A stretch of DNA of 41,855 nucleotides from Treponema sp. (GTDB lineage: Bacteria > Spirochaetota > Spirochaetia > Treponematales > Breznakiellaceae), in contig JAITHE010000137.1 of the NCBI GenBank assembly GCA_031280125.1, positions 1 to 41,855 on the forward strand, written 5' to 3'. Position numbers and translations under genes: made by a program. The first letter of the stretch is position 1, and each line of letters opens with the position of its first letter. The notes below the pieces were generated by a model that ran no database searches, had not been told where the DNA came from, and was given only the letters and a program-made list of their open reading frames with translations. This document shows, in pieces, positions 1-41,855 of the stretch.

Positions 1-1259
1 AGGGCGGCGATCTGTTCCGGGCTTATGCCGAATCCCGCCAGATCCTCGTCGGAGAGGGCAAGAAAATCGACAATGTAGTCGATCTCCCGTTCCCGCAGGA
101 TTTCCGCCGCCGCCGCGTCCACCCCGGGGAGTTCGGAGATCCGGGAAAGCTCTTCCCCGTAATCCCCGGCATCGCCGAAGAGCTCCGAGACCGCCCGCCG
201 GGATTCGGCGGTAATATCCATGTCCCGGAACTGGGCCTCGGTCTTCACATCGATATTCCAGTCCACCAGCCGGTTGGCGAGCCTCACGTTAAGCCCCTGC
301 TTGCCGATGGCCAGGGAAAGCTGGGAATCGTTCACCACCGCCAGGGCCTGGTGCTTCCCCTCGTCCAGGACGATCACGTCCCGGACCTCCGCGGGGGAGA
401 GGGCGTTTTTGATAAAGCGCCGGGGATCCGGATCGTACTTCAAGATATCGATCTTCTCCCCGAAGAGCTCCTTGATCACCGCGAGGATCCGCACCCCCTT
501 GAGGCCCACACAGGCCCCCACGGGGTCCACATCCTCCCGGTTGGAGTAGACCGCGAGCTTGGTCCGGTAGCCCGGCTCCCGGACGATCTTGTGGATCTCC
601 ACGGTCTTGTCGTAAACCTCGGGCACCTCAAGCTCAAAGATCGCCTTCACGAAATCCGTATGGGTCCGGGAAAGCACCACCTGGAGCCCCGAAGTGGTCT
701 TGTTCACCTCGGTGATCAGGGCCTTGATCCGGTCGTTTACATGGTACAGCTCCCGGGGGGACTGGTACTTTTTAGGAAGGATCCCCTCCATTTTGCCCAG
801 ATCCACATAGATGGTACCGTTCCGTTCCCGCTGGTAGTAACCGATAATGATTTCTCCCACCTTGTCTTTGAACTCGGAGTAGAGACTGTCCTTCTGGATT
901 TCCCGGATAGACTGGTGGGCGGTTTGTTTGGCGCTCTGGACGGCGATGCGGTCAAAATCCCGGGGATCCACCTCGATAAGAAGGTCGTCCCCCAGTTCCG
1001 CTTCGGGGTTAAGTTCCCGGGCTTCTTCCAGGTCGATCTCGGAAACCGGATCAAAGACCCCGTCGACTATCTTTTTCTGGGCGTAAATTGAAACAACCCT
1101 GTTGTCCTCGTTGAACCGTACAATGGCGTTATCCGCGTTTCCAAAACGGCGTTTGTAGGCCGCCAAAAGGGTATTTTCTATGGTTTTGAGGATCAATTCC
1201 TCGGAAATACCCCTGTCCTGAATAAGCTGACGGATTGCTTCCGACATATCCGTTGCCAC
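1..1259 (-). CDS. nusA: Transcription termination/antitermination factor NusA (3' end missing)
   Basis: Binds RNA polymerase and nascent RNA and controls pausing, termination and antitermination in the cytoplasm. The translation, read from the minus strand, starts MATDMSEAIRQLIQDRG and runs through the N-terminal RNAP-binding domain, an S1 domain (around LYHVNDRIKALITEVNK) and KH domains with the block DPVGACVGLKGVRI and the block SLAIGKQGLNVRLA. The window edge cuts it after about 419 codons, in the C-terminal helix-hairpin-helix part. I chose GTG at 1259 over ATG at 1247 because a GGAGGT lies 7 nt before the GTG, whereas it is 19 nt from the ATG. It follows rimP by 39 nt, the usual rimP-nusA order; infB would be expected beyond the window. 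Identity is secure, the start slightly less so. Confidence 0.96.
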   Translation of the reverse strand, partial: MATDMSEAIRQLIQDRGISEELILKTIENTLLAAYKRRFGNADNAIVRFNEDNRVVSIYAQKKIVDGVFDPVSEIDLEEARELNPEAELGDDLLIEVDPRDFDRIAVQSAKQTAHQSIREIQKDSLYSEFKDKVGEIIIGYYQRERNGTIYVDLGKMEGILPKKYQSPRELYHVNDRIKALITEVNKTTSGLQVVLSRTHTDFVKAIFELEVPEVYDKTVEIHKIVREPGYRTKLAVYSNREDVDPVGACVGLKGVRILAVIKELFGEKIDILKYDPDPRRFIKNALSPAEVRDVIVLDEGKHQALAVVNDSQLSLAIGKQGLNVRLANRLVDWNIDVKTEAQFRDMDITAESRRAVSELFGDAGDYGEELSRISELPGVDAAAAEILREREIDYIVDFLALSDEDLAGFGISPEQIAA

Positions 1260-1266
1260 GTCCCGT

Positions 1267-1272
1267 ACCTCC
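1267..1272 (-). promoter_or_regulatory. Ribosome binding site that decides the nusA start
   Basis: GGAGGT on the minus strand, 7 nt before a GTG at 1259 and 19 nt before the first ATG at 1247. The spacing favours the GTG and adds four residues (MATD) to the protein. Confidence 0.7.
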
Positions 1273-1298
1273 TGTCAATGTACCCCGCGAAATCGCGG

Positions 1299-1820
1299 TC
1301 AGTTAAGCCTTGCCTTGGCTATGGTTTCATACTTCACTTCGGTTATCCCTTCCTCCGTTTCCAGGAAGATCTTTTCCCTATCCAATCCCCGCAGTATTCC
1401 CGTCTGCCAGGCGGAGGTATCGGTCCGGTAGCACCGGACGGGCCGGCCGGTAAAATGGCGAAATTCCGCCCCTTCCCTGATAAGCCGGTCCGTACCGGGA
1501 GAAGAAAGCTCCACCGAGAGATCCCTCCCTTCCAGGGTCAGTTCAAGCCGGGGAAGGAGCGCCCGGTGGAGGCGGCTTAGATCGGCAGTCCCGATGGGAC
1601 CGGACCCGCCGGCGGACGGTCCTTCCGGCGGACGAGCCACCACGATCCGTACCCGGACACTTCCCCGGTGTCCGCCGCTTTCCCGCCTGCCGGCTCGGCT
1701 TCTTCCGCTCCGGTAGAGGTCCAGTTCCACCAGGGCAAACCCAAGGCCCCTTACCACCGGTTCTACTTCCTCCGTCAAGGCGGCGCTGTCCCTGTTCATT
1801 TCTCTGGCCTTGTACCGCAT
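1299..1820 (-). CDS. rimP: Ribosome maturation factor RimP
   Basis: RimP helps assemble the 30S ribosomal subunit. The 173-residue product is close to the family's usual 150-170 and shows the family pattern: an N-terminal alpha/beta domain (EPVVRGLGFALVELDLYR), the motif SRLHRALLP, then VELSSPGTDRLIREGAEFRHFTGRPV, which matches the conserved 'E(V/L)SSPGxDRPL' signature, and a C-terminal SH3-like domain. An Arg/Gly-rich stretch (about residues 40-75) is longer than in most relatives. The start ATG at 1820 has GGAG only 2 nt upstream, so ATG at 1799 (MNRDS) is an alternative. It lies directly upstream of nusA, as in most bacteria, and is transcribed from the promoter at 1888-1916 through a leader containing a strong hairpin. 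Confidence 0.9.
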   Translation of the reverse strand: MRYKAREMNRDSAALTEEVEPVVRGLGFALVELDLYRSGRSRAGRRESGGHRGSVRVRIVVARPPEGPSAGGSGPIGTADLSRLHRALLPRLELTLEGRDLSVELSSPGTDRLIREGAEFRHFTGRPVRCYRTDTSAWQTGILRGLDREKIFLETEEGITEVKYETIAKARLN

Positions 1821-1832
1821 TCTCCGCCTATG

Positions 1833-1863
1833 AAAAAGGGGTCGTTTGAACGGCCCCTTTTTT
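1833..1863 (-). terminator. Intrinsic terminator or attenuator in the rimP-nusA leader
   Basis: On the minus strand the arms AAAAAGGGG-CGT and ACG-CCCCTTTTT pair with one mismatch around a TCAA loop and end in a T-run. The hairpin lies between the predicted transcription start (about 1881) and the rimP ATG (1820). It can end read-through from the cyclase gene, and it would also sit in every rimP-nusA transcript. The A-tract and T-tract make it symmetrical, so it could act in both directions. Confidence 0.7.
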
Positions 1864-1887
1864 CACTACCATAAGACTGTCCAGATT

Positions 1888-1916
1888 AATCTACCACAGG
1901 ATACGCAAGGTGTCAA
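1888..1916 (-). promoter_or_regulatory. Sigma-70 promoter of rimP-nusA
   Basis: Minus strand TTGACA (1916-1911), 17-nt spacer, TAGATT (1893-1888). The -35 box is perfect and the -10 box matches at four of six bases. The predicted start is near 1881, giving a leader of about 61 nt that contains the 1833-1863 hairpin. Confidence 0.75.
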
Positions 1917-2002
1917 GGGGATTGTCCGCCGCCGGTTCCCTCCCCTTGTTCCGGAGGGTTCCGCGGGAGTTCCAGGTTCCGGCGGCTTCTTGCCCCGGCG
2001 GT

Positions 2003-3907
2003 CTATTTTTCCGTCATGGTTACCGTGCCGTCCCAGTCAGCCGGGGGCGGATTAATCAGGTATTCCCCGGTACGTTTCAGATACAGGGAGGAAAGGTAAT
2101 CGTCGCCGCCGGCGGCTTCCAGGGCGGCCTTAAAGTACTGCCCGGCGGTTTCCCATTCCCGCAGGGCGTACAGCTTGAGCCCTTTGTCGTACTGGTCAAG
2201 GGTGTCCTTGTTCAGGGTAAGCTCCGGCGGGATCTCGCCGTCTTCCCCGCCCTTCCAGGCGGCGTAGACCCCGTAGAGCGCCACCGGCTGGTTTTTCCCT
2301 TTGACCCGGACGCTGTCCACCCGCCGAAAGATAAATCCGCCGCCGCTGTCTTCTCCCCGGGTGCTTTCTTCCCGGGCGGCCTCGTAGACGTTTTCAGACA
2401 CGATGATCGCCTGACGGTAATACCGGGTCAGCCCCTCCAGGCGGGAAGCCAGGTTAACCGTATCGCCGATCACCGTATAGTCCAGCTTGTCCTGGAAACC
2501 GATGTTCCCCACCATACATTCGCCGTAGTTAATTCCCACCCCGGCGCCGAACCCCCCCTCGGGGAGGACGATCCCCGAGGTGTCCACCCGGGGAATACCC
2601 TTTACCATCCGCAGGGCCGCCCGGACGGCGGAGACGCTGGCGTTTTCCAGGGTTTTGGGGGCGCCGAAGATGGCCATGATAGCGTCTCCGATAAATTTGT
2701 CGATGTTCCCCCCCTCACGGACGATCTCGTTGCACTGGATAGAAAAATACGCGTTAAGAAAATTCACCATCTCCTGGGCGTTGGTTTTTTCCGAAATCTT
2801 GGTAAAATTTTTTATGTCCGAAAAGAGTACCGCCACCACCCTGGTTTCGCTCTGGCTTGCCTGGGCGGCGGATTTCTTGATAATCTCGTCCATAACGTCG
2901 ACGGGGACATAGCGGGCAAAGGCGCTGCGGGTTTTTTTCTGCAAAATCTCCATCTGCCGCAGGCGCAGGGCGTTGGCGGCGATGGGGGCCGCCGCGGAAA
3001 GAAACACCCCCAGGTTTTCCATGATCACCGGAGAAAAGTATTCCTTTACCGACGTGCCGATATGAACCGTGGCAAATTCATCCCCCGACGTTTTAAGGGG
3101 GACCACGACATAGGATTCTATCCGCCGGGTCTTTTCCCCGGCGGGAAAGAAATCTTCCACCTCCCGGGAAAGGACCGGATAATCGGGGAAACGGGTGTTA
3201 AAGTCGGCAATGGCCATGGCATTGAAGTCTTCGGCGGTTTCTCCGGTATACCCGGCATGATTGGCATTGTACACCAAAAGGGAATTGTCCGCGTCCTTTA
3301 TCATGATGGAGCATATCTCCGCTTCACAGACATTGCACAGCAGTTCAAAGATCCCCCGGATAGTTTCTTCCAGGGAACTGAGCCTGTGGGAAAGTTCAGC
3401 CAGGAGTCCCACCAGGGTGGTCTGGAAGAGCTTGTGGTCCAGCAGGTTGTTTACCATTTCAACCAGTGCATTGTCGTTTATCCGCCTGCCCTCCTTTTTT
3501 ATCTGTTCATAATCCGCCGGAGGGCTTTCCGCCAAAAGCCGGTTTATCTGTGTTTTTAGTTCGGCAAAATTCTCCGGAGCTTTTTCAATGTAGTAATCCG
3601 CCCCTGCCTGGCTGCCCCAGAATTTGTCCTTCGATTCCCCCAGGGAAGTAAACATGATCACGGGTATTGTTTTGGTGGAGGGCCGGGTTTTAAGGAGCCG
3701 CGTGGCCTGGTATCCCTTAAAGAGGGGCATCTCCACATCCGTTACGATCAGCTCCGGCAGAAAACTGTACACCATTTTGATTCCCTCCAGGCCGTTTTCC
3801 GCCCGGGCGGTCAGGTAGCCTTCGGAATCAAGGAATTCCAGCAGCATATCCGCGAAGATGTCCGAATCTTCAAAAATCAAAATCCGTTTTTTTTTATCCT
3901 CATCCAT
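2003..3907 (-). CDS. Response regulator with GAF and class III adenylate/guanylate cyclase domains
   Basis: Probable output of the chemosensory cluster: a cytoplasmic enzyme making a cyclic nucleotide under phosphorelay control. The 634 residues show an N-terminal receiver domain (1-120; phospho-acceptor D57 in VTDVEMP), a GAF-like domain (about 180-315), then a class III cyclase catalytic domain (about 350-540) with metal aspartates D364 (LFSDIKNFT) and D408 (IDKFIGDAIMAIFGAP), the adjacent K404, and the motif DYTVIGDTVNLASRLEGL. A TPR-like tail (about 560-620) follows. The motif set looks more like adenylate than guanylate cyclases, but this cannot be settled by eye. Its ATG overlaps the cheA stop by 8 nt, and a GGAG lies within the cheA end, so the two are probably translationally coupled. 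Confidence 0.9.
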   Translation of the reverse strand: MDEDKKKRILIFEDSDIFADMLLEFLDSEGYLTARAENGLEGIKMVYSFLPELIVTDVEMPLFKGYQATRLLKTRPSTKTIPVIMFTSLGESKDKFWGSQAGADYYIEKAPENFAELKTQINRLLAESPPADYEQIKKEGRRINDNALVEMVNNLLDHKLFQTTLVGLLAELSHRLSSLEETIRGIFELLCNVCEAEICSIMIKDADNSLLVYNANHAGYTGETAEDFNAMAIADFNTRFPDYPVLSREVEDFFPAGEKTRRIESYVVVPLKTSGDEFATVHIGTSVKEYFSPVIMENLGVFLSAAAPIAANALRLRQMEILQKKTRSAFARYVPVDVMDEIIKKSAAQASQSETRVVAVLFSDIKNFTKISEKTNAQEMVNFLNAYFSIQCNEIVREGGNIDKFIGDAIMAIFGAPKTLENASVSAVRAALRMVKGIPRVDTSGIVLPEGGFGAGVGINYGECMVGNIGFQDKLDYTVIGDTVNLASRLEGLTRYYRQAIIVSENVYEAAREESTRGEDSGGGFIFRRVDSVRVKGKNQPVALYGVYAAWKGGEDGEIPPELTLNKDTLDQYDKGLKLYALREWETAGQYFKAALEAAGGDDYLSSLYLKRTGEYLINPPPADWDGTVTMTEK

Positions 3908-6188
3908 TGGCTTCTCCGATCAGTTCCCGCACGGCGCTGATTAAATTGTGGTTGTTAAAAGAATGTTTTACGATGTAGCGGTTTGCCCCCAGGGCGGCGG
4001 CCCGTTCTTCCGCCGCTTGATCGCTCCTGGAAGAAATCACGATAACGGGGATATCCCTGAGGCTTTCGTTCTTGCGGATATTTTCTGTAAGCATAAAACC
4101 GTCCATGTTGGGCATGGCAATGTCGGTACAGATAAGGTCGTAGCGGCTGTTCTTGGCCGCCGCCAGGGCCTCCGATCCGTCCGCGGCAGTGTCTACCCTG
4201 TAGCCTTCCGCCTGAAGTATGTCCTTCTCAATCTCCCGGGTAGGCCGGGAATCGTCCACCACCAGGATCGATTTACGCAGCCGTTCATAGTCGATATGGC
4301 GCTTTTTCATGTCGATGGTTTTGGTCCGCCGGGCCATCTTGACCAGGGTGGGGATGTGGAGGACCGGCACCATCTCGTAATCCTCGCTGAGAACCACTCC
4401 GGAAAAGACCCCCATGTTTTCCAGAAAGGAAGGCATGGTTTTGAGGATCACCTGTCTCATGCTGCTGATACTGTCCACCGCCAGGGCGATGGTTTCTTCG
4501 TAGGCCCGGATGATCACTACGAAAACGGAATCGGCGGGGCGTTTTTCGTTCACCGGTATTTTCAGGATCTGGTGGAGGTAGTAGAGTTTAACAATCCGCC
4601 CTTCGTACTTGATCCCCGGGCGGTCCACCACGGTGATAATTTCCCCGCTTGATACCAGCAGTACCGTATCCACAAAATTGGCGGGGATGATAAACTTCAT
4701 TTCCCCCGAGGCAATGGGGAAGCCCATGAGGGAGGCCATGGACAGAGGCACGGAAACGGTAAAGACCGTTCCCTCCCCTTCTGTACTCCGGATCGTGATG
4801 CTGCCCTTCATCAGTTCTATGTTGTTCCGTACAGCGTCCATTCCTACCCCGCGGCCCGACACGCTGGAAAGTTGTTCCGCCGTGGAAAAGCCGCTTTGGA
4901 AAATAAAATTGATAAGTTCCTCTTCGCTCAGGGCGGCGGCCGCTTCCTTGGATACCAGTCCCTGTTCAAGGATTTTCGCGCGAATCCTTCCGGTATTGAT
5001 CCCCCTGCCGTCGTCGCCGATGGTGATCTTCATGACGCCGCTTTCCCTGGCGCAGTGGATGCGGATCCGGCCCGTTTCCTCCTTGCCCGCCGCCCGGCGT
5101 TCAGCGGGACCTTCGATTCCATGATCAATGGAATTACGGATCATGTGGAGAAACACATCCGACAGGGATTCGATGAGGTTTTTATCTATTTCATTTTCCG
5201 CCCCCTCGATACTGATTTTTACCTGCTTGCCCAGCTCCGAGGCGATGGTAAAGACATAGCGGGGATATGCATCCAGCGCCGTGGAAAGGGGCAGCATCCG
5301 CAGGGAGATGACGCTGTCGTAGATTCCCCGGATATGATTCCCCGCGTCCACCGCATGGTTTTTAACCGTTTGGCTCAATCCGCCTATAAGCGGTTCCATG
5401 GCCTGGAATTCCTGGATCAGGGGAGAATTCCAGGGCAGTCCGGCAGTGATAGTCCTGGAACAACGGCGGAAAAAACCGCGGATCCGCTCCGTGTCCCGGA
5501 CAATATTACGGGCGGCGATTTCCAGAGACTGAAGGGCCGCCGTATTTTTGATAATGTCGTTGATCCTTTCCAAGGGTATCCTGATGCTTTCGGACTTTGC
5601 CTCTTCCAGCTTATTCCGTTTTGCCCCTGTGGAGGGGACCGGGGCGCCGCCCTCTCCGGTTTCCGCGTTTACAGGCGGTTTTTCAGGCTGAAAAGCCGTC
5701 CCGAAGGAGGCGCCTTTAACGGCCCCCGCGGCGGAGGCCGCCGGGGCCGTTAAAGGCCGGCCCGGCCCGGCCTTGTTTTTCCTTTCCGGCAGGGAAAAGT
5801 CTTCATTGGCCGCCAGGGCCGCCAGCTCTTTCTGAAAAACCGCCGCCTCCAGCGCCTCTTCCCCGCCGGCTCTGATTTGTCCAAGGCCTCCTTTAAGTTC
5901 GTCCAGGCTGGAAAGGATCAGCCGCATCGCCCGGTCGTTCAGCGAAATCCGTTCCTCCCTGAGGGAGGAAAAAACGCTCTCCAGCGCATGGGAAAGGGTT
6001 TCGGTTTGTTTAAATTCCAGCATCCTGGCGGAACCTTTAAGGGTATGGAGGGCCCGCATCAGGGTTACCAAATCATCCTGAACAGAGGCCCCTTCCTTTA
6101 TCTCAAAAAGCAGGGTCTCCACCACCGAAAGGTTTTCAAAACCTTCGTCAACAAATTTGCCGATGTATTTGGACTTGTCAATCGCCAT
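3900..6188 (-). CDS. cheA: CheA-type histidine kinase with C-terminal receiver domain
   Basis: Central kinase of the cluster, expected to phosphorylate its own receiver and the neighbouring receivers in CheB and the cyclase. The 762 residues show an HPt domain with H48 in ALHTLKGSARML, an Ala/Pro-rich linker (about 125-200) with no recognisable CheY-binding P2 domain, a dimerisation region (about 200-310), an HATPase domain with N box (HMIRNSIDHG, about 348-357), G1 (GDDGRG, 391-396) and G2 (SGRGVGMDAVR, 444-454), a CheW-like domain (about 490-625) and a receiver domain (638-762; D689 in CTDIAMPNMDG). The architecture resembles FrzE/ChpA-type kinases more than flagellar CheA. It overlaps the preceding MCP-like gene by 11 nt. 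A long palindrome lies in the linker codons. Confidence 0.93.
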   Translation of the reverse strand: MAIDKSKYIGKFVDEGFENLSVVETLLFEIKEGASVQDDLVTLMRALHTLKGSARMLEFKQTETLSHALESVFSSLREERISLNDRAMRLILSSLDELKGGLGQIRAGGEEALEAAVFQKELAALAANEDFSLPERKNKAGPGRPLTAPAASAAGAVKGASFGTAFQPEKPPVNAETGEGGAPVPSTGAKRNKLEEAKSESIRIPLERINDIIKNTAALQSLEIAARNIVRDTERIRGFFRRCSRTITAGLPWNSPLIQEFQAMEPLIGGLSQTVKNHAVDAGNHIRGIYDSVISLRMLPLSTALDAYPRYVFTIASELGKQVKISIEGAENEIDKNLIESLSDVFLHMIRNSIDHGIEGPAERRAAGKEETGRIRIHCARESGVMKITIGDDGRGINTGRIRAKILEQGLVSKEAAAALSEEELINFIFQSGFSTAEQLSSVSGRGVGMDAVRNNIELMKGSITIRSTEGEGTVFTVSVPLSMASLMGFPIASGEMKFIIPANFVDTVLLVSSGEIITVVDRPGIKYEGRIVKLYYLHQILKIPVNEKRPADSVFVVIIRAYEETIALAVDSISSMRQVILKTMPSFLENMGVFSGVVLSEDYEMVPVLHIPTLVKMARRTKTIDMKKRHIDYERLRKSILVVDDSRPTREIEKDILQAEGYRVDTAADGSEALAAAKNSRYDLICTDIAMPNMDGFMLTENIRKNESLRDIPVIVISSRSDQAAEERAAALGANRYIVKHSFNNHNLISAVRELIGEANG
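5712..5757. repeat. Long palindrome inside the cheA linker
   Basis: Perfect 15-bp arms (5712-5726 GCCTTTAACGGCCCC; 5743-5757 its complement) enclose a further 5-bp stem (5728-5732/5737-5741) with a GGAG loop. It falls in codons about 144-159 of cheA, in the low-complexity Ala/Pro linker between HPt and dimerisation domains, and keeps the frame open. Confidence 0.85.
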
Positions 6189-7212
6189 GCCCGGCCTGTC
6201 CGTTTGGGGAAGGCTTCGGTTTCCCGGGTGTACCCTTCCGGAGTTCCTCCAGTTCCGCCTCCAGTCCTGCCGCTGCCTCCGCGAGGCTTCCGGCGGAAAG
6301 GGACGCCGCTTCCGCCGTGGAGATAAAACTTTTTAAGCCCCGGGAAACATCGGCGATAGCCAGGTGGATCTGCTCGCTGGATTTGCGCTGTTTTTGCGTA
6401 GACACGGTGATCGTCCGGGCCTGGTTGCTTGTTATCTCCGCTCCAGAACGGATCTCCCGAAAGATGTCCTCCAGATCCTTGATCAGCTTATAACCCTCGG
6501 CGATTCGGTCCGATCCCTCTTCACTGTACACGATCAGAGAGGAGGAGGAATTTTGTATTTCCTCCACCTGTTCCCGGATCTGCCGGGTAAGGCCGGCAAT
6601 ATCATCCGCCAGGCGGTTAACCTCCGCTGCTACCACGGCGAAGCGCTTTCCCGTTTCGCCGGTGCTGGCCGCTTCCAGGGCGGCGTTAAAGGCGATCACC
6701 TTGGTCTGATCGGTGATGGTATTGATAACCCGCACAATGTCCCGGATTTTGTTGACCTTGTTTCCCAGGGAGACGATGCCGCTGATGACGCCGGAATTTT
6801 TTTCCTTGATGTCGCCCATTTTTTTTACATTTTTTTCCAGCACGGCAAAGCCCTTCAGCACGTCCCCTTCCATTTTGGAGGCAACGGTGGCGACGCTGCC
6901 GGTTTTGTCGGCGATCTCCGCCGCGATCCGGGTACTTTCAGTAACGGTGGTTTCTATCTCTTCCATGCTGGCAGCCTGACTGTTGGCGGTGGCGGCATTG
7001 TCCCTCCCCGCGAGGGATATGGAAGAGGCCGAGGTCCGGATTGTTTTTATCATGACGGCGGTTTTCCCCAGGGCCTCCGTCGAACCTTTACCGGAACGGG
7101 AAAGGCCGTCTTCCAGGGTCCGGATCCGCCTTTTAAGGGAACCCGCCGCGGGGAGGGTAACGGCGGCGGCAAGGAACGCTCCCGCCGCAAAACACAGAAC
7201 CTGTCCAAGCAT
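6178..7212 (-). CDS. Short MCP-like chemoreceptor signalling protein without HAMP
   Basis: Signalling partner of the CheA/CheW array. The 344 residues have one N-terminal hydrophobic segment (about 4-26), no visible sensor or HAMP domain, and then a long coiled-coil MCP signalling domain. The hairpin tip is recognisable but diverged: ITDQTKVIAFNAALEAASTGE followed by RFAVVAAEVNRLADD, where most MCPs have QTNLLALNAAIEAARAGE and GFAVVADEVR. The tail (from about 325) is Gly/Pro-rich and may be disordered. ATG at 7212 has GGGAGG 4 nt upstream. It lies between the full MCP (9-nt gap) and cheA (overlap), so it probably supplies a second, sensor-less input or an adaptor to the same array. Confidence 0.85.
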   Translation of the reverse strand: MLGQVLCFAAGAFLAAAVTLPAAGSLKRRIRTLEDGLSRSGKGSTEALGKTAVMIKTIRTSASSISLAGRDNAATANSQAASMEEIETTVTESTRIAAEIADKTGSVATVASKMEGDVLKGFAVLEKNVKKMGDIKEKNSGVISGIVSLGNKVNKIRDIVRVINTITDQTKVIAFNAALEAASTGETGKRFAVVAAEVNRLADDIAGLTRQIREQVEEIQNSSSSLIVYSEEGSDRIAEGYKLIKDLEDIFREIRSGAEITSNQARTITVSTQKQRKSSEQIHLAIADVSRGLKSFISTAEAASLSAGSLAEAAAGLEAELEELRKGTPGKPKPSPNGQAGHGD

Positions 7213-7221
7213 GGAACCTCC

Positions 7222-9288
7222 CTAGGATTCGGTACGGTACTTTTCCACTTTTTCCTTTAACTCTTCCGACATGCCGTTGAGGCTGTCGGCGATTTTGGAG
7301 GTGGAAGAGGTGGCCACCACAAACTGTTTTACCCCGGCGGATATTTCCTTGAGGGCGCTGAAGATTTGGGACGATGCCAGTTCCTGCTGCTTGCTGAGGT
7401 TGGAAATCTGCTGGGACCGGGTCGCCACATTTTGAGAATTTTCCACGATATGTTCAAAAACGGTTTTCTGTTCACTCATCCTTTCGTAGCCCAGTTCAAT
7501 CTGCCTGGAACCATTGTTGGCTTCGGCGATTAGGGCCTGGGAAGCCCCCTGGACCTCTTCGATTTTCTGCTTGATTTCCCTGGTAGATTCCACCACATTG
7601 TCCGCAAAGCGCCTGATCTCGGCGGCCACCACGGAAAACCGGGCCCCCGCTTCTCCGGAAGAGGAAGCCTCCAGGGAAGCGTTGAAGGCGATGAGTTTGG
7701 TCTGATCGGCGATACCGTCGATGATACGGATCGCCTCACTGATCCGGATAATCATCTCCGAAAGGTTGCGGATCTCGCTGATGATCTTTTGGTTTTGCTC
7801 CCGGATATCTTCCATCATGGCATGGTTCGCCTCCCGCAGTTCCGCTCCCTTGCTGGAAAGATCCTGGGTCTGGCTGGCAAGCTGGGCTACTTCGGTGGTT
7901 TTCAAGGCGATCTGTTCGGAAAGGTTCTTGCTGCTTTCCATGGTACTGACAATCTCGCTGACACTCGCCGACTGTTCGTTGGCGGTGGTGGTGATCTCCT
8001 TTGAGGAAGAAGAAAGATCGTAGACCGAATTCGCCACAAGCTGGGCGCTCTGTTTGAATGAGCCGAAGGTGGAACGGAGTATGTTAAGAAAACCGTTAAA
8101 GGCTCCCATTAATTCGCCGAATTCATCCCGGGAGGCCACTTCCAGGGAGAGGGTCAAATCGTTTTCGTGGAGCCCTCTGAACAGGGCGTTGAGACTCCTG
8201 ACGGAACGGTTGATGTCCAGGGTGCTTATAAACACAAAAACGCAGGCAAGAAGCAGCGGTACAACGGCGGCGGCAAGATACAGGGCAAGCCGTCTCCGGG
8301 CGACGGCGGTGTTACGCCGCACCAGTTCATCCAGATGATCCAGTACGCCGCTCCAGAGCCGGCAGACGGCTCCGTTAAGGGTGGACACCCCCGCAAGACA
8401 TTCCGCGGCGCCCGCGGGATTGGCGACGTTAAACCCAAACATGCGGCTGTATATATCCGCCAGATCCGAAGCGGCCCTCCGGTAGCGGCCAAAATCTTCC
8501 GCCAAATTCCCCCCGTCTTCCAGGGGCGTTTCCAGGCTGTTTTCAATCCGCTCTTTATCAGATGCAAAGAGGGACCGGTTGTTCCAGATTATTTGCCAGT
8601 CGGCGCTGGGAAGCATGGGAACGGTGAGGGAATGGGGAGCGCCCTCAAAGGGCTTTTGGTTTGCCCGGCGGCCCTGGGCCTGGGCTTCGGCCAGTTCCCT
8701 GTTCCACCGCAATACGTTGGCTTCCGCCTGGTGGAGACCCCGGCGGAGGAGGTTCCCCGTGGACATGAGCCGCATGGACGTTTCCGGGAGGCCGCTCATT
8801 GCCGAATCGATAAAGTAATAGGCATCCATATCTGAAACCAGGATCAGGGAGGATTGTTCCCCAATCCATCCGGTGAGCTTTCTTACGGAGGTGCAGAAAT
8901 CCAGGTAGCCCTGAAAAAGTTCCTCATCGTCCTTCCCGGTTTTTTTGAGGGCCCCCCAGGCGGCGGCAAGATCCGGCGGTTCCCCCCCGGCAGCCTTGTA
9001 ACGTTTCAGTTCCCGTTCCAGGGTTCTAATTGCCCCGTCTATCTCCCCGCCGAGGTCCCCCAAATCGCCCTCTTCCAGGCCCAGATACACGTTAAGGTAT
9101 TCCGGCGCCCTTTGCATAAGGGTTACTGCGGGACGGATTGCGGAGATTCCGTTATGTTCGTCCAGGTTTTTTTGAATCGCCGCTGCGGTACCGTACCAGA
9201 TAAAAAAAAGCATGATCCCCACGGGGATCAGAAAAACCGCGCTGGAAATGATCAGCTTGGTGGAAATTTTTAACCGGGAAAAGAACAT
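7222..9288 (-). CDS. Methyl-accepting chemotaxis protein
   Basis: Membrane chemoreceptor of the cluster. The 688 residues show TM1 (about 10-32), a long mostly helical extracytoplasmic domain (about 33-340), TM2 (ALYLAAAVVPLLLACVFVF, about 340-360), a HAMP domain (DINRSVRSLNALFRGL onward) and a coiled-coil signalling domain. The tip reads IADQTKLIAFNASLEASSSGE and RFSVVAAEIRRFADN, diverged in the same way as in the neighbouring short MCP, which suggests both dock to the same dedicated CheA/CheW pair. ATG at 9288 has an excellent AAGGAGG upstream. It overlaps the end of cheR by 19 nt. The ligand cannot be inferred: the sensor region matches no domain that I recognise. Confidence 0.92.
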   Translation of the reverse strand: MFFSRLKISTKLIISSAVFLIPVGIMLFFIWYGTAAAIQKNLDEHNGISAIRPAVTLMQRAPEYLNVYLGLEEGDLGDLGGEIDGAIRTLERELKRYKAAGGEPPDLAAAWGALKKTGKDDEELFQGYLDFCTSVRKLTGWIGEQSSLILVSDMDAYYFIDSAMSGLPETSMRLMSTGNLLRRGLHQAEANVLRWNRELAEAQAQGRRANQKPFEGAPHSLTVPMLPSADWQIIWNNRSLFASDKERIENSLETPLEDGGNLAEDFGRYRRAASDLADIYSRMFGFNVANPAGAAECLAGVSTLNGAVCRLWSGVLDHLDELVRRNTAVARRRLALYLAAAVVPLLLACVFVFISTLDINRSVRSLNALFRGLHENDLTLSLEVASRDEFGELMGAFNGFLNILRSTFGSFKQSAQLVANSVYDLSSSSKEITTTANEQSASVSEIVSTMESSKNLSEQIALKTTEVAQLASQTQDLSSKGAELREANHAMMEDIREQNQKIISEIRNLSEMIIRISEAIRIIDGIADQTKLIAFNASLEASSSGEAGARFSVVAAEIRRFADNVVESTREIKQKIEEVQGASQALIAEANNGSRQIELGYERMSEQKTVFEHIVENSQNVATRSQQISNLSKQQELASSQIFSALKEISAGVKQFVVATSSTSKIADSLNGMSEELKEKVEKYRTES

Positions 9289-10667
9289 GGATCCTCCTTT
9301 TCGGCGTTCCCCTTTGAAAGCGCTCCCAGATAATAGTCCGGGGAAAAGCCCCCGATAAAGACCTCGTAGTGCATCTCCCTGGTACGCTCGATGCTTTTCA
9401 GGGCATGGGCGGCCCGGTGTTTCCTCACCGCCTCCACCGGAGCCAGAAAACTGAGCCGGTAACAGGCGGGCCAGAAAAGGCCGTTTTTATCAAGGGAAAT
9501 TTTATAATGAAATTCCGCTTCTGTAAACATGTCCTGGAAGAAAAAATACTCCCCCCGCAGAAAAGAGGTAAAGGAGGATCCGTTCCGGGTTTCCAGAAAA
9601 TCCAGCACCGGGCCGGCGGCGGCAAAATGCCCGCGGCCAAGAAGGCGCAGCGCCGAAGCGGCAAGCTGGTCCCCGTTGAACCCTTCCGGCTTCCCTTCCC
9701 CCTTCTGGAAACGGCCTTCAAGATCCGCGGCCTCCTCTTCCCGGGCCAGGATGCCGCCGACGCCGGCGGCATCAATATCCAGATTCTTTTTTGCCGGCCC
9801 CTCGGCGCCGGCAGCCCTTGGACGGACCGGAGCCGAACCGGCGGGGAAATTGGAAACGGACGGGAAGGCCCTGGCAGGACAGTCAAAAACGGCGGATCCC
9901 TCCGGAATTTTTTCAAAGTAAAACAGACCGGCGTGGTTTTTTTCCGCCAGGGCTGAATGGTTTACCCCGGCGGTTTCGGAAACCCCCACGATAAGTTTCC
10001 CCCCTTCCGCCAGGGCGCCGGCCAGGTTGGAAAGAACCCGTTCCCTTCCCCGGGGGGAAAAATAGATCCAGGCGTTCCGGAAAAAAATTATGTCGTAGCC
10101 CTCCTTGGGAAGATCCTCCATAAGGTTATGCACAAAAAAACGGATATTCTTTTTTAGGGCTTCCCTTACGGCGTAATGGTTCCCCCGGGTTTCCAGCCAG
10201 GAACCGGCCAAAAACCGGAAACCGTTTCCGTCTTCCCTGAGGCTGTGAGGGCCGTAGACCCCCCCCTTGGCGGTCTCGATAACCCGGGGGTTGATGTCAA
10301 AGGCGTCAATGCCGTAAGCAAGGAGTTTTCCAGTCCGGTTATATTCTTCAATTACCATGGCGATGCTGTAGGCTTCGCAGCCCGTTGAAACGGCGGCGCA
10401 ACAGATCCGCAGAGGGCCTTCAAAGGAGGGCAGCAGCGTCCGCAGAAACCTGAAATGATCCTCTTCCCGGAAAAAGTAGGTTTCGTTTACCGTAAGAAAA
10501 AGGGACGCCTCCCCCGAATCAAAAAGGGTTTCCAGGGTCCGGGGATTTCCCTCTTTCCGGCTTTTACGGCAAAAGGACTCCAGTTTTTCCAGGGCGTCTT
10601 CATCGGCCCTGATACCCAGGCGCTCTTCCGCGGCAAGGGACAGGGCGGACCGCAGGGGCGGGGTCAC
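9270..10667 (-). CDS. cheR: CheR-type MCP glutamate methyltransferase with C-terminal TPR-like region
   Basis: Transfers methyl groups from S-adenosylmethionine to receptor glutamates. The 465 residues show the CheR N-terminal helical domain, the conserved NETYFFR (61-67), a SAM-binding motif I diverged to CCAAVSTGCEAYSIAM (89-104; families usually have STGEEPYS, so C97 and A99 are changed), IDAFDINPRVIETAKGGVYG and the motif IIFFRNAWIYFSPRGRERVL. Past about residue 300 comes a linker with a palindrome, then a helical TPR-like region (about 345-430). CheR-TPR fusions are typical of non-flagellar chemosensory systems. The GTG start overlaps the cheB stop in a GTGA junction, implying coupling. 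Confidence 0.92.
   Translation of the reverse strand: MTPPLRSALSLAAEERLGIRADEDALEKLESFCRKSRKEGNPRTLETLFDSGEASLFLTVNETYFFREEDHFRFLRTLLPSFEGPLRICCAAVSTGCEAYSIAMVIEEYNRTGKLLAYGIDAFDINPRVIETAKGGVYGPHSLREDGNGFRFLAGSWLETRGNHYAVREALKKNIRFFVHNLMEDLPKEGYDIIFFRNAWIYFSPRGRERVLSNLAGALAEGGKLIVGVSETAGVNHSALAEKNHAGLFYFEKIPEGSAVFDCPARAFPSVSNFPAGSAPVRPRAAGAEGPAKKNLDIDAAGVGGILAREEEAADLEGRFQKGEGKPEGFNGDQLAASALRLLGRGHFAAAGPVLDFLETRNGSSFTSFLRGEYFFFQDMFTEAEFHYKISLDKNGLFWPACYRLSFLAPVEAVRKHRAAHALKSIERTREMHYEVFIGGFSPDYYLGALSKGNAEKEDPCSFPG
9750..9773. repeat. Palindrome inside the cheR linker
   Basis: Perfect 10-bp arms (GATGCCGCCG at 9750-9759, its complement at 9764-9773) around an ACGC loop. It falls near codon 300 of cheR, in the linker between the methyltransferase and TPR-like parts. 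G+C-rich coding sequence could produce it by chance. Confidence 0.6.
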
Positions 10668-11683
10668 CGGAAATCTCTAACCAGGGCGTCGAGCCGGGGG
10701 GGTATTTTTTCCAGGGAAAGAACCATATCCACACAGCCCGTTTCCGCCGCCGCCCTGGGCATGCCGTAGATGAGGGAACTGTCCTCGTCCTGGGCCAGGG
10801 TAACGCCCCCCGATTCCCGGACCAGCCGGGTTCCCGCGGCGCCGTCGCTGCCCATGCCGGTAAGGACCACAGAAACGAGGGCTTCCCCAAGGCTTTCGGC
10901 GGCGCTTTTGAACAGTACATCCGCCGCCGGTTTCTGGTTGTTTTCCGGACTGCCGTCGTCGTGGACCAGAAAAAGCTCTCCCTTCCGTTTTTCCAGGAGC
11001 AGGTGCCGGTCGGTTTGGGCGATATAAACTCTGCCGGGTCTGGGTCGCTCCCCTTCTTCGGCAAGTTTTACCTCCAAGGGGGTATAGGTATCGAGCCACT
11101 GGGCAAAGCCTTTGTCGAAACCAGACGAATTATGCTGTACTACAACCACCGGTACGGGAAAATCCGCGGGGAGGAGGGAAAAAAAAGTTGACAGTGCCCT
11201 GGGCCCTCCGGTGGAAGAGGCGACAACCACCGCATCTATCTTTCTTTTCTCCGGCGGCCTGACCGCTGCTTCGGCGTCCTCCCCCCGTTTCCGCGTCTTG
11301 ACGCCGCTGATTCGCTTAAGGGTTTCATAGATCTCCCGCCGCCTGTCCGGATCCATGGAAGAAGCAAAGGTATCCTTGGGATAAAATTCCAGGGCTCCCC
11401 GGACAGTGGCCTCATAGGCGGTTTTTGCCGTATCCAGGCTGGTGATGACCACAATGGGAACCGCGGTTTTTTTCATCACCTCTTCTATTACCTGAAGGCC
11501 GTTCATTTTGGGCATTTCAATGTCCAGGGTTACCAGATCGGGATTCAGGGAAAGAATCTTTTCCACCCCGTCTTCCCCGTCCACCGCCTCGCCGATGATC
11601 CTGAAAAAACCTCCCCCTTCAAGAAAATCCCTGAGGATATCCCGGGCCAAAGGGCTGTCGTCTACGATCAGGGTATTAATCAC
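10664..11683 (-). CDS. cheB: Chemotaxis protein-glutamate methylesterase CheB
   Basis: Phosphorylation-activated demethylase (and often deamidase) for the receptors, opposing CheR. The 339 residues show a receiver domain (1-120; D54 in LDIEMPKMNG) and a methylesterase domain with the catalytic serine in VVASSTGGP (S157 by position), H184 in VVQHNSSGF and D280 in LTGMGSDGAAG, the complete triad. Length is standard for the family. The GTG start at 11683 overlaps the upstream CheW-like gene by 8 nt, and the stop overlaps cheR by 4 nt. Presence of cheB and cheR together says that this array adapts by methylation. Confidence 0.95.
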   Translation of the reverse strand: MINTLIVDDSPLARDILRDFLEGGGFFRIIGEAVDGEDGVEKILSLNPDLVTLDIEMPKMNGLQVIEEVMKKTAVPIVVITSLDTAKTAYEATVRGALEFYPKDTFASSMDPDRRREIYETLKRISGVKTRKRGEDAEAAVRPPEKRKIDAVVVASSTGGPRALSTFFSLLPADFPVPVVVVQHNSSGFDKGFAQWLDTYTPLEVKLAEEGERPRPGRVYIAQTDRHLLLEKRKGELFLVHDDGSPENNQKPAADVLFKSAAESLGEALVSVVLTGMGSDGAAGTRLVRESGGVTLAQDEDSSLIYGMPRAAAETGCVDMVLSLEKIPPRLDALVRDFR

Positions 11684-12059
11684 GGCAAAACTCCACCAGT
11701 TTCTCCGTATCGAGGATCAGGATCATATCGTTTCCGGCGAAAAAAATGCCGCTGAAACAGGAAAGGGCCCCCGCTATGGCTCCGGGCAGGGGGTATATGC
11801 TTTTTTCGGGCACTTCGACATCCGTATCGATCCGGGGAACGAGGAGGATCCCGCGGTTCCCCCGGGCATTTTTTAACACCACACCGTGGGGAGCGGGAAG
11901 AAATTTCTTTTTAAGCAGCACGGGCAGGGATATAAAGGATTCGTTCCCTTCCGTTTCAAACAGATGATCCTGTTTTCGGAAAGCGGGAATTATCCGCCCG
12001 GTCCGGTCCGCCGGTATGCCTATCCTTGTTTCTCCCATGGCGCATAAAAAAAACCGCAT
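11676..12059 (-). CDS. Small CheW-like protein
   Basis: A 127-residue protein lying between cheW and cheB. Hydrophobic strand pattern and position suggest a diverged CheW fold: MRFFLCAMGETRIGIPADRTGRIIP resembles the CheW start '(F)xLxxxxxxxAIPxxxVxEI', and the end DMILILDTEKLVEF resembles the 'xxxxLLDxxxLL' close of CheW domains. It lacks the usual PP.(V/I)RG(I/V) loop. Its role may be to bridge the second, sensor-less MCP to the kinase, but that is inference. A purine-rich AAAGGAAAGGGG lies just before the ATG; the gene starts 11 nt after the cheW stop. Confidence 0.7.
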   Translation of the reverse strand: MRFFLCAMGETRIGIPADRTGRIIPAFRKQDHLFETEGNESFISLPVLLKKKFLPAPHGVVLKNARGNRGILLVPRIDTDVEVPEKSIYPLPGAIAGALSCFSGIFFAGNDMILILDTEKLVEFCRD

Positions 12060-12070
12060 ACCCCTTTCCT

Positions 12071-12562
12071 TTAGCCTTCAAAATCCTTTTTGATTTGATT
12101 GACAAGCTCATCCAGGGCCAGGCAAAAAACGTGGTTCCCCTTCCATTCAAAGGACGCGGCGATTAATCCCGAAGGAAGCTCCTGCGAATCCTCCTGTTCA
12201 ACCTGAAGCAGGGATTCGGGCGGGATATCGGCAATGTCCGTTACATCGTCGATGAGGAAAGCCAGCCGGTCCACCTTTTCCTTAAGGACAATGAGCTTGG
12301 CCGCGGCGGAAAACGTTTTCAGGAGCAGGAAACCTATGTCGATAAGGGCGTAGGGTATGGAATAACGGTTGATGATCCCCCGCACATACGGAGGCACAAG
12401 CGGCAGGGGAAAGACCTTTTCCAGGGCAGCCGCTTCGCCTATCAGTTTTGCAGGCAGGGCGTAACGCCGTTCCTGGATGGTAAAAACAAGATATTTTTCC
12501 GTACCGGCGGAACTTTCGGGACCGGCGGAGGGGGAATTCTCTTCCCCGGTGTTTTCGCTCAT
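12071..12562 (-). CDS. cheW: CheW adaptor protein
   Basis: Couples receptors to the kinase at the membrane array. The 163 residues (from MSENTGE) contain a CheW domain: KYLVFTIQERRYALPAKLIGEA, the landmark LPLVPPYVRGIINRYSIPYALIDIG, AKLIVLKEKVDRLAFLIDDVTDIADI and a closing FCLALDELVNQ. An in-frame TTG at 12598 would add 12 residues, but it falls in the predicted promoter; ATG at 12562 coincides with the predicted transcription start. No Shine-Dalgarno precedes this ATG. First gene of the chemosensory run, 40 nt after comF. Confidence 0.9.
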   Translation of the reverse strand: MSENTGEENSPSAGPESSAGTEKYLVFTIQERRYALPAKLIGEAAALEKVFPLPLVPPYVRGIINRYSIPYALIDIGFLLLKTFSAAAKLIVLKEKVDRLAFLIDDVTDIADIPPESLLQVEQEDSQELPSGLIAASFEWKGNHVFCLALDELVNQIKKDFEG

Positions 12563-12568
12563 GGCAGC

Positions 12569-12598
12569 AGTATACCACAGCTTGTTTTTTGTTCGCAA
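12569..12598 (-). promoter_or_regulatory. Putative promoter giving a leaderless cheW mRNA
   Basis: Minus strand TTGCGA (12598-12593), 18-nt spacer, TATACT (12574-12569). Counting 7 nt from the end of the -10 places +1 at 12562, the A of the cheW ATG. The -35 match is moderate. Confidence 0.45.
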
Positions 12599-12601
12599 TC
12601 G

Positions 12602-13519
12602 CTAATCGTAAAAAAGGCAGAGTCCGTAGACCCGTTCCGCTCCCCTGTTTTTCAAGGCTTCGGCGCAGGCGTCCAGGGTAGATCCTGTGGTATACACGTC
12701 ATCGAATACCAGGGCCGTTTTGGGGACCGGATAAGCTTTTCCCTGGAGGCTTCCTTCCGCCGTTCCAGCCTTTCCCGGTCCTTCCTTGAAGAAATTCGCC
12801 TGGAAGAATCGCGGCCCTTCCTTTACCGTAATCCGGCCCTTCAGGTTACTCCTCCGCCTTTCCCTGTTCAGTTCCTTTTGGTTCTCCGAGGAAAGCCGTT
12901 TTAGGCAGCGGCGGACCGGCGGATCCGCTCCGTGCCGTTCCAAAAGCCGGGCAAGATAATCGATCTGATCCCAGCCGGTTTTTTTTATCTTCCCCGGCCT
13001 GGGTGGAACCGGGATCCAGCATTCCGGCTGCCCTGAGGTTGCGGGAAACAGCATCTTGTACCCCCGCAGAAGCTGTTTCGCAAAAAAATTCCCCAGGCTG
13101 AGCCTTCGGCCGAATTTATAGGCCCGCAAAAGGTTCCGGTATGTTCCCGCATAGGGGAATAGGGACAGCGCCCGGTCAAAAGAACGGGACGGCCCGTTCC
13201 GGCAGGAAAGGCAGGTTTCCCTTTCGGATATAAGGGGACGGCCGCAGAGGGAACAGCGCCGTCCGGTATCCGGTTCCGGCATCAGGGATTCCAGGTTTTT
13301 CCGGCAGGGAGCGCAGAGACCGTAAAAGGCCCCGGCGCCGCTTTCCAGGATTTTACCGCAAAGGGTGCAGCCTTCGGGGAAAAGCCTTTCCTGAAGGAAG
13401 GCAAAAAGATAGGTTCCCCGGAAAGGAAGATCTCTTTGGACGGCTCCCAGGGGGGGAAGGTTTAACCAGGGGAACTTTGCTGAAAAAAAACAGCGGCCTA
13501 AAGGCCATGGGGAGTTCAT
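12602..13519 (-). CDS. comF: ComF family phosphoribosyltransferase-like protein
   Basis: ComFC-type proteins are linked to DNA uptake in competent bacteria, but in many lineages their role is unknown. The 305 residues show a double CxxC zinc-finger region (FPEGCTLCGK, GLCAPCRKNLE, RRCSLCGRP, TCLSCRNG, about 50-115), the motif YAGTYRNLLRAYKFGRRLSLG and a PRPP-binding loop ALVFDDVYTTGSTLDAC. The first 50 residues precede the part shared by the family, and the ATG at 13519 has only a weak ribosome site, so the true start may lie further in. It sits 84 nt after mutS and just ahead of cheW, in the same direction. Confidence 0.88.
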   Translation of the reverse strand: MNSPWPLGRCFFSAKFPWLNLPPLGAVQRDLPFRGTYLFAFLQERLFPEGCTLCGKILESGAGAFYGLCAPCRKNLESLMPEPDTGRRCSLCGRPLISERETCLSCRNGPSRSFDRALSLFPYAGTYRNLLRAYKFGRRLSLGNFFAKQLLRGYKMLFPATSGQPECWIPVPPRPGKIKKTGWDQIDYLARLLERHGADPPVRRCLKRLSSENQKELNRERRRSNLKGRITVKEGPRFFQANFFKEGPGKAGTAEGSLQGKAYPVPKTALVFDDVYTTGSTLDACAEALKNRGAERVYGLCLFYD

Positions 13520-13603
13520 ATTTCTTACAGGGCATTATCCGGCAGGGCGCTTGCGTGGGAAGGGTCCCGCCGGTCCGGCATGTTTTCCGCCTTCCGGTGG
13601 GAT

Positions 13604-16315
13604 CTAATCAAAGAGGGAAGGCAGTTCCACCGGAGAACGGCGGGCGGGTTCCGTTTCCGCCGGTTTTTCTTTCAGGATCTTTTTCCACCGGTGCATCTTT
13701 TCCAGAGCTTCTAAGGGGGTGATGGCATTGGGATCCATGGCGTTGAATTCCCGGACGATGGCCTCTACCGCCCGGGAATTCCCTTTTTCCGCGGCGGCAG
13801 GCCGTCCGTCCTGGGGGGGGCGTGCCGCGGCCTCCCCAGGACGGATTCCGTCATTGCTCCGGACGCCTTTTATTATGGAAGCGGCCCTTTCCACCACCTC
13901 CGGCGGAAGACCCGCCAGGGCGGCGGCATGGAGGCCGTAGGATTCGGCGGCGGGGCCTTCCCTGAGTTTACGGAGAAAAAAGATTCCGCCGTCCCTTTCC
14001 AGTACATCCATGGAACGGTTCGTCAGGCCCGGATGTTCCATCCGGGAAAGTTCATGAAAATGGGTGGCAAAGAGGGTTCTGCATCTGATCCGTTCCAGAA
14101 GATCTTCACAAACCGCCTGGGCGATGGCTAGGCCGTCGACGGTACCCGTACCCCGGCCTACTTCATCCATGATTACCAGGCTGCGCTCCGTGGCGGTACG
14201 GAGGATGTGGGCGGTTTCAGTCATCTCCACCAGGAAAGTTGACTCTCCCCGGGCCAGGTTATCCGAGGCCCCTACCCGGCAGTAGATCCGGTCGGTAACG
14301 CCGATTCGGGCTTCCCGGGCAGGAACAAAGCTGCCGATCTGGGCCATGATGGTGATCAACGCCGCCTGCCTGAGGTAGGTTGATTTTCCCGCCATGTTGG
14401 GTCCGGTGATCAGGGCGAAAAAAACGCTTCCCTTAGGAGGGGATCCTGCCTGGGGGAGTTCCCCCCGGACCTCCAGGCAGAGATCGTTGGGGATAAATTC
14501 TCCCCCGGGCAGGTAGGCTTCCACCACCGGGTGGCGGCCTTCGCTGACAATGATCCTGTTTTCCTCGTCAACCAGTGGACGGATCCATCCCCTAATAGTG
14601 GCGGCCCAGGCAAAAGACTGGGCCGTATCCAGTTCTGCGATAAGCCTCGCCGCGGCCGCAATACGGGAAAGTTGGGCCTTGACCTTTTCCCGGAGTGCCA
14701 GAAAAAGACATTTTTCCAGTTCGGCGATCCTGCCGGAGGCGCCGTTGATATCCGACTCCAGTTTCGCTAGTTTTTCCGTACTGAACCGTTCACCCCCGGT
14801 TATTCCCTGGCGTCGGATAAAATAGGAGGGAACCCGGGACAGGTTGGCCTTGGTTACCTCAAAAAAATAACCGATGAGCCGGTTGTAACGTATTTTTAGG
14901 CTCGTTATGCCGGTGGCCTTTTTTTCCGTTTCCAGGTATTTCTCAAGAAGCTGCCGTCCCTGGTCCTTGAGGCCCCGGAGCCGGTCAAGTCCGGCATCGT
15001 ATCCGTCCCGGATAAGCTCTCCCTCGGTGAGGAGGTTGGATGGATTTTCACAGAGGCCCTTTTCCAGCAGGTCCCGGGTTTCCTCCAGGACAAGAAAATC
15101 ACCGGCGTTGAATGCGGCGGCTTCCTTCGACTCAAAGAGGCCCCCGGTTGTTTCCAGCGCCGCTTTTTGCAGGCACCCCAAATTCGCCAGGGCGTTTTTA
15201 ATGGAGGACATATCCTTACCGTGGGCTTTGTCCATGGCAAGCCGGGAAGAAAGGCGTTCCAGATCCGGGGTTTTCGCCAAAAGGCCCCGCAGGACTGCCA
15301 GCTTTTCCTGGTCCCGGTAAAACCGCTCCACCATGTCCAGCCGGCGGTCTATGGCCGGAACTTCCTTCAAGGGATGGAGCAGCCTGCGCCGGAGGAGACG
15401 CCTTCCCATGGATGTCCTGGTTTCATCCAGTACCTCCAGCAAGGAATAACGTTCCGTTCCATCCCGGAGATTTTTTACCAATTCCAGATTGTATTGGGAT
15501 GATTCATCGATACCCACAAATTCGTCCCCGCCGTAAACAGTAAGGGTCCTGACATGGGGAATGAGACTTTTGGCCGTTTCGTCGAGGTAATCCAAAAGGG
15601 CCCCGGCGGCGGTGATCTCCGGGGAATTATCTTCCAGGCCGAACCCCTTTAGGTTTGCCGTACCGAACTGTTTTTTAAGCCGTTCCCGGGACCGGGCAGG
15701 ATCGAAAAGCCAGTCCGCCCAGCGGTTCAACACCAGGTTCGGTCTGCCCAGGATCCTCGCTGCCAGTTCCGGGTTTTCTTCCAGCAGGGATTCACAGGCA
15801 ATCATCTCCCTGATCTCCAGCCGTTCCATCTCAAGGCCCAGCCTCATTGTTCCCTCTTCAAAGGGAAAGGAGCTTGCATAAAAACCGCCTGTGGACAGAT
15901 CGATGTAGGAAAAGGAGATACTCCCCCCCGAAGCGGCTAGGGAAGCCAGATAGTTGGCCCTGCCCTGTTCAAGAAAGTCTTCGTCAACAGTGGTCCCGGG
16001 GGTGATGATCTCCACCACCCGGCGGTCCATGAGTTTTACCCTGCCCGGCCCGGAAAGCTGCTCACAGATTGCTATTTTTTTTCCCAGCCGGAGGAGGCGG
16101 GCGATGTATGTCCTGGCGGCATGGTAGGGCAGACCGCACATGGGGAGGCCGTTTCGGCTGGTAAGGGTGAGGCTTAAAAGCGAAGACACCTCCAGGGCGT
16201 CTTCCGCAAACATTTCGTAAAAATCCCCAAGCCTGAAAAAAAGTACGCTGTCCTGATGCTCTCGTTTGATGCGGTTGTACTGATCCAGCATGGGGCTAGT
16301 TCCCGTTTTTCCCAT
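13604..16315 (-). CDS. mutS: DNA mismatch repair protein MutS
   Basis: Recognises mismatches and starts repair. The 903 residues have the mismatch-binding FYE motif in FFRLGDFYEMFAEDA (about residue 32), connector, core (RTSMGRRLLRRRLLHPL) and clamp domains, and a C-terminal ATPase with Walker A ITGPNMAGKSTYLRQ, Walker B LVIMDEVGRGTGTVDG and the signature ARGESTFLVEM. The end PVELPSLFD resembles the short beta-clamp-binding tails of bacterial MutS. Length is a little above the typical 850-880. It follows skp by 32 nt in the tamB-bamA-skp-mutS order also found in Treponema pallidum (TP0325-TP0328). Confidence 0.97.
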   Translation of the reverse strand: MGKTGTSPMLDQYNRIKREHQDSVLFFRLGDFYEMFAEDALEVSSLLSLTLTSRNGLPMCGLPYHAARTYIARLLRLGKKIAICEQLSGPGRVKLMDRRVVEIITPGTTVDEDFLEQGRANYLASLAASGGSISFSYIDLSTGGFYASSFPFEEGTMRLGLEMERLEIREMIACESLLEENPELAARILGRPNLVLNRWADWLFDPARSRERLKKQFGTANLKGFGLEDNSPEITAAGALLDYLDETAKSLIPHVRTLTVYGGDEFVGIDESSQYNLELVKNLRDGTERYSLLEVLDETRTSMGRRLLRRRLLHPLKEVPAIDRRLDMVERFYRDQEKLAVLRGLLAKTPDLERLSSRLAMDKAHGKDMSSIKNALANLGCLQKAALETTGGLFESKEAAAFNAGDFLVLEETRDLLEKGLCENPSNLLTEGELIRDGYDAGLDRLRGLKDQGRQLLEKYLETEKKATGITSLKIRYNRLIGYFFEVTKANLSRVPSYFIRRQGITGGERFSTEKLAKLESDINGASGRIAELEKCLFLALREKVKAQLSRIAAAARLIAELDTAQSFAWAATIRGWIRPLVDEENRIIVSEGRHPVVEAYLPGGEFIPNDLCLEVRGELPQAGSPPKGSVFFALITGPNMAGKSTYLRQAALITIMAQIGSFVPAREARIGVTDRIYCRVGASDNLARGESTFLVEMTETAHILRTATERSLVIMDEVGRGTGTVDGLAIAQAVCEDLLERIRCRTLFATHFHELSRMEHPGLTNRSMDVLERDGGIFFLRKLREGPAAESYGLHAAALAGLPPEVVERAASIIKGVRSNDGIRPGEAAARPPQDGRPAAAEKGNSRAVEAIVREFNAMDPNAITPLEALEKMHRWKKILKEKPAETEPARRSPVELPSLFD

Positions 16316-16347
16316 CCTGAATGTCCAGGCGGACTGGTTCGCCCCTG

Positions 16348-16881
16348 TTACCGTTTGGAGTTTCCGGACCGTATCCGCTCTATGACTTTATTTGTAATAT
16401 CCACCGAAGGGCTGTACCACAAAATTCCCGTTCCTTCCTGTTTGCTTAGGACCATGCTGTAGCCTTCGCTTTCAGCCACCGTCCGCAGGGCCGTGTTAAG
16501 CTGGGTAATAAAGCTTTCGTTTCTGCTCAGCCGTTCCCGTTCCCGTTCAAGTTCGGCAAAACTGGTGTTGACATAGTTCTGCAGGGCTTGGGTTTTCGAC
16601 CGTACCTGACTCTCCAAGGTCCGTACCAGATCCCGTTTCTCGCTTTCCCTGGCTTCTTCCAGCCTGACGTTAAGTTCCTGAAGTTCCTTGTTCTGCCGTT
16701 CAATTTCTGTCTGTACCCGGTCCCGTTTTTCGTTAAAGGTCTTGGCATCGGCGGACAGATCGGAAAAAGCCGCGGCGATCCTGTCCATGTCTACCACGGC
16801 AAAGCGGGTAATTGACTGCTGGGCGCCCAGGATCGTCAAGACCCCCAGGGCCAGCAAAGCGGCAACGATGAAACGTTTCAT
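16348..16881 (-). CDS. skp: OmpH/Skp-like periplasmic chaperone
   Basis: Skp-type chaperones hold unfolded outer-membrane proteins in the periplasm for delivery to BamA. The 177 residues have a signal peptide (MKRFIVAALLALGVLTILGAQ), the family start FAVVDMDRIAAAF, a long coiled coil (about 45-120) forming the tentacles, and the closing segment YSMVLSKQEGTGILWYSPSVDITNKVI, which matches the OmpH C-terminal pattern. ATG has GGGAGG upstream. It begins 11 nt after the bamA stop, fitting a shared job. Confidence 0.92.
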   Translation of the reverse strand: MKRFIVAALLALGVLTILGAQQSITRFAVVDMDRIAAAFSDLSADAKTFNEKRDRVQTEIERQNKELQELNVRLEEARESEKRDLVRTLESQVRSKTQALQNYVNTSFAELERERERLSRNESFITQLNTALRTVAESEGYSMVLSKQEGTGILWYSPSVDITNKVIERIRSGNSKR

Positions 16882-16892
16882 ACAAAACCTCC

Positions 16893-19397
16893 CTAACTTG
16901 TAGGTATAGCAAAAGAAATAACAAAATCAAGCCCCGATGTATTATTGCCGGGGTTGCTGAAAAGGGCCCCCGGCTGCCACTGCACTTTGCCGTCCACAAT
17001 CCGAAACCGTTTTGCCAAAAGGAACCGGAAGGGAAACTGGGGAATAGTAAAACGGAATCCCCCGCCGATACTGAAACGCCAGTCCTCCAGCATAAGGCTG
17101 CCAAAAAAATCCCGGGGGGTATCCTTTTTTACGTCGGCGTCAAAAAACCAGTCAAAGGCCAGAAGGTTGGGTACCAGGGGTATACGCAGTTCCACCCAGT
17201 TTTCCCAGAGGGCGTACCCCCGGTTTGTTCTTTCCTCAAGCCAGCCTCTGCCTATAAACATGCCGTCAATGTACAGCTTATTGGTATCCTCAATGACCGG
17301 TTCGTCCATGCCGGCCTGGGGGAAAATAAAGGAAAGTCCCGAATGTAAAGCCAGTACCGTTTTGAAATGCCACCGTTCGGTTACAGGGATATCGAAGAGG
17401 GTCAGAAAGTATTCGGCTTTGGTATCGCTTCTGATATAATGTTCCAGCTCGACGGGAAAAAATCCATGAAAGGATAAACGCTGGCTCCCATAGTATCCCC
17501 GGGAGGGGTCGTAATACAGATCCCGGTTGTCCAGGTATGTGAGGGTCCAGATGGAATTGACCGGCGTCCACATCCCGTTCCGTTCCCGGATAACGGGATC
17601 GAAGGGACGCAGTCCCCCGTCGTAGCTGCTATTGATAAAACCCGTCCTGATTCCGCCGCCGGCCCCCAGAACTCCGAGGATTGTCTCCCAGCGGTAGGTG
17701 GAAGAAAGCCCCAGGGAGATAAACCACTGCTGGTACTTCATAAGATATTCGTCCCGGGGGCTTTTGCCCGAGGCCAGATAGGAAGCATAGTCGTAAAATC
17801 CGTCGGGAAAGGCCCCGGGCTCATCACCGTTAAAAACAGGGCTGTTTCTGCCGTTGTTCATGGCGGTGTACTTGGTGGAGTGGCTTACGGTCAAATCCAC
17901 CCCCCAGGAAAGGGGCAGTTCCCCAAGCCAGCGCTGGGAGTACTGTAGGGAACCGCTCTGGGTGGTGGTGGACATCTGCAGTTCAGCCCGAAGCTGGTTT
18001 CCGTAGCCCAGAAAATTTCTGTCCGTCCAGGCGAGGATCCCGGAAATGGGAAAATCACCGGGGTCGGAGGAACCGGAAAAGGTCAGGCCGAACTGAATAT
18101 CCGTGGTGGGGGCTTCTTCCAGGTTGATAACCAGGTCCATGAGGCTGTCGGTACTTCCCGGTACCGGTTCGGGGAGAACGTTGGAAAAGTACTGTAAATT
18201 CATGAGGTTCCGGAAACCTGTCATTACCTTGGTTTTTGAAAAAACATCCCCCGGTTCCAGGGGAATCTCCCGGAGGATCACCGAATCCCGGGTTTTTTTG
18301 TTCCCCCGAATAATGATGTTTTCGATATGAGCCCGGCCCTGTTCGGTGATTTTGATCCGGTAGGCGATAAGCCCTTCTTCGGTATTCCGCAGCTCTTCCC
18401 GGCTTATGGCGTTAAAAATATAACCGTTTTCAAAGTACAAATCCGCCACCCTCTGCAGATCCATTTCTATCCTGGTGGCGTTGGCGGTTTCTCCGGGTTT
18501 GGACCGGATCAGTTCCTGGAGCTGTTCACCGGAAAAAATTTCGTTTCCCTCAAAGATAATCCCGTTAAAAGCGTAGACCCGGCCCTCATAAAGGCGGTAG
18601 GTGATGGACATATTGTTGTTGCCCTTTTCATCCTTTGAGACATCCTGGACCACGTCGGTAACCGCCGCATCCATATAGCCCCGGTCATGGTAGTACCGGA
18701 TCAGGGATTCCCGGTCGGCCATGAGCTTGGAATCCTGGAAGGCGCCGCTTTTCCCCGGTCCTATTCCTCTGGACTTCATGGACAACCTTCCCCTGAGGGT
18801 GCTGCTGGAAAAAACCGTATTGCCTTCAAAGTAAATGTCCTTGATGATGATCCGCTCGCCTTCGGCGATGTGGTAAATTACCTCCACCGTATTGTCTTTT
18901 CCCTGCCTGATTTCGGACCTGATCTGAACATCGGGGAAACCCTTTTCCATGTATCTGCCGCGGATCGCCGCTTCATCGGACCGGATGATCAATATATTGG
19001 CCACATCGCTTGTCTTGGTGGAAATGGCGCTCATCAGATCCCGCCGTTTCAAGGCGGAATTGCCCGTAAAGCTGACCCGGGCCACCGTGGGTCTTTCCAC
19101 CACGGTAAACTGTATGATGACCGCGCTGCCCGAAGGGTCCGAGGGGAGCGCCGCGGGGGTAATCAGTTCAAAGTATTCCAGGGCATAGAGCCTGCCCTGG
19201 AGTTCAAGAAACAGGTCGTCAGAGAATGCCCTGCCCCGGTAAGAATCCACCGTGTCCTCCAGCTCCGAAAGCCGGACAGACTTAAGCCCTTCAAAACGAA
19301 TATCCCTTATGGGCTTTCCCTGATACCAGTCCGGAGCCTGGGCAAAACAGAAAAAAACGCCCCACAGCAAGAGTGCAACAGTAAAGAAAGAACGCAT
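16893..19397 (-). CDS. bamA: Outer-membrane protein assembly factor BamA
   Basis: Omp85-family barrel that inserts beta-barrel proteins into the outer membrane. The 834 residues have a signal peptide (MRSFFTVALLLWGVFFCFAQ), five POTRA-like domains (about 30-420, e.g. IRDIRFEGLKSVRLSELEDTV without the last residues, and IIIKDIYFEGNTVFSSSTL) and a C-terminal 16-strand barrel. The segment FIGRGWLEERTNRGYALW sits where the conserved loop 6 motif is expected. I chose ATG 19397 (AGGAG 6 nt upstream); a further upstream in-frame codon would run into tamB. The protein ends in FAIPTS, not in the usual aromatic residue. Orthologue by context of T. pallidum TP0326 (Tp92). Confidence 0.95.
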   Translation of the reverse strand: MRSFFTVALLLWGVFFCFAQAPDWYQGKPIRDIRFEGLKSVRLSELEDTVDSYRGRAFSDDLFLELQGRLYALEYFELITPAALPSDPSGSAVIIQFTVVERPTVARVSFTGNSALKRRDLMSAISTKTSDVANILIIRSDEAAIRGRYMEKGFPDVQIRSEIRQGKDNTVEVIYHIAEGERIIIKDIYFEGNTVFSSSTLRGRLSMKSRGIGPGKSGAFQDSKLMADRESLIRYYHDRGYMDAAVTDVVQDVSKDEKGNNNMSITYRLYEGRVYAFNGIIFEGNEIFSGEQLQELIRSKPGETANATRIEMDLQRVADLYFENGYIFNAISREELRNTEEGLIAYRIKITEQGRAHIENIIIRGNKKTRDSVILREIPLEPGDVFSKTKVMTGFRNLMNLQYFSNVLPEPVPGSTDSLMDLVINLEEAPTTDIQFGLTFSGSSDPGDFPISGILAWTDRNFLGYGNQLRAELQMSTTTQSGSLQYSQRWLGELPLSWGVDLTVSHSTKYTAMNNGRNSPVFNGDEPGAFPDGFYDYASYLASGKSPRDEYLMKYQQWFISLGLSSTYRWETILGVLGAGGGIRTGFINSSYDGGLRPFDPVIRERNGMWTPVNSIWTLTYLDNRDLYYDPSRGYYGSQRLSFHGFFPVELEHYIRSDTKAEYFLTLFDIPVTERWHFKTVLALHSGLSFIFPQAGMDEPVIEDTNKLYIDGMFIGRGWLEERTNRGYALWENWVELRIPLVPNLLAFDWFFDADVKKDTPRDFFGSLMLEDWRFSIGGGFRFTIPQFPFRFLLAKRFRIVDGKVQWQPGALFSNPGNNTSGLDFVISFAIPTS

Positions 19398-19437
19398 CAA
19401 AACTCCTGACAAAAGTATACAAGGGACAGGCAAGTTT

Positions 19438-22400
19438 TTAAAGGGACCACCGCCAGATAAGGGATACGGCCATGTCGTCGACAAATAAATTCTCCGGGGT
19501 TAGAGGGCTGACATTCCAGCGGACATCCGCCAGGGGGGTCCGTAGCTCCAGCCCGATTTCGGGTTCCACCCGCATGCCGCTGTACTGATCCCGGTATTGA
19601 TCGTACCGGAAAGACAACATCCCCTCAAGAAAGAGATCCGGCGCCAGATACTTACCCATATAAACGGCGGTATTATCCAGATAGTTGCCTATGGTACTGG
19701 GCTGTTCCTCCGGCTCCCGGCTCCGGGAAGCCTCGAAAAAGGCGTTTTGCAGTATCTGGGTCCTGAAGGAAAACATATCCACCTTCAATAGGTTCCTGAG
19801 CTGCCGTTCCACCCTGCGGAAAACCACGGTTTGAAGGAGCATCTCTATGGTAGCGTTAACCAGGGGCCTGGTATTTTGGAATTCCACCGGAGCGGTCCCT
19901 GCGGGAGGGGTCTGCCCCAGAAGGCTGTAAATTTCCAGCTGGGAAAGGGCTGGGGTGGTCTCGAAGCGGGGCATGCTGACCAACAGGGAGCTGAGGGGGG
20001 TATTATCTACCAGCATGGCGATGGTAACAGGCCCTTCGTCGTTCCGGTCCCGAATTTCCGCTCTGACGGTGATCCGCGGATCTATCTGGGGATCGTTTCC
20101 GTTAAAGACAATCTGTCCTTCTTTAATGTAGAAACCGCGCTGGAGGTAGGACAATTCTCCCCCCCGAAGGGCTATGGTTCCGTCCAGGCTGAGGTGGGGT
20201 ATCCGGGTATCCCCTTTTATCCTCAGACCCGAACCGGCGTCTCCGTAGGCCCGGATCATGGGCATTTCCGTGTTGGGCCAGATAAATTCCACCCGCCGTC
20301 CGGCGCTGACATAGATGCCGGCCACCACATCCATTTTTCGATCATCCCGGGTATCTTCAGGGCCCTCAAGTTCCAATCCGGTAAAACTAATTTCCGTATC
20401 GCTGGCGTCCAGGTTGCCCGTAATGGTAAACAGTTCGCGGCTTTCCATGAGCAGGTTAAGACGGCCCCGGACATCACCTTTGGTTTTTAGTCCCGAGATA
20501 TTAAAATCCACCGGAATGGGCCTGTCCGCGGTAATGTCCAGGCCAAAACTGGGGATCCAGCGGTTAAAACTTACCCACCCTTCCAGTACGCCCCCTCCGC
20601 TGCCACAGTTGACCTCCAGGGGACCGAAGGATATTTCGCTTCCCTCCAAAGTAATGGCCCCCGCGGCCGGACCTATTTCGGCAGCTACATACTGGGGTAC
20701 GGCCATGACGATCTCCGAGCCCCAGGCGCTGCCGGCGAATTCGGGATCAAAGATGGAGCCGTATATGCGGGTTTCCCCGGTGATAAAGCCGCCGGTAAAA
20801 CTGGCGATCCTGTTGATGGGGATGATCTCCCAGAGATCCGCCATATCGATGTACACATCCGATACGAGGGCGTCGATGACACCCCCCGCCAGGGTACCCG
20901 TAATGGTTCCCTGGACCGGTGAAGGGGCGGCGAGCATGGCGGTAAAGACATATTCCCGCGGCGGACCGTCCGAACCGGCGTTTTCTTCCCGGCCTGGGAA
21001 GGGGCCGGGAAATTTTCCATCCGCAGCAGATCCGGGTTTGGAAGGCCCGGAAAAATTTTCCAATACTTCCAGCATCAGCATATCCCCGGGTCCTCCTGCC
21101 AGACGGAATATACCGGGAAGCTCCGCTCCGGCTCCGGTACGGGAAAAAACAAAGCTAAAGGGCCCCCCCTCCCGGTCGTTGATAAAGACGCTGCGGACAT
21201 CCATGGTGCCGGAAAAGGTTTCCGCCGCCCCTCCGGGCTTTAACCAGCTTTCCAGGGGCCGGAAACGGATTCCCATGGACAGGGCAAATCCCAGATCGTG
21301 GCCGTTGACCCGGCTGTAGACCTGCCCTTCCGTATCCAGGCGGCCCGCGGCGCGATCCACGGAAAAATAGGGAATCAGGACCTGGGTTTCCCCCAGAAAA
21401 CCCTGTACCTGGGAGAGGATCAGTTCTTCCGGGTGGAGCAGCGCCTTGGTGGAGAAGACAAAGTCCCTTTCCTGGTATCTGCCTCGCAGTGAATCTATGG
21501 ATACGTTGACCGAATAAAACCCGTCGCGGTTCCTGAATCCATAGAGATCTCCCGAAAGGAGGGCGCCGGTTCCGTCCGCGCCCATCCGGTCCATTCTAAA
21601 CTCCGACGCCGCCCCATGAAATTCCAGGGTCCCCTGATCGTAAAAGAGGTCCAGGGCCAGCCGTTCCGTTTCCTCAGCGTTGCTTACAAAGAGGGAAGCG
21701 TCCACCACAGAAAAATTATCCTGCCAGACCGCGGCGGCGCCTCCTTCCAGGGGTCCGTAACGGTCTATGTAATAGATCCTGTCCAGGTTGAGGCCGTTTT
21801 GGTTGGCTTCTCCCTGAACCAAAAAAGCCGCGGCGGGTATCTGGGATCCCTGGAGACCCTCCACCTGGTTTCCAAAATCCCTTAATTCGAGGCGGCGTAT
21901 CCAGGCGTTCCAGGACAGGGGCCCGCCGTAGTAGAAGGCCGCGTCAAAATCAAGGTAGGCCCGGTGTCCCCGGTAGGGGACAGGCAATGGACCGGCGGAG
22001 GCGTAACCGGTCCAGCCGGCCCCTTTAGGGATGCGGATATTCGCCAAAAAGCCGTAGGAACCCCGGATACTAAGGTTGCTGTCCCGAAGGTTTCCCTCAA
22101 AACGGTAATCATAATCAAGGTATGAGAACCGGGTATTAAAGGAAACCGCCCTGGGTATGGAAAAATCAGCGGCAAAGACAAAATCCACGTTCCCCCCCTG
22201 CCAGACCAGGCTGCCTGCGGTCCCTTCCAGGCGGCGCTCCGTACCGGAAACGGCGGCGTTCAGGTATGCTTCCTCTCCGTAGACCGCTGTGAACCGGGAG
22301 ACGGTATAGGAAAATCCCTCGAAACCAGTATTGAAAGCGATATCAGCGGTCAACGAAGTTTTATCCGCCCAGGGACCGGCTTCTCCCATTTTAAAAAAAG

Positions 22401-23862
22401 GCCTGGTTATGTTGATCATGTCGGCGGCTGAAAAATTATCGAGCCCCAGGGCGCCTTCAAACAGCCCGGGACCGGAGGTACCTTTCAGGGAAAAGGTCCC
22501 CGGCGTATCATTTTTCCCGAGACAGCGGAAGAACAAATTCCAGACCGCCCCTCCTCCCTCTTTCCGGATCAACGCTCCCCCCAGGCCGGAAAGGGACACC
22601 GGCCCCAGGGACAGGTACGTGCTGTCCAGGGTAATCTGGGAACCCGCCCGGGCAAAAGAGAGGATCCCGTTGACGGCGCCGTCTCCGGTAAGGCTAAAAC
22701 CGGAAAAAAACAGGGTCCCCTGGGGCATAAGGGGAGAGAAAAGAAGATCCCCCTCGTATCCCAGATAACCCCGGCGGAAATCAAAACGGCACCTGGAAAA
22801 AGAAACCCCCCCGCCGGTCCCGGTTCCCCCAAGGGCAAAGGCCCTGAGCGGAAAGTGCCCGGGCGCGGCCCGGTAATCTCCCCGCAGATTGAAGCCGTAT
22901 TCCAGCCTGCCCGGGGATCCGGCGGACTTTCTGAACATGAAGGAAACCGTACCGGACAGGTCCGCTTCCAGAACCGGACTAAAACTTTCCAGAGGGCCGA
23001 AGAAGGAGACCATACCGGAGGGAACAAAATGATCCGCCCGGATTGATCCGGAAAACTCGCTCCGGCCGGGCAGGTAGAGGGCGCTGAATGCGGGAAGATC
23101 CCCGGTTCCCTTGAGGTTTATCTGTTCTTTGCTAAAAGAAAGGACCAGGCCGGCGTTTTTGACGGTAAATCCCCTGCCGTCGATGGAATCCAGGTTCAGG
23201 GAAATACCCCCCCCGCTCAGATCGTCCTCAAAAACGCCGTTTATGCTTCCGTCTATAGAAATCCCAGCCTCCTTGCGGGGTCCTTCCCCTTCTTTACGCC
23301 AGCTTCCGTTCAGGGTGATTTTTCCTTTCCGTATATCCCCCTCTACCCCTATGCCGGTCATTTCCAGGGAGCGGCCTTCCCTCATTATGCAGATTTTGCC
23401 GTTTTCCACCGCAAAAATACATTCCGAAGGAAGGGCGGGACTCCGTCCCTTTCCATCTCCGGTAAGCAGTTCCCCCATATCCCTGTCCCGGTCAAGATCG
23501 TAAAAAACTTCCGGTCTTTCCAGCAGAATTTGACGGACAGAAGCGGCGGCACCCCGGAACACCAAGTTCCAGAAAGAATATTCCAGGTATATCCGTTCCA
23601 GGGCAAGCAGAGGATCCGGATCTTCCCCTAGGCGGAGATCCCGTATTTCCACCATCCCCACCAGGGAAGGACTCATGGAGCCATAACGGAGGGGACGTTT
23701 CAGGACAATCTCTACCCTGTTAACCAGAGCGTCCCGGACAGCATAGATATTGCGGTTGATCACCGCCATGAGGGGACGGAATAACAGGGCCGTGGTGCCA
23801 GCCAGGGTTAAAAAAATAATCAGTTCTGCAAGCAAAAGGTGCCTGGTTCGAGCGGTGTCCAC
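19438..23862 (-). CDS. tamB: TamB-like inner-membrane/periplasmic transport protein (DUF490)
   Basis: AsmA/TamB-type bridge proteins span the periplasm and support lipid or barrel-protein delivery to the outer membrane. The 1474 residues have an N-terminal membrane anchor (LLLAELIIFLTLAGTTALLF), a very long beta-rich repeat body, and a C-terminal DUF490 domain: GELSYLQRGFYIKEGQIVF, DPQIDPRITVRAEI, LSQLEIYSLLGQTP, and a barrel-like end. It starts with GTG at 23862 preceded by GGGGA. It lies 40 nt before bamA, which supports a joint role in outer-membrane assembly. Domain-rich family members vary widely in length; 1474 is in the normal range. Confidence 0.93.
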   Translation of the reverse strand: MDTARTRHLLLAELIIFLTLAGTTALLFRPLMAVINRNIYAVRDALVNRVEIVLKRPLRYGSMSPSLVGMVEIRDLRLGEDPDPLLALERIYLEYSFWNLVFRGAAASVRQILLERPEVFYDLDRDRDMGELLTGDGKGRSPALPSECIFAVENGKICIMREGRSLEMTGIGVEGDIRKGKITLNGSWRKEGEGPRKEAGISIDGSINGVFEDDLSGGGISLNLDSIDGRGFTVKNAGLVLSFSKEQINLKGTGDLPAFSALYLPGRSEFSGSIRADHFVPSGMVSFFGPLESFSPVLEADLSGTVSFMFRKSAGSPGRLEYGFNLRGDYRAAPGHFPLRAFALGGTGTGGGVSFSRCRFDFRRGYLGYEGDLLFSPLMPQGTLFFSGFSLTGDGAVNGILSFARAGSQITLDSTYLSLGPVSLSGLGGALIRKEGGGAVWNLFFRCLGKNDTPGTFSLKGTSGPGLFEGALGLDNFSAADMINITRPFFKMGEAGPWADKTSLTADIAFNTGFEGFSYTVSRFTAVYGEEAYLNAAVSGTERRLEGTAGSLVWQGGNVDFVFAADFSIPRAVSFNTRFSYLDYDYRFEGNLRDSNLSIRGSYGFLANIRIPKGAGWTGYASAGPLPVPYRGHRAYLDFDAAFYYGGPLSWNAWIRRLELRDFGNQVEGLQGSQIPAAAFLVQGEANQNGLNLDRIYYIDRYGPLEGGAAAVWQDNFSVVDASLFVSNAEETERLALDLFYDQGTLEFHGAASEFRMDRMGADGTGALLSGDLYGFRNRDGFYSVNVSIDSLRGRYQERDFVFSTKALLHPEELILSQVQGFLGETQVLIPYFSVDRAAGRLDTEGQVYSRVNGHDLGFALSMGIRFRPLESWLKPGGAAETFSGTMDVRSVFINDREGGPFSFVFSRTGAGAELPGIFRLAGGPGDMLMLEVLENFSGPSKPGSAADGKFPGPFPGREENAGSDGPPREYVFTAMLAAPSPVQGTITGTLAGGVIDALVSDVYIDMADLWEIIPINRIASFTGGFITGETRIYGSIFDPEFAGSAWGSEIVMAVPQYVAAEIGPAAGAITLEGSEISFGPLEVNCGSGGGVLEGWVSFNRWIPSFGLDITADRPIPVDFNISGLKTKGDVRGRLNLLMESRELFTITGNLDASDTEISFTGLELEGPEDTRDDRKMDVVAGIYVSAGRRVEFIWPNTEMPMIRAYGDAGSGLRIKGDTRIPHLSLDGTIALRGGELSYLQRGFYIKEGQIVFNGNDPQIDPRITVRAEIRDRNDEGPVTIAMLVDNTPLSSLLVSMPRFETTPALSQLEIYSLLGQTPPAGTAPVEFQNTRPLVNATIEMLLQTVVFRRVERQLRNLLKVDMFSFRTQILQNAFFEASRSREPEEQPSTIGNYLDNTAVYMGKYLAPDLFLEGMLSFRYDQYRDQYSGMRVEPEIGLELRTPLADVRWNVSPLTPENLFVDDMAVSLIWRWSL

Positions 23863-23889
23863 CTGTGATCCCCGTGATTGTGTTCCTTA

Positions 23890-23895
23890 ATTATA
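23890..23895 (-). promoter_or_regulatory. Possible -10 box for tamB
   Basis: Perfect TATAAT on the minus strand, 28 nt before the tamB GTG. The -35 region (CTGTCT at 17 nt) is poor, so this is a partial call. Confidence 0.4.
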
Positions 23896-23963
23896 TTGAA
23901 CATAACCGTTTTAGACAGAAAATACCATATTAGTATCGGTAGTACCCTTTCTTGACTTTCCCT

Positions 23964-23971
23964 GGTATAAA
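23964..23971 (+). promoter_or_regulatory. Extended -10 promoter for tmk
   Basis: TGG-TATAAA (extended -10) puts +1 near 23978, only about 6 nt before the tmk ATG. An alternative reading TTGACT-N17-TATTTA (23952-23980) has a better -35 but would place +1 at the start codon. Confidence 0.4.
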
Positions 23972-23983
23972 ATATATTTAAGG

Positions 23984-24670
23984 ATGATTTTGCATAATTT
24001 TGCGGTGATTGAAGGATGCGACGGCAGCGGAACCACCACGGCCCTGGGGGAAGTAAAAAAACGTTTCGCCGCCCGGCGGCCCGGCGGCGGGGCGCCTCTC
24101 TTGGCCGGAAGCGAACCCACCGGAGGCCCCGTGGGGCTTTTGATCCGTCGCATCCTGCGGAAAGAGATTTCCATGGAAAAGGAAACCCTGGCCCGGCTTT
24201 TTGCTGCCGACCGGGGGGAGCATCTCTATGCCCCGGGGGGAGTGGCCGAACATTGCCGCCGGGGAGGGCTGGCCGTTTCAGACCGCTATACCCCTTCATC
24301 TCTGGTATACCAGGGACTTGAATGCGGGAGGGCGCTCCCCGAAGAGCTCAACAGATCCTTTCCCCAGCCGGAACTGCTGGTGTACCTGGACGTCGATCCC
24401 GGGACAGCCATGGACCGTGTCGGCGGCCGGGGGGACCGGGAACTGTATGAAACCCTGGAGTTTCAGGCCAGAGTCCGGGATGCCTACCTGGAACTGCTGC
24501 CCCGGCTGGAAAAGGAAGGGGTCCGGGTGCTTTTCCTTGACGGAACCCGGCCGCGGGAGGAAGTGGCGGAAGCGGTGTGGGAAGCCCTGATAAAAATGCC
24601 GGCACTGGCGGAAGAGACGCGGGGATCCTGGGAAAATGCCGATACTGTAGGGGATGAACCAAAGGAATGA
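23984..24670 (+). CDS. tmk: Thymidylate kinase
   Basis: Phosphorylates dTMP to dTDP for DNA synthesis. The 228 residues carry the family motifs: a P-loop EGCDGSGTTT (10-19), EPTGGPVG, the DRY motif in SDRYTPSSLVYQG, and a basic lid region DRVGGRGDRELYET. The P-loop has threonine (T17) where Walker A normally has lysine. The rest of the active-site pattern looks intact, so the enzyme may still work. ATG at 23984 keeps the normal distance to the P-loop; the RBS is only AAGG touching the ATG. Its end overlaps the next gene by 17 nt. Confidence 0.9.
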   Translation: MILHNFAVIEGCDGSGTTTALGEVKKRFAARRPGGGAPLLAGSEPTGGPVGLLIRRILRKEISMEKETLARLFAADRGEHLYAPGGVAEHCRRGGLAVSDRYTPSSLVYQGLECGRALPEELNRSFPQPELLVYLDVDPGTAMDRVGGRGDRELYETLEFQARVRDAYLELLPRLEKEGVRVLFLDGTRPREEVAEAVWEALIKMPALAEETRGSWENADTVGDEPKE

Positions 24671-25331
24671 AGCTCTCCACCCTGAAAGAGGATGCCTCAA
24701 AAAAAAAGCCCCGGCCCCTCCGGCGCTGCTCCTTCTTTGTACGTTTTCAGCCCTTCTGGTAGCCCCCCCGGAGTTGAACGCCTACCTAATCATGTACAAG
24801 GAACAGTACTACCGGCTGTTTCATGTCCACTACAACCAGTACCCCGACGATACGGTGGAAAACATCTATTGGCTTGAAAGGGCCCTGAAGGCACAGTTCG
24901 CCAACCCCCTTTATGCGTCGGCGCTGATAGAGACCGAAGACCAGTATGAAAAATACAGATACCTTTTTATGATGCACCTTAACATCAAAATGACAGAACA
25001 GTACCTGTACCTGGCAAACAAGTACAACAAACGAAGGGCCTATTTTTTTAACGCCCCCTGGAAAGATGAAAACCTGAAAAGCCTGGACATCGCCGAAACC
25101 TGCTTTGAAAATGCCCGTTACTACTGGGCGGAGGCGGCTTCCTGGGCAGAAAAAGCCCGGGACAGACGTTTCCGTTTTATGCGGCTCCACAGAATTGAAT
25201 TCTGGGAAGACGAGGCCTACAGGATTATAGAGCTTGGGACCCTGGATTACGGTAAAACCATAGACCGGGAACTGGTCATGCTCAGATCGGTCCGGGAACA
25301 GTTCCAGGCCATGGAAGGTCCCGCGGACTAA
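24654..25331 (+). CDS. Exported protein of unknown function
   Basis: Not recognised. The 225 residues start with a basic segment, then a hydrophobic stretch (PPALLLLCTFSALLVAPPELNA, without the first residues about 25-42) that looks like a signal peptide or anchor. The rest is helical, rich in aromatic and charged residues (KEQYYRLFHVHYNQYPDD, EQYLYLANKYNKRRAYFF, ARYYWAEAASWAEKARDRR), with a repeat-like spacing that recalls TPR or helical-bundle proteins. No cysteine lipobox fits clearly. It overlaps tmk by 17 nt and is probably co-translated. It ends 81 nt before the convergent ligA stop, and I see no convincing terminator in that gap. Confidence 0.75.
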   Translation: MNQRNEALHPERGCLKKKAPAPPALLLLCTFSALLVAPPELNAYLIMYKEQYYRLFHVHYNQYPDDTVENIYWLERALKAQFANPLYASALIETEDQYEKYRYLFMMHLNIKMTEQYLYLANKYNKRRAYFFNAPWKDENLKSLDIAETCFENARYYWAEAASWAEKARDRRFRFMRLHRIEFWEDEAYRIIELGTLDYGKTIDRELVMLRSVREQFQAMEGPAD

Positions 25332-25412
25332 CTCAAGGGAATAATCCTGCCGGGGTTTGTTGTATCCGCCGGATCTTGTACCGCCACCCCGTCATGACAG
25401 ATATGAGGGGCG

Positions 25413-27383
25413 CTAAAACAATTCACCCTGGGCTTTCACCCGGCCGGCGGAGCCGGGTTTGCGAAGCAGCGCCAGAAAAGCTTCCTCGCCGATGATCGCC
25501 ACCCCCAGTTCCCGGGACTTTTTGTTTTTCGCCGAACCCGATTCGGTGTCGTTGGTTACAAGGTAGGAAAGATCCCTGCCCACCGCGGACTTGACGGAGC
25601 CCCCCAGGGCCTTAACCTGTTCTTCCGCAGCGCTCCGCTTCATCGTTTTTAGCTCCCCGGTAAAACAGAAGGAAAATCCCCGCAGGGGCTGTTCATCTTT
25701 CCCTGGGGGGGGAGCTATACTGATGATCCCCGCGGCGAGGATATGCCCTATTTCTTCCTTCAGTTCCCCCATACCCCTGACGATGGTTTCCGCGGTGATA
25801 TTTCCTATACCCCAAATGCCGGCCAGGTCCGCAGCGCCGGCGGACGCAAGCTTTTCCAGGGTGTCGTAGCCAGCGGAGACGGCCCGCTCCATGATAAGTT
25901 CCCCCACTCCCTCCAGGTCGAGGCCGGCGGTAAAAACCTGGAGGGGCAGTTCCCGCCGGGAACGGAGGTGGCGGATCACCTTGGCGGCGGACTGTTCCCC
26001 CATCCGCTCGCAGGAGGCCAATTCTTCCACCGTGAGGGTATAGAGGTCCGAAATATTCCGCACCCGGCCGGAATCAAAGAGCTGGCGAAGAAGCTTTTCT
26101 CCCAGTTCCCGGATATCCAGTACGGAGACCCATTTTTCCAGCCGGTGATGGAGCCGCTTGGGACAACCGGTATTGGGGCAGAGCAGCCTAGTCCCCTCGT
26201 CTTTTAGGGCGGTCCCGCAGCTTCCGCAGACACTGGGGAACACAATGTCTTCCAGTTTCCCGGTTTCCAGTGCCCCCGGAGGGGCCAGTCCTTCGATTTT
26301 GGGGATGATCTCCCCCCGCTTTACCATCGATACGGCGGAACCGGTTTTAAGGCCCAGGGCACGGATCATGTCCGGGTTGTTAAGGTTTGCCCGCTGGACC
26401 GTGGTTCCCGCCAGGCGTACCGGATCAACAATGCCTATGGGAGTATAGGTGGCGCCGGATTCGCTCCATTCCACCGCCCGGAGTATACTGAAGGCGGTTT
26501 CAAGATCAAACTTAAAGGCAATCTGCCGTTCGGGCCTGGCCCGGCGCAGATCCGCGCTGTCCGTAGTTTTATCCTTGACCACCAGGCCGTCTATGTCATA
26601 GGGAAGGGTTTCCCGTTTCCGGGCTGTCTCTTCCCGCCAGGCGATGATTTCTTCGGCCCTGGAAAATTCCCTGGATTCGGTTACCGCAAATCCCCGCTTT
26701 TTAAGCCAGTCTATCTTGGCGGTTTCGCTTGGGAAGAAGGCGTCGTTCCCCAGGGCGGAAACATCGTAGGCAATAAAGGAAAGGTCCTCGCTTCCCGCCC
26801 CGTCTTTGCGCCGCATAAGCCCGTTCGCGGCGTTCCGGCAGTTGGCTTTGTCGGCGTATTTTTCTTTCCATGTATTGTGGATCATGACCACTTCCCCCCG
26901 GACGCCGCCTGAAAAGGCTCCGGCGTTCTTACCCCCCCCAAGTTCCGCCATCACCCCCTGCATGCGCCGGGCATTGGGGGTAATTTCATCCCCCAGGGTT
27001 CCGTCTCCCCGGGTTACGGCCCGGAGGAGACGGCCCTTTTCGTACTGGAGTTCCAGACTGGCGCCGTCAAGTTTGTACTGGGCCAAAAAACCGCCGAAGT
27101 CCTCCCGGGCGGCGGCTTTTTCCGCCCAGATCCTGAATTCCTCCGGGTTGGCCGCCTTTTCCTGGCTTCCCATGGGAATGAGGTGCTTTGCCTTGGGAAA
27201 GCCGTCGGCGATGTCCTTCCCCACCCCGGCAAGGACGATGCTTTTGGGGTGGATGGTTTTTAATTCATCCCAAAGGAGATCAAATTCCGCATCCGAAATT
27301 TCCGCTTCACCGTTATAGTAGGAATTCTGGTATCTTACGATAAGCCGTTCAAGGGCTTCGATCCGGCCCCTGTTTTCCTTCAT
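25413..27383 (-). CDS. ligA: NAD-dependent DNA ligase LigA
   Basis: Seals nicks during replication and repair using NAD+. The 656 residues show domain Ia (YYNGEAEISDAEFDLLWDEL), the adenylation domain with nucleophile K104 in AQYKLDGASLEL (many family members have KIDG), TRGDGTLGDEITPN, an OB domain, a four-cysteine zinc finger (CGSCG...CPNTGCPKR), HhH motifs and a C-terminal BRCT domain (GFSFCFTGELKTMKR). I chose ATG 27383, which has AGGAG 7 nt upstream, rather than a codon 42 nt earlier. It overlaps the end of trmB by 35 nt, so it is the last gene of a tight unit. Confidence 0.95.
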   Translation of the reverse strand: MKENRGRIEALERLIVRYQNSYYNGEAEISDAEFDLLWDELKTIHPKSIVLAGVGKDIADGFPKAKHLIPMGSQEKAANPEEFRIWAEKAAAREDFGGFLAQYKLDGASLELQYEKGRLLRAVTRGDGTLGDEITPNARRMQGVMAELGGGKNAGAFSGGVRGEVVMIHNTWKEKYADKANCRNAANGLMRRKDGAGSEDLSFIAYDVSALGNDAFFPSETAKIDWLKKRGFAVTESREFSRAEEIIAWREETARKRETLPYDIDGLVVKDKTTDSADLRRARPERQIAFKFDLETAFSILRAVEWSESGATYTPIGIVDPVRLAGTTVQRANLNNPDMIRALGLKTGSAVSMVKRGEIIPKIEGLAPPGALETGKLEDIVFPSVCGSCGTALKDEGTRLLCPNTGCPKRLHHRLEKWVSVLDIRELGEKLLRQLFDSGRVRNISDLYTLTVEELASCERMGEQSAAKVIRHLRSRRELPLQVFTAGLDLEGVGELIMERAVSAGYDTLEKLASAGAADLAGIWGIGNITAETIVRGMGELKEEIGHILAAGIISIAPPPGKDEQPLRGFSFCFTGELKTMKRSAAEEQVKALGGSVKSAVGRDLSYLVTNDTESGSAKNKKSRELGVAIIGEEAFLALLRKPGSAGRVKAQGELF

Positions 27384-28074
27384 GTCCGCTCTCCTGAAGG
27401 AACCCCGCGGATCCCCGGATAACATAAATTTCCCTTACCCGGTACTTTTTTTCAAGTCCCTTCCTTTCAAATTTTGTTGCCGGCCGCCAGTCCATCCCGG
27501 GGGCAAATCCTCCGTAGGGATTATATATGAAAGGGATGGAAGAAAAGATCTCCAGGGCTTCCAGGGCGTATTCTTCCCAGTCGCTGACCATATAAACGTA
27601 CCCCCCTTCCCGGAGCCGGGAAACGAGGAGTTCCGCAAAGGGCCGCTGGACCAGCCGGCGTTTGCGGTGCCGTTTCTTCGGCCAGGGATCGGGAAAAAAA
27701 ATGTGGAAAGCCCTGGCGCCCCCGGGAAGGAACATGGTCTTTAGAGTTTCCACGGCGTCGTGTTCTATAATGCGGACATTGGCAAGATTCCGCCTTTCAA
27801 TTTCCCAAAGCAGCTTCCCAATGCCCGCTTTGAACACCTCGATGCCAAGATAGTTTTTTTCCGGATTGGCGGCGGCGATTTCCGCGGTGGCCGTTCCCAT
27901 GCCGAATCCAATCTCCACCACCGGAGAGCGGCCGTTTCCGAAACGGGAGGAAAAATCCTCCGGTTTTCCGGTGTAGGGAATGATGTGGGGGGAATTCCCC
28001 CCGTTATAGGAGCGGGCCTGGGCCCGGCTCATCCTTCCCGAACGGAGGATAAAACTTTTAACGGGATCACTCAT
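27349..28074 (-). CDS. trmB: tRNA (guanine-N7-)-methyltransferase TrmB
   Basis: Makes m7G46 in tRNA. The 241 residues contain the signature elements: SAM motif I VVEIGFGMGTATAEIA, GIEVFKAGIGKLLWEI, IEHDAVETLK, and the family hallmark FHIFFPDPWPKKRHRKRRLV. The ATG at 28074 lies inside the upstream gene's end (CATGAGTGA), so translation is probably coupled; no clear Shine-Dalgarno is present. A TTG 12 nt upstream is the only in-frame alternative nearby. Length is normal. Confidence 0.95.
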   Translation of the reverse strand: MSDPVKSFILRSGRMSRAQARSYNGGNSPHIIPYTGKPEDFSSRFGNGRSPVVEIGFGMGTATAEIAAANPEKNYLGIEVFKAGIGKLLWEIERRNLANVRIIEHDAVETLKTMFLPGGARAFHIFFPDPWPKKRHRKRRLVQRPFAELLVSRLREGGYVYMVSDWEEYALEALEIFSSIPFIYNPYGGFAPGMDWRPATKFERKGLEKKYRVREIYVIRGSAGFLQESGHEGKQGPDRSP

Positions 28075-28753
28075 GGAGGGGGACAATGTCGGTGAAGGCG
28101 GAAACGGAACGGCGGGGATCCCTGGACCAGAGAGCCAGGGACTCCGCCTGGGCGGGAAGACCCAGGGCAGAGATGTTTCCCTCCAGGGCGGTGGGGTTTA
28201 CGGTAAGCAGATAAGCGCCGGTGTTATCATAGACCAGAAAGTTCTGTTCCGGATACTGGGAAACAATGCGGTACTGATCCCCCGAAACAACCAGCAGGGG
28301 AAATTCCCGTTCCGAAGGGGCGTCGAAGGTGATAAACCGTTCGGAACGGGAACCGCCCTTGTCTACCAGCACCGCCCGGAACTGTCCCCTGGGCAGGGGA
28401 CCCCCGTCGAACATGGTGATAGCCCTGGTTCCTATCCAGGAATTTCCGCCGCTGGTCTGGGTAATCCAATCCCTGCTGGTAAGCTGCCAAGAAAGGCCCT
28501 CCCAATCGTGGAAGAGCCACAGTTCGTCCAGATCATCCAGGCCGTCGCTGTCCTGGGGAAGAACAAAAAAGGTAAACCGTTCCACGGGGTTTCCCCCGTT
28601 TTCGTAGTAGACCAGCTCCAGAACGCCGTAGCCTATCTCCGGCACAGACTGGGAACAGGAGCAAAGAAACAGCGCCAAAAGAAAAAATTCCACAAACCCC
28701 GTTTTTTTTTTCGCCCGGTTACCCACGGTGTCCGCCCCGCCCTCTCTTACCAT
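28067..28753 (-). CDS. Putative lipoprotein of unknown function
   Basis: Not recognised. The 228 residues begin with charged residues, then a hydrophobic segment ending FLLALFLCSCSQS, a plausible relaxed spirochaetal lipobox, followed by an all-beta soluble part (YGVLELVYYENGG, FTFFVLPQDSDGLDDLDELWLFHDWEGLSW). The pattern suggests a periplasmic or surface domain. Start ATG overlaps the upstream stop (ATGGTAA). It lies between another lipoprotein gene and trmB in a five-gene unit. Confidence 0.8.
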   Translation of the reverse strand: MVREGGADTVGNRAKKKTGFVEFFLLALFLCSCSQSVPEIGYGVLELVYYENGGNPVERFTFFVLPQDSDGLDDLDELWLFHDWEGLSWQLTSRDWITQTSGGNSWIGTRAITMFDGGPLPRGQFRAVLVDKGGSRSERFITFDAPSEREFPLLVVSGDQYRIVSQYPEQNFLVYDNTGAYLLTVNPTALEGNISALGLPAQAESLALWSRDPRRSVSAFTDIVPLHE

Positions 28754-29385
28754 TCTATATCCAGGCGTATCCCGCTGTCCAGGAACAGGATATCCGCCAT
28801 GGATGTACGGTATTCCACCGTGGAACCCTTGACGGAACAGGTTCCGGGAACCTGCCCGGCGGCCTCCCCATTTTCCCCTGTCCAGTTTACCCGGACAGGC
28901 TGGGGCATGGAAAAGGCCAGGAAAAATTCATACCCCTCCAGCGCCCCGGCGGCCAATTCTTTGAATTCCGGCGACATTTCCACTGCCGCGGGAAAAACCA
29001 GGGATACCCGCCTGCCGGAAAAATCGGCTCTGAAATACTGTCCGGAGGCGTCAAAAAAACGTTCCAGCGCCCTGGGAGAGGAGAAGGCCAGGCGGGCCCG
29101 AAGGATCCGGTCTTTTCCTTCCATAATGGAAGACTGGGAAAGCAGCCTAAGCCCCTCAATCCTGGCGGCTGTCCGTTCAAGGTCCTTTCCTCCCGCGGGA
29201 AGGGGGGGGGCATTGTCATTGCCGTCCAGTTTCCCCAGGTTTTCCAGTTCACCGGACAGGCGGTATTCGATTTTTACGGTTCCCGATCCGTCCTTGTTGA
29301 AGCTGATCCGTGAATCCGCCCCCACGCAGGAAAACATAGACAGGGACGCCAAAAACAACAGCCAGCGGTTTCGCAGCCGGGGCAT
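28747..29385 (-). CDS. Putative lipoprotein, LppM-like domain possible
   Basis: Not firmly recognised. The 212 residues start MPRLRNRWLLFLASLSMFSC, a signal peptide ending in a lipobox-like SMFSC. The mature part opens with RISFNKDGSGTVKIEYRLS, a pattern seen in membrane-anchored DUF3153/LppM-type proteins, and ends VEYRTSMADILFLDSGIRLDIEW. The ATG at 29385 is preceded by GAGGAG at 8 nt; a TTG 6 nt earlier is too close to that site. It begins 2 nt after the DUF503 gene stop and overlaps the next gene by 7 nt. Confidence 0.78.
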   Translation of the reverse strand: MPRLRNRWLLFLASLSMFSCVGADSRISFNKDGSGTVKIEYRLSGELENLGKLDGNDNAPPLPAGGKDLERTAARIEGLRLLSQSSIMEGKDRILRARLAFSSPRALERFFDASGQYFRADFSGRRVSLVFPAAVEMSPEFKELAAGALEGYEFFLAFSMPQPVRVNWTGENGEAAGQVPGTCSVKGSTVEYRTSMADILFLDSGIRLDIEW

Positions 29386-29387
29386 AA

Positions 29388-29675
29388 TCAAAACTCCTCG
29401 GAATGTATTTGTATGTCCTGGATCTGGACCGTCCCCTCATTTTCAATCATTTGCAGGGCCTTATTCAAGACCGATTCACCGAATACCCTGGAATTGGAAA
29501 CCAGGGCGCCCCCAATCTGGGCAAAGGAAAGGGAATCCTGCAGATCCACCTCCGCAGCGCTTAGACGAAAACGCCGTCTGAGCCTATCCTTGATGGAAGT
29601 GACAACCCTCCGCTTGTCCTTGATGCTTTCCACGCCGGGAATTTCAAGGATTATCTGGATCATGGATATGATCAT
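29388..29675 (-). CDS. DUF503 family protein (YlxP-like)
   Basis: Small protein of 95 residues whose core GVESIKDKRRVVTSIKDRLR and LSAAEVDLQDS closely fits DUF503 (usual form HSLKDKRRVVKSLKDRLRxRFNVSVAEVD). In B. subtilis and relatives this gene (ylxP) lies between infB and rbfA, next to nusA; here it heads a unit with two lipoproteins, trmB and ligA. Function is not established, though a role in translation or ribosome maturation is often proposed. GAGGA precedes the ATG very closely; ATG at 29663 is an alternative start. Confidence 0.9.
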   Translation of the reverse strand: MIISMIQIILEIPGVESIKDKRRVVTSIKDRLRRRFRLSAAEVDLQDSLSFAQIGGALVSNSRVFGESVLNKALQMIENEGTVQIQDIQIHSEEF

Positions 29676-29690
29676 AATTCCTCAATGTAA

Positions 29691-29706
29691 TACTATATAA
29701 TATACT
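29691..29706. promoter_or_regulatory. AT-rich divergent promoter region
   Basis: The 41-bp gap between DUF503 (minus) and the large plus-strand gene is a run of overlapping -10-like boxes: plus TATAAT (29696-29701) and TATACT (29701-29706); minus TATTAT and TATAGT-like boxes. Plus-strand starts predicted at 29708 or 29713 leave only 4-9 nt before the ATG at 29717. No clear -35 box is seen. Confidence 0.5.
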
Positions 29707-29716
29707 ATATTACACC

Positions 29717-32700
29717 ATGGGGCTTTTGCGAAGAATCCGGCGTCTAGACGCAGGGAAACACCTGGTACTGGCGGTACTGCTGCCGGGGGTCTTCCTTTTT
29801 TCTGCGGAAGCCCAGGAAGAGGGGGAAAAACACCGCCGGGAGATAACCGAAGAGGCCAGTTCCCAGCTTTTTAGGATGGATCTCCGGGATGCGGAGGTTT
29901 CCCTCTTTATGAAGGGTTACTGGAAGGGGTCCCTCGGCGCCGCCTGGGGATTAGCCTCTTCTCCCCTGGGAACCGTTCCGGAAACAGGGGATTCGCCGGT
30001 CCTCTTTACCCAGGAGGCGGATCTTACCCTTTCCCTCTGGATCTGGGAAAGATGGTTCCTGGAGGCAGGTTTTCTGGACAATTACGGCATCAATACCTAC
30101 CGGGCAGGTTACCAGGGATTTCCGGGAGAAACGGTCCAGTATGTGGGGGCCGGCAATACGGGGCTTGATTTTCCCGTTTTTTCATACCTGGATCTGGGGG
30201 GAGATTCCCCCTCCTCCTTCGGGATCTACGGCCGCTTTGGCTCCGAAGAATTAACCTTCCACACCCTGCTGCGCTACGACGCCGCCGCCCGGGAAGAAAG
30301 AACCTTCACGGGAAACCGGGAACGGTCTTTTGCGGTCCTCTCCCCGGTACAATCTCTGCGGGGCAGATCTTTTGTTCTTCCCGATGAAAATATCCCTTCC
30401 CTTCCCGTGGTCTATTTTGAAGATAAAAACGGCGGCCTTTCCGGCGGTGGAAGACACTGGCGCGCCGCTAAACCCAGTGAATATGCCGTCAGCGCCCGCT
30501 ACGGCGTAGTGGAACTGCTCCGCCCTCCCCAGGGGATGGCGGCGGTAAGTTACGGCGGCCTTTCCGGCGGCGGAAGCCCCGGTATGGGAAACTATGCGGA
30601 TCCCCCGGGGACGGGAAATTTTCTGCCGCTTGTCCAGGAATATTTTGACGATACCCGGAGTTCTATCAAACTGGAAGATTATCCCCAGCCCGGTGAATCC
30701 CTGCCGGGGACCATGCCGGGCCGTCCGGGAACTCTTTTGATTAACGGCGTCTGGGCCCTGGTGATTTATGAGCCGGGAACCTTTTCTCCCTTTGAAAGGC
30801 AAAGCAGGTACCAGGCGCCGTCAAACACGTCGGAAGAGGCCGCCCTGGTACGGATCTCCAGCGGAGAAAGGGCGGGTGGATACGAGGTGGTCCCGGTGAA
30901 CAGTATAAGCCTTCCCCTGGATTCAAACCTCTACAGTCTTACCGGAGACGATACAAACAGAGGGCTGTTTGAAATCCTGGCCTCCGGAGTCAGAGACCGG
31001 CGATCCCCCCGGTCCATGTGGCCCCTGGATGAGTATCCTGAGATGTACCTTCCGGGTACCCCGGGATTTACCGGGGATCTCCGTATCCGCTTTACCAATT
31101 ATGGACAGCCCGGGGCCTATACCATAGGGACCGATGTGGTTCCCGGATCGGTCCAGGTATACCGTGGGGGCATTATCGATTCCCAGGCAAGCTACGATCC
31201 GGGAAGCGGTACGGTTATCCTGGCAAGCCCTCCGGGTTTCAGCGAGATCATCCGGGTAAGTTACCTTAAGCGCAGTGAAGAAAGACGGCTGGGCAGTCTT
31301 GCCGCCGGGGCGGGGATGATCTACGCCGCCCCGGAAAGCCCCTTTAGCGCAGAAGCCGCCCTGGGGCTGCGCTGGAACGTATCCCCGGAAGCCTATACCG
31401 AAGAGGGAGCCTCCAGTCCCGGCACGGCGGGATTGACGGTAAAAACTTCCTGGGAATACGAAAAGCTAAAAACAAGCCTTTCCCTGGGGCTGGCTTTTGA
31501 ACAGCCCGATACCACCGGGCTCTACCGCGCCGCCGGCATGGAGGGTCATTCGGAAATTGTTCTGGGTATACCGGCCACGGCGGGTTTTATTTCCGGTTCT
31601 CCGGCGGACAGCGCTCATTTTTCCGGCTTAACCCAGTCCCGGCGGCGGCCCCTGGTATACCGGAACTACCGGCAGAACAATTTCCTTGGCGGATCGGAAC
31701 TAAAGCCCGTCGACTGGAACGCCCCGGTGGTTTCGGGTATGGAAGGACCCTACCCGGCGCTGGCCCCGGAAATCAATACGGAGGTTTTTACCGCGGAATT
31801 TGAAAATCTTCCGGCAGGAGGCTGGACCGGTTTTCAGGCTCCCCTGGGAACGGACGGAGCGCTTCTGGAAAACGCCCGGGAAATCGTCATCCCCTTTAGA
31901 TTTTACCAGCTTTCCCCGGCGGATTTAAAACTCTATGTCCAATTCGGAACTCTGGCGGATGAAGATTCCGGGGGTGTGGAGAATCCTTTCCTCATCGTAA
32001 CCAGGGAAATTTTTCCGGATCCCCTTTTTCACCGGCCGGACCCCAAAGTTTCAGGCTGGTATTTGGGCATTGTAAACATAAGCGATCAGGACCGGCGGAA
32101 GCTCCAAAGCGCCCGGTACATGAGAATCATCATCGAAGGAGACGCCGCCCTGCCAGGTCCTGTTTCCGGACGGCTCCTGGCGGCAAGGCCCTATATCCGG
32201 GGCGCTTCCTGGCGGGCCGTTACCGTGGACAGTGTGATCCGGGCCGCCCCAGACACCCTGGCAAAGGCGGTGGAACTGCCCCTGGAACTGCCCTGGAATA
32301 AAAAAACTGAGCGCCTCCGGGGAAACGGCCTTAACCATGTTTTACGGATTGAGTGGAACGGCGTCGGTTCTGCCGGGGCCGACGGCAGAACCTCTGTTAT
32401 CCCCCTGGTGAATTACCGGATGTTAAGTTTCTATCTGGCGGGAGACTTCCCCGCCGGTTCCGTTTTCCATTTTCTGGTGGCCCGGGGGCCTGAATCCTAC
32501 GGCGTCCCCGGAGAAACGGCCCTGGAACTGGCCATGCCCCTGGAGGCGGGGAATAATCCCTTTGCCGGCGGAGGATGGCGCCATGTGGAGATCCGCTACG
32601 GCAGGGATAAACGGCTTCTGGTGGACGGTAAAGAATACAGGGGGAGTATCGATTACCGTCCGGCGGCGGCGCAGGGACCGGAAGAATATTCCGGCGGCGG

Positions 32701-34516
32701 ACAGTCCTCTTATGCAGCGGCCTTTTTTACCGGCCCCGGTTCTTCCAGCGGTTCCTTTGCCATTGACGAAATATGCCTGGAGGATCCCTCCCCCGCCTAC
32801 CGGCTCAATACCGGGGCTTCCCTGGACTGGAACCACCCCGGGGATCTCCTCGTTGCCGGGGAGAGGACGGTACTCTCCGGCCTTTCCTTTAACACGGCTT
32901 TGGAAAGCGCCCTTCGGGGGGATCCCTTTGATTTCCAGGCGGACCCCTTTGGGGGAATCCAGTCGCGATCCCGGGGAGAAGCAACCCTTTTGGGCGTCCG
33001 TCTTTTGGGGGGAGTGAACCTGGCGGCTTCTCCGGGCAGTTTTGTCTGGAACGCCGGCCACGGCATTTCCCGGTCCTTCGGCCCCCTTTCGCTGGCGGAG
33101 ACCTTCAACACCGATCCCGCTCCGGGAGGGGAGACTCTGGACCACCGGTTTGTACTGGGGCTGGGTACGCCTCTTTATGGAAATCTTTCGTCGGTTTTGG
33201 GCTACCAAAACAGCAGGCTGCACCGGAGCTGGAACGCCGCGGCAGGGATGAATCCAAAACAGGGGGGGCATCCCGGTTTTACCCTGGAAGGAAACCTTAA
33301 CTATACGGAAAAAACCGGCGAAATTTCCCGGTGGACCTCCAATTACGCCGCCGCCTGGGCGAAGAGCTGGATCTCCATGGTGCCCGATCCGGGAGCGGGA
33401 TCGGAGGAACGGTTTATACAAAACCGGGGAGCCCGGGCCAAGGCGGGCTTTACCCTGGATCTGCTGCCGGTGGGGGCGGATCTTTCCTTCGAGGGATCCA
33501 GCGAAGTGTCCATCCCCCTGGAACAGACCCGTTCTTCTTCCACCGCCCGGATCCTTTTTCCCTTTGCCTTCGGCCCCTTCAGGGGATCCCTGCGATCCGA
33601 AAGGGGCATATCCCGTAGTTTAATCCATGCCGGGGAAGATGCCGCCGAAGACCTGTACCTGTACGGAACCGGCTTCCGCGATACCGCCCCCCTGTGGAAA
33701 CGGATTCCGGTTTTTGCTATTTTTGATTCCGGCCTTGAGGCCGCCATGGATGAAGCCCTGGAAAAGTACGGCAGCCCTTCCGACGGTACCCGGTTCAACG
33801 AAGTGCTGGCACTGAACATGCTGTTCCCTGAACGGTACGATCTGCTTTCCCTTCTGTTTCCCGTCAGTTTTTTTGTCCAGACAGACAGAACCATGGAACG
33901 GCGGCTGGACACCATCCTGGACGTACTTACCATGAGCGCCGGTTTCAGCTTTTCCGCCCTTAACCTGTTCGGCGCCATGGGGGCATACCCGGTTCTGCGG
34001 TTTTATAAAAACGAAGAACTGCGCCATTCAATCTCGGCGGCCGTTTCCATGCCCCGTTCGGAAGATCCCCTTTGGAGGATCCGGGCGGAACAGGCGGCGG
34101 GTTTCTTTGGCTTTAGGGGGGCGGAACTGGAGCTGAACAATGCCTTTACGATCAGCTCCACCGGCTGGGCGGACAGCCTTAACCTTTCCTGGACCATACC
34201 GGCGGAAAGAACCCTCCTGTCGGCTCTTTACGGTGCGGGCATGAAAAAAATAGCCGGGGGCAGGTATTTTCCCGCGGTGGATGAACTGGCTATAAGCGAT
34301 TATGAGCGTTTCCACCGGGAAACCCTTGAATTAAGCCTGGACCATTCCGGCGCTTACGGAATATACCAGGCGGCGCTGGGCCATGAATCGGTGGTCCGTG
34401 TTCTGGGCCGGCTTACCCTGACGGCCTTTGTTAAACTGAATCTGAGGCGGAACAGGGAACTCCGGATGACCAGCCTACTTCTTAATTTTGGAACCACCCT
34501 GAATGTAAGTTTCTAG
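29717..34516 (+). CDS. Large exported protein resembling SprA/Sov (outer-membrane beta-barrel)
   Basis: Exported, 1599 residues. Signal peptide: hydrophobic HLVLAVLLPGVFLFSAEA with cleavage near 32. Blocks recalling SprA, the T9SS translocon of Bacteroidota, occur in the same order: residues about 132-200 (YQGFPGETVQ, GAGNTGLDFPVFS, SSFGIYGRFGSEELTF) parallel SprA's 'YxGkxdEIiqxIxAGNVSLPL...SLFGIKTxLqFGkL'; later PGSVQVYRGG...YDPGSGTVIL...IRVSYL, KLYVQFGTLADED, and ARYMRIIIEGD...ARPYIRGASWR. The C-terminal third looks like alternating beta strands and ends TTLNVSF with a terminal phenylalanine, typical of outer-membrane barrels. It is shorter than SprA (about 2,400). The ATG has no Shine-Dalgarno. 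What else: another giant barrel such as LptD, but LptD motifs are absent. The family link is my reading, not a search result. Confidence 0.6.
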   Translation: MGLLRRIRRLDAGKHLVLAVLLPGVFLFSAEAQEEGEKHRREITEEASSQLFRMDLRDAEVSLFMKGYWKGSLGAAWGLASSPLGTVPETGDSPVLFTQEADLTLSLWIWERWFLEAGFLDNYGINTYRAGYQGFPGETVQYVGAGNTGLDFPVFSYLDLGGDSPSSFGIYGRFGSEELTFHTLLRYDAAAREERTFTGNRERSFAVLSPVQSLRGRSFVLPDENIPSLPVVYFEDKNGGLSGGGRHWRAAKPSEYAVSARYGVVELLRPPQGMAAVSYGGLSGGGSPGMGNYADPPGTGNFLPLVQEYFDDTRSSIKLEDYPQPGESLPGTMPGRPGTLLINGVWALVIYEPGTFSPFERQSRYQAPSNTSEEAALVRISSGERAGGYEVVPVNSISLPLDSNLYSLTGDDTNRGLFEILASGVRDRRSPRSMWPLDEYPEMYLPGTPGFTGDLRIRFTNYGQPGAYTIGTDVVPGSVQVYRGGIIDSQASYDPGSGTVILASPPGFSEIIRVSYLKRSEERRLGSLAAGAGMIYAAPESPFSAEAALGLRWNVSPEAYTEEGASSPGTAGLTVKTSWEYEKLKTSLSLGLAFEQPDTTGLYRAAGMEGHSEIVLGIPATAGFISGSPADSAHFSGLTQSRRRPLVYRNYRQNNFLGGSELKPVDWNAPVVSGMEGPYPALAPEINTEVFTAEFENLPAGGWTGFQAPLGTDGALLENAREIVIPFRFYQLSPADLKLYVQFGTLADEDSGGVENPFLIVTREIFPDPLFHRPDPKVSGWYLGIVNISDQDRRKLQSARYMRIIIEGDAALPGPVSGRLLAARPYIRGASWRAVTVDSVIRAAPDTLAKAVELPLELPWNKKTERLRGNGLNHVLRIEWNGVGSAGADGRTSVIPLVNYRMLSFYLAGDFPAGSVFHFLVARGPESYGVPGETALELAMPLEAGNNPFAGGGWRHVEIRYGRDKRLLVDGKEYRGSIDYRPAAAQGPEEYSGGGQSSYAAAFFTGPGSSSGSFAIDEICLEDPSPAYRLNTGASLDWNHPGDLLVAGERTVLSGLSFNTALESALRGDPFDFQADPFGGIQSRSRGEATLLGVRLLGGVNLAASPGSFVWNAGHGISRSFGPLSLAETFNTDPAPGGETLDHRFVLGLGTPLYGNLSSVLGYQNSRLHRSWNAAAGMNPKQGGHPGFTLEGNLNYTEKTGEISRWTSNYAAAWAKSWISMVPDPGAGSEERFIQNRGARAKAGFTLDLLPVGADLSFEGSSEVSIPLEQTRSSSTARILFPFAFGPFRGSLRSERGISRSLIHAGEDAAEDLYLYGTGFRDTAPLWKRIPVFAIFDSGLEAAMDEALEKYGSPSDGTRFNEVLALNMLFPERYDLLSLLFPVSFFVQTDRTMERRLDTILDVLTMSAGFSFSALNLFGAMGAYPVLRFYKNEELRHSISAAVSMPRSEDPLWRIRAEQAAGFFGFRGAELELNNAFTISSTGWADSLNLSWTIPAERTLLSALYGAGMKKIAGGRYFPAVDELAISDYERFHRETLELSLDHSGAYGIYQAALGHESVVRVLGRLTLTAFVKLNLRRNRELRMTSLLLNFGTTLNVSF

Positions 34517-35389
34517 CATTTTCCGCAGTTCTTCTTTTTTGGCGGCGGGAATTTTAGGGCTCGTCAAAAGGGCTTCCATGGCCTCCTTATCGAGGAACCC
34601 CTCGTTCAGGGCTTCCTGTAGCAGGGTAATTCCCTCGGTACTGACGGAATCCCCCTTAATCAGGGCGGCGGCCATGCGGAATTTGATCAGCGAAGGAGCC
34701 GGGCCGTCCTGGGAAGCGCCGCCCAGAGCAAGCCGGTATTCTTCCAGGGCCTTGGCAAACTGTTCCTGTTCCTCCAGAAATTCGCCGTACTCAAAACGTA
34801 CCCGGGGACTGGGCTTTTTAAGGATACTTGCCCGGAAGGTGTCCGCCGCCTCCGGTTTTCCCTGTTTTTTCCGGGCTAGGGCCAGGAGAAAAAGGGCGTC
34901 GGCGCTGTCGGTGATGTTGTACTTTATCAGTACCGCCTCGGCCTCCTGGTTCCTGTCCATGGCTGTGAGCACCAAGGCGTAGTTGTACCCTTCGTCGTAG
35001 CCTTCGGGAACCAGGGACAGAACCCGGCTGTAATACTCCTCCGCCTTTACAAAATTCCCCGTTTTAACGAAGGTATAGGCTACCGCTTTAAGGGCCGTTA
35101 CATTTTCCGGATCCCGCGCCAGAACCCTTTCAAAGTGGCCGGCGGCCTCATCGTAACGGCCCACGGCATAGGCAATCCGCCCCAGGTTGTATTCGGAGGC
35201 GCTGCGGGTACGCCGGTGAAATTTCGATTTGCCGTACCAGGTTTCGGCTTCGCCGTATTTTTTCAAATCGAAATAGGCCGTTCCCAAGGCATAGTATTCT
35301 TCCGCCATGGAAAGGCTGATGCAGGAAACGGACGCCAGACCAAACAAAACCAGGCTGGATAAACAAAGGAGGCCGGGGGGACGGATCAT
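34475..35389 (-). CDS. TPR-repeat lipoprotein
   Basis: Probable periplasmic-facing lipoprotein of 304 residues. A signal peptide ends [11 protein letters not shown], a good lipobox. TPR units follow, for example [21 protein letters not shown], then [28 protein letters not shown] (read in pieces), then [26 protein letters not shown]. The last third is more diverged. TPR lipoproteins often act as scaffolds for envelope machines, but no partner can be named. Its last 42 nt are antisense to the end of the large barrel gene, and its ATG lies beside the upp-like stop (4-nt overlap), so it is co-transcribed with that gene. Confidence 0.85.
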
Positions 35390-36459
35390 GTTTTTCCGGT
35401 TCCCAGAACGGTATCTTCAATTTCCCGGAGCTGTTCCCGGTAAAGCTGGGCGATGTTGGCGCCGTAATCGGCAATAAGCTGGATAATGTTCCGGGGATGC
35501 TCCGGCAGATCCCTGCCGTTGATCCGGTCTCCAGCGTCTCCCAGTCCGGGAAGTATATAGGCTAGTTCGTTCAGTACCGGATCCATCCACAGCGTATAAA
35601 CGGTACAATTTTCCAGGGCCCGGACTACCCGAAGAGCCCCCTTAAGGGCCGCTATGACATTGAAAAAACGCACCGACCGGGGTTTGATCCCCTCCCCCAA
35701 AAGGTACTTGACCACCGTTACCAGGCTTCCCCCGGTGGCATTCATGGGATCGGCAAATATCAGATCCTTGCCGTTCAGGGTCTCCAGGGAAAAGTAAGAT
35801 TTGTCCAGATCCAGGATATACTCCATATCGTTTTCGTGCCTGGAATCGTCCCGGTTAATTTTAAAAAGGGCGAAGGGGCTTACATAACCGTGGGATGAGT
35901 ATTCCTCGATCTCCTTGGAAAGAATCATCGACGGAAGCAGGGCTCCCCGGAGCATGACACACAAAACGGTATTTTCGATTTTGTCGTCAATGTTGTTAAT
36001 CTTGTGGATGGCGAAATTCTGCACCGGCACGTTTACCGGAGTCTGAACCACCATGTAATTTTTATTTGAACTGGGGGTGCCCCCATAGGCAAGCTTAAAA
36101 AGCATCTCGTAGGCCCGCTGTACGTAGTAGACGAATTCCCCGTGTTTAGTGCGGTGATCCCGCAGTTTGGCGATCACCCGGGAAGCTTCGGGGTGGTTTT
36201 CATGGGGGGGTAAAAAGGAATAGACCTGTATACCCTTTTCGTCCTTGCAGATCTCCTGCATAAGGCCCCCCATTTCGTTGTAGAGGCCGATAAGGTTTTC
36301 CGTTTCCCGCCGGTTTTCCGTTTCCAGCCTGGTGGTGGCCAGAATATTGAAACAGGCCAGAGCCTTCCGGTACTGGCTGTCCATCAGGGTGATATTGGCT
36401 TTGTCGGCGTCGGTTAGAAAACCGTCCAGATCTTCCGCCTTTAAAACAACCTTGTTCAT
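35386..36459 (-). CDS. Uracil phosphoribosyltransferase-like protein with N-terminal extension
   Basis: Likely pyrimidine salvage (uracil + PRPP to UMP). The 357 residues have an N-terminal part (1-130) that I do not recognise, with [20 protein letters not shown], and a C-terminal UPRTase domain: [12 protein letters not shown], the PRPP loop [14 protein letters not shown] (236-249), [21 protein letters not shown] (two pieces; PGLGDAGDR 304-312), the uracil-binding hallmark. Ordinary UPRTases are about 210 residues, so the extra 150 are unusual. I chose ATG 36459, because a perfect -35 and good -10 lie immediately upstream; an open frame continuing to 36534 would cover that promoter. Confidence 0.85.
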
Positions 36460-36468
36460 CCTTATTGT

Positions 36469-36497
36469 ACTGTACGAAGCTCCGGGGGACTTGTCAA
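36469..36497 (-). promoter_or_regulatory. Sigma-70 promoter giving a near-leaderless mRNA for the UPRTase-like gene
   Basis: Minus strand TTGACA (36497-36492), 17-nt spacer, TACAGT (36474-36469). +1 is predicted near 36462, three nt before the ATG at 36459, so the mRNA would begin AGGAUG. Confidence 0.65.
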
Positions 36498-36580
36498 CTC
36501 TTCCGCAAGGAGCGCCAAAGGGCGCCCAAAACACCCTGGAAAATGGGCGGTCATGGCCGCCGGGGAAAGGACTTCACCGG

Positions 36581-36609
36581 TTGACAGCCGCCGGCGCTTT
36601 TTGTATAAT
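36581..36609 (+). promoter_or_regulatory. Perfect consensus promoter of the tRNA-Leu-tig-clpP-clpX unit
   Basis: TTGACA (36581-36586), 17-nt spacer, TATAAT (36604-36609): all 12 bases match the sigma-70 consensus. Predicted +1 near 36616, 31 nt before the mature tRNA. The two promoters at 36469-36497 and here are back to back. Confidence 0.9.
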
Positions 36610-36646
36610 CACAGAAGAATTGAACCGGAACCGGACGGTCCATAAC

Positions 36647-36727
36647 GCGAGAGTGGTGAAACTGGTAGACACGCCAGACTTAGGATCTGGTGCCCATGGC
36701 ATAGGGGTCCGAGTCCCCTCTCTCGCA
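36647..36727 (+). tRNA. tRNA-Leu (anticodon UAG)
   Basis: 81 nt; 7-bp acceptor stem (GCGAGAG/CTCTCGC), D arm, anticodon stem CCAGA/TCTGG around loop CTTAGGA (anticodon TAG), a long variable arm (TGCCCATGGCAT) typical of class II leucine tRNAs, and T stem AGGGG/CCCCT. The T loop reads TCCGAGT, with C where the nearly universal U55 (pseudouridine) should be. No CCA is encoded. It lies between a consensus promoter and tig with no terminator in between, so it is probably processed from the tig transcript. Confidence 0.93.
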
Positions 36728-36779
36728 GACGCGAAGGAAGGGGCCGGCGGTTCAATGTACCCCAAAACGAGGAAAAACG

Positions 36780-38171
36780 GTGTCCGTAACCAAAGAAATT
36801 ACCCGCCTGGCACATTCGGCGGTCAAGTTGACCCTTACAGTGGGAAAGGACGATGTCCGTACCCAGTACGATGATCTTATCAGGGATTATACCAAAACCC
36901 TGGCCATTCCCGGATTCCGCAGGGGAAAGGTTCCCCGGGATGTGCTGGAACGGAAATTCGGGGCGGCTCTTAAAGATGAGGCGGTCAACAAGATCCTGGG
37001 AAAAACCATTTCGGAGGTGTTTGAAGACGAGGGGTTTCCCAGAGAAGACAAACCCCTGCCCTATTCCACCCCCCGGGTAGAGGACGAGCCGGTCCTTGAA
37101 TTCGGCAGGGATCTCCGGTTTTCCGTGGTTTACGACGTGCTTCCCCGGATAACCGTGGGCCCATGGAAAGGGCTGGAAGCGGAGATTCCCGACGTATCCG
37201 TTTCGGAAGAAGATGTTTCCCGGGAACTGGAAGAGATCCGGGACCGAAACGCCGTTGTCCTGGACAGAGAGGATACAGCGGAAGCGGCCAGGGACGACGT
37301 GGTTACGATTAGTTACTGGGAACTGGACGGCGAAGGCAGCCCTGTCAAGGGGACTGAACGGCAGGATTTTGTCTTTACCCTGGGTTCCGGTTACAATCTC
37401 TACCAGTTCGACGACAACATTCTGGGGATGAAAAAGGGCGAAACCAGGGATATCACCAAAACCTTTCCCGCCGGTTATACCCACAGCGATCTGGCGGGAA
37501 AAACCCTTACCATCCGGGTTACCCTCACCGCCCTCAAGGAAAAGAAACTTCCCGTCCTGGACGATGAACTTGCCCAGGATGTGGACGAAAAGTACCATAC
37601 CCTGGAGGACCTGAAAAACAGCATCCGGGACCGGCTTGGCGCACATCTGGAAAAGAGGCTTCGGGATATTACCGTATCCCGGCTTCTGGAGCAGGTTTTA
37701 GAAACCACCCCCATGGATCTTCCCGAGTCGATGATCGATCTGGAACTGGATTCTCGGCTGCGGAACCTAGCCCGGCGTTTTAACGTAGCCCCCGGCGAAC
37801 TGGCGCGGCGTCTGGCCGAAGAAGAGGGGGCGGCGGAATCCGGCCCGCCGGGGATACCGGAAAAACTCCGGGAAGAATGGCGGGGAGACGCCGAAAGGGC
37901 CCTTAAAAGCCGGCTCATCGTGGAAACCTTGATGCGGGACCTCAAGCTGGAAGCCTCCGGTGAAGAAATAGAAAGGGAAATAGAAAACCAGGCCGCCTCG
38001 TCGGGGACGGCCCTGGAGGAAATAAAAAAATACTACGATCAGGAAAATGCCAGGGAATACCTGGAGGAAGAGATCAAAGAACGGAAACTGTTTGATCTTT
38101 TTATAGCGGAAAACCGGATCAAAAAAGGCAAGCAGGAGCGGTATCTGGACCTTATGTCCGGTAACGGATAA
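36780..38171 (+). CDS. tig: Trigger factor
   Basis: Ribosome-bound chaperone with peptidyl-prolyl isomerase activity. The 463 residues contain the ribosome-docking signature in [14 protein letters not shown] (about 44-56), an FKBP-type PPIase domain (around 160-245, ending [19 protein letters not shown] without its last part) and a long helical C-terminal domain ([13 protein letters not shown] onward). Length is slightly above the usual 430-450. It starts with GTG at 36780, with GAGG 7 nt upstream. Follows tRNA-Leu by 52 nt and heads the protease block. Confidence 0.96.
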
Positions 38172-38193
38172 AATAGGCAAGGCGGGAGAAACC

Positions 38194-38779
38194 ATGAGCA
38201 ATATCCTTCCCCATGTGGTTGAACATACCGGTGTGGGTGAACGGTACTACGATATCTATTCCAGGCTCCTTTCGGACAGGATCATTTTCCTGGATGGGGA
38301 CATTATGGACCTTAATGCGGATCTTGTGGTGGCCCAAATCCTCTACCTGGACGGACAAAATACCGAAAAGGACATTAACCTTTACATCAATTCCCCCGGC
38401 GGCTCGGTAACCGCAGGGCTGGCCATCTACGACACGATCCGGTACGTCAAGTCCAGCGTCCAAACGATCTGCCTGGGCCAGGCGGCCAGTATGGCCGCGC
38501 TGATCCTCTGCGCCGGGGCGCCGGGAAAGCGGCTGGTCCTCCCCTCTTCCCGGGTGCTGATCCATCAGCCCTGGGGCGGGGCCCAGGGACAGGCCAGGGA
38601 CATAGGTATCCAAGCCAGGGAAATCCTCCGGCTTAAAAGCATTGCCATCAAGGGCTTTGCCCTGCATACCGGCAAGGAACCCGCCCAGATTGCCGCCGAC
38701 ATGGAACGGGATTTTTTCATGTCCGCCGAAGAAGCGGTGGCCTACGGAATAGCGGACAAGGTGCTTACCAGGGAAGACC

Positions 38780-38796
<17 letters not shown>
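38194..38796 (+). CDS. clpP: ATP-dependent Clp protease proteolytic subunit
   Basis: Serine protease barrel that degrades proteins unfolded by ClpX. The 200 residues have the full catalytic triad: S99 in [14 protein letters not shown]124 in VLIHQPWGG and D173 in [12 protein letters not shown]. The oxyanion/strand motif YINSPGGSV is intact. ATG at 38194 has GGGAG upstream; it starts 22 nt after tig, and its end overlaps clpX by 17 nt, an unusually tight coupling. Confidence 0.97.
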
Positions 38797-40033
<1,237 letters not shown>

Positions 40034-40038
40034 ACCCC

Positions 40039-40078
40039 GCAATCCGGCGCAGCCCGCAATCTGGCTGCACCGGATTGC
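40039..40078. repeat. Palindrome 1 after clpX
   Basis: 16-nt arms (40039-40054 and 40063-40078) pair with a single mismatch around an 8-nt loop. Only 5 nt after the clpX stop; no T-run follows. It may still stop or stabilise the clpX transcript. Confidence 0.8.
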
Positions 40079-40080
40079 TC

Positions 40081-40145
40081 TGGAGTTTTGTCCCTCTCTG
40101 GACTACGCCATGCCACATAACCGGACGGGAAGGGACAAAACTCCA
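40081..40145. repeat. Palindrome 2 between clpX and the FGE-domain lipoprotein
   Basis: Perfect 15-bp arms TGGAGTTTTGTCCCT (40081-40095) and its complement (40131-40145) around 35 nt. The 33 nt from 40082 match 41545-41577 at 25 positions, so the unit is repeated on the other side of the lipoprotein gene. Confidence 0.85.
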
Positions 40146-40146
40146 A

Positions 40147-40175
40147 CGCCATAAAACGCTCTGCGTTTTATGGCG
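40147..40175. repeat. Palindrome 3, over the stop codon of the FGE-domain lipoprotein
   Basis: Perfect 13-bp arms CGCCATAAAACGC (40147-40159) and its complement (40163-40175) with a TCT loop. The last two sense codons and stop (40168-40170) of the minus-strand lipoprotein lie in one arm. Hairpins just after the variable region are a known feature of diversity-generating retroelement targets. Confidence 0.85.
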
Positions 40176-40290
40176 CAACCACCCGGAACCCCAGATGGAC
40201 GCTCCCGTTACGCGGGGTGTGGTTGTACCGATAAGAGACCGTGCAGGCGCCCGCATTGTAGGCACAACCGCCGCCCCGTACCACACGGAC
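40168..40290 (-). other. Candidate DGR variable region
   Basis: Last 40 codons of the FGE-domain lipoprotein. The fixed residues of the FGE fold (RGG, C, R, P, GFR) remain, while positions that are Asn (AAC/AAT) in typical template repeats read TAC, GGC, GCC, TAT, TAC, CAC, ACC, CGT, GTC and CAT, each reachable from AAC/AAT by changes at A only. A hairpin lies directly downstream. No template repeat or reverse transcriptase is present in the window, so this is inference. Confidence 0.5.
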
Positions 40291-41238
40291 CGTACCCGAA
40301 GCGGGTCCCGCCGGAGCGCCGGCCCATACCGGATCCGTTACCGCGGTGGTGTCAACGGAATCTGTATTCCAGTCCCAGCACCATTCCCACACGTTCCCGC
40401 TCATGTCAAAAAGGCCCGCCCCGTTGGCAGTCTTGGTCCCCACCGGATGCACCCCGTACTCCTTACTGGTATCCACCGGAAACGACCACGCATTGGGAGC
40501 ATACCAGGCGTAACTGCCTAACTCCCCCTCGGTGTCGGTTCCCGCATAGGTATAGCTCCACGCCGCAGCAGCGGTGTTTCCCCCCCGGGCCGCATACTCC
40601 CACTCCGCCTCCGTCGGCAGCCGGTACCCGTTGGCCCCGCCCTTCACCACCGCCGTATCCGCCGCCGTCGTGGTTCCGCTGTCATTCGTCGATGTCTTCA
40701 ACACCGTGGTATAGCCGGCATCGGTGTAGTACACCGGCTCCTTCCCGCTCATCTCGCTGTAGGCGTTGCACCGCACAACAGCGTCCCGCCAGCTTATCTC
40801 CGTTACCGGACGGCTCTTCTTCTCCGCCCCCGTCCACTCATTGCTGTCGGTCCCCTTCCCTTCATCGGTGTCTCCCGCAGAGGGATACCCCTCTTTCCCC
40901 GCATTGGCAAAGGTATACCCGCGCCCTATGGCCCAGTCGTACACCTCCTTCCACAACTCATAGGTGGTCTCGTACTTCGCCATCCTAAAGGGGCTTAGGG
41001 TTACGCTGCGGTTGTAGACAAATACACCGTGGTCATAACTTGTGCCGGTAATGCTGGAATCAGTGCTACCGGGGACGGCCCCCCCGGCAAGGCTCACCGT
41101 CTCCCGGTACTTCTCCGGGGTGGCAAAGACAATGCCGGGATCATCGCCGCCGCCACAGCCGCCCAGGGCCGTCGCGGACGCCGCCAGCAGCCCCGCGGCA
41201 CAGACCCCCCGCAGCCCCCTTTTCGTTTCGTTCTTCAT
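40168..41238 (-). CDS. Lipoprotein with FGE-sulfatase (C-type lectin fold) domain; candidate DGR target
   Basis: Exported and probably surface-facing. The 356 residues have a signal peptide ending ALGGC (lipobox, C near 28), then an FGE-sulfatase domain (about 70-356): FRMAKYETTYELWKEVYDWA, KSRPVTEISWRDAVVRCNAYSE, GYRLPTEAEWEYAARGG, GLFDMSGNVWEWCWDW, and the final VRVVRGGG...SYRY...LGFRVVAP. FGE-like lipoproteins of this form (TvpA in T. denticola) are targets of diversity-generating retroelements, with variation in exactly this C-terminal part. It is unlikely to be a true sulfatase activator, since it is a lipoprotein and the C-terminus is strongly diverged (GGC where the family has GSW). 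ATG at 41238 has AAGGAG 7 nt upstream. It sits alone between palindrome mosaics, opposite to clpX. Confidence 0.88.
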   Translation of the reverse strand: MKNETKRGLRGVCAAGLLAASATALGGCGGGDDPGIVFATPEKYRETVSLAGGAVPGSTDSSITGTSYDHGVFVYNRSVTLSPFRMAKYETTYELWKEVYDWAIGRGYTFANAGKEGYPSAGDTDEGKGTDSNEWTGAEKKSRPVTEISWRDAVVRCNAYSEMSGKEPVYYTDAGYTTVLKTSTNDSGTTTAADTAVVKGGANGYRLPTEAEWEYAARGGNTAAAAWSYTYAGTDTEGELGSYAWYAPNAWSFPVDTSKEYGVHPVGTKTANGAGLFDMSGNVWEWCWDWNTDSVDTTAVTDPVWAGAPAGPASGTVRVVRGGGCAYNAGACTVSYRYNHTPRNGSVHLGFRVVAP

Positions 41239-41444
41239 ACATCACTCCTTACGTTTCTTTTTTCGCTCCCTACAGGGCGGGCTCTTTCGTTCTGTAGAGG
41301 CGCAGCGCGCCTACCAGCCTGGCCGCAGCAGTAAAACGGTTTCGCTTTACTGCCGGAAAACGGACGTACTACGCACCTCGTGTTACATCCTCCCCCTCCG
41401 CGTGTAGGCGCACTGCGTCTACACACCGCCTTTAGTATCCGCCG
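41239..41444. repeat. Gene-free stretch upstream of the lipoprotein with hairpins
   Basis: No gene or clear promoter seen. It holds palindromes at 41328-41353 (arms GCAGTAAAACG/CGCTTTACTGC, one mismatch) and 41402-41424 (arms GTGTAGGCGCA/TGCGTCTACAC, one G-T pair), and a weaker one at 41294-41312. The stretch is the likely leader or promoter region of the lipoprotein gene. Confidence 0.6.
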
Positions 41445-41474
41445 TTATGGAATGATTGCACTCACCAAAGGACC
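41445..41474 (-). pseudogene. Fossil gene tail (last nine codons and stop)
   Basis: Reads GPLVSAIIP-stop, while the gene cut by the window end closes GPVVSAIIP-stop (41709 onward). 27 of 30 bases agree. Upstream of this tail the gene is gone; a hairpin (41478-41500) abuts it instead. Best explained as a duplicated or deleted gene end. Confidence 0.65.
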
Positions 41475-41712
41475 CCCGCACTTCGGCTGCGCCGAAGTGC
41501 TTGGCAGTTGTGCCTGCGGCAAAACTGCACGGGCATATACGGCTGGAGTTGTGCCCCTCTTCGGTTTACGCCCCGCCCTGTAAGCAAGCGGGAAGGGTGC
41601 TCTCCGCCTGCGGCGGAGAGCTTAGGAGAGTGTGCCTTGCCCAATCTCCACGGCATAAACCGGCATGGAGTTTCACCTGCGGCGAAACTCCCCCTGTGGT
41701 GAGTGCAATCAT
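41452..41712. mobile_element. Hairpin-rich segment with 20-bp terminal inverted repeats (MITE-like or rearrangement product)
   Basis: 41452-41471 and 41693-41712 are inverted copies with 19 of 20 matches; GGA stands directly outside both ends and could be a 3-bp target duplication. No transposase is encoded. The inverted ends derive from the repeated gene tails, so a rearrangement rather than transposition is equally possible. Confidence 0.45.
41478..41691. repeat. Series of four hairpins with TGC loops
   Basis: 41478-41500 (10-bp perfect), 41504-41528 (11 bp, one mismatch), 41599-41621 (10-bp perfect) and 41667-41691 (11 bp, one mismatch). The arms differ in sequence, but each loop is TGC, and three of the four centres read CCTGCGG. 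Between them, 41545-41577 matches 40082-40114, and the word CGGTTTAYGCC recurs on the opposite strand at about 41651-41661. Confidence 0.85.
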
Positions 41713-41735
41713 GGAATGATGGCACTCACCACAGG
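41693..41735. repeat. Palindrome over the end of the last gene
   Basis: Perfect 14-bp arms CCTGTGGTGAGTGC (41693-41706) and its complement (41722-41735). The stop codon of the minus-strand gene (41709-41711) lies in the loop, and its last codons lie in one arm. Confidence 0.85.
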
Positions 41736-41855
41736 ACCCCAGGGACCTGCCTGGCCCTTGCTGTTTTCGTAACGGATGCAGACGTACACCGTGGATCCCC
41801 GGTCTTCGTGGAGATCCATCCGTTCCTTCCTCCGCCTTGTCCACAGCGAATGGGG
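41709..41855 (-). CDS. C-terminal end of an unrecognised protein (cut by window edge)
   Basis: Open to the window edge on the minus strand; the last 48 residues end HEDRGSTVYVCIRYENSKG, QAGPWGPVVSAIIP. The beta-strand pattern VYVCIRYEN...GPWGPV resembles the last strands of a fibronectin-type or similar all-beta domain, but no family can be fixed. The flanking stop lies in a palindrome loop, and a fossil copy of its tail stands 264 bp away, so similar genes were probably repeated here. Confidence 0.65.
   Translation of the reverse strand, partial: PHSLWTRRRKERMDLHEDRGSTVYVCIRYENSKGQAGPWGPVVSAIIP

Follow-up and report, generated by a model that had tools for sequence, protein, structure and literature searches.

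A probable remote target of a diversity-generating retroelement in a Treponema genome, with two palindromes at and after its stop codon

Introduction

The window analyzed here, a stretch of 41,855 nucleotides that forms contig C21 (JAITHE010000137.1) of a Treponema sp. assembly (GCA_031280125.1, genome G000), carries near one end a lipoprotein gene with a palindrome on its stop codon. A first-pass annotation proposed this gene as a remote or relict target of a diversity-generating retroelement (DGR). The locus raises the question of whether the genome holds a DGR with a reverse transcriptase (RT) and a template repeat (TR) matching the variable region (VR) of the gene, and what the palindromes at its end may contribute. 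Genome G000 comprises 2.43 Mb in 172 contigs (77% complete, 4% contamination); as it is incomplete, the count of targets given below is a lower bound. For comparison with the DGR and the TvpA family of T. denticola, we used Le Coq & Ghosh (2011) and Nimkulrat et al. (2016, PMC4891356).

Results

An FGE-type lipoprotein gene in a chromosomal setting

40168 to 41238, minus strand: probable DGR target gene, encoding a 356-aa FGE-type (C-type-lectin fold family) lipoprotein with ATG start (ORF list, translation and Pfam)
41155 to 41238, minus strand: signal peptide with lipobox-like LGGC (residues 25-28; Cys28), from the translation

The Pfam FGE-sulfatase domain spans residues 45-354 of the product (E 2e-39), and among solved structures T. 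denticola TvpA (variable protein 1; 2Y3C, E 1.3e-30) is the nearest; the protein aligns to it by sequence through the VR, which lies at the 3' end of the gene. An AlphaFold model, based on an alignment of 14 rows, was poor (pLDDT 49); residues 224-356, and the VR with them, scored below 50. Lipoboxes of spirochaetes are relaxed, and the lipobox together with the homology to TvpA suggests that the lipoprotein may be displayed on the cell surface and contribute to surface variation. FGE-type genes are multi-copy in G000 (11 domain matches). The window copy adjoins tig, clpP and clpX (36780-40033), which indicates a chromosomal setting; upstream of it lies an inverted repeat of 20 nt (95% complementary, 3-nt loop; window 41693-41735).

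A DGR cassette on contig C12

The genome contains a single RVT_1 match, located on contig C12, where the order in gene direction is FGE-type target (truncated by the end of the contig), HRDC gene, RT gene and TR. The RT (360 aa; RVT_1 E 5e-20) carries the motifs IGNVTSQ and YMDD, the former corresponding to the [ILV]GxxxSQ motif that is a hallmark of DGR-type RTs, and thus the enzyme for which the first-pass annotation had suggested searching the genome is present. The profile libraries searched returned no DGR-specific model for this RT. The accessory HRDC gene (domain E 1e-18) overlaps the RT gene by 26 bp.

C12:16498 to 16630, minus strand: TR, a repeat of the 3' end of the C12 target, with an ungapped 133-bp match to the window VR

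The repeat was assigned as the TR because every one of the 20 positions at which the C12 target departs from it is a template adenine (20/20 mismatches). It contains 13 AAC/AAT codons, and within the cassette IMH and IMH* are distinct, with GAGTT in the VR and GAGCC in the TR. A recurrent donor/recipient difference of this kind after the last variable base, AGC(T/C)C in the TR and AG(T/G)TC or similar in the VR, was seen at one spot in this RT clade (L002 and most of L034-L080) and is a candidate clade-wide IMH*/IMH mark.

The TR overlaps the last ~100 bases of the RT ORF at its 3' end (locus L002, C12:16487-16630). In many related DGRs (loci L034, L045, L052, L058, L064, L065, L068 and L073) the TR lies partly or wholly inside the open RT ORF, so that the RTs concerned may end in tails translated from the TR in a different frame. 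A group II intron was found directly downstream of the TR in an Opitutia DGR (L072:7514-8122). In at least six Treponema-like genomes, cassettes have their target upstream of the RT, with the TR located at the RT end or beyond it. The nearest named relatives of the C12 RT belong to Treponema and Spirochaetes MAGs, whose isolate codes look like those of insect-gut samples; no paper on DGRs in termite-gut Treponema was found in the literature searched.

The window VR differs from the TR at template adenines

40178 to 40310, minus strand: VR, ungapped 133-bp match to the C12 TR, with 25 mismatches, 22 of them at TR adenines (p=4e-12)
40178 to 40193, minus strand: VR 3' end beyond the last template A (IMH side), shared without change by C21, C81 and C69, with one T>G relative to the TR

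The mismatches affect 22/38 template A, 0/35 C, 1/39 G and 2/21 T positions (A versus others, 22/38 vs 3/95), and the template adenines are changed to G (10 cases), T (7) and C (5). Ten of the 13 template Asn codons are altered in the window gene, exclusively at the first or second base, while the third base is kept in 13/13. The FGE-sulfatase lipoprotein with a variable end at Asn positions was thus correctly recognized in the first-pass annotation, and the concentration of mismatches at A is what it had predicted for a matching TR; the repeat was, however, misplaced and extends from 40178 to 40310 rather than from 40168 to 40290. The VR leaves the TR by the T>G after GGTTCC and then again from the stop region onward. 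This T>G near the 3' end is one of three non-A mismatches and recurs in each of the four non-cassette copies. The remaining two are found in the window copy alone: TGG->TGT, which turns the Trp of the conserved RGGSW into Cys, and a T>A forming part of an Ile->Tyr change. The window target also lacks AG(T/G)TC near its stop, which most cassette VRs of the RT clade carry, and may for this reason be a poor recipient.

Besides the window, VRs of the same TR were found at four further loci (C12, C81, C69 and C98). Mismatches fall at template A in 18/21 cases in the C81 VR, in 20/22 in that of C69, which has acquired a nonsense codon (TGC->TGA), and in 25/37 in the drifting, divergent copy on C98 (p<1e-8 for each). 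C161 holds a decayed copy with indels and a damaged H1 hairpin (see below), and the C12 and C69 contigs end inside the target gene. C21 and C69 have common alleles at TR positions 20-31, which include five A's, and different ones at most later A's; their non-A VR sites differ at 3/95 positions, against 16% upstream of the VR (p=0.001). A weaker difference of this type separates C21 and C81 (4/95 vs 11%, p=0.06). The C21/C69 pattern would fit rewriting of the VR from its 3' side after gene duplication. Relatives of the window gene were also observed in genomes where an RT was not found (G006, G008) or was present as a contig-end fragment only (G030; L104-L106), comparable to T. denticola strains with targets but without RT.

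Two palindromes follow the VR

40147 to 40175, minus strand: H1, perfect 13-bp palindrome (palindrome search), arms 40147-40159 / 40163-40175, loop AGA, holding the stop TAA (40168-40170)
40082 to 40144, minus strand: H2, palindrome with 14-bp arms (40082-40095 / 40131-40144) and a 35-nt head, the same in C81 and with one base different in C69

H1, which had already been noted as a palindrome overlapping the stop codon, is the one 13-bp hairpin with a 3-6 nt loop in the window, compared to none in 40 dinucleotide-preserving shuffles of the whole window. Its exact pattern occurs three times in G000 (C21, C81 and C69), each time at a VR end, and a reversed control gave no match. A block of ~113 bp, running from the last variable base through H2, is the same in C21 and C81 apart from the 3-nt H1 loop (AGA vs GCC), whereas the two loci are ~85% identical upstream of the block and their similarity ends directly after H2; the C69 block contains one further base difference. 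C98 has other palindromes at the corresponding place. A third palindrome, at window 40039-40078 (GCAATCCGGCGCAGCC / GGCTGCACCGGATTGC), lies directly after clpX and is absent from C81 and C69.

Hairpins of different sequence were found at equivalent positions elsewhere. Six remote targets in genome G003 have a common but different long-stem triloop hairpin after the VR (loop TCT), and one G030 target has a long-stem hairpin with the loop AAA. In a comparison of 37 DGR loci with related RTs, a structure z<-2 was reached in 20/37 by the 120 nt following the VR, compared to 0/36 for the 120 nt before the VR (mean z -2.3 after the VR, -1.0 after the TR and +0.2 before the VR). Searches of the DGR loci against Rfam at the gathering threshold returned only tRNA, cobalamin riboswitch and group II intron matches and nothing credible at the window end. 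The H1/H2 sequence had no match in viral contigs, whose FGE-type proteins are at most 48% identical.

Other structures were observed in the course of this comparison. A hairpin of 52 nt, whose 3x3 internal loops are mostly GNA/GNA, lies directly after FGE genes at G003:C129:1410-1461, G003:C57:11133-11184, G006:C399:5367-5418 and G018:C36:21323-21374; the last of these is a fourth match, found with a model built from three copies, which gave one other, weak match in 59 genomes. Identity of the window H2 with this hairpin of other genera was rejected, since the model (R1) has no match in G000 and the 3' flank in the window lacks a GNA/GNA loop. In Kiritimatiellia/Verrucomicrobia-type DGRs (L049, L054, L072, L076), a three-way-junction-like structure after the cassette VR shows compensatory changes (both partners altered in 9/21 pairs, 98.8% of cells paired), based on four sequences only.

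Discussion

The distribution of mismatches strongly suggests that the window gene is a trans target of the DGR whose RT, HRDC gene and TR reside on C12 of the same genome, to which we assign a probability of about 0.92. The target is called remote because RT and TR are on C12 and the window is C21, and in this respect the proposal that DGR targets may be located far from the RT holds for this genome, as it does for the dispersed targets of T. denticola. According to the standard DGR mechanism, TR RNA would be copied by an error-prone RT with misincorporation opposite A, and the mutated cDNA would replace the 3' end of the FGE-type lipoprotein gene, so that residues at template Asn positions change and the scaffold stays intact. 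We infer that homing occurs in trans, and this copy may still be rewritten at present. Situated at the stop codon and just behind it, the two palindromes probably serve as homing-recipient elements and would mark the locus as a recipient, like the hairpin/cruciform of Bordetella phage BPP-1.

Divergence of ordinary paralogues under diversifying selection, without any DGR, could be considered as FGE-type genes are multi-copy, but is next to impossible to reconcile with 22/25 mismatches to a separate copy beside the RT falling at A and with Asn codons never changed at their third base. It is also very improbable that C21 and C12 stem from different organisms joined by binning, in which case the DGR would not act on the window gene: the assembly has 4% contamination, and contig breaks inside the target gene, such as those of C12 and C69, can arise at repeats in mixed assemblies; however, five loci match the same TR, and in a set of 59 genomes not even the closest relatives hold a target of nearly this similarity (best 74%). 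A more serious possibility, to which we nevertheless give less than even odds, is that rewriting of the VR belongs to the past and that the copy, having ceased to be a recipient, now evolves like any other gene. The two private non-A changes, one of them replacing the conserved Trp, the missing AG(T/G)TC and the decayed siblings (the C69 nonsense codon, the C161 indels) point in this direction. On the other hand, the ORF of 356 aa is intact, only 3/95 non-A sites are mismatched and the palindromes are intact and conserved in sequence relative to C81 and C69. Of the original 'remote or relict' proposal, the 'remote' part is supported, and the copy may in addition be a relict: the ORF is intact and non-A sites look homogenised, yet two private non-A changes are present.

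With respect to the palindromes, H1 and H2 could be transcription terminators, perhaps bidirectional, that are unrelated to homing. They are situated at a gene end between convergent genes, and a terminator scan placed a weak terminator-like site at 40178-40161, with one H1 arm forming part of it. We regard this as rather unlikely, as neither H1 nor H2 is followed by a T-run, the block travels with the target to C81 and C69 while the flanks differ, and it is conserved in sequence beyond what pairing alone demands; in addition, the remote targets of another genus (G003, TCT) and the G030 target (AAA) have different long-stem triloop hairpins after the VR.

An inverted repeat or cruciform downstream of the VR is needed for homing in a subset of DGRs. 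In BPP-1, a structure downstream of the VR is required for efficient homing, and it is the stem structure rather than the stem sequence that matters (Guo et al., 2011, PMC3240598). The window locus resembles BPP-1 in that a C-type-lectin-fold gene carries an A-specific VR at its 3' end and a palindrome on the stop codon directly behind it. In BPP-1 and other phage DGRs, however, the stems are GC-rich, 7-10 bp long and capped by 4-nt GRNA loops (PMC3240598), whereas H1 has a 13-bp stem with an AT-rich middle and a 3-nt loop that varies between copies; a second, longer palindrome follows the first, unlike in BPP-1, and the accessory gene encodes HRDC instead of Avd. A hairpin following the VR of TvpA, as stated in the first-pass annotation, was not confirmed in the literature searched.

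In T. denticola, FGE-type lipoproteins are the targets of one TR/RT, with 2-7 dispersed targets per genome, some of them truncated or over-mutated (Nimkulrat et al., 2016, PMC4891356). The system described here shares the FGE lipoprotein targets, several dispersed targets per TR/RT and the HRDC gene overlapping the RT gene, and TvpA is its best solved relative. However, the TR is located between target and accessory gene in T. denticola (target-TR-HRDC-RT) and after the RT, overlapping its 3' end, on C12 (target-HRDC-RT-TR). Owing to this difference in order, we classify the system as a DGR with Tvp-like targets and not as of the T. denticola type; the C12 layout corresponds to 'group 3' of Schillinger et al. 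(2012, PMC3521204). Targets away from RT and TR are also known from Thiohalocapsa PB-PSB1 (PMC10907252), where diversification was observed in natural populations and some loci are best explained in trans, whereas the present system is known from one assembly; the targets there are putative conflict-system sensors and not FGE lipoproteins.

The window gene thus is a new, well-supported case of a known system, far-away targets being already known in the oral relative T. denticola, and multi-target DGRs on FGE lipoproteins extend beyond this species to other Treponema relatives, and in some of these the FGE-type genes number a dozen or more. Large metagenome surveys miss remote targets and so could not address recipient marks (PMC8144416); H1 and H2 provide specific candidates for the sequences by which a remote gene is marked as a DGR recipient. 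Tentatively, and at less than even odds, the VR end, H1 and H2 may form a portable recipient module, so that the single TR/RT could rewrite in trans any FGE copy ending in it, even one that lacks the AG(T/G)TC of the cassette target. If so, structure and not flanking homology would define which genes are targets.
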